Source of the DNA: an uncultured Bacteroidia bacterium
GTDB lineage: Bacteria > Bacteroidota > Bacteroidia > J057 > CALLMJ01
NCBI GenBank assembly: GCA_938005475.1
Contig: CALLNY010000021.1
Coordinates: 1-39,107, forward strand
Length of the DNA: 39,107 bases
Direction of reading: 5' to 3'
Shown one piece after another: positions 1 to 39,107 of the stretch (the first letter of the stretch is position 1; the number at the start of each line of letters is the position of its first letter). The position numbers and the translations under genes are program-made. A model generated the notes under the pieces. It searched no databases, was not told the origin of the DNA, and saw only the letters and a list, made by a program, of their open reading frames with translations.

Positions 1-512
1 AAATGGTCGTATTCATCGAAAAGAATATAAATGGGAATATCTTTGGGGTAATGTTCAAAAAAAACCGTAATAATTTCTTCTGCGTCATCAATTGGTTGGA
101 TAGTTTGGATTTTCTCATGACTGACACAATTGTATTTTACAGCGAAACGTAAGATGTGGGTTTTAACTTTTAAATTAAACCCTTGCTTGGTACTTTCTCG
201 CGTAGAGGCATCAATGCCGCTGAAATCAAATTTAAGGATACGGAAAGCATTTCGTAGAGGAGTAGGATTTTGACCGATATAGTATTTACCAAAAAGTTTG
301 TCAAATTTATGTTTTTGATTGATATCGTAATAGTATTCTAAAACGGAGAGCCAAAGGCTTTTCCCGAAGCGGCGAGGGCGTAGGAAGGAGACCTTTTTTT
401 CTTTATGTAATTCTAATTTTTCAAGAAAAGGAGTTTTGTCTACAAAAATAAAATTATCAGTAACTAATTCTTCAAAGTTACTTACTCCATATGGGAAGAA
501 AACGGTTTTCAT
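1..512 (-). CDS. AAA-ATPase-like / PD-(D/E)XK nuclease family protein, N-terminal part (runs off window)
   Basis: This is the first 170 or so codons of a minus-strand gene that starts at the ATG at 512-510 and continues past position 1. The translation shows the N-terminal pattern of the AAA-ATPase-like domain usually paired with a C-terminal PD-(D/E)XK nuclease (PF09820 plus PF08011 type). It has a FIFVDKTPFL segment at residues 21-30 and a Walker-A-like LRPRRFGKS at about 44-52. An ILFDEYD stretch, which looks like the Walker B region, lies close to the window edge. These proteins are multicopy in Bacteroidota; their cellular function is not established, though mobile-element or defence roles have been suggested. 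A TATCTTTG promoter box (517-524) ends only 4 nt before the ATG. The C-terminal nuclease is outside the window, so the domain pairing is inferred from the family. Confidence 0.85.
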   Translation of the reverse strand, partial: MKTVFFPYGVSNFEELVTDNFIFVDKTPFLEKLELHKEKKVSFLRPRRFGKSLWLSVLEYYYDINQKHKFDKLFGKYYIGQNPTPLRNAFRILKFDFSGIDASTRESTKQGFNLKVKTHILRFAVKYNCVSHEKIQTIQPIDDAEEIITVFFEHYPKDIPIYILFDEYDH

Positions 513-516
513 GATA

Positions 517-524
517 CAAAGATA
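517..524 (-). promoter_or_regulatory. Promoter -7 box TATCTTTG, near-leaderless
   Basis: On the minus strand this reads TATCTTTG, matching the Bacteroidota TAnnTTTG -7 element. Only four bases separate it from the ATG at 512. A well-spaced upstream TTTG is not evident. If real, transcription would begin at or just before the start codon. Confidence 0.4.
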
Positions 525-562
525 AATTCTATCAACAAATAATTTATCATTCTTAAATAGAG

Positions 563-609
563 TTTAAAATACTGTGAGATAAAAAATACTTATAAATCAG
601 TATTTTAAA
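563..609. repeat. 12-bp perfect inverted repeat between divergent genes
   Basis: TTTAAAATACTG (563-574) and CAGTATTTTAAA (598-609) are perfect reverse complements separated by 23 nt. The repeat sits between the nuclease-family gene on the left and recQ on the right. Neither gene ends here, so it is not a terminator for them. It could be an operator or a structured element; the function is unknown. Confidence 0.6.
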
Positions 610-637
610 AAATAATTCAATTGAAGAAAATAGAAAA

Positions 638-669
638 TTTGTATAATTCAAAGATTGGTTATAAATTTG
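638..669 (+). promoter_or_regulatory. recQ promoter
   Basis: TTTG (638-641), 20 nt, then TAAATTTG (662-669) matches the Bacteroidota -33/-7 consensus with the preferred spacing. It lies 65 nt upstream of the recQ ATG. Confidence 0.65.
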
Positions 670-734
670 AATTAAAAATTAAGGGGTAACGATTTTTATC
701 AGAGGATATTCAGTATTAGTGGAAGTTAAGAAAT

Positions 735-2909
735 ATGACAAAAGTAGCGACTGAGGTAAAGAAGGCATTAAAACATTATTTTGGTTTTGATAGCTTTAAG
801 GGGAAGCAAGAAGAAGTAATAAATAGTGTGATGAAGGGCAAAGATGTATTTGTAATAATGCCTACGGGAGGGGGTAAATCCCTATGTTACCAATTACCTG
901 CTATTATCAAAGAGGGGACTGCATTAGTGGTATCTCCTTTAATAGCACTAATGAAAAATCAAGTCGATCAGATGCAATCATTAGGGATTGAAGCCGGTTT
1001 TTTAAATTCTAGTCTTTCAAGATCGGAATATGATAAAGTTAAACAAAAAGCTCTTGATGGATTATTAAAACTTTTATATGTTGCTCCTGAATCATTAGTA
1101 AAAGAAGAATTTATTGAGTTTTTACAACAGATTACCTTATCTTTTGTTGCTGTAGATGAAGCACATTGTATTTCTGAATGGGGGCATGATTTTCGCCCTG
1201 AATACCGCAGAATTCGTCAGATTATTGACCAAGTCAATACTAAAATTCCTATTATAGCTTTAACCGCTACTGCAACTCCTAAAGTACAGCAGGATATTCT
1301 ACATAACCTGAAACTAGACAAAGCCGATATTTTTATTTCCTCATTTAATCGGACTAACCTTTATTACGAAATACGCCCCAAAATAAACCCTGACCAAGAA
1401 CTGGTAAAATACATTAAACAGAATCACGGTAAATCAGGTATTGTTTATTGTTTAAGTAGAAAAAAGACGGAGGAACTTACTGAATTGCTTAAATTAAATA
1501 ATATAAAAGCTGTACCTTACCATGCAGGATTAGATAGTGAAACACGAAGTAAACATCAAGATATGTTCCTGAAAGAGGATGTTCAAGTCGTTGTTGCTAC
1601 GATAGCGTTCGGTATGGGAATCGATAAACCAGACGTTCGTTTTGTTATTCATTATGATGTACCTAAAAGTATTGAAGGATACTACCAAGAGACGGGGCGT
1701 GCTGGTAGAGATGGATTAGAGGGGAATTGTATTCTTTTTTATGATTATGATGATATACAAAAACTAGAAAAATTCATGAAAGATAAACCTCTCTCTGAAC
1801 GGGAATCCAGTAAGTATTTACTTCAAGAGATGGCTTATTTTTGTGAATCCGGCGTTTGTCGTCGTAAATATATTTTACATTATTTTGGTGAGGAGTACGA
1901 TGATAAAACTTGTAAGGGATTGTGCGACAATTGTCGTTACCCGAAAGAGAAAGTAGATGCAACCGATTATGCAAAGATGGTTCTGCAATTGGTGCATGAA
2001 ACGGGCGGAAAATTCCCAATCAACTACTTAGTTAATCTTTTAACAGGACAAAAAACACAACAAATTCGTGAACTTAAACATGATAAATTAAAACTTTTTG
2101 GTGCTGGTTCTAAATTTAAGGACTTTGAATGGAAATCTCTCATTATTCAGCTCATCGTGAACGATTATTTACTCAAAGATATTACGGATTATGGCATTAT
2201 AAAACTTACCAATAAAGGTAAAGCATGGCTCAAAAAACCTGAAAAAATTCAGCTTGTACGTTTTGCGGTAGAAGAAAAATCAGATGAAGAAACTTTAATT
2301 GCGGAAGACTTTAAAACATACGATGAAGATTTATTTGAAAAACTCAAAAAACTTCGTAAACAAATTGCTAACGCTAAAAATGTACCTCCTTATGTAATTC
2401 TACAAGACCCTTCCCTTGAAGAAATGGCATCAAAATACCCGATTACACTCAAAGAACTACAAAATATTAAGGGAGTTGGAGCAGGGCAAGTCCAGAAATA
2501 TGGTCAACAATTTCTCGAAGTTATCAAAAAACATGTAGAAGAAAACGAAATAGAAAGACCCGTAGATTTAATTGTTAAATCTAGTGGCAAAAATTCTGCT
2601 GACAAATTATTTATTATTCAACAAATTGACCGTAAAACCCCATTAGATGAAATCGCTGTTATGAAAGGGTGGTCTTTCCAGGAACTTATCCAGCAAGTAG
2701 AAAATATTATTTACTCAGGAACCAAGCTTAATATCAAATATTTTATTGACCAAATCATTGATAAAGATAAACAAGAAGAAATTTTAGAATACTTCCAAAC
2801 GCATGATTCTTTTGATTTAGAGTCGGCTCAAAGGGCTTTAGGCGATGATTTTGAAATTGAAGAAATTCAGTTGATGCGAGCAAAATATTATTCGGAAATG
2901 GCAAACTAA
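735..2909 (+). CDS. recQ: ATP-dependent DNA helicase RecQ
   Basis: A 3'-5' superfamily 2 DNA helicase of recombination and replication-fork repair. The 724-residue protein has the complete RecQ layout. The helicase core carries Walker A TGGGKS (44-49) and the DEAH box (141-144, in DEAHCISEWGHDF). Motif VI follows (QETGRAGRDG), then the RecQ-Ct zinc-binding region with four cysteines (FCESGVC ... CKGLCDNC). A winged-helix segment and an HRDC domain (about 530-600, ending PPYVILQDPSLEEMA ... GVGAGQVQKYG) come next. The last 110 residues form a further helical domain, probably the HTH-like extension seen in many Bacteroidota RecQ proteins. The ATG at 735 is the first good start and lies 65 nt downstream of a strong promoter. 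Two small unknown genes follow closely. RecQ is the usual partner of RecJ, encoded at 10082. Confidence 0.97.
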   Translation: MTKVATEVKKALKHYFGFDSFKGKQEEVINSVMKGKDVFVIMPTGGGKSLCYQLPAIIKEGTALVVSPLIALMKNQVDQMQSLGIEAGFLNSSLSRSEYDKVKQKALDGLLKLLYVAPESLVKEEFIEFLQQITLSFVAVDEAHCISEWGHDFRPEYRRIRQIIDQVNTKIPIIALTATATPKVQQDILHNLKLDKADIFISSFNRTNLYYEIRPKINPDQELVKYIKQNHGKSGIVYCLSRKKTEELTELLKLNNIKAVPYHAGLDSETRSKHQDMFLKEDVQVVVATIAFGMGIDKPDVRFVIHYDVPKSIEGYYQETGRAGRDGLEGNCILFYDYDDIQKLEKFMKDKPLSERESSKYLLQEMAYFCESGVCRRKYILHYFGEEYDDKTCKGLCDNCRYPKEKVDATDYAKMVLQLVHETGGKFPINYLVNLLTGQKTQQIRELKHDKLKLFGAGSKFKDFEWKSLIIQLIVNDYLLKDITDYGIIKLTNKGKAWLKKPEKIQLVRFAVEEKSDEETLIAEDFKTYDEDLFEKLKKLRKQIANAKNVPPYVILQDPSLEEMASKYPITLKELQNIKGVGAGQVQKYGQQFLEVIKKHVEENEIERPVDLIVKSSGKNSADKLFIIQQIDRKTPLDEIAVMKGWSFQELIQQVENIIYSGTKLNIKYFIDQIIDKDKQEEILEYFQTHDSFDLESAQRALGDDFEIEEIQLMRAKYYSEMAN

Positions 2910-2927
2910 TTTTTAAATTTTTATTTT

Positions 2928-3485
2928 ATGGAATTAATAGAATATCTCAAACAATTAGACGAAAAATATTACAACGAACAAAACGAAAGTAAAGAATTCG
3001 CAATCAAAGAACTTAACAAAGTTTATAAATCTGTACAAAAAGACCCAGAACTCCTGGAGGATTTTATGGAAGAAGCTCCTTATATATGTGGTGGTGCTTA
3101 TATCCCTTTTCTTTTTTGGATTGTACTTGCAAAATTCTCAGAAAACCCTGATACCTACAGACCTCAAATTACAGAACTTATCAAAGCATTTTGCAAATCC
3201 GATTTTAATGAAAGGGATGCGCAAGAACTTAAACCTTTAATTATTACTTATTTTGCCATGGAAAAACGTTTTGAAATTGACAAACTCAAAGCTTATGTTA
3301 TTGATAAAGCTCATCCTGATATCATCAATTACTTCCATAAATTACTAACTTTTGTTGACAAAAATAAAGACTCCGTTAAAACTTATATTGAAAAGTTCCA
3401 ACTAATTAAAAATTTTAACCCTGATTTTGAATTACTTAACCTCCCTATCGTTCGACTTAGAGAAACCTTAAAACAAAATCATTAA
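2928..3485 (+). CDS. Uncharacterised helical protein downstream of recQ
   Basis: I do not recognise this 185-residue protein. It looks soluble and mostly alpha-helical, rich in Lys, Glu, Asn and Phe, with no signal peptide or clear membrane segment. A slightly hydrophobic stretch (GGAYIPFLFWIVLAKF, about 56-71) could be a buried helix. It begins 18 nt after the recQ stop, so it is probably co-transcribed. The next gene starts 26 nt downstream. The reading frame is long, open and A/C-rich on the coding strand like the neighbouring 3' part of recQ, which supports it being real. It may resemble HEAT-like or other helical repeat proteins, but this is only an impression. Confidence 0.7.
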   Translation: MELIEYLKQLDEKYYNEQNESKEFAIKELNKVYKSVQKDPELLEDFMEEAPYICGGAYIPFLFWIVLAKFSENPDTYRPQITELIKAFCKSDFNERDAQELKPLIITYFAMEKRFEIDKLKAYVIDKAHPDIINYFHKLLTFVDKNKDSVKTYIEKFQLIKNFNPDFELLNLPIVRLRETLKQNH

Positions 3486-3490
3486 CTTTG
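3483..3490 (+). promoter_or_regulatory. Possible internal promoter -7 box TAACTTTG
   Basis: TAACTTTG fits the TAnnTTTG element and lies 21 nt before the ATG at 3512, a typical distance here. The expected upstream TTTG is replaced by TTAG at about 3457-3460, so the promoter would be weak. Confidence 0.35.
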
Positions 3491-3511
3491 CCAAAAATTT
3501 CATTTGAAAAT

Positions 3512-3973
3512 ATGTCAAAGATTAAAATAACCTTAAAGTCTATTGAATGCTTAAAAACAAACGAATCTGGAAGAGATGAGTTGTATTTATTGCTTAATAT
3601 TAAAGATAATGCAGGGCACTCTGTTGAATTAAAAGAAAAGTTTCCTAAAAATGAACATGGATTTTGGCATCTCAAAGCGGGAGATAAATTAGAACTAAAT
3701 GAACTCCTCTTTGAAGGTGATATTTTGAGAGGTATTACCGTAGACTTCCGTTTTATGGAGGAAGATAAAACTGCTGGTACTACCTTATCAGAACCTCTAA
3801 CAGAAATAATTGATGATTTTATTGGGGAATTCCGCTTCATCGTGGAAAGCTCAGGTAAAGTAACTTATGAAGATGTAAGACATTCCAAACTAAAAGAAAA
3901 ACAACATAAAGACTACTATTTGTCCATTTCAGGAAGTGGTGCTGATTACCACTTATGGATAGAAGTAAAATAA
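3512..3973 (+). CDS. Uncharacterised small acidic protein
   Basis: A 153-residue protein without a family I recognise. Alternating hydrophobic stretches and glycines (KITLKSIECL, ELYLLLNIKDN, DILRGITVDFRFM, YYLSISGSGADYHLWIEV) suggest a beta-rich fold, perhaps C2-like or beta-sandwich. There is no signal peptide. An in-frame TTG at 3488 would add eight residues, but it overlaps a TAACTTTG promoter-like box and the end of the previous gene region. The ATG at 3512 is the better start. The gene is third after recQ and is followed within 10 nt by a strong terminator, so it closes this transcription unit. A long antisense frame over it looks like a shadow. Confidence 0.65.
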   Translation: MSKIKITLKSIECLKTNESGRDELYLLLNIKDNAGHSVELKEKFPKNEHGFWHLKAGDKLELNELLFEGDILRGITVDFRFMEEDKTAGTTLSEPLTEIIDDFIGEFRFIVESSGKVTYEDVRHSKLKEKQHKDYYLSISGSGADYHLWIEVK

Positions 3974-3979
3974 AACATC

Positions 3980-4010
3980 AATCCCACATTCAATATGATG
4001 TGGGATTTTT
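3980..4010 (+). terminator. Rho-independent terminator of the recQ unit
   Basis: A 10-bp perfect stem (3980-3989 with 3998-4007, core ATCCCACAT/ATGTGGGAT) has an 8-nt loop and runs into TTTT at 4007-4010. It lies just after the stop codon at 3971-3973. Confidence 0.85.
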
Positions 4011-4126
4011 GATTATAAAAATAAAATGAAAGAACATAATTTTTATGAGCACTCTCTTTGATACGGCTTCCAAAAATCAGCTTCCTTGTACAAAGCTCTT
4101 CTCTTAATAAATTATAATAACATCAC

Positions 4127-4150
4127 AAACAATTTGCTAAGTAATTGTTT
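4127..4150. repeat. AT-rich hairpin downstream of the deoxynucleoside kinase gene
   Basis: AAACAATT (4127-4134) and AATTGTTT (4143-4150) pair perfectly around an 8-nt loop. It lies 34 nt past the stop of the minus-strand kinase gene. No T-tract follows on that strand, so it is a weak terminator candidate at best. Confidence 0.35.
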
Positions 4151-4183
4151 ATAAATTCTATTTTAAGAGGCTTTCATAGCATT

Positions 4184-4801
4184 TTAATCAAACAGCCCAA
4201 ATAATACAGAATGAATTTTATTCAGTAGAATACTAAAATGCTCTTGATTATCTTTAAATTTAATTTCATCAATATTGATTTCTAATTTTTTACCAAGCTG
4301 GTAACTCTGAAACCATTCATTATAGCGCTCATTTAATTTTTTGAGGTAATCAATTCGGATATTTTCTTCGTAAGGTCTTGCTCTTTGTTGAATTTGATCT
4401 ACTAAAGTTGATATAGATGCTTTCAAATAAATTACTAAATCTGGTGGAGGTACTAACTGTTTGATTAAATGATATAGTTCTAAATAATTTTCATAATCTC
4501 TGGTGGAAAGCAAATTCATGTTATGAAGATTATAAGCAAAAATCTCGGCATCTTCATATAATGTTCTATCTAATATTACATTGATTTGGCTTTTCTGGAA
4601 TTGTAATATAGTACTTAAACGATGATTAAGAAAATAAATTTGTAGATGGAATGCCCATCGTTGCATATCATTATAAAAATCTTGAATATATGGATTACTT
4701 TCAGGTTCTTCAAAATGGGCTTGATACCCTAAATGTTTACTTAATAGATGCGCTAAAGTTGTTTTACCTGACCCTATATTTCCTGCGATAGCTATTATCA
4801 T
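4184..4801 (-). CDS. Deoxynucleoside kinase (dNK family)
   Basis: Phosphorylates deoxynucleosides (probably dAdo/dGuo or dCyd) with ATP in the nucleotide salvage pathway. The 205-residue length fits bacterial dNK/dGK/dAK enzymes. Visible motifs are the P-loop GNIGSGKTT (7-15), the EEPE segment (31-34) that supplies the catalytic carboxylate in this family, and the D-R-T motif (78-80, in LDRTLYED) that binds the substrate. An arginine-rich lid with RARPYEE follows at about 141-147. The exact nucleoside cannot be read from sequence. It starts 40 nt after porU on the same strand. A TATTTTTG box at 4822-4829 suggests its own weak promoter. Cytidine deaminase and dCTP deaminase genes elsewhere in the window belong to the same pyrimidine/deoxynucleotide economy. 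Confidence 0.9.
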   Translation of the reverse strand: MIIAIAGNIGSGKTTLAHLLSKHLGYQAHFEEPESNPYIQDFYNDMQRWAFHLQIYFLNHRLSTILQFQKSQINVILDRTLYEDAEIFAYNLHNMNLLSTRDYENYLELYHLIKQLVPPPDLVIYLKASISTLVDQIQQRARPYEENIRIDYLKKLNERYNEWFQSYQLGKKLEINIDEIKFKDNQEHFSILLNKIHSVLFGLFD

Positions 4802-4841
4802 TAACTTTTAAAAACAAGGGACAAAAATAATAAAAACTCTT

Positions 4842-7800
4842 TTATCTCATGATGACCATTTTTCCGTAGCCATTATTGAAGTATTGTTTGGTTTTATCAT
4901 CGATGGTACGGATGGTTTGGTCACCGGGCATTTTCAGGATGACACGATATAAATAGACGCCATTAGCGAGCCTATCTCCAAATTCATCAGTGCCATCCCA
5001 AGTCGTTTGTGTGATATTATTACCAACATAAACATCATTATTTGCTTTTAGATCAATTTCTTTTACCATCTTACCGGAGATAGTAAAGATTTGAATTTTA
5101 AATACTTCTGGGATTTCGGCACCTGTTAAAGTATAAACAAAGCGAGTCTGCGTAGAGAAGGGATTAGGGTAGTTAATGATTTGGGTGATAGCACTTTCAT
5201 TGATAACCTTAAATTTGATTTGATAGGCTATTTTGCCTGATAGGTTCATTTTTTTATCAAATCCTTGAACAAACAAAATATATTCCCCATCTTCGAAACG
5301 TTCAGGCCTGAAATAAATTTTCGCTTTATTACTGGGTAAAGAAGCAGGAATAAATTCTAATTGATTGCCTGAACCAAAGAAAATTCGCGCGGGTGGTGTA
5401 GTTTCACTTGCTTTTTTAAGATAAATCTCAACTGCAGTAGTATCATCTAACACTAAAAATTGATTTTCATCGTTTACTTCTATTAAAATTTCAGGTTTGG
5501 GGGAAACAATATCTCCATCTGCTATGTGTTTACCATCAAAAGTTACATCTAATATAGGATTAATTTTATCTTCAATGACGTAGAATGTTTTTTCATAGAC
5601 ATTATTAAATAAATACTGCTCAGGTTGGTCAAAATCTGGGTTGATAGTAACACGTAAATAATTGAGACCAATAAAACTACGATATTGCCCGTTAGATTGA
5701 AGGATACGAGTAGGTAGTTTCCTTGAAAAGACATATTCAGATAGTCCGAGAAGAGGTTTTAGCCGTACAGTATCCATTAAAACGATATCACCTAATGCAG
5801 TTTTATATTCATAACGGACTAAAAGGCTATCCATATCAATATTGGTAATATTTCTTGCAACGAGTGCGATATAGATACTATCTCCTTCGTGGAGCGTATC
5901 TTTATAGAAGACATAATCTATGGTGGTGGGGTCTATTAAGGCTTCAGGGACAGGAGCATAAAGCACGTGCCAGTTATCTAGTTGTGGTGCTGTTCGGCTT
6001 AATGAATCTTTAATGATAGCTTCTAAACGTAAAAGAGGATAAGTTTGAGGGTTAATATTAGTTAAATCATAAGTACCTCTGCTTAAATTAGAGAGCAATA
6101 AAGTTTCTTGTCCTTGAAAGTTTCTACCATACAAATTGACTTTAATTTCGTCTGTATTAGCAGATTCTAAGGAGTACCAATCCCAGATGAGGTCATTCCA
6201 TTGATTAGAAGGACCTATGATTTTGGTAGTGATATTTCCTTGATATTCATTTCCATACATGAAACCTTCCAGTTCTACGCCGATGGGGTCTCCATAACGT
6301 TCAATAGCAGAGCCCATTGGAGCCCCTTTTCTACCGAGTACTACAAAATTTTTGCCTTGCCCCAATTGTTGTATTTGATTAGAACAACCGATAGAATATA
6401 AAGCTTGTATTTGTGAAGTGTTCCAGGTTTCTATTTGAGAATTTCCTCCTGGTCCTGTAAAGAAAATTAAAATATAATCCCCAGGACGCATGTTCTGTAT
6501 GACCGAAGCTAACTGGTTAGGAGCATTAGGATAAGTTAAATATTCATGATAAAAATAATCCAAGTTAAAAGTAATAGGTTTAAGAGAGTTCTTATTGAAA
6601 ATGGTATAAATCACTCCATGTTTACCGTGTAAATTAAGGGAGGTAAGCCAGCTACCATCTTGATAAAGATTACGAATTCCACCGGATGCAATTTCAGCGC
6701 GGATACGAGATTTTATAGGAGCAAATTGCCATAGTCTTTGTATTTTATCCATAGACACTTTTTGTGTGGGATTATCAAAGAATTGAGGGGGTCGGCTTTG
6801 CGCCCAGCCTTCTTTCGGTCCTTTAATATACTTAAACGAGGATAAACAGTAAGCGTTGCTTACTTCAGCCTCATCGGGTAATCGTACTCGCCAATAATAA
6901 ACGGTACTATCTGTCAAAGTATAGGGAACTTTCCATTCAGCATAAAAAGAAGTACCTAGTACAATGCCCGACCTTCTGTACATCGGAGAATTAAATTCCC
7001 ATACGGTATCAATCTCAAATTCGTAGTTAGTAGGAGTTAAAGTTACACTATAAGTAGAGGCTTTTAGGATAACGGTATCTTTATTGATGACCGCAAATTC
7101 TGTTGGAAAGATACAAACAGGTAATTTGGAATAAATAAATTTTTCATAGCGAACGATGTTATTATTTTCATTAGATTCGTTAATTTCTAAATTAGAATCA
7201 ACAAAGATTTCAAAGATATTAGGTCCTGCCATATCTACTCCGGAGGGAATGGTGATATCCACGATGGCTGTGTCTTTACTTATTATTCCTCCTAAACGAG
7301 TAATATTATGCGTTAAGGTTTGTCCTGTTTGCAGTATAGTTTGTTTAATAGATAAATTAAAACTATCTGTTGGAGCTAATGCTAAACCGTAATTATGAAT
7401 AACAACTTGAATTTTAAATTGGTTATTTTGAGCAGTTAAATCATTGGGGATGAAAGTAATATCTTGTTGTGAGATAGCTAAATCAGGCAGTTTAGGGGCA
7501 TACAATCTCAAAGCGGGGTCACATTGTAAATTGGTAGTTTTAGAGTGATTAGTAAAAGTTTGATTATGGGGAAAGGTGCTTTCAATACGTCTGAATTTTT
7601 CTTTAATAATATTTCCTACGGCTAGACCAACGCTATCACGGTAAGCGATATCATAGAAAAATTTGCTTTCTTCGCCAAGCGGAGTAAGGTAACCAGCGCC
7701 CGAAGAAGATAAATAACCTATACAACCTCTTCTAGGTTCTAGGGTAAAGTGTTCTCCGAAGGAATTTCCATAAATAGCAAAATTTCCAGAATAACAGCCT

Positions 7801-9773
7801 AAGGCTATCATAAAAGGATATTTACCATAGTTCAGGTAATTATGAGCCGAATCAATTTCTATGTCATAGATATTTGCGGAGGAATGCCCAAAGAAAGTAA
7901 TTAAACTTACACCATTATTGATTGTATTTTTTATGTCAATGGTATTAGGACCGATGACAGCGCCCGTACTTTTTTGGTGATAAAAAATATTTCCTGCAAA
8001 AGGGAATCCTTCAAAAATAGGCTCATAAACTCCTTCTAAATAGTAACGGATAGCATTTTGTTCACTTTGGTTTTGCCCGCCTCCTAAATGAAGCCCATTT
8101 TTCATCCAAGGCTGAAACTCGGTATGTTCGTATTCATTGATTTTATCGAGATAGGCTTTGCCTTGTATATTGTTATTTACGTTAATTCTACCGATAGGGA
8201 CATGGATAATATTATCAACGGTATCCATTTGGAAATTAGAGACAAATTCAAAATCACAAGCGGGTTGCCCCCAGGTAAGCACTTGCATTCTACGGGTTCC
8301 TCGTACTTCGTAAAGCCCTTTGCCCCATAAGAAAATATATTTAGGTTTGATGTTCCAGTTCTGCAAGGCCGTCATTACGAATCGCTTAATGGCAAGCGGT
8401 GTAGGACAACCATATCCAAATTCATCATAAATTTGTTCATTGACTACTACTTTCGTAGAAAAACGATTTACGGTATTGGTATCTCTATACGTTGCGTATT
8501 CTTGTGCGGACGCAAGTAATCGTTTATTGGTGATAATGACGAATTCTGCACCTGCACTAGGGTCTGACAAGTTAACATAATCATGAGGGCTTATAAGGAT
8601 GCTGGAGTCTGCTAAGGTTCCCATTCCTGAACGCGTAGAATAAAAGAAATTGACAGTATCGGCGAGGAGTTTAGGGACTACAAAGCGTGCAGTAGCACCA
8701 GAACCTGTTCCCACAATGCGGGTATAAGTAGATAAATCGTATAAAATGAATTCTTCATTTGAGTTAATGGTAGCACCTGTAAATTCAAAAGTAGATTTTC
8801 CGGCGGCAGTATTGACCCATTGGAAAGCTATTGAACTATCGCCATTCAAAGCAAATGTACGGTCATAAGTAATAGAAATCCAGCAAATTGCATTATTTTC
8901 AGGAGTACCATTATAAGTTAAACCACTGGGAATAATTTTTACATTTGTATTAGGACTAGCAATATCATTGATAGTACCTTGAAGTTCAATGGTTTTAATG
9001 TAAATATTTTGGGTGGAGTAAGTAGTAAAAACATTACCCATTTCTACGCGAATGTTATGTTGCCCATCTGAGACGCCTGTAATGCGTACTTGGGTTTTTA
9101 CAGGATTGATAGAAGCAGTGTAAGGATTTGGGGTAGGAATAGTTTGATTGCGAGTAGAATTGAAAATTCCTCCAATATATCCCTCGCCCGTGATGTAGTT
9201 AGTGTTTTCATTGTAGTGTGCACCTCTTGCACCTAAATAATAAAAAGTGGTATAATTTACACGTGAGGTAAATAACATATGGGTTTGCGTAGGATAATTA
9301 GAATAATTTTGTTCAAAAAAGTTTTGATAACGAAGTCCCGCTTGGTTATTCCATGTTAAAAAATAAGCTGAAGTATCCGTAAAAAGGCTAAACTGGTCAT
9401 TGGGTTGTTGTTCGGGGTCCACAAAATTTAGGAAAGGATGTCGATACAGATATTTATCATCCTGCCCATCCCATTTCTGACCATAGAACTCAATAAAATC
9501 ATTACCATCCAAAATTGCGGGGTTACCACTGTTTTCTACGTAGATTGGAATTTCCTGTCCCTTAAAAAACATATGTAAGTTTGTAGGATTAGCAGTAGGA
9601 GGTAAATTTAGTTCTGAAGCGTACAAACGGTAAATCCTATTTTTTGCAACTTTCAATTTTATATAAGTTTGAGAAGGTATCCACCATTGATTGGCAGTTG
9701 GAAAATTTTGAGCAAGTGAATTTATAGTGTAGATAAAAAGTAATAATGCAATACCAATATGATTTTTTCGCAT
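4842..9773 (-). CDS. porU: Type IX secretion system sortase PorU (C25 peptidase family)
   Basis: PorU is the cell-surface gingipain-like cysteine peptidase of the T9SS. It removes the C-terminal signal of cargo proteins and attaches them to A-LPS. This protein has 1643 residues, at the long end for the family. It begins with a signal peptide (MRKNHIGIALLLF ... SLAQ). The middle holds the C25 catalytic dyad: His630 in TFFGHSSAN and Cys660 in IALGCYSGNF, 30 residues apart as in gingipain-type enzymes. The C-terminal 90 residues are a CTD/FlgD-like beta domain (YPNPFSTQTRFVYTL ... WDGTDEFGDRLANGVYLYRV). An upstream TTG at 9791 would add six residues, but the ATG at 9773 gives the cleaner signal peptide. 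PorV, its usual partner, is not adjacent. Downstream is a nucleoside kinase of unrelated function. Confidence 0.92.
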   Translation of the reverse strand: MRKNHIGIALLLFIYTINSLAQNFPTANQWWIPSQTYIKLKVAKNRIYRLYASELNLPPTANPTNLHMFFKGQEIPIYVENSGNPAILDGNDFIEFYGQKWDGQDDKYLYRHPFLNFVDPEQQPNDQFSLFTDTSAYFLTWNNQAGLRYQNFFEQNYSNYPTQTHMLFTSRVNYTTFYYLGARGAHYNENTNYITGEGYIGGIFNSTRNQTIPTPNPYTASINPVKTQVRITGVSDGQHNIRVEMGNVFTTYSTQNIYIKTIELQGTINDIASPNTNVKIIPSGLTYNGTPENNAICWISITYDRTFALNGDSSIAFQWVNTAAGKSTFEFTGATINSNEEFILYDLSTYTRIVGTGSGATARFVVPKLLADTVNFFYSTRSGMGTLADSSILISPHDYVNLSDPSAGAEFVIITNKRLLASAQEYATYRDTNTVNRFSTKVVVNEQIYDEFGYGCPTPLAIKRFVMTALQNWNIKPKYIFLWGKGLYEVRGTRRMQVLTWGQPACDFEFVSNFQMDTVDNIIHVPIGRINVNNNIQGKAYLDKINEYEHTEFQPWMKNGLHLGGGQNQSEQNAIRYYLEGVYEPIFEGFPFAGNIFYHQKSTGAVIGPNTIDIKNTINNGVSLITFFGHSSANIYDIEIDSAHNYLNYGKYPFMIALGCYSGNFAIYGNSFGEHFTLEPRRGCIGYLSSSGAGYLTPLGEESKFFYDIAYRDSVGLAVGNIIKEKFRRIESTFPHNQTFTNHSKTTNLQCDPALRLYAPKLPDLAISQQDITFIPNDLTAQNNQFKIQVVIHNYGLALAPTDSFNLSIKQTILQTGQTLTHNITRLGGIISKDTAIVDITIPSGVDMAGPNIFEIFVDSNLEINESNENNNIVRYEKFIYSKLPVCIFPTEFAVINKDTVILKASTYSVTLTPTNYEFEIDTVWEFNSPMYRRSGIVLGTSFYAEWKVPYTLTDSTVYYWRVRLPDEAEVSNAYCLSSFKYIKGPKEGWAQSRPPQFFDNPTQKVSMDKIQRLWQFAPIKSRIRAEIASGGIRNLYQDGSWLTSLNLHGKHGVIYTIFNKNSLKPITFNLDYFYHEYLTYPNAPNQLASVIQNMRPGDYILIFFTGPGGNSQIETWNTSQIQALYSIGCSNQIQQLGQGKNFVVLGRKGAPMGSAIERYGDPIGVELEGFMYGNEYQGNITTKIIGPSNQWNDLIWDWYSLESANTDEIKVNLYGRNFQGQETLLLSNLSRGTYDLTNINPQTYPLLRLEAIIKDSLSRTAPQLDNWHVLYAPVPEALIDPTTIDYVFYKDTLHEGDSIYIALVARNITNIDMDSLLVRYEYKTALGDIVLMDTVRLKPLLGLSEYVFSRKLPTRILQSNGQYRSFIGLNYLRVTINPDFDQPEQYLFNNVYEKTFYVIEDKINPILDVTFDGKHIADGDIVSPKPEILIEVNDENQFLVLDDTTAVEIYLKKASETTPPARIFFGSGNQLEFIPASLPSNKAKIYFRPERFEDGEYILFVQGFDKKMNLSGKIAYQIKFKVINESAITQIINYPNPFSTQTRFVYTLTGAEIPEVFKIQIFTISGKMVKEIDLKANNDVYVGNNITQTTWDGTDEFGDRLANGVYLYRVILKMPGDQTIRTIDDKTKQYFNNGYGKMVIMR

Positions 9774-9799
9774 TTTGATGATAATCTTCAAACAAGCCT

Positions 9800-9832
9800 C
9801 TAATATACGACTTTTTACTTTACAACTGCAAA
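9800..9832 (-). promoter_or_regulatory. Candidate porU promoter
   Basis: On the minus strand, TTTG (9829-9832), 21 nt, then TATATTAG (9800-9807), one base off TAnnTTTG. It lies 26 nt before the porU ATG. Confidence 0.45.
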
Positions 9833-9907
9833 TAATTTGATTTTTTTTTACACATTTAATTCCCTTTACTTATTCTTTATCGAGAAAAGCAGTTGAACTG
9901 GAAGGAT

Positions 9908-9932
9908 GTGGAAAATAGCAATTTTTTTCCAC
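9908..9932. repeat. 8-bp inverted repeat between porU and recJ
   Basis: GTGGAAAA (9908-9915) and TTTTCCAC (9925-9932) pair perfectly around a 9-nt loop. It lies between two divergent promoters and ends 14 nt before the TTTG of the candidate recJ promoter. No gene terminates here, so a regulatory or structural role is more likely than termination. Confidence 0.5.
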
Positions 9933-9946
9933 CGCAGATTTTTATT

Positions 9947-9975
9947 TTTGATGCAATTTTGCTAGCATAAATTTG
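9947..9975 (+). promoter_or_regulatory. Candidate recJ promoter
   Basis: TTTG (9947-9950), 17 nt, then TAAATTTG (9968-9975). It is about 106 nt upstream of the recJ ATG, giving a fairly long leader. Confidence 0.5.
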
Positions 9976-10081
9976 TTTTATAAAAAATTGTATTTTTACG
10001 ATTTCTTACAAAAAATTGGCATGAGGGGAATGAAAAAAGTGAGTACTTTTTGTAACTGTTTGGTTTTGAAAAAGTAAGTAA

Positions 10082-11818
10082 ATGATAGATAATCAATGGA
10101 GATTAAAACCTTTACCCGAGCCTGGGGTAGTTCACAAATTAAAAAAAGAACTGGGCATAAGTAAGACATTATGCGAACTATTAGCGCAGCGAGGAATAAA
10201 AAATTATCAAGAGGCAAAACATTTTTTCTTGCCTAAGTGGGAGGATTTGCATAATCCTTTCTTAATGGATGATATGGATAAAGCGGTAGACAGAATTCTA
10301 TATGCTATTGATAACCATGAAAATATCCTTATTTATGGAGACTATGATGTAGATGGGACAACCTCAGTATCTTTAATGACCTTATTTTTTTCTGCTTTTC
10401 ATATCCCCGTAGAATATTATATCCCTGACCGTGAAAAAGAAGGATATGGCTTATCTGATGAAGGCATCCAATTTGCAATTCAAAAAAACATCAAATTGAT
10501 TATTACGCTAGATTGCGGCATTAAATCTATTGATAAAGCCCAAAAAATTGCCAAAGCCGGTATAGATTTAATTATTTGTGACCACCATCTACCTGGCGAA
10601 GAGCTACCCATTGCAGTTGCTATTTTAGACCCCAAAAAACCTACCTGCAATTACCCTTTTGATGAACTCACGGGATGTGGTATTGGCTTCAAACTCTGTC
10701 AAGCATTGGCTCCTTATCTTAACCAAAAATTTAAAGCTTACGTAGAACTCAAAAACTATGTAGACCTCGTAGCTTTAAGCATTGCCTGTGATATTGTGCC
10801 CATAAACGGTGAAAATCGTATCTTAGCCTATTATGGCTTACAAAAAATTCGTAAGAAACCTTTGCCTGGTATACAAAAAATTAAAGAACTCACAGACACC
10901 GAACGTAAATGGGATATCGCTGATTTAGTTTTCTTCATAGGCCCACGCATTAATGCCGCAGGAAGATTAAAACACGCTAAATATGCCGTCGAAGTACTTA
11001 CCGGACAATCAGAATACCTACAAGAAACTACCGATTTTTTAAATGAATCTAACGCCGAAAGAAGACATATCGAACAAAAAATTATTGAAGATGCTTACCT
11101 TTTCGTAGACAACAAATTAAAAGTAAATAATCATGATCTAAATGGTATCGTAGCTTATCAATCAGATTGGCATAAAGGTGTGATTGGAATTGTGGCTTCT
11201 AAAATGGTAGAAAGATATTACAGACCTACTATACTATTAACCTTCTCTAACGGTAAATGGGTAGGTTCAGGGCGATCCGTCCATGATTTTGATTTATATG
11301 AAGCTTTAAACGCTTGTTCCCAACACCTCGAACAATTCGGTGGGCACAAATATGCCGCAGGAATGACCATAACAGAAGATAAACTCCAAGATTTTATCCG
11401 TGATTTTGAATTGTATTGCCAAAATAATATCCAAGAACACCAAAAAAAACCTGTCCTCGAGATTGACCTTGAAATACCCTTCGCTAAGCTTACTGTCAGT
11501 TTCTTACAAACTATCGAACGCATGGAACCCTTCGGACCCGAAAATATGAGACCCCGCTTCCTTACAAAACCCGTCCGACTTAATTATTTCAGTATTCGCA
11601 ACGAAAAACATATTTTCCTCCGATTCCAACAAGACAACTACTCTTACGACGGAATTATGTTTAATATTGAAGACGATGAATTAGAAATACGTAAAAACTG
11701 GCTTAACCAAAACAACTATTTTGAGGTGGTTTATTCGCCTGAACTTGCTATGGATAAAAAAACTGAACAACGTTACGTCCAACTAATCATTAAAGATTTT
11801 AAACCTTTGAATATATGA
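10082..11818 (+). CDS. recJ: Single-stranded-DNA-specific exonuclease RecJ
   Basis: A 5'-3' ssDNA exonuclease of the DHH superfamily, used in RecF-pathway recombination, mismatch repair and base-excision repair. The 578-residue protein shows motif I D87-Y-D89-V-D91-G (GDYDVDGTTS), the DCGI motif, and the DHH signature D167-H168-H169 (CDHHLPGEE). The DHHA1 substrate-binding motif (FGGHKYAAGMTI, about 418-430) and a C-terminal OB-like domain (EPFGPENMRPRF onward) follow. All metal-binding residues are present, so the enzyme should be active. The stop codon overlaps the ATG of the next gene by 4 nt (ATGA at 11815-11818), suggesting translational coupling with a secreted protein, which is unexpected. 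RecQ, its usual helicase partner, is 7 kb upstream. Confidence 0.97.
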   Translation: MIDNQWRLKPLPEPGVVHKLKKELGISKTLCELLAQRGIKNYQEAKHFFLPKWEDLHNPFLMDDMDKAVDRILYAIDNHENILIYGDYDVDGTTSVSLMTLFFSAFHIPVEYYIPDREKEGYGLSDEGIQFAIQKNIKLIITLDCGIKSIDKAQKIAKAGIDLIICDHHLPGEELPIAVAILDPKKPTCNYPFDELTGCGIGFKLCQALAPYLNQKFKAYVELKNYVDLVALSIACDIVPINGENRILAYYGLQKIRKKPLPGIQKIKELTDTERKWDIADLVFFIGPRINAAGRLKHAKYAVEVLTGQSEYLQETTDFLNESNAERRHIEQKIIEDAYLFVDNKLKVNNHDLNGIVAYQSDWHKGVIGIVASKMVERYYRPTILLTFSNGKWVGSGRSVHDFDLYEALNACSQHLEQFGGHKYAAGMTITEDKLQDFIRDFELYCQNNIQEHQKKPVLEIDLEIPFAKLTVSFLQTIERMEPFGPENMRPRFLTKPVRLNYFSIRNEKHIFLRFQQDNYSYDGIMFNIEDDELEIRKNWLNQNNYFEVVYSPELAMDKKTEQRYVQLIIKDFKPLNI

Positions 11819-14412
11819 ACCGTTTGTATTATTTTTTCCTTGCTCTAATAAGCTTAAATAATCTTGCTTTTACACAAGTAACCTGGTTCGCTGAAACTAT
11901 TACCCGTGACACCGTCCAAATTGGGCGAAATCCCTCCTTCCTAATTGACTCCGCAGGTTTTATACATTTATCCTTCTGGGAATACGCTACGGACCGTCTA
12001 ATTTATGGTAAAAAACATATCTCCGATAACGAGTGGGCTTTTGAAAAAGTAGACTCCCTAAAAACAGGTGGTTATGTCTCTAAAATCAAATTAGACCCCT
12101 ACGGTAAACCGGCTATAGCTTACTTTGAAAATGTGAACGAGCAACTTCAAGTACGATTAGCTACTAAACATTTTCTTACTAACCAATGGCAAATTGATAC
12201 CTCTCTTCAACTCAACTGGGGAATCTATGGAACCAATGCGCTCAACGCTCCAGGATACCTACATGCCTCCATTGATTTTGATTTTCATACTGATAATAAT
12301 CCTTATTTAGTTTTTTTTGATGCTCGTTACTATCCTGAAACCCCTGAGTTCTACGGTTTAGAAATGTACTACGCCTATCCTAATAATGGCTCCATGACCT
12401 TCCAATCTTATGGAAATATACCCATGTTTAATCCTGCTATTACTTATCGCGAATGGAAAGCCGGTGCTAAATTCGGAGAGTTTTGTACAATTGTCAAACA
12501 AAAAAATGGTAAATGGTCTATTTTTACACAAGGAACCGGTAACGGCGAACTCTACCGTTTTACTACTCTCTCTAATCCTATTTTTACTAATAGAACCGTC
12601 ATAGATTCCTTTTTAAGAGTAAATCCCAACTTATCTGGTGCTTCTGTTATTCAAGAACACCGTTTGTTCTGCACCTTTGAAGGAATTTCAGCCACTGAAG
12701 CGGAAAATGAAGATATTCACATTTCCTATGGCTATTCTAATCTATATGGAAGAAATAATTTTTCTAATTGGTTTACTCAAAACCACTTGACCATGCAACA
12801 CATTCGTATTAAAGCGGATGGAGATATCGTTTACAATCCCATATTTCCTAGAGATTCAGTTTATAGAAACTTCACTAGCATTAAAACCGTGGGTTCCGAT
12901 AGTATCTTTATAACTTTCAATGAACCTAACAAGAATCGTTTAAGAATGGTCTATTCCACCGATACCGGCGCTACATGGGTGGTTAAAGATATTCAAACTA
13001 TGAACTACCCGGATGCTTATGCCCCTCTTTATATCTATCAGGATTCTCTTTACGTCATGTACTTCCATAACGATAACGAGCGTTTGGAAATGGCTACCTT
13101 ACCTTTAAATGATCTGAATGCCGCATGGATAATCAAGCCTGTCACGAAGTCCCAAAAAACAGGAACCACGCTTGCTTCACTCGTCAACAAAGTAGGAAAT
13201 GATTACCAAATCCACGTTGTTTATAATAACATTCCTACACGACAGGTATTGTACGCCAACAAAAAATTAGGTCAATGGAACTACGAAATAGTTGAAAATG
13301 CTCGTCATTGTACTTCCGCTGATATACAGTTAGACCCCAATGGTAATCCTGTTATACTCTACAATGATAAATTAAGTAATCTAACACGACTTGCTCGTAA
13401 AAATGGTAGTAATTTTACTTACGAAACCGTAAATCCGTCTATCGCAGGAGATTACATCAATCTCAAATACTCCCCCACAAAAGACACATTACACGCTTGT
13501 TTTTATGATTTGAGTATCAACTCGTTAGTTTATGCACGAAAAATTGGTAATAGTTCTTGGACCTTTGAATTTCCCGAAGTCATAGGAGTAGAAATTGCAG
13601 GTGAATTCCCTTCTTTAACTATTGATGGAAATGGTCTTCCACATATTGTTTATTATGACCGAAGAAATACTAAACTAAAACATGCATTCAAAACCTTGAG
13701 TAATTCTAACTGGCAAAAAGAAGATATTGTCTTTGATGAAAATATAGATCAAGGTAGTTTTTGTAAATCAGTTATTGGGCCGAATAATGTGATTCAGGCT
13801 TGTTGGGTGAATAAAAATGCTAATCAAATAGAATATGCGCGTAAGGTGTTAGGTTTATGGGAGCGGGATACAGTAATTTCTCAAACGGTTGGGTTAGTGG
13901 GTATGCCGTTAGCTATGACTACTGATGATAGTTCTTCTGCGTGGATTTGTTACAACGTGCAAAATGCTTTGCCTGAGGTTCGTATTGCTAAAAAAGGATT
14001 TAATCAAACAGATTGGGGTTCTATTCCTGTCGGCAAAAACAATTTTCAGTTAGGGAATGTATTTGATTTTGAACTTATAGATACGCTTGTCTTTATTGCA
14101 GGTAGAACCAATAAAGAAAACGAACTTGGTACAGGACTATTAACTGGTATTTTAAGTTTTACTGTGGTCTCTAATGGGTCCGAAATTCCTATACAATTAA
14201 GTATCTATCCTAATCCTTTCTTTAATCAACTTTTTGTAGAGGTATCAGGATTGATACCTTACAGAGAAAAAATCCAAATTCTTGATTTGAACGGTAAGCA
14301 GTGGTTAGAGAAAGAATTAGAACCTAAAACCACATTAAATTTAGAATTACTACCGTCAGGAGTGTATTTAATAAAGATAGGAACTACTGTTCAAAAAATT
14401 ATTAAGTTGTAA
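11815..14412 (+). CDS. Secreted protein with T9SS C-terminal sorting domain
   Basis: An 865-residue exported protein. It starts with a Sec signal peptide (MNRLYYFFLALISLNNLAFTQ). The body is long and beta-rich with repeated motifs of the type W-A-F/F-E-K-V-D, G-N-P-V-I-L-Y and L-P-H-I-V-Y-Y-D, as in sialidase or BNR-like beta-propeller repeats, although no Asp-box is certain. The last 70 residues are a type A T9SS sorting domain: LSIYPNPFFNQLFVEVSG, then IQILDLNGKQ, then LPSGVYLIKIGT (about 795-860). It should therefore pass through the T9SS and be processed by PorU, encoded on the other strand nearby. The ATG overlaps the recJ stop and comM begins 15 nt after its stop. Function and ligand are unknown. 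Confidence 0.88.
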   Translation: MNRLYYFFLALISLNNLAFTQVTWFAETITRDTVQIGRNPSFLIDSAGFIHLSFWEYATDRLIYGKKHISDNEWAFEKVDSLKTGGYVSKIKLDPYGKPAIAYFENVNEQLQVRLATKHFLTNQWQIDTSLQLNWGIYGTNALNAPGYLHASIDFDFHTDNNPYLVFFDARYYPETPEFYGLEMYYAYPNNGSMTFQSYGNIPMFNPAITYREWKAGAKFGEFCTIVKQKNGKWSIFTQGTGNGELYRFTTLSNPIFTNRTVIDSFLRVNPNLSGASVIQEHRLFCTFEGISATEAENEDIHISYGYSNLYGRNNFSNWFTQNHLTMQHIRIKADGDIVYNPIFPRDSVYRNFTSIKTVGSDSIFITFNEPNKNRLRMVYSTDTGATWVVKDIQTMNYPDAYAPLYIYQDSLYVMYFHNDNERLEMATLPLNDLNAAWIIKPVTKSQKTGTTLASLVNKVGNDYQIHVVYNNIPTRQVLYANKKLGQWNYEIVENARHCTSADIQLDPNGNPVILYNDKLSNLTRLARKNGSNFTYETVNPSIAGDYINLKYSPTKDTLHACFYDLSINSLVYARKIGNSSWTFEFPEVIGVEIAGEFPSLTIDGNGLPHIVYYDRRNTKLKHAFKTLSNSNWQKEDIVFDENIDQGSFCKSVIGPNNVIQACWVNKNANQIEYARKVLGLWERDTVISQTVGLVGMPLAMTTDDSSSAWICYNVQNALPEVRIAKKGFNQTDWGSIPVGKNNFQLGNVFDFELIDTLVFIAGRTNKENELGTGLLTGILSFTVVSNGSEIPIQLSIYPNPFFNQLFVEVSGLIPYREKIQILDLNGKQWLEKELEPKTTLNLELLPSGVYLIKIGTTVQKIIKL

Positions 14413-14427
14413 ATTAAGTAATTCGAT

Positions 14428-15966
14428 ATGTTAGTAAAAACGCATGGTTGCTCGGTGATAGGAGTAATTGCAATACCTATTTATGTAGAAGTAAATATAG
14501 GGGGTAGTTTTGGTTATGCGATGGTGGGTTTGCCAGATAGTGCGGTGAAGGAGAGTCGTGAAAGGGTTGAGACCGCCATTCGCAATAATGGATATGAATT
14601 TCCGCGGGGAAAAATAACCATCAATTTAGCCCCTGCGGACGTCCGTAAAGAAGGTTCTGCTTTTGATTTAACAATTGCCATCGGAATTTTAGCCGCTAGT
14701 AGGCAAATGTCTGCTAATAAATTGCATGAGTACTTAATTCTCGGAGAACTTTCATTAGATGGTTCTTTACAACCTATCAAAGGAGCGTTACCTATTGCTA
14801 TTGAAGCGAGGAAAAAAGGATATAAAGGTTTTATTTTACCTGCTCAGAACGCAGATGAGGCTGGTATTGTAAACCAATTAGAAGTTATACCTGTTGAAAA
14901 TTTAAAACAAGCGGTAGACTTTCTCAATGGAACGCATTTTATACAGCCACATGCTTTAGATACGCGAGAGCTTTTTTCGTTTCAACAAGAAACGATGGAG
15001 GTAGATTTTTCAGAAGTGAAAGGGCAGGAGAATTTGAAAAGAGGGTTAGAGGTTGCGGCGGCTGGAGGGCACAACGTGATAATGATAGGTCCACCTGGCT
15101 CAGGAAAAACCATGTTAGCAAGGCGTTTCCCTACAATTTTACCCCCTTTGACGCTTCAAGAAGCACTCGAAACCACAAAAATCCATTCTGTTGCTGGTAA
15201 ATTAAAAAATCAAAAAGGACTTATCGCACATAGACCTTTTCGTTCTCCCCATCATACAATATCAGATGTAGCGTTAGTAGGCGGAGGTAATCACCCCCAA
15301 CCTGGTGAAATTTCTCTAGCCCATAATGGTGTATTATTTTTAGACGAACTGCCCGAATTCAAAAGGCAGGTCTTAGAAGTCATGAGGCAACCGCTGGAAG
15401 ATAGAGTAATTACCATTTCCCGCGCTAAATTCACTATTGAATACCCTTGTAACTTTATGTTAGTGGCCAGTATGAACCCCTGCCCCTGTGGCTTTTATAA
15501 CCATCCCACAAAATCCTGCTCCTGTACTCCCCCTATCGTAGAAAAATATTTAAGCAGAGTATCAGGTCCCCTTTTAGATAGAATAGATATTCACTTAGAA
15601 GTAACCCCTGTAAATTTTGAAGAACTCACCTATAAACGAAAATTAGAAAGTAGCCAAGAAATTCGTAAAAGAGTTATACAAGCAAGAAATATTCAGGTTG
15701 AACGATATAAAAATTTAAAAGGGATTTACTCCAATGCTATGCTAACAGGAAAACTAATTCATGAATATTGTTCGTTAGATTCGGTAAGTGAAAAATTATT
15801 AAAAACTGCAATGGAAAAATTGGATTTATCTGCAAGAGCTTATGATAGGATTCTAAAAGTATCTAGGACGATAGCGGATTTAGCAGGTAGTGAACAAATC
15901 AAAGTGGAGCATGTTGCAGAAGCGATACATTATCGCAGTTTGGATAGAAGTTATTGGAAAACCTAA
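14428..15966 (+). CDS. comM: ComM/YifB family Mg-chelatase-like AAA+ ATPase
   Basis: ComM is a hexameric AAA+ branch-migration helicase that promotes integration of DNA during natural transformation; the family is also called YifB. The 512-residue length is typical. Residues 1-180 form the Lon-S5-like ChlI domain (GLPDSAVKESRERV, NLAPADVRKEGSAFDL). The ATPase domain has Walker A GPPGSGKTM beginning at residue 221 and Walker B GVLFLDELPEF. A Cys/Pro-rich insert (NPCPCGFYNHP ... CSCTPP) may bind zinc, and a C-terminal helical domain (LSARAYDRILKVSRTIADL) closes the protein. It lies 15 nt after the T9SS cargo gene, so it is likely in the recJ unit. Coding-strand base composition switches sharply from G-rich to C-rich inside the gene. 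Confidence 0.95.
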   Translation: MLVKTHGCSVIGVIAIPIYVEVNIGGSFGYAMVGLPDSAVKESRERVETAIRNNGYEFPRGKITINLAPADVRKEGSAFDLTIAIGILAASRQMSANKLHEYLILGELSLDGSLQPIKGALPIAIEARKKGYKGFILPAQNADEAGIVNQLEVIPVENLKQAVDFLNGTHFIQPHALDTRELFSFQQETMEVDFSEVKGQENLKRGLEVAAAGGHNVIMIGPPGSGKTMLARRFPTILPPLTLQEALETTKIHSVAGKLKNQKGLIAHRPFRSPHHTISDVALVGGGNHPQPGEISLAHNGVLFLDELPEFKRQVLEVMRQPLEDRVITISRAKFTIEYPCNFMLVASMNPCPCGFYNHPTKSCSCTPPIVEKYLSRVSGPLLDRIDIHLEVTPVNFEELTYKRKLESSQEIRKRVIQARNIQVERYKNLKGIYSNAMLTGKLIHEYCSLDSVSEKLLKTAMEKLDLSARAYDRILKVSRTIADLAGSEQIKVEHVAEAIHYRSLDRSYWKT

Positions 15967-15999
15967 AAGGTAAAGCCTATTTTTAAAACTTCTATTTCA

Positions 16000-17502
16000 T
16001 TAAGGTAAAAGTTCATAACTTTTTTCAATTGTAAAAATATCATTGATTTCATAAACTTTCAATTTTACTTCATGTTGTTGAACGTATTGTTTGGCTTCTT
16101 CTGTGGAAAAAAATTGTATGATATTTTTTTTAGCATAAAAAATGGTTTGGGGATTGGTTAAAAAACGAGGACAAATAACCCCAGCAACAAAGCCTTTTGG
16201 TGTATCTTTTTGAATCACTTTACCTAATTTTTCAAATTCGTCAAAGGGAGTATGTTGGAAAGCAAACATGTGGTATTTGAAGTAGTTTTGAAAAGTATGA
16301 TTGTTTCTGAATAAGAAAAAAACTAAGCCCATCAAAATAATTGTAAAATTAATAGTTAAGCCGATTTTTTTCCCTAAAGAATTAGGAAGTTGAGTAAGAT
16401 GTTCTAACAGAGGTGCTAAAAGGAATATCAAAAAAGGATTAAAAACGACTGCCGCTAAAGCCGGATGTCCTGTTGTAAAATTAAAAAGTAATAAGTAGTG
16501 CAAAAGTACAGGTATACCAGCTAACAAGATGATTTTAGCGTAATTACCAGAGAAAAATTGATTTTTGAGTTTATCAAACTCCGATAATACGTTGCCAATA
16601 TTGAAAAATAAAGCTAAAAATAAAGTAAATTCAAAAATTAGAAAGTTAATTACAAAGAATAAGAAGGGTTTCCATTCTCCCCAACGATGGGACACTGCGT
16701 TTTGCGTTCCCATACGTTTCAATCCCTTTTGAAATAATGCTTCCCAATAAGAATCGTATCCTAAATAACTTCCATATTGCCAAAAAGTAAATCCTAAATT
16801 AAAAATTCCCCAAAACACTAATATTCCTAATATTTTCCATTCTTTTTGATATAGTTGGTAAAATCCAACTACTCCTAAAACCAAATAACCTATCCACTCC
16901 GTCTGACAAAGAAAAAAGTTTATGATTAACCACAAAATGGAATTGCTTGTGGTAGGTTTTTCTAAGTAATAAAGGGTTATAAGTAATTGAAAGACAAATA
17001 AATCCATAGAAAGCGTATCCAGAAAGTAAACATTTCCATGGAACCAAAGCAAGTTAGGTTGTAGTAAAAAATAAGCGAAACATAAAAAGTTGGTAAACTC
17101 ATTAAAAAATCGAGATAAAATTCTCCATAATAAGAAAGCACAAAAAAAATGTAAAAAGATATTGAAAATTTTAAGGATTAAGGGTTTATGAGCAAATCCA
17201 AAAGTAAAAAGATAAGGGATAATAAATCCAAAGGTAGGATAGGAAATGTAGTAGTATCGTCCATTTTTTTCTGCTGAGCCTAATTCACCAATAGGAATAT
17301 GGAAATTAGAAGAATCGGGGTAAGTATAAATAGGTAAAAAGTGATGGTTCACAACACCTTCTGAATACCAAATATCATAAGTAATCAAAGTATGAGCCAT
17401 TAACCATTCATAATTTACACTTAAAGGTCTATTTAAGTAGGGTATTCTAACTAATATAGCCAAAATAATAATGCCTAATATACTTACTCTATATTTGAAC
17501 AT
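16000..17502 (-). CDS. Polytopic membrane protein, probable GT-C-fold glycosyltransferase
   Basis: A 500-residue protein with about ten to twelve hydrophobic segments. It starts at a transmembrane helix (SILGIIILAILVRIPYL). A first periplasmic loop follows, with an acidic residue (Glu32 in NYEWLMAHTL) where GT39/ArnT-like enzymes carry catalytic Asp/Glu. The C-terminal 90 residues are soluble (LGKVIQKDTPKGFVAGVICP ...). This layout fits dolichyl-phosphate-mannose/ArnT-type transferases that move sugars from lipid carriers. The identification rests on topology and the N-terminal pattern, not on a signature I can prove. The gene converges on comM with 33 nt between stops and no visible terminator. 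A TAATTTTG box (17507-17514) ends 4 nt before the ATG. Confidence 0.6.
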   Translation of the reverse strand: MFKYRVSILGIIILAILVRIPYLNRPLSVNYEWLMAHTLITYDIWYSEGVVNHHFLPIYTYPDSSNFHIPIGELGSAEKNGRYYYISYPTFGFIIPYLFTFGFAHKPLILKIFNIFLHFFCAFLLWRILSRFFNEFTNFLCFAYFLLQPNLLWFHGNVYFLDTLSMDLFVFQLLITLYYLEKPTTSNSILWLIINFFLCQTEWIGYLVLGVVGFYQLYQKEWKILGILVFWGIFNLGFTFWQYGSYLGYDSYWEALFQKGLKRMGTQNAVSHRWGEWKPFLFFVINFLIFEFTLFLALFFNIGNVLSEFDKLKNQFFSGNYAKIILLAGIPVLLHYLLLFNFTTGHPALAAVVFNPFLIFLLAPLLEHLTQLPNSLGKKIGLTINFTIILMGLVFFLFRNNHTFQNYFKYHMFAFQHTPFDEFEKLGKVIQKDTPKGFVAGVICPRFLTNPQTIFYAKKNIIQFFSTEEAKQYVQQHEVKLKVYEINDIFTIEKSYELLP

Positions 17503-17506
17503 GACG

Positions 17507-17514
17507 CAAAATTA
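17507..17514 (-). promoter_or_regulatory. Candidate -7 box TAATTTTG, near-leaderless
   Basis: On the minus strand TAATTTTG is followed by CGTC and the ATG at 17502. No good upstream TTTG is seen. The 4-nt spacing equals that of the gene starting at 512. Confidence 0.35.
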
Positions 17515-17570
17515 AAAAAGGATTTTTTAGAAAAAGGTTTATTGCATATTGTGCGTTAAAGTCTGACTTT

Positions 17571-17601
17571 TTGGCTATAATAAAAAAAAATCTTAACTTT
17601 G
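17571..17601 (+). promoter_or_regulatory. Promoter of the divIVA-dcd-lpxD operon
   Basis: TTG (17571-17573, within TTTTTGG), 20 nt, then TAACTTTG (17594-17601). The ATG follows 15 nt later at 17617. A TTG codon at 17599 is part of the -7 box, so it cannot be the start codon of this transcript. Confidence 0.7.
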
Positions 17602-17616
17602 CAACGAAAAAGTATA

Positions 17617-18195
17617 ATGATTACGCCCATAGAAATCAGAAGAGCTACGTTTTCCAAGTCGTTCAGAGGTTATTCTACGGAAGAAGTAGATAATTTTTTG
17701 GCTTCGTTAGCATCTGAGTGGGATACTTTAATTCAAGAGAATAATCATTTGAAATTAGAATTAGAAAAAAATAAATCTGCATTAGCTAGTTACCAAGAAT
17801 TAGAAGTCATGATGCACAAAACATTAAAACAAGCGGAAGAAACTTCTAAATCTACATTAGAAAATGCGAAAAAAGATGCAGAATTAGTGATAAATAATGC
17901 AGAGCAAAAAGCACAACAAATCATTCAAAATGCTAACACCAAAGCACAGGAGCTAGAAAAAGAAATCCGAGAATTAAATTTTAGAAAGAAGGATATACTT
18001 TCACAATTAAAACTTTTTTTAAATGCTCAATTAGAAAAAATAGAACGTTTTGAAGTTGAAGAGCCTGAACCCGTGGTAACAGTTCAAGAGAAAATTACAA
18101 ATAAAGAAAAAGAACGGACTGTCTCTTTTTTTGAGCAATTGTATCAAAAAATAGAACCTAATCCTATCATACAAAAAATCGTTATAGATTTATGA
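17617..18195 (+). CDS. DivIVA-domain coiled-coil protein
   Basis: A 192-residue cytoplasmic protein. Its first 30 residues are a DivIVA/GpsB-type membrane-curvature-sensing domain (ITPIEIRRATFSKSFRGYST, then EEVDNFL). A long charged coiled coil follows, about residues 30-140, rich in Lys, Glu, Ala and Gln with heptad character. The C-terminal tail is short and variable. In other bacteria such proteins recruit division or polar-growth factors to curved membrane; the role in Bacteroidota is little known. The start was set at the ATG at 17617 because the earlier TTG lies inside the promoter box. The stop overlaps the dcd start (ATGA at 18192-18195), so the two are translationally coupled. Confidence 0.85.
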   Translation: MITPIEIRRATFSKSFRGYSTEEVDNFLASLASEWDTLIQENNHLKLELEKNKSALASYQELEVMMHKTLKQAEETSKSTLENAKKDAELVINNAEQKAQQIIQNANTKAQELEKEIRELNFRKKDILSQLKLFLNAQLEKIERFEVEEPEPVVTVQEKITNKEKERTVSFFEQLYQKIEPNPIIQKIVIDL

Positions 18196-18728
18196 TACTC
18201 TCCGACAAAGAAATATTAACACAAATCAAACAAGGTAAAATTATTATAGACCCTTTTAGAGAGGATTGTCTTGGGAGTAATAGTTATGATGTGCATTTAA
18301 GCCAATATCTTGCTATATACAAAAATCCAATTTTAGATGCTAAAAAAGAAAATGAGTTAATAGAACTAATCATAGGAGAAGAAGGTTATATTTTACAACC
18401 AGGGGAGTTGTATTTAGGGTCAACGGTAGAGTATACAGAGACTCATGATTTTGTTCCATTTTTGGAGGGGAAAAGTAGCGTAGGTAGATTAGGGATTGAT
18501 ATTCATGCTACGGCAGGCAAAGGAGATGTAGGCTTTTGTAATCACTGGACCCTAGAAATATCTGTTACTAGGCCTGTACGAGTGTATGCAGGTATGCCCA
18601 TTGGTCAAATTATATATTTTAGGGTCTATGGAGAAGTTATAAACCCCTATCACACCAAAAGCAATGCTAAATATCGTACTAAAAATCCTAAACCTGTTGG
18701 TTCTATGATGTTTAAAAATAAATTTTAA
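18192..18728 (+). CDS. dcd: dCTP deaminase
   Basis: Converts dCTP to dUTP and ammonia, feeding dTMP synthesis. The 178-residue protein has the trimeric dUTPase/Dcd fold motifs. These are FLEGKSSVGRLGIDIHATAG (90-109, with Ser95/Arg99 in the nucleotide site), catalytic Glu122 in HWTLEI, and GMPIGQI (134-140). The C-terminal YRTKNPKPVGS segment closes over the nucleotide in this family. A bifunctional deaminase/dUTPase is possible but cannot be decided by reading. It overlaps the DivIVA-like gene by 4 nt and lpxD begins 5 nt after its stop. Confidence 0.95.
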   Translation: MILSDKEILTQIKQGKIIIDPFREDCLGSNSYDVHLSQYLAIYKNPILDAKKENELIELIIGEEGYILQPGELYLGSTVEYTETHDFVPFLEGKSSVGRLGIDIHATAGKGDVGFCNHWTLEISVTRPVRVYAGMPIGQIIYFRVYGEVINPYHTKSNAKYRTKNPKPVGSMMFKNKF

Positions 18729-18733
18729 AATAT

Positions 18734-19720
18734 ATGAAGTTTGAAAAACCCATAAAACTTTCCAAGATAGCGTCCTTATTAAAAGCGACCTTTATTGGAG
18801 ATCCTAAACATAAAATTGAAGGAATTAATGAGATTCATCGTGTGCAACCTGGTGATCTTACTTTCGTAGATGTGGAAAAATATTATAAAAAAGCAATAGA
18901 ATCAGCCGCAACTACCATTCTCATCAATAAAGAAGTTACTCCCCCAGAAGGTAAAGCGATTATTATTTCTGATGATCCTTTCAGAGACTTTAATATCATA
19001 TTAGAAGAGTTTTTTCCGCGTATTACCACAACCTTAATTAAGAAACCCAAACTACATGATACAGTTTATTTAGGTAAAAATGTAACTTTTGGAAGAAATG
19101 TTAAGATTGGGCATCATGTGGAAATCGGTTCAAACGTAAGTATAGGGCATAACGTAACTATTGGTGATTATTCGGTTGTATATCCAAATACAACAATTTA
19201 TAATAACGTAACAATTGGTAAGCATGTTATCATTCAAAGTAATAGCGTAATTGGTTCAGAAGCATTTTATTATAAAAAAAGAGAATGGGGTCGGGAGAAG
19301 ATGCTTTCGAAAGGAGGGGTAATTTTAGAAGATTTTGTAGAAATTGGCGCTGGTACAACTATTGACAAAGGGGTAACTTCTAATACTATTATAGGGGAAC
19401 ATACCAAAATTGATAATTTAGTTCAGATTGGACATGACACGATCATAGGAAAGAGATGTTTAATAGCGGCTCAGGTGGGGATTGCGGGTTGTGTCAATAT
19501 TGAGGATGATGTAATATTATGGGGGCAGAGTGGTGTCCCCTCTGATGTAACTATTGGAAAAGGAGCTATTTTAATGGCAAAATCCGGGGCTATGTCCTCA
19601 TTAGAAGCGGGAAAAGTCTATTTAGGATTTGTTGCTAAAGAAAGAATGCAATTTTTAAGGGAACTCGCTACTATTCAACAACTACCCAAAATCATTCAAC
19701 AACTAAATGAAAAAAAATAA
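18734..19720 (+). CDS. lpxD: UDP-3-O-acylglucosamine N-acyltransferase LpxD
   Basis: Third step of lipid A synthesis: transfers a 3-hydroxyacyl chain from ACP to the 2-amino group of UDP-3-O-acyl-glucosamine. The 328-residue protein has the N-terminal uridine-binding domain (LTFVDVEKYYKKA, about 42-54). A left-handed beta-helix of hexapeptide repeats follows (IGHHVEIGSNVSIGHNVTIG and more, about 110-290), then a C-terminal helix. The catalytic His is His234 in NLVQIGHDTIIG. The segment before the active site reads SEAFYYKKREW where Escherichia coli has a GF-Y motif, so acyl-chain or substrate details may differ. Bacteroidota often carry two LpxD-like genes; this could be either. Confidence 0.92.
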   Translation: MKFEKPIKLSKIASLLKATFIGDPKHKIEGINEIHRVQPGDLTFVDVEKYYKKAIESAATTILINKEVTPPEGKAIIISDDPFRDFNIILEEFFPRITTTLIKKPKLHDTVYLGKNVTFGRNVKIGHHVEIGSNVSIGHNVTIGDYSVVYPNTTIYNNVTIGKHVIIQSNSVIGSEAFYYKKREWGREKMLSKGGVILEDFVEIGAGTTIDKGVTSNTIIGEHTKIDNLVQIGHDTIIGKRCLIAAQVGIAGCVNIEDDVILWGQSGVPSDVTIGKGAILMAKSGAMSSLEAGKVYLGFVAKERMQFLRELATIQQLPKIIQQLNEKK

Positions 19721-19726
19721 ATTTTT

Positions 19727-19758
19727 TTTGAAGGAATATTGTTTTGTTTATAATTTTG
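19727..19758 (+). promoter_or_regulatory. Promoter of the cytochrome oxidase genes
   Basis: TTTG (19727-19730), exactly 20 nt, then TAATTTTG (19751-19758). The coxB ATG follows 28 nt later. Confidence 0.7.
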
Positions 19759-19786
19759 TGCTTTACGTTTAAAAATTCAATACAAT

Positions 19787-21001
19787 ATGAAGTACATTCC
19801 CAAATTTTTTAATCATAACAAGTGGCTGGTCATTGCTTTAATCATTGCATTTATCAGTCCAAATTTATTGATAGCCGAAGATGTCATAGGCTCTGAAACC
19901 CTAAAAAGAATCAGCCAAGGCGCAGGTATCCAAGATAATACAAAAGAGGAAATTGAATCCATGATTTCCTGGTTAAAACTTTTATTAGCAATAGTCTCTG
20001 TATTGACTTTCACCGTCATTGCTTTGGTTTCAAAAGTAACGAATTTTCAGATATTCCCAAGATGGAAATCCAATCCTATCAATGGTTCATTGATGCCTAT
20101 TTTTGGATTACTATTCTTCGGTGGAATTTTTTATGAATTTTTCTTACATAAAAACGATTACTTAAATTACTCTGCTTCTGAACACGCTGATAGTATAGAA
20201 TCCATATTTATGGTTACTGCCTTAATGACGGGAATTGTATTTATTATTACACAGATACTACTGTTTACTTTTTCTTATAAATACAGGGGTGAATCCGGAG
20301 ATAATATACCATTTTGGAGAAAGAAAATAGCATTGCACTATGCCGACAATGATAAGTTAGAAAAAATATGGACCATAATTCCTGCTATAGGAATGGCAAC
20401 GCTTGTAGCATGGGGGGCTATTGTATGGACTAATGTTCACCAAGATCCTACCAAAGAAGCAATTAACATAGAAGTTGTTGCGGAGCAATTTCAATGGACA
20501 GTACGCCATTCGGGCAAAGATAACATATTAGCAGGAGCTGATTACCGTAAAATTGGAGGTGGGAATAGTTTAGGGGTTAATTTTAAAGAAGCCGCCGCAA
20601 AAGATGATATCGTTTTAGCAGAAAAAGAAATTCATATTCCCGTCGGCACGCCCATTAACTTTCAAATTCGTTCTAAAGATGTACTTCATGGGTTCTACAC
20701 TCCTCAATTAAAAGCACATATCTATGCTGTACCCGGTATGCCTACTCATTTTTTAGTTACTCCTAATAAAACTACCGAAGAAATGAGAAAACAACTTAAT
20801 AAACCTGACTTTAATTATGAGGTAGCTTGTTCTCAATTATGCGGTTCCGCCCATTATAATATGAGACTCATTATTGTTGTTCATACCCAAGAAGAATATA
20901 AAGAATGGTTAGAAAAGCAAAAACCTACCTTCACGGAAGAAAAAATCATTCAGTTAGAAGAAGAATTAAAAGAAAGAGAAAAAGCATTAAAGAATAGTTA
21001 A
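19787..21001 (+). CDS. coxB: Cytochrome c oxidase subunit II
   Basis: The CuA-bearing subunit that takes electrons from cytochrome c and passes them to subunit I. The 404-residue protein has an N-terminal signal-like helix and further membrane segments (about 62-82, 100-120 and 145-168) before the cupredoxin domain. That is more N-terminal membrane sequence than the standard two-helix form. The CuA ligands are visible: His301 (DVLHGFYTP), Cys348, Cys352, His356 and Met359 in CSQLCGSAHYNM. The position usually occupied by Glu is Gln350, as in Thermus-type enzymes; that residue binds copper through its backbone. A charged coiled-coil tail (EEKIIQLEEELKEREKAL) ends the protein and there is no fused cytochrome c domain. 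coxA follows after 23 nt. Confidence 0.96.
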   Translation: MKYIPKFFNHNKWLVIALIIAFISPNLLIAEDVIGSETLKRISQGAGIQDNTKEEIESMISWLKLLLAIVSVLTFTVIALVSKVTNFQIFPRWKSNPINGSLMPIFGLLFFGGIFYEFFLHKNDYLNYSASEHADSIESIFMVTALMTGIVFIITQILLFTFSYKYRGESGDNIPFWRKKIALHYADNDKLEKIWTIIPAIGMATLVAWGAIVWTNVHQDPTKEAINIEVVAEQFQWTVRHSGKDNILAGADYRKIGGGNSLGVNFKEAAAKDDIVLAEKEIHIPVGTPINFQIRSKDVLHGFYTPQLKAHIYAVPGMPTHFLVTPNKTTEEMRKQLNKPDFNYEVACSQLCGSAHYNMRLIIVVHTQEEYKEWLEKQKPTFTEEKIIQLEEELKEREKALKNS

Positions 21002-21024
21002 TAAACCCTTAAAAATAAATACAT

Positions 21025-22929
21025 ATGTCAGAAACTGTTTTAAATACACCTCAAAGCGCAGAAGTACATACACATCATTCACATGGGCATGCGCATCATC
21101 ATGATGGTCATCATCATGAACAAAGTTTTATTACTAAATATATTTTTTCCACAGACCATAAAATGATTGCCCGTCAATTTTTAATTACGGGAATTATTAT
21201 GGGATTTATAGGCGGATTTTTATCGGTCATTTTCCGCTTACAATTAGCTTGGCCTAATACTCCTATGCCTTGGTTAGAGCTATTTATTGGAAAGTGGGCA
21301 AAAGGTGGTACTATGGACCCTAACTTCTATATGGCGGCAGTTACCATTCATGGGACCCTGATGGTATTCTTTGTCTTAACGGCTGGTTTAAGTGGAACTT
21401 TCTCTAATCTGCTTATTCCATTGCAAATTGGTGCAAGAGATATGGCGGCACCAGTTGTAAATATGCTTTCCTATTGGTTCTTCTTCTTATCCTGTGTAAT
21501 TATGTTTGCTTCTCTTTTTGTAGAAACAGGACCTGCCGCTCCTGGTTGGACTATCTACCCTCCTTTAAGTGCTTTACCAAAAGCTATGCCTGGTTCAGGG
21601 CTCGGTATGACTTTGTGGCTTATCAGTATGGTCTTATTTGTTGCTAGTTCATTAATGGGGAGCTTAAATTATGTTGCTACTGTTATAAATATGCGAACCA
21701 AAGGTATGACCATGACCCGTATGCCTCTGACAGTATGGGCTTTTTTCATAACCGCTATTCTCGGCATTTTATCCTTCCCTGTTTTAGTTTCTGCGGTAGT
21801 TTTGTTAATCTTTGATAGAAGTTTTGGAACGAGTTTTTACTTATCCGAAATATATCTTGCAGGGGAAGCTCTTCCTAATGCTGGTGGTAGCCCAATTTTA
21901 TTTCAGCATTTGTTCTGGTTTTTAGGTCATCCTGAAGTTTATATCGTAATTATGCCTGCTTTTGGTATTACTTCAGAAGTTATTTCTACTAATGCAAGAA
22001 AGCCCATCTTCGGATATAGAGCTATGATAGGTTCTTTGATTGGTATTACTTTCTTATCCTTGATTGTATGGGGACACCACATGTTTATGACTGGCATGAA
22101 TCCTTTTTTAGGTACCGCTTTTATGATGGCAACTCTTGTAATTGCGGTTCCCTCTGCGGTGAAAGTATTTAATTATTTAGCTACTATATGGCGTGGAAAC
22201 CTTCAATATACCCCTGCTATGCTGTTTGCTATCGGTTTAGTTTCGCTTTTTATAACAGGGGGGCTGACAGGTTTATTTTTAGGAAATGCCGCATTAGATA
22301 TTGAATTGCATAATACTTATTTTGTTGTGGCACACTTCCATGTAGTAATGGGATCAGCCGCAATTTTTGGTATGTATTGTGGGGTTTATCATTGGTTCCC
22401 CAGAATGTTCGGTAGAATGATGAATAAACAGCTAGGATATATTCACTTCTGGTTAAGTTTTATTAGTGTTTACGGTGTATTTATTCCTATGCACTTTTTA
22501 GGTTTAGCAGGTGTTCCTAGAAGATATTACGCATTCACACAATTTGATTTTACAAACCAATGGTTAGATATTAATGTCTTTATCACTGTATTTGCCATTA
22601 TTGGTTTCTTAGCTCAATTCATTTTCTTGTATAATTTTGTTACATCTATCTTTTTAGGGAAAAAAGCACCTCAAAATCCTTGGAAATCCAATTCATTAGA
22701 GTGGACAGCTCCTGTTGAACATATTCATGGTAACTGGCCTGGTGAAATTCCTACTGTTCATAGATGGCCCTATGATTACTCCAAAGAAGAAGCCGAAGTA
22801 GATTATATTCCGCAACATATTTCCGATGAAGATCTTAAAGCGGGAAGAAAGTACTGGGAAGAAGAAACTCCCGGCGAGGAAGAAATATTACATGTAGAAA
22901 AATCTAAACATGTTGTTCAACATAGTTAG
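21025..22929 (+). CDS. coxA: Cytochrome c oxidase subunit I
   Basis: The catalytic heme-copper subunit that reduces O2 and pumps protons. The 634-residue protein has the expected twelve membrane helices. The key ligands are His109 (TIHGTLM, heme a), and His302 and Tyr306 in GHPEVY (CuB and the cross-linked Tyr). His351/His352 (WGHHMF, CuB), His437 (heme a3) and His439 (heme a) in HFHVVMG complete the set. The Glu in GHPE identifies an A-type enzyme. The N-terminus carries eleven histidines between residues 15 and 31, which is not part of the usual domain. ctaA starts 6 nt after the stop. No subunit III or IV gene is seen nearby. Confidence 0.97.
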   Translation: MSETVLNTPQSAEVHTHHSHGHAHHHDGHHHEQSFITKYIFSTDHKMIARQFLITGIIMGFIGGFLSVIFRLQLAWPNTPMPWLELFIGKWAKGGTMDPNFYMAAVTIHGTLMVFFVLTAGLSGTFSNLLIPLQIGARDMAAPVVNMLSYWFFFLSCVIMFASLFVETGPAAPGWTIYPPLSALPKAMPGSGLGMTLWLISMVLFVASSLMGSLNYVATVINMRTKGMTMTRMPLTVWAFFITAILGILSFPVLVSAVVLLIFDRSFGTSFYLSEIYLAGEALPNAGGSPILFQHLFWFLGHPEVYIVIMPAFGITSEVISTNARKPIFGYRAMIGSLIGITFLSLIVWGHHMFMTGMNPFLGTAFMMATLVIAVPSAVKVFNYLATIWRGNLQYTPAMLFAIGLVSLFITGGLTGLFLGNAALDIELHNTYFVVAHFHVVMGSAAIFGMYCGVYHWFPRMFGRMMNKQLGYIHFWLSFISVYGVFIPMHFLGLAGVPRRYYAFTQFDFTNQWLDINVFITVFAIIGFLAQFIFLYNFVTSIFLGKKAPQNPWKSNSLEWTAPVEHIHGNWPGEIPTVHRWPYDYSKEEAEVDYIPQHISDEDLKAGRKYWEEETPGEEEILHVEKSKHVVQHS

Positions 22930-22935
22930 TATAGC

Positions 22936-23853
22936 ATGACTTATCATAATGCTTTGAAGCGATTCCTTTTTTGGGGGGTCGCTTCAATTGTTATAATCTA
23001 TTTAGTAATTTTAGCGGGATCTATTGTAAGAGGAACAGGAGCAGGCATGGGTTGCCCAGATTGGCCTAAATGCTTTGGTCTATGGATACCTCCTACTCAT
23101 ATTGATCAACTCCCCCAAAATTATCAAATGCTATTCAGCGATAATGGTAAAGTTTACGTAGAACCTTTCAATCCAGTAAAAACCTGGACAGAATACCTCA
23201 ATCGTTTAATTGGTGCTTTAAGTGGTATATTTATGTTTATAATGTTCTTACAAGCATTTCAAATTCGCAAAATATATCCTCAATCTTTTTATTTTACTAC
23301 TGCCGCATTTTTCTTACTTTTATTTCAAGGTTGGCTAGGTGCACAAGTAGTCTATACCAATTTAACTCCTCATATGATTACTTATCACATGGCACTTGCT
23401 ATGATTATTGTAGGGCTTTTAATCTTTGCATTAGTTTCCACACAACAAAATGTACCTCATAAATCACATAATAGGCTTTTTTTGTTAATGTTGATAGTCT
23501 TGTTTATACAAATGATTTTGGGAGTGTTAGTACGAGAGCAGATTGATACGGCTATGAAAAAATGGCTATATGAAAAACGTGAATTATGGCTTTCAACAGT
23601 AGATAATACTTTTTTAATTCATAGAAGTTTTTCTTGGGCAGTAATGTTGCTTTCATTATATTTTTTGTATAGAGTACGTAAAACGAATTTGTATTGGCAA
23701 GGCTGGGTTCAGATGATAGGGGTTTGCCTTTTATTCAGTACTGGAATCTTATTTCAGTATTTTGATTTTCCTGCATTAGCCCAACCTATTCATTTACTTA
23801 CCACTACGGTTATAATTGGAAATTTATTTTATGGCTTTGCAAGAACTTTGTAA
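22936..23853 (+). CDS. ctaA: Heme A synthase (COX15/CtaA family)
   Basis: Oxidises the methyl group of heme O to give heme A for cytochrome oxidase; an integral membrane enzyme with eight helices in two repeats. The 305-residue length is standard. Visible features are the opening GSIVRGTGAGMGCPDWPKC with the cysteine pair Cys40/Cys46, and His146/His151 (TPHMITYHMAL). His229 (FLIHRSFSW) and His286 (AQPIHLL) are the later conserved histidines. The place of the first conserved histidine (E-x-x-H-R in well-studied members) is Asn89 in WTEYLNRLIG. The gene directly follows coxA, which fits its role. A promoter for the next gene overlaps its 3' end. Confidence 0.93.
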   Translation: MTYHNALKRFLFWGVASIVIIYLVILAGSIVRGTGAGMGCPDWPKCFGLWIPPTHIDQLPQNYQMLFSDNGKVYVEPFNPVKTWTEYLNRLIGALSGIFMFIMFLQAFQIRKIYPQSFYFTTAAFFLLLFQGWLGAQVVYTNLTPHMITYHMALAMIIVGLLIFALVSTQQNVPHKSHNRLFLLMLIVLFIQMILGVLVREQIDTAMKKWLYEKRELWLSTVDNTFLIHRSFSWAVMLLSLYFLYRVRKTNLYWQGWVQMIGVCLLFSTGILFQYFDFPALAQPIHLLTTTVIIGNLFYGFARTL

Positions 23854-23876
23854 CGTAAAAAAATTTCTTATATTTG
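23847..23876 (+). promoter_or_regulatory. Promoter of the methyltransferase/glycosyltransferase pair
   Basis: TTTG (23847-23850, at the end of ctaA), 18 nt, then TATATTTG (23869-23876). The downstream ATG is at 23926, leaving a leader of about 45 nt. Confidence 0.6.
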
Positions 23877-23889
23877 CAAAAAATTTCTT
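23858..23889 (+). repeat. 12-nt direct repeat spaced 20 nt around the -7 box
   Basis: AAAAAATTTCTT occurs at 23858-23869 and again at 23878-23889. The starts are exactly 20 nt apart and the TATATTTG box lies between the copies. This could be a regulator-binding direct repeat or low-complexity coincidence. Confidence 0.45.
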
Positions 23890-23925
23890 GATAGATAGAA
23901 GATTTAATATTATGTAGCCTTAATA

Positions 23926-24825
23926 ATGAAAAAGAATTATATTCTTGATAGCTTCAATATAGTTAATACAGATTTAGGGGAGATTTATTGTTTTCAGTTT
24001 GGTAAAAATGTTGATAAAAAAACAATATCTTCGTTTGGAGAAGAATGGACTAAATTTGATAAATTTAATGATGAAGAATTAAATAAAATTGCCGCAGAAT
24101 ATTTTGATATATGCGAGGATATACTTCCCAATCATAATATTTATGCTTTGGATGTCGGTTGTGGCACTGGTAGATGGACAAAATATATAAGTGATAAAGT
24201 AGGATTTGTTGAAGCAATAGACCCTAGTGATGCCATTTTTGTAGCACAAAGAAATTTGAAAGACAAAAAAAATACTCGTGTTACAAAAGCTGATGTTTCC
24301 AATCTACCATTTGAAAATGGAACGTTTGATTTAGTTTTTAGCTTAGGCGTGTTACATCATTTACCGGATACACAAGAAGCAATTAATTCTTGTGTAAAAA
24401 TGTTAAAAAAAGATGGCTATTTTCTAGTTTATCTTTATTATAACTTGGATAATAGAGGTTTTTTATATAGGCTATTATTTAATGTTTCTAATCTATTTAG
24501 AAATATTATTTCGCGTTTACCGAATGGTATAAAAAAAATACTTTGCGATGTAATCGCTTTGTTTATATACATGCCTTTTGTAACATTATCAAGATTATTA
24601 GAATGGATGAATTTATCTCATTTGGCAAATAGAGTTCCTTTGTCCTATTACCGCAACAAGTCACTTTGGATTATTAGAAATGATGCTTTAGATAGATTTG
24701 GAACTCCTTTAGAAAAACGATTTTCAAGAAAGGAAATTCAAGAAATGCTAGAAAAGGCAGGACTGGTAGAAATAATTTTTTCAGAAAAAGCTCCATATTG
24801 GCATGCAAGAGGGAAAAAAGCCTAA
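23926..24825 (+). CDS. Class I SAM-dependent methyltransferase
   Basis: A 299-residue Rossmann-fold methyltransferase of the Methyltransf_11 type. The SAM-binding motif I is ALDVGCGTGRW (74-84), the acidic loop is EAIDPSD (96-102), motif II is DLVFSLGVLHHLPD (135-148), and motif III is LKKDGYFLVYLYYN. The C-terminal 120 residues contain hydrophobic stretches (NIISRLPNGIKKILCDVIALFIYMP region), which could associate with membrane. Substrate unknown; pairing with a glycosyltransferase suggests a surface-glycan or lipid-linked sugar. The stop overlaps the next gene by 23 nt. The DNA is markedly AT-rich compared with the upstream cox genes. Confidence 0.88.
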   Translation: MKKNYILDSFNIVNTDLGEIYCFQFGKNVDKKTISSFGEEWTKFDKFNDEELNKIAAEYFDICEDILPNHNIYALDVGCGTGRWTKYISDKVGFVEAIDPSDAIFVAQRNLKDKKNTRVTKADVSNLPFENGTFDLVFSLGVLHHLPDTQEAINSCVKMLKKDGYFLVYLYYNLDNRGFLYRLLFNVSNLFRNIISRLPNGIKKILCDVIALFIYMPFVTLSRLLEWMNLSHLANRVPLSYYRNKSLWIIRNDALDRFGTPLEKRFSRKEIQEMLEKAGLVEIIFSEKAPYWHARGKKA

Positions 24826-25918
24826 AGTTCTTTTTTTAATACCATACTCTTTGGGCATAGCTCCTGGGCAACGGTTTAGGTTTGAACAATACGTGGATTT
24901 TTTATCCTCTCATTATGATATAAGTTATTCTTGTTTCATAAATCAAAATACTTATTCTATTTTGTATTCTAAAAATACGATTAAAAACCTATCTCTAAAA
25001 ATAGTTGGATTAACAATTTCTTCAATTAGATTACTCTTGAGAATCCCTACCTTCAAAAAATTTGATGTTATTTTTATTTATAGAGAGGTATCTCTTATTG
25101 GACCTCCTTTTGTTGAGTGGATATTGTTTAAATTATTCAAAAAAAAAATTATTTACGATTTTGATGATGCTATCTGGCTACCTAATGTTTCAAATGCTAA
25201 TAAGTATTTTGGTTGGCTGAAATTTCCCAATAAAACATCTAAAATTATTTCTTATTCTAAACTTGTAACTGTTGGTAATAATTATTTAGCTGAGTATGCT
25301 AAAAAATTTAATCCTAATGTAGTAATTATCCCTACTACAATTGACGTAAACTATCATTGCAGAAAAGAGAGAAAAATAAATAGCAATAAAATTATCATAG
25401 GATGGACCGGAAGCGTTACTACTAATAAACACTTAGCCACACTTTTATCCGTCATCAAAAAAATCAAATTTAAATATAAAGATTATGTCGATTTTATTAT
25501 GATTTCTAACCTTCCCATAGAAAATACTGAATCTTTGATTCGCTTTATTCCATGGAATAAAAATACAGAAATAGAAGATTTAGAACAATTTGATATTGGC
25601 ATTATGCCTTTGACTGACGATGAGTGGTCAAAAGGAAAATGTGGTTTTAAAGGATTACAATATATGGCTTTAGAAATACCCACTATCATGTCACCAGTAG
25701 GCGTCAATACTGAAATTATTCAAGATGGTGTAAATGGTTTTTTAGCTTCTACTGAAGATGAATGGTTTGAAAAAATTAGTCTATTGATTGATAATGAAGA
25801 CTTAAGAATGCAAATTGGCAAAAATGGTCGTAAAACAATAGAACAAAAATACTCTAAACAGGTTTGGCAAGATAAATATCTTGAGTATTTTGAACAAGTT
25901 CTTAATTCAATATTATAA
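24803..25918 (+). CDS. Glycosyltransferase family 4-like protein
   Basis: A 371-residue GT-B-fold glycosyltransferase. The N-terminal domain has the GT4-like opening VLFLIPYSLGIAPGQRFRFEQY and a YDFDDAIWLP segment typical of bacterial GT4 proteins. The C-terminal nucleotide-sugar-binding domain includes IIGWTGSVTTNKHLATL, IGIMPLTDDEWSKGKCGFK, YMALEIPTIMSPVGVNTEII and NGFLA. It probably transfers a sugar to a surface polysaccharide or glycolipid together with the overlapping methyltransferase. The ATG at 24803 lies 23 nt inside the previous gene. Its 3' end overlaps the converging tetR gene by 6 nt. The gene is AT-rich, consistent with an accessory surface-glycan pair. Confidence 0.88.
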   Translation: MQEGKKPKVLFLIPYSLGIAPGQRFRFEQYVDFLSSHYDISYSCFINQNTYSILYSKNTIKNLSLKIVGLTISSIRLLLRIPTFKKFDVIFIYREVSLIGPPFVEWILFKLFKKKIIYDFDDAIWLPNVSNANKYFGWLKFPNKTSKIISYSKLVTVGNNYLAEYAKKFNPNVVIIPTTIDVNYHCRKERKINSNKIIIGWTGSVTTNKHLATLLSVIKKIKFKYKDYVDFIMISNLPIENTESLIRFIPWNKNTEIEDLEQFDIGIMPLTDDEWSKGKCGFKGLQYMALEIPTIMSPVGVNTEIIQDGVNGFLASTEDEWFEKISLLIDNEDLRMQIGKNGRKTIEQKYSKQVWQDKYLEYFEQVLNSIL

Positions 25919-26524
25919 TTTCAATTCTTGTAATCCTTTGTCTGTTAAAATGCCCTCGTAAATAATTTTTACGGCGTACTGAAAGCATTCGCTTGGCGTG
26001 CGATTTAGACTGTTATAAACCTCTGGATTTAATAGGGTGAGAATGGCAGAAGAATAAACCGTTGTAATAATATCCGTGGGAATTTCTGTTTTTATGTAGC
26101 CTTGTTGTTTACCTATTTCCATTAAAAGTGTAAATTTTACTGCTATATGCTCTTTCTGAATATCCATAATTTTTTTCCATATTTCGGGAACGGATTTTTG
26201 TATATCTAAAAGAGCAACGGGACGCATCTGATGATGTTCATTAGAAACACATTTTATAATAGCATGCACTTTGTCAATGAAACTAATATCCTGAGATTCA
26301 ATAATTTGATTTATAAAGTTGTTAATAGTACAAATTTTTTCGTCTGCAATAGCATTAAAAAGTTCGTATTTGGATGGAAAAAATTGATATAGTGTTTTTT
26401 TACTCATGCCAAGTGCATCCGCAATTTCATCCATAGTTACTTTTTTATAACCATAATCTAAAAAATGTTTCGTTGCAACATCAATAATCCTTTTACGTGT
26501 TAAATCTTCTTTATGTTCTTCCAT
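25913..26524 (-). CDS. TetR/AcrR family transcriptional regulator
   Basis: A 203-residue repressor-type protein. The N-terminal TetR_N helix-turn-helix is clear (IIDVATKHFLDYGYKKVTMD, then EIADALGMSKKTLYQFFPSKYELF, about residues 14-58). A helical ligand-binding and dimerisation domain follows. It lies directly downstream of the RND pump and adaptor genes on the same strand, the usual arrangement for a local regulator of an efflux pump. It has its own promoter in the 74-nt gap, with a perfect palindrome at the expected transcription start. The effector is unknown. Confidence 0.93.
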   Translation of the reverse strand: MEEHKEDLTRKRIIDVATKHFLDYGYKKVTMDEIADALGMSKKTLYQFFPSKYELFNAIADEKICTINNFINQIIESQDISFIDKVHAIIKCVSNEHHQMRPVALLDIQKSVPEIWKKIMDIQKEHIAVKFTLLMEIGKQQGYIKTEIPTDIITTVYSSAILTLLNPEVYNSLNRTPSECFQYAVKIIYEGILTDKGLQELKL

Positions 26525-26555
26525 AATAAATGCAAGCTAGTAAATTTTTTTAGGA

Positions 26556-26571
26556 TACTCCAAAAGGAGTA
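26556..26571. promoter_or_regulatory. Palindromic operator candidate at the tetR start site
   Basis: TACTCC-AAAA-GGAGTA is a perfect 6+4+6 inverted repeat, with two further matching G/C pairs beyond one mismatch on each side. It begins 3 nt downstream of the tetR -7 box, so it would cover the transcription start. The hairpin lacks a T-tract on the minus strand, so it is not a good terminator for the pump operon. This position is what an autoregulated TetR repressor would use. Confidence 0.6.
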
Positions 26572-26574
26572 CCC

Positions 26575-26607
26575 CAAAATTAGAGAATATAACTAAAACT
26601 AATTCAA
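26575..26607 (-). promoter_or_regulatory. tetR promoter
   Basis: On the minus strand, TTG (26605-26607, in the last codons of the pump gene), 22 nt, then TAATTTTG (26575-26582). The ATG of tetR is 50 nt downstream. Confidence 0.55.
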
Positions 26608-29600
26608 TACAATAGGTTGAGTTTCTTGGCGAGATTTACCGTTTTGAGAGTGTAATAATTTTTGTTGTGCTTCATATTCACGTAGCTCTAAAGTGAATTC
26701 ATCTTCTTCGTCTAATTTACGTACGGTAACAACAGGTAAGCCAAGTAATTTCTGTATTTTTTCAACGGTGCGAGTAACTACAATATAAACACAAGGAACA
26801 ACGATGAGGGTCAGGAACATAGAAGAGGAAAGCCCGCCAATAAGTGCCCATGCTAAACCTGCTTTCCATTCAGAACCTGCTCCTGCGGCAATAGCAATAG
26901 GTAATAACCCTATTACCATAGATAATGTAGTCATTAAGATAGGTCTTAAACGTTGTTTGCCTGCTTCCATGACCGCTTCATATAAGGATAAGCCTCTGCT
27001 TCTTGCTTCATTGGTGAAATCTACTAAAAGGATAGCATTTTTAGCAACAAGCCCCATGAGCATAATAATCCCCAAAATTGAAAATACATTTAAATTGTTC
27101 ATGGTCATTGCTAACGCAAGTAAAGCACCGATGATTGCCAAAGGAATGGAAAATAAAACCACAAAAGGATAAATATACGAATCGTAAAGAGCTACCATAA
27201 TTAAGTAAGTAAATAAAAAGGCTACGACAAAAGCGGTGCTCAAACTCGAATTAGCATCTGATTGGTTTTTTAGGTCTCCTTCGTATAGAACTTTGATATT
27301 AGAAGGGATTCTTCCATCGGCGTAATACTTATCAATTTCTTTTTTGATATCTGCACCAACGGAACCGCTAGGTCTTCCATTAACTTGCGATAGTACTACT
27401 AATGCAGGGCTACGGTCTTTTCTTTCTAATTTAGAAGGTCCGATAGCTTCTTGAATTTCCGCAAATTGTTTTAGGTAGATAGTTTTTCCCATTTTATTGA
27501 CGAAAACTAAATCTTGGAGTTGTTGGGTTTGTGTTCTATCAGCTTCATCTAAAACGATACGAATATCATATTCATCAGTACCTACTCTGAATTTTGCTTG
27601 GTCATCTCCCGTTAAAGCAGTTCGGAGGGTCATACCTACTTCTGCGATATTGAGACCAAAGCTAGTCATCTTCTCGCGGTCAATATTTACTTGAAGTTCA
27701 GGTTTCCCCATTTCTGCGGAGAAACGAACATCTGCTGTTCCAGGCACTTTTGAAGTAATATTAGCAATCAAGCTTGCCGCTTCATATACTTGTTCATAGT
27801 TATCTCCTTTTACAACTAATTGAATAGGGGTTTGATTAGCACCCCCAAAAATGCCAATAGGGCTCACTCTTGCCTTTACACCTGGTATAGCGGTCGCTAA
27901 TTCCCGAACTTTCTCCATCATCTCGCTAGTAGTTTCTTTGCGTTCTTCGCGTGGTACCAACTTGATACTTATTTCAGAAATATTATTAGAAGATTGTGTT
28001 ACAAAACCATCCGTAGAAGCACCTACGGTCGCTTGGACTTTTTCAATTTGTGGAAACTTCATGAGTTCTTTTTCTAACTTTTGAGACATTAAATTGGTAT
28101 CTTCTAATTTGGCACTGGTAGGCAGTTCGAGGGTCACGGAAAATTCGCCTCTATCAGCAGGTGTCATAAATTCTCCTCCTATGAAGCCTAAACCAATTAA
28201 AGCAAATGAACCCAAAAATAATATTGCCGCTAATGAAAGTACTACTAATTTATGGTTGATAGACCATCTTAAAAGGGATAGATAATCATTCGTTAAATAA
28301 TTGTAAGCTTTTTCAAACCAATAACCTATGAAACCGAGTGGGGTTTTGGGATTGATATGTTCTAGTTTAGAGAAACGGGATGCCATAACTGGAGTAACGG
28401 TAAATGAAACAAATAACGACGCCAATGTAGAAACTACCACCACTACTGAAAATTCACGCATAATATTACCGATAATGCCTGACGTTAACCCTAATGGTAA
28501 GAATACTACAACATCCACAAGTGTAATAGACATTGCAGTGAATCCGATTTCATTTCTTCCGACAAGAGCGGCAATTTTAGGTTTCTTCCCCATTTCCAAA
28601 TGACGGTATATATTTTCGAGTACCACAATGGAGTCGTCAACAAGGATACCAATTACCAAGGATAAACCGAGTAAAGTCATTAGGTTTAGGGAGTATCCTA
28701 ATAGATACATAGCAATGAAAGTGCAAACTAACGAGGCAGGAATAGCCACCATTACAATAAAGGAATTCACTAACGAGTGAAGAAATAAAAGCATGACCGC
28801 CGCAACCAATAGCACAGCAAGCATTAAATCATGTTTTACAGCATCAGCCGCTTCCATCGTATATTCCGACCCATCTAATGCAATGCTGAACTTCAATCCG
28901 ATATTAGAGTAATCCTTTTCTAATTTTTCTAATTCTCGACGAACTAATCGTGAAACGTTCACCGCATTAGCGTCTGTTTGTTTTTGAACTAATATCCCAA
29001 CAGAAGTTTTTCCATTGATACGGTTAATTTGTTTACTTTCTTTGATACCATCTTCAATTTCTGCAATATCACTCAACAGAATATCACCCCCCGAACGAGA
29101 TTTCCCAACGATTAAATTTTTTATTTGATTTATACTACTGAATTTTCCTGCAAGCCTTACCACATATTGACCGTCTTTATCTTTGATGTTACCAGTGGGA
29201 AAGTCCATATTAGAAGCCTGTATTGCTTGATTAACCTGCAATAAGGAAAGATTATATGCTTTTAATTTATCCGTAGAGACGTTAATTTTGATTTCGCGTT
29301 CTTCAGCACCAATCACAATCACTTGCCCTACCCCTGCAACCTGTGAAATGCGTGGTAAAATTTGATTTTTTAGTTGGTCTGCGAATTGAGGTCCTGGGAG
29401 GTTTGAGGTTACGCCCATTCGCAGAATAGGTAATTCATCAAAAGCAAATTTAGATACCGTAGGAGCTTTACAATCAGCAGGTAAATTAGGGATTAAAGCG
29501 TTCAACCTCCTTTGCGCTTCCTGTAAAGATTTATCTATATCAGCAGACTGCGAAAATTCTACTACCACAAACGAAATCCCTTCCGCAGAATTAGTTCTTA

Positions 29601-29838
29601 TGGAGTTAATTTTTTCAAGTGTAGAAATAACGTCTTCTATTTTTTTGGAAACTGTATTTTCAACTTCGGAAGGCGAAGCACCAGGATAAACCGTAGCAAT
29701 GGTCAGAACTGGAGGGGTAATTTTAGGTAGTAACTCATAATTTAATGTTTTATAAGATTCATAACCAAGAAAAGCCAGTACGCTGAATATGACTACTACT
29801 AGGGATGGTCTCTTAATAACTAATTCCGTTAAACTCAT
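26599..29838 (-). CDS. RND multidrug efflux transporter, inner-membrane pump (AcrB/HAE1 type)
   Basis: A 1079-residue proton-driven exporter of the resistance-nodulation-division superfamily. It shows the two-fold repeat of six helices and two large periplasmic loops. The proton-relay residues are present: Asp401-Asp402 in TM4 (GILVDDSIVVLENIYRHLE) and Lys933 in TM10 (GLVAKNAILLVDFTNEARSRG). The N-terminus (SLTELVIKRPSLVVVIFSVLAFLGYESY) is typical of the Bacteroidota branch. A 40-residue charged cytoplasmic tail follows the last helix. The adaptor gene ends 3 nt upstream and tetR follows downstream. No outer-membrane TolC-like gene is in the cluster, so the channel must be encoded elsewhere. 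Substrates cannot be predicted. Confidence 0.97.
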   Translation of the reverse strand: MSLTELVIKRPSLVVVIFSVLAFLGYESYKTLNYELLPKITPPVLTIATVYPGASPSEVENTVSKKIEDVISTLEKINSIRTNSAEGISFVVVEFSQSADIDKSLQEAQRRLNALIPNLPADCKAPTVSKFAFDELPILRMGVTSNLPGPQFADQLKNQILPRISQVAGVGQVIVIGAEEREIKINVSTDKLKAYNLSLLQVNQAIQASNMDFPTGNIKDKDGQYVVRLAGKFSSINQIKNLIVGKSRSGGDILLSDIAEIEDGIKESKQINRINGKTSVGILVQKQTDANAVNVSRLVRRELEKLEKDYSNIGLKFSIALDGSEYTMEAADAVKHDLMLAVLLVAAVMLLFLHSLVNSFIVMVAIPASLVCTFIAMYLLGYSLNLMTLLGLSLVIGILVDDSIVVLENIYRHLEMGKKPKIAALVGRNEIGFTAMSITLVDVVVFLPLGLTSGIIGNIMREFSVVVVVSTLASLFVSFTVTPVMASRFSKLEHINPKTPLGFIGYWFEKAYNYLTNDYLSLLRWSINHKLVVLSLAAILFLGSFALIGLGFIGGEFMTPADRGEFSVTLELPTSAKLEDTNLMSQKLEKELMKFPQIEKVQATVGASTDGFVTQSSNNISEISIKLVPREERKETTSEMMEKVRELATAIPGVKARVSPIGIFGGANQTPIQLVVKGDNYEQVYEAASLIANITSKVPGTADVRFSAEMGKPELQVNIDREKMTSFGLNIAEVGMTLRTALTGDDQAKFRVGTDEYDIRIVLDEADRTQTQQLQDLVFVNKMGKTIYLKQFAEIQEAIGPSKLERKDRSPALVVLSQVNGRPSGSVGADIKKEIDKYYADGRIPSNIKVLYEGDLKNQSDANSSLSTAFVVAFLFTYLIMVALYDSYIYPFVVLFSIPLAIIGALLALAMTMNNLNVFSILGIIMLMGLVAKNAILLVDFTNEARSRGLSLYEAVMEAGKQRLRPILMTTLSMVIGLLPIAIAAGAGSEWKAGLAWALIGGLSSSMFLTLIVVPCVYIVVTRTVEKIQKLLGLPVVTVRKLDEEDEFTLELREYEAQQKLLHSQNGKSRQETQPIVLN

Positions 29839-29841
29839 GAC

Positions 29842-30897
29842 TTATTTATTTTGAAGTACTTCAATTTCTGCGTTTTCTGATAGATTATTTTGCCCGCTTA
29901 CAATGACTAAATCTTGCTCATTTAATCCTGAGACTACTTCAATCCAAGTATCTTTTTCTACACCCAGCACAACCTCTTTTTTAATAGCTTTATTTCCTTG
30001 TGCTACGTAAACGGTAGGAGTTTTTAGGCTACCATCAATGGCACGGCGAGGTATTAACATAGCGTTTCTTTCAGATGTCAATTTAAAATCTACCGTAGCG
30101 AACATACCTGATTTGATAGTCCCTTGGGGATTAGGCACTAAAACTTCTACGATAAAGGTATGAGCTTCATCGGCTTTATCGCTTATAGTATAGATTTTAC
30201 CGTTAAATTTTTGTTTTCCAATAGCTTCAAAGGTTACTTCAACAGGCTGATTAATTTTTAATTTGTAGATATCTTTTTCGGGGACATTTACACGCACTTT
30301 TATTTGAGACAAATCAGCGACGGTTATCACGGGCGTTGCTGGACCTACCATCATTCCAGTTTCTATCATTTTCATAACAATCGTGCCAGATACAGGGGAT
30401 TTAATTTTACTGTCTTCTACTTGCCTTTTAGCGATAATGAATTGTGCTTCTGCAAGTTTAACTTGTAATCGTGCACCTTCTACTTGATATTCTGTTGCGG
30501 CTTTTTCTTGGAGTAATGCTTCAAAGCGCTCTAAATCTTTTTGCGCTTTTTCTAAATTAGCCTGAGCCGTTTTGAATTGTGCCACTTTTAACTCTTCATC
30601 TACTACGGCTATCACTTGCCCTGCGGTAACTTTTTGTCCTAACTCTACGTTCATGGATAGTACTCTACCTTGTGTTTCAGACATAACCGTTACTTCTTTG
30701 AAAGAAGCAGTAATGCCTGTCATTACTAAGTTATCTTTAATTAACTCCCTTTGAATGGTTGATACGTTCACGGGAATTGTTAATTGTTTGGGAGGTTTTT
30801 GGCGTGTTTCTATTTTTTCTTTGTTGCCTTTTAGAACCACCACAATGAATGCGATGAAAGCCGCAAGTAGTAAAAGATATACTAAACGTTTTAACAT
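29842..30897 (-). CDS. RND efflux periplasmic adaptor (membrane fusion protein)
   Basis: A 351-residue HlyD/AcrA-type adaptor that links the inner-membrane pump with an outer-membrane channel. An N-terminal membrane anchor (LVYLLLLAAFIAFIVVVL) has no lipobox cysteine. The first half-lipoyl motif (VTVMSETQGRVLSMNVELGQ, then KVTAGQVIAVVD), an alpha-hairpin coiled coil (about 108-150), the second half-lipoyl motif (IKSPVSGTIVMKMIETGMMV), and the beta-barrel domain (INQPVEVTFEAIGKQKFNGK) follow in order. The C-terminal membrane-proximal part is complete. It is the first gene of the efflux operon, with a strong promoter 37 nt before the ATG. Confidence 0.95.
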   Translation of the reverse strand: MLKRLVYLLLLAAFIAFIVVVLKGNKEKIETRQKPPKQLTIPVNVSTIQRELIKDNLVMTGITASFKEVTVMSETQGRVLSMNVELGQKVTAGQVIAVVDEELKVAQFKTAQANLEKAQKDLERFEALLQEKAATEYQVEGARLQVKLAEAQFIIAKRQVEDSKIKSPVSGTIVMKMIETGMMVGPATPVITVADLSQIKVRVNVPEKDIYKLKINQPVEVTFEAIGKQKFNGKIYTISDKADEAHTFIVEVLVPNPQGTIKSGMFATVDFKLTSERNAMLIPRRAIDGSLKTPTVYVAQGNKAIKKEVVLGVEKDTWIEVVSGLNEQDLVIVSGQNNLSENAEIEVLQNK

Positions 30898-30933
30898 ATA
30901 CTTTCAATAAACTTTTTTAGTTTTTTCAGTTTC

Positions 30934-30965
30934 CAAAATTACAATGAATAACAAAGCACCGCAAA
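30934..30965 (-). promoter_or_regulatory. Efflux operon promoter
   Basis: On the minus strand, TTTG (30962-30965), exactly 20 nt, then TAATTTTG (30934-30941). It precedes the adaptor ATG by 36 nt. No copy of the tetR palindrome is visible near it. Confidence 0.65.
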
Positions 30966-30987
30966 TTTTTGTTCAACCAAATTTGAA

Positions 30988-31004
30988 AATTATTTTAAAT
31001 AATT
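30988..31004. repeat. AT-only 17-bp dyad upstream of the efflux promoter
   Basis: AATTATTT-T-AAATAATT is a perfect 8+1+8 dyad lying 22 nt upstream of the efflux -33 box and 21 nt past the stop of the MBL-fold gene. It could be a regulator site or a remnant of a terminator; AT-only dyads also occur by chance here. Confidence 0.35.
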
Positions 31005-31025
31005 GTTTATCAGGAATATAAAGTG

Positions 31026-31787
31026 TTATAAATTTATTTCTAATCCATCATAAGCTAACGAAACATGATGGGGCAATATCGCTTCAACTTCATCATGTAA
31101 ACCTAAGTTATGACTAATATGTGTAAAGTAGGTTTTTTGGGGTTTAATTAGATCCACTATATGCAGAGCTTCCTCCACATTGAAATGAGAATAATGTTTT
31201 TCAAAACGTAGAGCATTGATAATCAATAAATCTAATCCATGTAGTAGTTTTAAAGAACTTTCAGGGATAAAACTTGCATCAGTGATATAAGCAAAATTTG
31301 CTATTCTGTATCCCATAACCGGTAACTTAAAATGTAAAACGGGAATAGGAATAATTTCAATATCTTCAAAAATGAAAGGATTTTCGTTAATAATGTGAAG
31401 GTTCATTTGGGGGATACCGGGATAGTCTGTGCCATCAAATACATAAGGGAATTCAATTTTTACTTGTTGGCAAGTACGTTCATCAGCAAAGATATCCATT
31501 GGTTTTTTTTGTTTAAAATTGAAAGCTCTGATATCATCTAAACCTGCAATATGGTCTTTATGGAGATGAGTAAGCAAAATGGCATCTAATTTTTTTACGT
31601 GGTTTACAAGCATTTGTTGCCGAAAATCGGGACCTGCATCAATTGCAATGGTTTTCCCTTTATACTCAAGCAAACCTGCTGTCCTTAAACGTTTATCTTT
31701 AGGGTTGGTTGAAGTACAAACTTTGCATTCGCATGCAATAACGGGGACACCTTGTGAGGTACCACTACCTAATATCTTAACTTTCAA
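31026..31787 (-). CDS. MBL-fold metallohydrolase (PhnP-like)
   Basis: A 253-residue metallo-beta-lactamase-fold hydrolase. The N-terminus has the PhnP-subfamily signature GSGTSQGVP with a cysteine cluster (CECKVC, 19-24) that binds a structural zinc in relatives. The catalytic metal site is HLHKDH (His74, His76, Asp78, His79). Further ligands are expected at His152 (VLHFK region), the Asp in YITDAS, and the C-terminal His in FTHISHN. PhnP-like enzymes cleave cyclic phosphodiesters, and phosphodiesterase activity is a reasonable guess, but the native substrate is unknown. It is the last gene of a five-gene minus-strand unit and overlaps the preceding small gene by 4 nt. Confidence 0.9.
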   Translation of the reverse strand: MKVKILGSGTSQGVPVIACECKVCTSTNPKDKRLRTAGLLEYKGKTIAIDAGPDFRQQMLVNHVKKLDAILLTHLHKDHIAGLDDIRAFNFKQKKPMDIFADERTCQQVKIEFPYVFDGTDYPGIPQMNLHIINENPFIFEDIEIIPIPVLHFKLPVMGYRIANFAYITDASFIPESSLKLLHGLDLLIINALRFEKHYSHFNVEEALHIVDLIKPQKTYFTHISHNLGLHDEVEAILPHHVSLAYDGLEINL

Positions 31788-32053
31788 AATTTTAATTTTT
31801 GTTGCCTTAATTGATGAAATAACTTTTGTTCTTCTGCAGTTAGCACCTCCGTAGAAATCGGCAGGGCTTCCAACGCCTCTACCAAAGTATTGATTTTGCC
31901 TTCCAAAGGAAAAAACTTATTTACTACAACAATATATTCTTTTTCAAGTAAGCAGTATCCTCCCTTGAAATTGCCTTTTTCGTAACGAACTTTAAACCCT
32001 GATTTCCCTAAAATATTTTCTAATTTTTCTAATAAACTGGGTGTAGGTTTCAT
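31784..32053 (-). CDS. Small uncharacterised protein, 89 residues
   Basis: I do not recognise a named family. The 89 residues contain KPTPSLLEKLENILGKSGF, a mixed alpha/beta core with YCLLEKEYIVVVNKFFPLEGKINTLVEAL, and a helical C-terminus. It has no signal or membrane segment. The ATG at 32053 overlaps the stop of the upstream GNAT gene (ATGA), a coupled start also used elsewhere in this operon; the ATG at 32059 two codons earlier is less likely. Its stop overlaps the MBL-fold gene start in the same way. Being wedged between two coupled genes supports it being real. Confidence 0.75.
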   Translation of the reverse strand: MKPTPSLLEKLENILGKSGFKVRYEKGNFKGGYCLLEKEYIVVVNKFFPLEGKINTLVEALEALPISTEVLTAEEQKLFHQLRQQKLKF

Positions 32054-32478
32054 AACCATTTCATCATTTTTTTATGAGGACCAATGAAAGGAACTTCAAA
32101 AATATCAGAAATAAACTCATATCCCATTTTTTCGTAGAAAGGGAATGCTTTTTTGCGCGCGTTACACCATATGTAGTTTACTTTTCTTTTCTTCAATTCT
32201 GCTTCACCAAACATTAAAATTTGTTTACCGATGCCTTTCTTTTGATTAAAATTTTTTACAGCCATTCCTCTTAATTGATATCCCCTACCGGAGTATTCTT
32301 TTAAGTTAACTGGATGAAAAGATGCAATACCTATAACTTGGTCATTTTCAAGGAAGGCTACATGAAAAGTATCTGGCAGAGCGTCTTCTTTATGGTGGGC
32401 AGTGGGCTCTAATTTACCGTTTCTTAGTACCTCTATTCGTACAGGTAAAACTTCTTCTAATGTAGCAAAACGTATCAT
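32050..32478 (-). CDS. GNAT family N-acetyltransferase
   Basis: A 142-residue acetyl-CoA-dependent acyltransferase of the Gcn5-related fold. The acetyl-CoA-binding motif A is clear (YQLRGMAVKNFNQKKGIGKQ, with Q-K-K-G-I-G as the pyrophosphate loop). The C-terminal motif B is present (YIWCNARKKAFPFYEKMGYEF). The N-terminal part (IEVLRNGKLEPTAHHKEDAL) resembles ElaA/YitI-type members. The acceptor substrate is unknown. It overlaps the NrnA-like gene upstream and the 89-aa gene downstream by 4 nt each, a chain of coupled starts. Confidence 0.9.
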   Translation of the reverse strand: MIRFATLEEVLPVRIEVLRNGKLEPTAHHKEDALPDTFHVAFLENDQVIGIASFHPVNLKEYSGRGYQLRGMAVKNFNQKKGIGKQILMFGEAELKKRKVNYIWCNARKKAFPFYEKMGYEFISDIFEVPFIGPHKKMMKWL

Positions 32479-33497
32479 GATAAATGAATCAAGTGTTGGT
32501 TATTTTTGACTAACTCAACTAGTTGTTTTTCTGCATCATCAATAGTTAAATCATGGGTTTTAGCGCCAGCCGCATTATGATGACCTCCCCCACCGAAATG
32601 CTTCGCAAAATAAATCGCCGGAACTTCCCCCAATGAACGAAAGCTAAATTTGGTATATCCATCCTCTTCCGTCAGATAGCAAGCTAAATCAATACCTCTT
32701 ATACTTAAAGCATAATTCACAATTCCTTCGGAATCACCCTCTTTTAGATGATATTTTTGCTTGTCAGAGAAAGTTTGTTTGAAATAAGCAAATCTCAAAT
32801 CTTTATGTACCACTAGACGCTCTTTAAGCATGTGCCCCAAAAAACGTAGACGTTCTTCTGAATTATTATTAAATAAACTATTATGAATTTTAAGGGGCTG
32901 AATATCTTTTTGAAGCAGTTTACCAGCAATTTCATGTACTCTTTCCGATAATGCATAACGAAAACAGCCCGTATCCGTTACAATTCCCGTATATAAACAT
33001 TTTGCACATTCAATGTTAATAAAGTTCAACCAATCCAACGTTTCAATTAAACGATAAACCATCTCACAAGTAGAAGACGCTTTATTATCATGAAAAATCA
33101 TATCCGCAAAAGGCTCGGGGGTTTCGTGATGGTCTACCATTAAAATAGGTATACTACTTTCCATAATTTTTTCAGATAATCCTTCCGCACGATTGATTGC
33201 ATTAAAATCTAAACAAGCTATGAGCCTTGTGTTCCAAAATAAGTTCTCTAATTGTGAGGTATCTAATTGATTAGCAATATAAACCTTTTCTATATCAGGT
33301 AACCAGTCCAGATAATAAGGATACTCGTCAGGAGATAAAATAAAAGGTTGATGCCCAAGGGCTTTTAAAAAATGATAAAAACCTAAGGTAGACCCTATGG
33401 CATCTCCATCAGGACTTACATGGGGAATAATCATAATCTTTTGTTTATTTTTTTTTAAATATATTTTTAGTCTGTTAATATTAATAACGGTAAACAT
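32475..33497 (-). CDS. DHH/DHHA1 phosphoesterase, NrnA-like oligoribonuclease/pAp phosphatase
   Basis: A 340-residue DHH-superfamily phosphoesterase. The NrnA family degrades nanoRNA and removes 3'-phosphate from pAp; some members cleave cyclic dinucleotide products. Motif I is HVSPDGDAIGS (His26, Asp30, Asp32), motif II is CLDFN, the DHH signature is VDHHETP, and the DHHA1 motif is FGGGGHHNAAGA near the C-terminus. All active-site residues are present. The start was set at the ATG at 33497. A longer frame starting with TTG at 33626 would run through the preceding DCC gene and add an implausible 43 residues. It begins 7 nt after that gene's stop and ends overlapping the GNAT gene. Confidence 0.92.
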   Translation of the reverse strand: MFTVININRLKIYLKKNKQKIMIIPHVSPDGDAIGSTLGFYHFLKALGHQPFILSPDEYPYYLDWLPDIEKVYIANQLDTSQLENLFWNTRLIACLDFNAINRAEGLSEKIMESSIPILMVDHHETPEPFADMIFHDNKASSTCEMVYRLIETLDWLNFINIECAKCLYTGIVTDTGCFRYALSERVHEIAGKLLQKDIQPLKIHNSLFNNNSEERLRFLGHMLKERLVVHKDLRFAYFKQTFSDKQKYHLKEGDSEGIVNYALSIRGIDLACYLTEEDGYTKFSFRSLGEVPAIYFAKHFGGGGHHNAAGAKTHDLTIDDAEKQLVELVKNNQHLIHLS

Positions 33498-33504
33498 AAA
33501 AAAA

Positions 33505-33900
33505 TTAAATAAAACGTTCTTTTTCAGCAGGTGTGAGAATTCTACATATTTCCTTTTTATTAAACCAGCGATAACGATTTGCCGCAAATTTAGTATAAAA
33601 ATAATCACGTATGAATTTAGGTACAATAAAAAAAATAGTAAGCAAGTTCCAGGGGAAACCCATGATTTGAGAGGTTTTTAATACTGCATTACTTTTCGTA
33701 TAGGCTTTCTTTTGATAAATCAGTACAACAGTTGATAGTTCTTCAGTATTAAGCCCATAGCTATGCAATAATGCTTTTCCTTTCTCTGATTGTAAAGAAC
33801 AAAATAAAATAGAATGACTTCGGTCATTCTTTAAAAGAAAGTTTACACTCGCACTACAAAAATTACATACTCCATCAAAAATTAAAATCGGCTTTTCCAT
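33505..33900 (-). CDS. DCC family thiol-disulfide oxidoreductase (DUF393)
   Basis: A 131-residue thioredoxin-like protein named for its D-x-x-C-x-x-C motif, here Asp9, Cys12 and Cys15 in FDGVCNFC. The rest is typical of the family, including PWNLLTIFFIVPKFIRDYFY and the terminal RYRWFNKKEICRILTP. Predicted to be a redox protein, but the biological role is not established. The ATG at 33900 is preferred over an in-frame TTG two codons upstream. First gene of the five-gene minus-strand operon, divergent from the DUF1571/LysM gene. Confidence 0.9.
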   Translation of the reverse strand: MEKPILIFDGVCNFCSASVNFLLKNDRSHSILFCSLQSEKGKALLHSYGLNTEELSTVVLIYQKKAYTKSNAVLKTSQIMGFPWNLLTIFFIVPKFIRDYFYTKFAANRYRWFNKKEICRILTPAEKERFI

Positions 33901-33954
33901 AAACAATTTAACGAAAAACTGATAAAAAAGTTTAGTTCGCTAAAATAAAAAAAG

Positions 33955-33982
33955 TTTGGTCTTAAATTTGAAGTTATCTTTG
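33955..33982 (+). promoter_or_regulatory. Candidate promoter of the DUF1571/LysM gene
   Basis: TTTG (33955-33958), 16 nt, then TATCTTTG (33975-33982). The ATG is 21 nt downstream. A second box, TAAATTTG (33963-33970), lies just upstream, so the exact start is uncertain. Confidence 0.5.
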
Positions 33983-34003
33983 CGGTTAAGTTATTGAATA
34001 ATT

Positions 34004-34846
34004 ATGTTTCGGCTAACTCTGTTTTTAATTTTAATTTTTATTAATTTTTCTATCTATTCACAAATAACACAAAAGGAAGTTATCGATAAACTGATAGCGG
34101 CTTCTGAACAAATAAAAACGTTGAAGTACACCCTCAAAAAATGGGAACGTATTGAAGGAAAAATGGAATTCGGTCATTTAATGTGTAAGTTACAACGTAA
34201 TCCCCTTAAAATTTATATTTATAATTACGCTCCTGATGTTGGAGCAGAAGTTTTATATTTTGGGGGCAATAAAACTGCATTAGTGAATCCTAATAAATTT
34301 CCATATATTAATCTTAATCTAGATATTGATGGTTCACTACTACGTAATAAACAACATCATAATGTTACATCTTCAGGTTTTGATTATATGGCAGAGTTAT
34401 TAAAAAATGCAAAAAAAAAGTTTGCTAATGATATAGATAAAAGTCTAAAATTAGAAGGAACAATTAAATGGAATAATAAAGATTGTTATAAGGTTGTTAT
34501 GGAAAACCCACGTTATGCAATACAATCTTACACCATGCAACCTAACGAAACAGTTCTACAAGTAGCACAAAAATTGTATGTATCAGAATATAAAATCGTA
34601 GAGCTTAACAAAGGTATCGTCTCCGACCCACTAAGTAAAGCACCAGGTAAAACTATCAAAGTACCTTCAGATTATGGAAAACGTATTGTTTTGTATATTG
34701 ATAAACAGAGTTTTTTGCCTGTCGTTCAGTTTGTTTATGATGAAATTGGATTATTTGAGCAGTACGAGTATTACGATTTAGAAATCAATCCAAAATTCCC
34801 TGAAAAAGAATTTACAAAAGAATTTGAAGGTTACAAATTTAAATGA
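34004..34846 (+). CDS. Secreted DUF1571-type protein with an internal LysM-like segment
   Basis: A 280-residue envelope protein with a Sec signal peptide (MFRLTLFLILIFINFSIYSQ). Residues 25-175 and 226-280 resemble the DUF1571/LolA-like half-barrel (KTLKYTLKKWERIEG, YNYAPDVGAEVLY, LKLEGTIKWNNKDCYKV, then VLYIDKQSFLPVVQFVYDEIGLFEQYEYYDL). Between them, about 176-222, is a LysM-like module: YTMQPNETVLQVAQKLYVSE, YKIVELNKG, then PGKTIKVPSDYG. LysM binds peptidoglycan, so the protein may sit between outer membrane and cell wall. The assignment is by pattern. The mature N-terminus has no lipobox Cys, so it is probably periplasmic. Divergent from the DCC operon. Confidence 0.75.
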   Translation: MFRLTLFLILIFINFSIYSQITQKEVIDKLIAASEQIKTLKYTLKKWERIEGKMEFGHLMCKLQRNPLKIYIYNYAPDVGAEVLYFGGNKTALVNPNKFPYINLNLDIDGSLLRNKQHHNVTSSGFDYMAELLKNAKKKFANDIDKSLKLEGTIKWNNKDCYKVVMENPRYAIQSYTMQPNETVLQVAQKLYVSEYKIVELNKGIVSDPLSKAPGKTIKVPSDYGKRIVLYIDKQSFLPVVQFVYDEIGLFEQYEYYDLEINPKFPEKEFTKEFEGYKFK

Positions 34847-35015
34847 TATAAGAAATAGAAAATTATGATTTTGCAGGGAAATTTAGTTTTTTTAGCTAAC
34901 AAAAAAATATTGCTATATCTTGTAAGTAATTTATTTAAAGGCAATCATTTTTATTGAAGTCAGGATTTGTTCTATTTATTTATTATGGTTTCCTAACAAT
35001 CTTTAAAGTTAATAA

Positions 35016-35129
35016 CTAAAACAACCACTGTACTATTTTGATGGTTAGTGCTAAAAATAGGCATAAGGGTAACAACTTTAATGATAAACCATCTAATGCA
35101 TTAGGAGTTTTAATTCTTGGTCGTACCAT
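35016..35129 (-). CDS. Candidate 37-residue single-span membrane peptide
   Basis: On the minus strand an ATG at 35129 opens a 37-codon frame ending in TAG at 35018-35016. The predicted peptide has a basic N-terminus (MVRPRIKTPNALDG) followed by a hydrophobic helix (LSLKLLPLCLFLALTIKIVQ) ending WLF, a layout of a type II single-span membrane protein. A perfect TATATTTG box lies 14 nt before the ATG with a TTTG 16 nt further up. The spacing from box to ATG is close to that of the divIVA gene (15 nt). The frame contains a CTAATGCATTAG palindrome (35093-35104), probably incidental. I do not know a homologue. Chance cannot be excluded for so short a frame. Confidence 0.5.
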   Translation of the reverse strand: MVRPRIKTPNALDGLSLKLLPLCLFLALTIKIVQWLF

Positions 35130-35143
35130 AATAATTTTATTTG

Positions 35144-35171
35144 CAAATATAAAACACTTAAACGTATCAAA
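35144..35171 (-). promoter_or_regulatory. Promoter of the 37-residue ORF
   Basis: On the minus strand, TTTG (35168-35171), 16 nt, then TATATTTG (35144-35151). The spacing is at the short end but the -7 box is perfect. Confidence 0.45.
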
Positions 35172-35233
35172 GTTTCATTAACTACTCAAATTACGGTTTA
35201 ATAGGTATCAATTTAGGTAAAAACACGGATGGG

Positions 35234-35713
35234 TCATTTTATTAATTTAAAAACAAGCGGCAACAAAAAATTTTCTATTCCTCTGGCTAACATGACTTTT
35301 CCAATTTCACCTTGCATGAGTACGAGAATGGGTTTACCAGTTAATTGTTCATATTCTAACATGACTTGCCTACATGCTCCACAAGGGAAGATAGGTTGAT
35401 TTAAAATAAAGGAAGGGGTTCTGGCTCGTATAGCAATAGCCTCGATTATGCTACCTTTTCCTACTGCTCCAACGTGAAATAATGCATTTCTTTCTGCACA
35501 AATACCAGAGGGATAAGCGGCATTCTCTTGGTTGTTCCCTACGATAATACTGCCGTCATTAAGCCTTACAGCCGCTCCTACAAAAAAATTAGAATAGGGG
35601 GCATAAGCATTTTGGGTGGCATCCAAAGCTTTCGCAAGTAATTCTTGATTTTCAAAAGATAGCTCGTCTGGCTCATATAACTCATAGCTTAAATTGAGTT
35701 CAATTTTATGCAT
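35234..35713 (-). CDS. cdd: Cytidine deaminase
   Basis: Deaminates cytidine and deoxycytidine to uridine and deoxyuridine in pyrimidine salvage. The 159-residue protein has the zinc site of the small tetrameric class: Cys72-Ala-Glu74 (GICAERNALFH) with the catalytic Glu, and Cys111/Cys114 (FPCGACRQVMLE). The substrate-binding NQENAAYPSG (61-70) and the AYAPYSNFFVGAA motif (36-48) are present. It is about 20 residues longer at the N-terminus than the Bacillus enzyme. It is the last gene of the fabG-rsgA-hslU-cdd series, 30 nt after hslU. Confidence 0.95.
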   Translation of the reverse strand: MHKIELNLSYELYEPDELSFENQELLAKALDATQNAYAPYSNFFVGAAVRLNDGSIIVGNNQENAAYPSGICAERNALFHVGAVGKGSIIEAIAIRARTPSFILNQPIFPCGACRQVMLEYEQLTGKPILVLMQGEIGKVMLARGIENFLLPLVFKLIK

Positions 35714-35743
35714 AGCAAGTTAGTTTTAATTTTTCTGTTGAAA

Positions 35744-37102
35744 TTATAAAATATATTGGGCTAAATCACGTTTTTTAACAATACTTCCGACTTTGTCTTG
35801 TACCATTTGTTGAGTTATAGTAATTTGGGAATCAGTTCTTAAATCGGGAACCTCAAATAATAAGTCTTCTAATAAATTACTTAGAATGGTATGTAATCTT
35901 CTTGCACCGATATTTTCTAATTCTTGATTAACTTCATAAGCGATTTCTGCGATGGCTTCAATAGCTTCAGGTTCAAATTGAAGTGTTAATCCTTCGGTGG
36001 CTAGAAGTGCTTGATATTGCTTCGTTAAAGCGTTTTGGGGTTCTGTAAGGATACGCACAAAGTCTTCCTTGGTTAGAGATTTTAGTTCTACACGTATAGG
36101 GAAACGCCCTTGGAACTCTGGAATTAAATCAGATGGTTTAGATAAATGAAAAGCTCCAGCCGCAATAAATAAAATGTGGTCTGTTTTTATTGAACCGTAT
36201 TTAGTATTAACGACACTTCCTTCTACGATAGGTAATAAATCTCGCTGCACGCCTTCCCTAGATACATCAGGCCCTCCGCTAGATTTATTAGAACTAGCTA
36301 CCTTATCTATTTCGTCAATAAAGATAATACCTGAATTTTGGACTTTTTCTAAGGCTTCTTTAATAACTAGTTCCATATCAATTAATTTTTGGGCTTCTTC
36401 TTCTGAAAAAATTTCGCGAGCCTCCGCTATTGTTACTGTTTTTTTCTTTTTCTTTTTGGGTATCATACTGGATAGAATATCTTGTAAACCATCAGGGGCA
36501 TCCATTCCCATAGGTCCTACAACCTGAACATGCGTGGTAGATACCATCACTTCAATTTCTATTTTTCTATCTTCAATTTCTTTATTTTTAATTTTTTGAC
36601 GGAATTTATCACGTGTTTTTTCATTGAGTTCTGCATCTTCTTTTTCTTGAGAAGACAAATTAAAACCGAAATGGTCTGAAGAGATAGGAGGGATTAAGAT
36701 ATCAAGAATCCGTTCTTCAGCGTTTTGTATTGCTTTAATACGATTTTCTGCTTTTTTGGATTCTTTGACCATGTTTATCCCTTGTTCTACTAAATCTCTT
36801 ACCATCGACTCCACATCTCTGCCAACATAACCTACCTCTGTGAATTTAGAGGCTTCTACTTTTACAAAAGGTGCGTCTGCCAATTTTGCTAGTCTACGAG
36901 CAATTTCCGTCTTCCCTACACCTGTAGGACCTATCATCAAAATGTTATTAGGGATAATATCTTGGCGTAAATCCGAAGGAGTTTGCATTCTACGCCAACG
37001 ATTCCTTAAAGCAATAGCAACCGCTTTCTTGGCTTCCTGTTGTCCAACTATATATTTATCTAATTCCGCTACTATTTTTACGGGTGTTAATGTTGATTTC
37101 AT
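35744..37102 (-). CDS. hslU: ATP-dependent protease ATPase subunit HslU
   Basis: The AAA+ unfoldase that feeds substrates to the HslV peptidase. The 452-residue length is normal. Walker A is GPTGVGKT (58-65), the pore loop is GYVGRDVE, Walker B is [10 protein letters not shown], and sensor/arginine-finger motifs follow ([14 protein letters not shown]). The I-domain contains the usual lysine-rich turn ([10 protein letters not shown]) before AREIF. The C-terminus (RDLAQYIL) is the tail that docks into HslV. No hslV gene is adjacent or in the window, although the two usually neighbour each other. rsgA ends 6 nt upstream and cdd begins 30 nt downstream, so it is inside an operon. Confidence 0.97.
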
Positions 37103-37108
37103 TGTATT

Positions 37109-38038
37109 TTAATATTTTTGTTTGTTTTTAACTTCTTGATACATGGATAAATATGTATTATATCTTGTGCTTGCTATTTGTTTTTTTTCTACTGCTTTCA
37201 AAACTTCACAACCTGGCTCATGTATATGTGTGCAGTTCGCAAATTTACAAAATTTTGAATATTGTAACATTTCAGGGAAGTATTGGCAAATTTCATGGGG
37301 TTCAAAATCTACTAGATGAAACTCTCTCACGCCCGGTGCATCTATAATAAACCCACCAAAACTTAACGGAAACATTTCTACGTGCGTTGTAGTATGGCGC
37401 CCCTTCAAGGTCTGTTTAGAAATTTCTCCCGTTTTTAAATTTAATGAGGGTTCCACTTTATTGATTATACTTGACTTACCAACTCCCGATACGCCCCCTA
37501 CAAAGGTAATCTGATCTTTTAATTTTTGTTTTATTTTTTCTATGAAATTCTCCTCATAAATATTCCCAACTATTACTTCATAACCTGCTTGGGTATAAAT
37601 TTTTATGTAATCCTGTAATTGTATTTTTTGTTTTTCCTTTTTCAGGAGGTCTGTCTTGTTAAAAATTAAAAAAGCAGGAATATGATATGCAGCCACTGAA
37701 ACTAAAAAGCGGTCTATTGTATTAAGTGGTGTAAATGGGTATTCTAAGGATGCAATAAAAACCGCTTGGGTGATGTTGCTACCTAAAATTTGTACCTTAA
37801 AATCGCTGTGGGTAGATTTACGGATAATATAGTTTTGTCTTGGAAGAATTTCATCTATTACATAAATATCATTATCCTGAATCAAAGTAACCCAGTCTCC
37901 TACTGAAACAGGATTAGTTGCTTCTGATGCTTCTATGCGTAACCTTCCTCTTAAAGTAGCTTCAACAATTTGATGGTTCTCTAAACGAACTTTATAGAAT
38001 AAACCTGTGGATTTTTGTACTAATCCTTTGATTTTCAT
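37109..38038 (-). CDS. rsgA: Ribosome small subunit biogenesis GTPase RsgA
   Basis: A circularly permuted GTPase (YjeQ/RsgA) that checks late 30S subunit maturation. The 309 residues show an N-terminal OB-fold (GLVQKSTGLFYKVRLENHQI), then G4 NKTD (127-130), G1 GVSGVGKS (182-189), the permuted G2/G3 with DAPG (233-236), and the C-terminal zinc finger. The finger is Cys264-x4-Cys269-x-His271-x5-Cys277, exactly the family pattern. Second gene of the fabG-led operon, 8 nt after fabG and 6 nt before hslU. Confidence 0.97.
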   Translation of the reverse strand: MKIKGLVQKSTGLFYKVRLENHQIVEATLRGRLRIEASEATNPVSVGDWVTLIQDNDIYVIDEILPRQNYIIRKSTHSDFKVQILGSNITQAVFIASLEYPFTPLNTIDRFLVSVAAYHIPAFLIFNKTDLLKKEKQKIQLQDYIKIYTQAGYEVIVGNIYEENFIEKIKQKLKDQITFVGGVSGVGKSSIINKVEPSLNLKTGEISKQTLKGRHTTTHVEMFPLSFGGFIIDAPGVREFHLVDFEPHEICQYFPEMLQYSKFCKFANCTHIHEPGCEVLKAVEKKQIASTRYNTYLSMYQEVKNKQKY

Positions 38039-38046
38039 TAAATTGA

Positions 38047-38790
38047 TTACATATTCATACCACCATCTACTTGAATTACTTGCCCTGTAATATAACTTGC
38101 TTTATCACTGGCTAAAAAAACACATATATTAGCAATATCATCTACTTGACCAGGTCTATTCAAGGGAATATCGGAAAGCCATTTTTGTAGTTCCTGCTCG
38201 GGTAAATTTTCCGTCATTTCTGTTTGAATAAATCCTGGTGCAACAACGTTACAACGTATGTTACGGGAGCCTAATTCTTTCGCAATGGATTTGGAAAGTC
38301 CAATAAGACCTGCTTTTGAAGCGGCATAGTTTGCTTGTCCTGCATTCCCACTTACTCCAACTACTGACCCCATATTGATAATTATTCCATTTCGTTGTTT
38401 TAACATGGGTTTTATTGCCGCTTTACAATAGTTAAATGCACTCTTTAAATTATTATCTATGACAAAGTCCCACTGTTCTTCTGTTAAACGTAGCAATAAG
38501 TTATCCTTTGTAATTCCTGCATTGTTAATAAGCACATCCAGCCTTTGTTCACTTTTAACAATCTCCTCCACAACTTCTTGAGCTCGTTGAAAATCCGAAG
38601 CGTCTGCTTGAAAAGCACCCACTTGAATACCTTTACTTTGTAGTTCTCGAATAATCTCTTCCGCTTTAGTTTGAGACCCTAAATACGTAAAATAAACTTT
38701 TGCTCCCTCATGCGCACACTTAAACACTATCGCTTTGCCAATTCCCCGCGATCCTCCTGTCACTAATACTATTTTTCCTGAAAGTTCCAT
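38047..38790 (-). CDS. fabG: 3-oxoacyl-[acyl-carrier-protein] reductase FabG
   Basis: NADPH-dependent reduction of 3-oxoacyl-ACP in fatty-acid elongation. The 247-residue short-chain dehydrogenase has the cofactor loop TGGSRGIGKA (11-20) and NNAG (89-92). The catalytic Ser142, Tyr155 and Lys159 lie in NMGSVVGVSGNAG and QANYAASKAG. The C-terminal SDKASYITGQVIQVDGGMNM is diagnostic of FabG. Other SDR functions are possible but this C-terminus makes FabG the best call. It heads the operon and has a TATTTTTG box 17 nt upstream. Confidence 0.95.
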   Translation of the reverse strand: MELSGKIVLVTGGSRGIGKAIVFKCAHEGAKVYFTYLGSQTKAEEIIRELQSKGIQVGAFQADASDFQRAQEVVEEIVKSEQRLDVLINNAGITKDNLLLRLTEEQWDFVIDNNLKSAFNYCKAAIKPMLKQRNGIIINMGSVVGVSGNAGQANYAASKAGLIGLSKSIAKELGSRNIRCNVVAPGFIQTEMTENLPEQELQKWLSDIPLNRPGQVDDIANICVFLASDKASYITGQVIQVDGGMNM

Positions 38791-38807
38791 TTATCTCTAA
38801 TAATATG

Positions 38808-38815
38808 CAAAAATA
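38808..38815 (-). promoter_or_regulatory. fabG operon -7 box
   Basis: On the minus strand TATTTTTG, ending 17 nt before the fabG ATG. The upstream TTTG is degenerate (TTTAG), so the promoter is only partly supported. Confidence 0.45.
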
Positions 38816-38848
38816 ATAGTTTTTTATCTAAACTTGGAATATTTACTT

Positions 38849-39107
38849 TCATTTTTGTATATTAGTCATCACTTCCTTCACATACAACTGTTCCTTCACT
38901 GCTACTACCGTCAGTAAATGCATATTAGGGCGTTCTTGTAACGCTTTATCACTTTCGTAATATCCTAAAAGCTGTGTTTTCGCTTCCTGTTGTACCTTCT
39001 CTAACTCATGAGCTTGCTCTTTCTTCAAATACTTTAATTCTATCACATATTGATGATGCGGTGGATTATTCGGCTTATTGAACAAAATCAAATCAGGATA
39101 ACCCCCA
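38849..39107 (-). CDS. PD-(D/E)XK nuclease family protein, C-terminal part (runs off window)
   Basis: The last 85 or so codons of a gene that enters from beyond 39107. The frame is open to the edge, so the in-frame TTG at 39091 is not the start. The nuclease signature is complete: G-Y-P-D-L just inside the edge, with the metal-binding Asp, and IELKYLKK with the E-x-K pair. Then come a helical stretch (AQLL-like QEAKTQLLGYYESDKAL) and a final beta strand. This matches the C-terminal nuclease domain (PF08011 type) found behind AAA-ATPase-like domains, the same architecture expected for the gene at the left edge. Confidence 0.85.
   Translation of the reverse strand, partial: GGYPDLILFNKPNNPPHHQYVIELKYLKKEQAHELEKVQQEAKTQLLGYYESDKALQERPNMHLLTVVAVKEQLYVKEVMTNIQK

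What the first reader, a model, noticed from the sequence alone, without database searches (positions are those of the whole stretch)
35016..35129. Possible 37-residue membrane micropeptide with its own promoter box
In an otherwise empty gap, a minus-strand ATG is preceded by a perfect TATATTTG box at a distance near that seen for the divIVA gene. It opens a frame with a basic N-terminus and one hydrophobic helix. Peptides this short are routinely missed by annotation.
Basis: partly seen in the sequence, partly recalled or inferred. Interest (0 to 1): 0.6.

Follow-up and report, generated by a model that had tools for sequence, protein, structure and literature searches.

The report
Conserved 37-residue single-helix membrane protein
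A tiny unannotated gene coding for a 37-residue, probably membrane-spanning protein is real: two further intact copies, one elsewhere in the same genome and one in another species of the genus, keep its protein sequence while the surrounding DNA has changed completely, but what it does is not known.

Summary
Window 35016-35129 (minus) is a genuine small gene. Two further intact copies exist: one in another species of the same genus (G001 C120, 37 aa, 62% identical) and a paralogue in the window's own genome (G000 C5, 37 aa, 54-56%). Start and stop coincide in all three, identity falls to background just outside the frame, pairwise dN/dS (NG86) is 0.13-0.16, and the frame beats all 5000 column shuffles. 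Each copy has a TAHHTTTG promoter box 14, 19 or 20 nt before the ATG, the distance at which that box peaks before ordinary genes here. The product has an RPR N-terminus and one helix (residues 10-36), with invariant P21, C23, K31, Q34 and W35. Each gene stands alone; the next gene downstream is convergent. It does not keep a place next to cdd: gene order is scrambled between the species. Searches found no relative outside the genus and no match in Pfam, NCBIfam or PDB sequences. Most likely it is a single-pass inner-membrane accessory or regulatory subunit of a larger membrane protein (inferred; partner unknown). A toxin-like membrane peptide is the main rival, though no conserved antisense promoter was found.

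The parts
35016..35129 (-). ORF of 37 codons plus stop: basic RPR N-terminus, one hydrophobic helix, no cleavable or lipidated signal apparent
   Evidence: homologues L048 and L065; dN/dS 0.13-0.16; frame score 376 against a shuffle maximum of 272; AlphaFold2 helix 10-36, pLDDT about 92-93 over residues 21-37
35144..35151 (-). TATATTTG, -7 element of the Bacteroidota primary sigma factor (consensus TAHHTTTG), 14 nt before the ATG
   Evidence: TACTTTTG at 19 and 20 nt in the two homologues; consensus from PMC6847099
35130..35139 (-). Predicted 10-nt 5' leader with A at -3 and -6; start site near 35139, from the box position (G of the box at -5). Inferred, not measured

Best explanation
It is a real, self-contained gene for a 37-residue protein. 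Shown: conserved frame, purifying selection, conserved promoter box, monocistronic layout. Predicted: the protein sits in the inner membrane as one helix (about residues 16-19 to 36), N-terminus (RPR.K) inside, C-terminus at or in the outer face. Inferred: it acts as a small accessory or regulatory subunit that docks on a larger membrane protein through a helix carrying the invariant residues P21, C23, T29, K31, Q34 and W35. One copy in each species (G000 C5, G001 C120) keeps a conserved upstream block near -111 to -60 and is probably regulated; the window copy next to cdd is a diverged paralogue without a clear version of that block. Confidence that the gene is real is about 0.95; the number below is for the accessory-subunit role.
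For: Full-length homologues with the same start and stop. 18 of 37 columns invariant. dN 0.19-0.27 against dS 1.4-1.8. Identity per 30 nt is 18-23 inside the frame and mostly 4-15 outside it. 10-11 synonymous codon differences in each pair, and 0 of 5000 shuffles reach the frame score. TAHHTTTG box at 14, 19 and 20 nt, chance about 2.5e-6 for all three. Best 19-residue hydropathy window 2.0-2.3. Helix 10-36. The downstream gene is convergent in all three loci. TATTTATGCGTAA occurs exactly only at -111 and -110 of the two orthologous copies in the two genomes.
Against: No expression or proteomic data. Only three sequences from two genomes, and dS is saturated, so dN/dS is rough. The genomic neighbourhood is not conserved, so no partner can be named. 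The role is argued from analogy with other small single-pass proteins.
Confidence: 0.5

Rival explanations
1. A membrane-active, toxin-like peptide (type I toxin style, as DinQ or TisB): a short hydrophobic helix with a lysine in its outer part that depolarises the membrane, present in several dispersed copies and held down by an RNA or by transcriptional control.
For: Size, hydrophobicity, basic residues, dispersed paralogues in intergenic sites and narrow distribution fit. Type I toxins often carry positive residues and some carry cysteine (PMC8309996). Putative type I pairs with candidate sORFs are reported in a Bacteroidota species (PMC7366714).
Against: No antisense TAnnTTTG box is shared by the three loci: none within 400-500 nt in the window, only -33 in L065, only -151, -365 and +289 in L048. 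The predicted leader is short (10-16 nt), leaving little room for the structured leader typical of such toxins (general knowledge).
Confidence: 0.2
2. The conserved unit is mainly an RNA (a small RNA with an incidental or dual-function frame).
For: Monocistronic, intergenic, short transcription unit with its own promoter.
Against: Conservation is codon-structured (position identity about 0.64-0.75 / 0.83-0.89 / 0.51-0.58) and stops at the ends of the frame; no Rfam match in the window.
Confidence: 0.04
3. A leader peptide that controls the gene after it (attenuation).
For: Short frame close behind a promoter.
Against: In all three loci the next gene downstream is on the opposite strand, and amino-acid conservation spans a membrane helix.
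Confidence: 0.02
4. A chance ORF in an AT-rich gap.
For: TATATTTG is common in this AT-rich genome.
Against: Two intact homologues with E 4.5e-11 and 1.9e-9, strong purifying selection and matching promoters.
Confidence: 0.02

Closest known systems
Small single-pass regulators or subunits of membrane proteins (e.g. MgrB on PhoQ, PMC8404706; CydX of cytochrome bd, from general knowledge)
   Same: Length (about 37-47 aa), one membrane helix, short basic N-terminus, separate small gene (MgrB)
   Different: No family or structure library match; partner unknown
DUF4492 (PF14899), a small membrane protein of Bacteroidota
   Same: Short, with a lysine inside a hydrophobic stretch (recalled, not tested by alignment)
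   Different: No match to the DUF4492 profile in either genome of the genus nor of the peptide to Pfam
Type I toxins DinQ and TisB
   Same: Single hydrophobic helix with polar or basic residues
   Different: No shared antisense promoter, short predicted leader, no family match

Membership tests
Protein-coding gene (conserved small ORF) | Intact homologues, same start and stop, purifying selection | tested here: met
Bacteroidota primary sigma-dependent gene | TAHHTTTG element shortly upstream in all members, at the spacing seen for other genes | tested here: met
Single-pass small membrane protein | One hydrophobic helix of membrane-spanning length | tested here: met
   hydropathy and helix; predictions only, membrane insertion itself not testable here
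Type I toxin | Antisense or divergent RNA antitoxin promoter conserved at the locus | tested here: not met
   no TAnnTTTG shared on the opposite strand
Type I toxin | Growth inhibition on overproduction | not testable with these tools
   needs an experiment
DUF4492 / cytochrome bd small subunit | Match to PF14899 | tested here: not met
Lipoprotein | Lipobox ending in G/A/S-C | tested here: not met
   LP[LFI]C in the three sequences
Leader peptide | Same-strand gene directly downstream | tested here: not met
   convergent downstream gene in all three loci

The most novel reading that the evidence does not exclude
The family is the founding member of a lineage-restricted regulator: two paralogous micropeptides, one under a private upstream control element and one not, that tune the same membrane machine in this genus.
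Probability: 0.15. Interest if true: 0.55.

Novelty: new member of a known kind. Interest (0 to 1): 0.36.

Why it matters
It shows that a 37-codon gene, too short for routine annotation, can be recognised in raw Bacteroidota sequence from its promoter box and membrane signature and then confirmed by comparison. It adds one conserved small membrane protein family with clear invariant residues to test. Genus-specific small families are very numerous (more than 52 million in one catalogue, PMC11364881), so by itself it is not a surprise.

Tried and rejected
Conserved position next to cdd: not met. Synteny of the other copies: the flavoprotein of the G001 locus sits next to a SecA-like gene in G000, and Lnt of the G000 C5 locus has another neighbour in G001. 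Regulon for the upstream element: with one mismatch TATTTATGCGTAA is no commoner than its reversed control, so no wider regulon is shown. Phage, plasmid or viral origin: no credible match. The first genome contigs pattern was one N short and void; the corrected one matched all three known copies locally and found only the G001 contig. The search for related loci refuses so short a query. An antisense frame is also open in all three copies, but its score (232) lies within the shuffled range. Weak class-level hits (E 0.004 and above, many with stops) were treated as noise. A first attempt to compare L018 with the window by blastn failed on a file name and gave nothing.

Full report
Observation. 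The window is contig 21 of a 2.63-Mb genome. The minus-strand frame 35129-35016 encodes MVRPRIKTPNALDGLSLKLLPLCLFLALTIKIVQWLF. It lies in the gap between cdd (35713-35234, minus; cytidine deaminase) and a convergent gene with a DUF1571 domain (34004-34846, plus).

Is the box meaningful? TATATTTG alone is common here (311 sites against 257 for the reversed control). TAnnTTTG, however, occurs 25 times in the 100 nt before 63 ORFs of 100 aa or more, against 3 for the reversed control, with 19 of the 25 boxes within 30 nt of the start. It is therefore the working promoter element of this genus, as known for other Bacteroidota (PMC6847099, PMC7366714). Among 11 intergenic ATG ORFs of 20-60 aa in the window only this one has a TAHHTTTG box just upstream. 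By the numbering of PMC6847099 (last base of the box at -5) the start site would be near 35139 and the leader 10 nt long, with A at -3 and -6, the positions that favour initiation in Flavobacterium. This start site is inferred.

Conservation. tblastn in 60 relatives found two real matches besides the query: G001 C120 5614-5724, MIRPRAKSTTTFNDLSKKLLPFCLFLAITIKLLQWLF*, and a paralogue in the own genome, C5 63533-63643, MIRPRSRSSITFSDISLKLLPICIFLVLTIKLLQWLL*. All three start and stop at the same columns; 18 of 37 columns are invariant. NG86 dN and dS are 0.244/1.50, 0.272/1.83 and 0.187/1.43, ratios of 0.13 to 0.16, with dS near saturation. Identity is 18-23 of 30 nt inside the frame and mostly at background outside; the frame score of 376 exceeds all 5000 column shuffles (maximum 272), and the other two sense frames score 19 and 48. 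Both homologues have TACTTTTG at 19 and 20 nt from the ATG. The chance of a TAHHTTTG box in a 17-nt span in all three is about 2.5e-6. The reading as a gene is therefore secure.

Two copies, one with an upstream block. The C5 and C120 copies resemble each other most and share a block from about -111 to -60 (TATTTATGCGTAA..TTAT.CC.AATTATT.GTAATTTT.AAAC). TATTTATGCGTAA occurs exactly once in each genome, at -111 and -110 of this gene. In G001 it extends to TACGTAT-TT-ATGCGTA, an imperfect inverted repeat; reading it as a regulator site is inference. The window copy has only a weak counterpart. I read C5 and C120 as orthologues and the window copy as a paralogue that is missing from, or not assembled in, G001 (96% complete).

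Range. Profile searches of the 22 held genomes of the order, 395 of the class and 395 of the phylum found the family only in this genus. A degenerate pattern that matches all three copies found in 84,980 species genomes only CALLMJ010000120.1, an uncultured Bacteroidia MAG whose 26,221-base contig 120 corresponds to G001 C120. No viral or phage match and no credible plasmid match was found. No Pfam or NCBIfam model matches, and no PDB sequence better than E 0.7. Failure to detect diverged relatives is possible: cdd is 80% identical within the genus and 58% to the next family, and a 37-residue protein evolving faster than that could fall below detection. 'Genus-restricted' is thus the result of these searches, not a proof of absence elsewhere.

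Layout. The next downstream gene is convergent in all three loci, so the peptide gene is monocistronic and not a leader for another gene. The neighbours differ: cdd and DUF1571; a small minus-strand gene and a flavoprotein; MBOAT and Lnt (the last three named by reading their sequences, not by a profile search). In the other species these neighbours lie elsewhere without the peptide, so gene order is scrambled and no partner can be inferred from position.

Protein. AlphaFold2 gives one helix, residues 10-36, with pLDDT near 92-93 over residues 21-37 (three sequences only). The best 19-residue hydropathy window is 2.0 to 2.3, and net charge is +4 or +5. The positive N-terminus predicts N-in topology, with K31, Q34 and W35 at the outer interface. 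LP[LFI]C is not a lipobox.

Mechanism. Best guess: an accessory or regulatory single-pass subunit of a larger inner-membrane protein, docking through the conserved polar and small residues of the helix. This step is inference from the pattern of invariant residues and from known small proteins such as MgrB (PMC8404706, abstract). The toxin-like rival keeps some weight because of size, dispersed paralogues and narrow range, but no antisense promoter is shared and the predicted leader is short. A DUF4492-like role is not supported: that profile finds nothing in the genus.

Verdict. It belongs to the large known kind of lineage-specific small membrane proteins, which is why interest is moderate.

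Noticed in passing
window 34897-34991: Degraded copy of a dispersed intergenic repeat, core GTAATTTATTTAAAAACAATTAGTTATA, with at least 16 copies in the own genome and 14 in G001. Nature unknown (mobile-element remnant or other repeat); it was not seen beside the other two micropeptide copies.
   Followed up: partly
L065 (G000 C5) -111 to -60 and L048 (G001 C120) -110 to -60 relative to the ATG: Conserved upstream block with imperfect inverted repeats (TACGTAT-TT-ATGCGTA and TACCAA-TTAT-TTGGTA in L048); its core TATTTATGCGTAA is found exactly only before this gene in both genomes.
   Followed up: partly
window 34004-34846: Protein matching DUF1571 whose C-terminal half holds a stretch that resembles a LysM domain by eye (about residues 177-224: SYTMQPNETVLQVAQKLYVSEYKIVELN...). 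Not tested.
   Followed up: no
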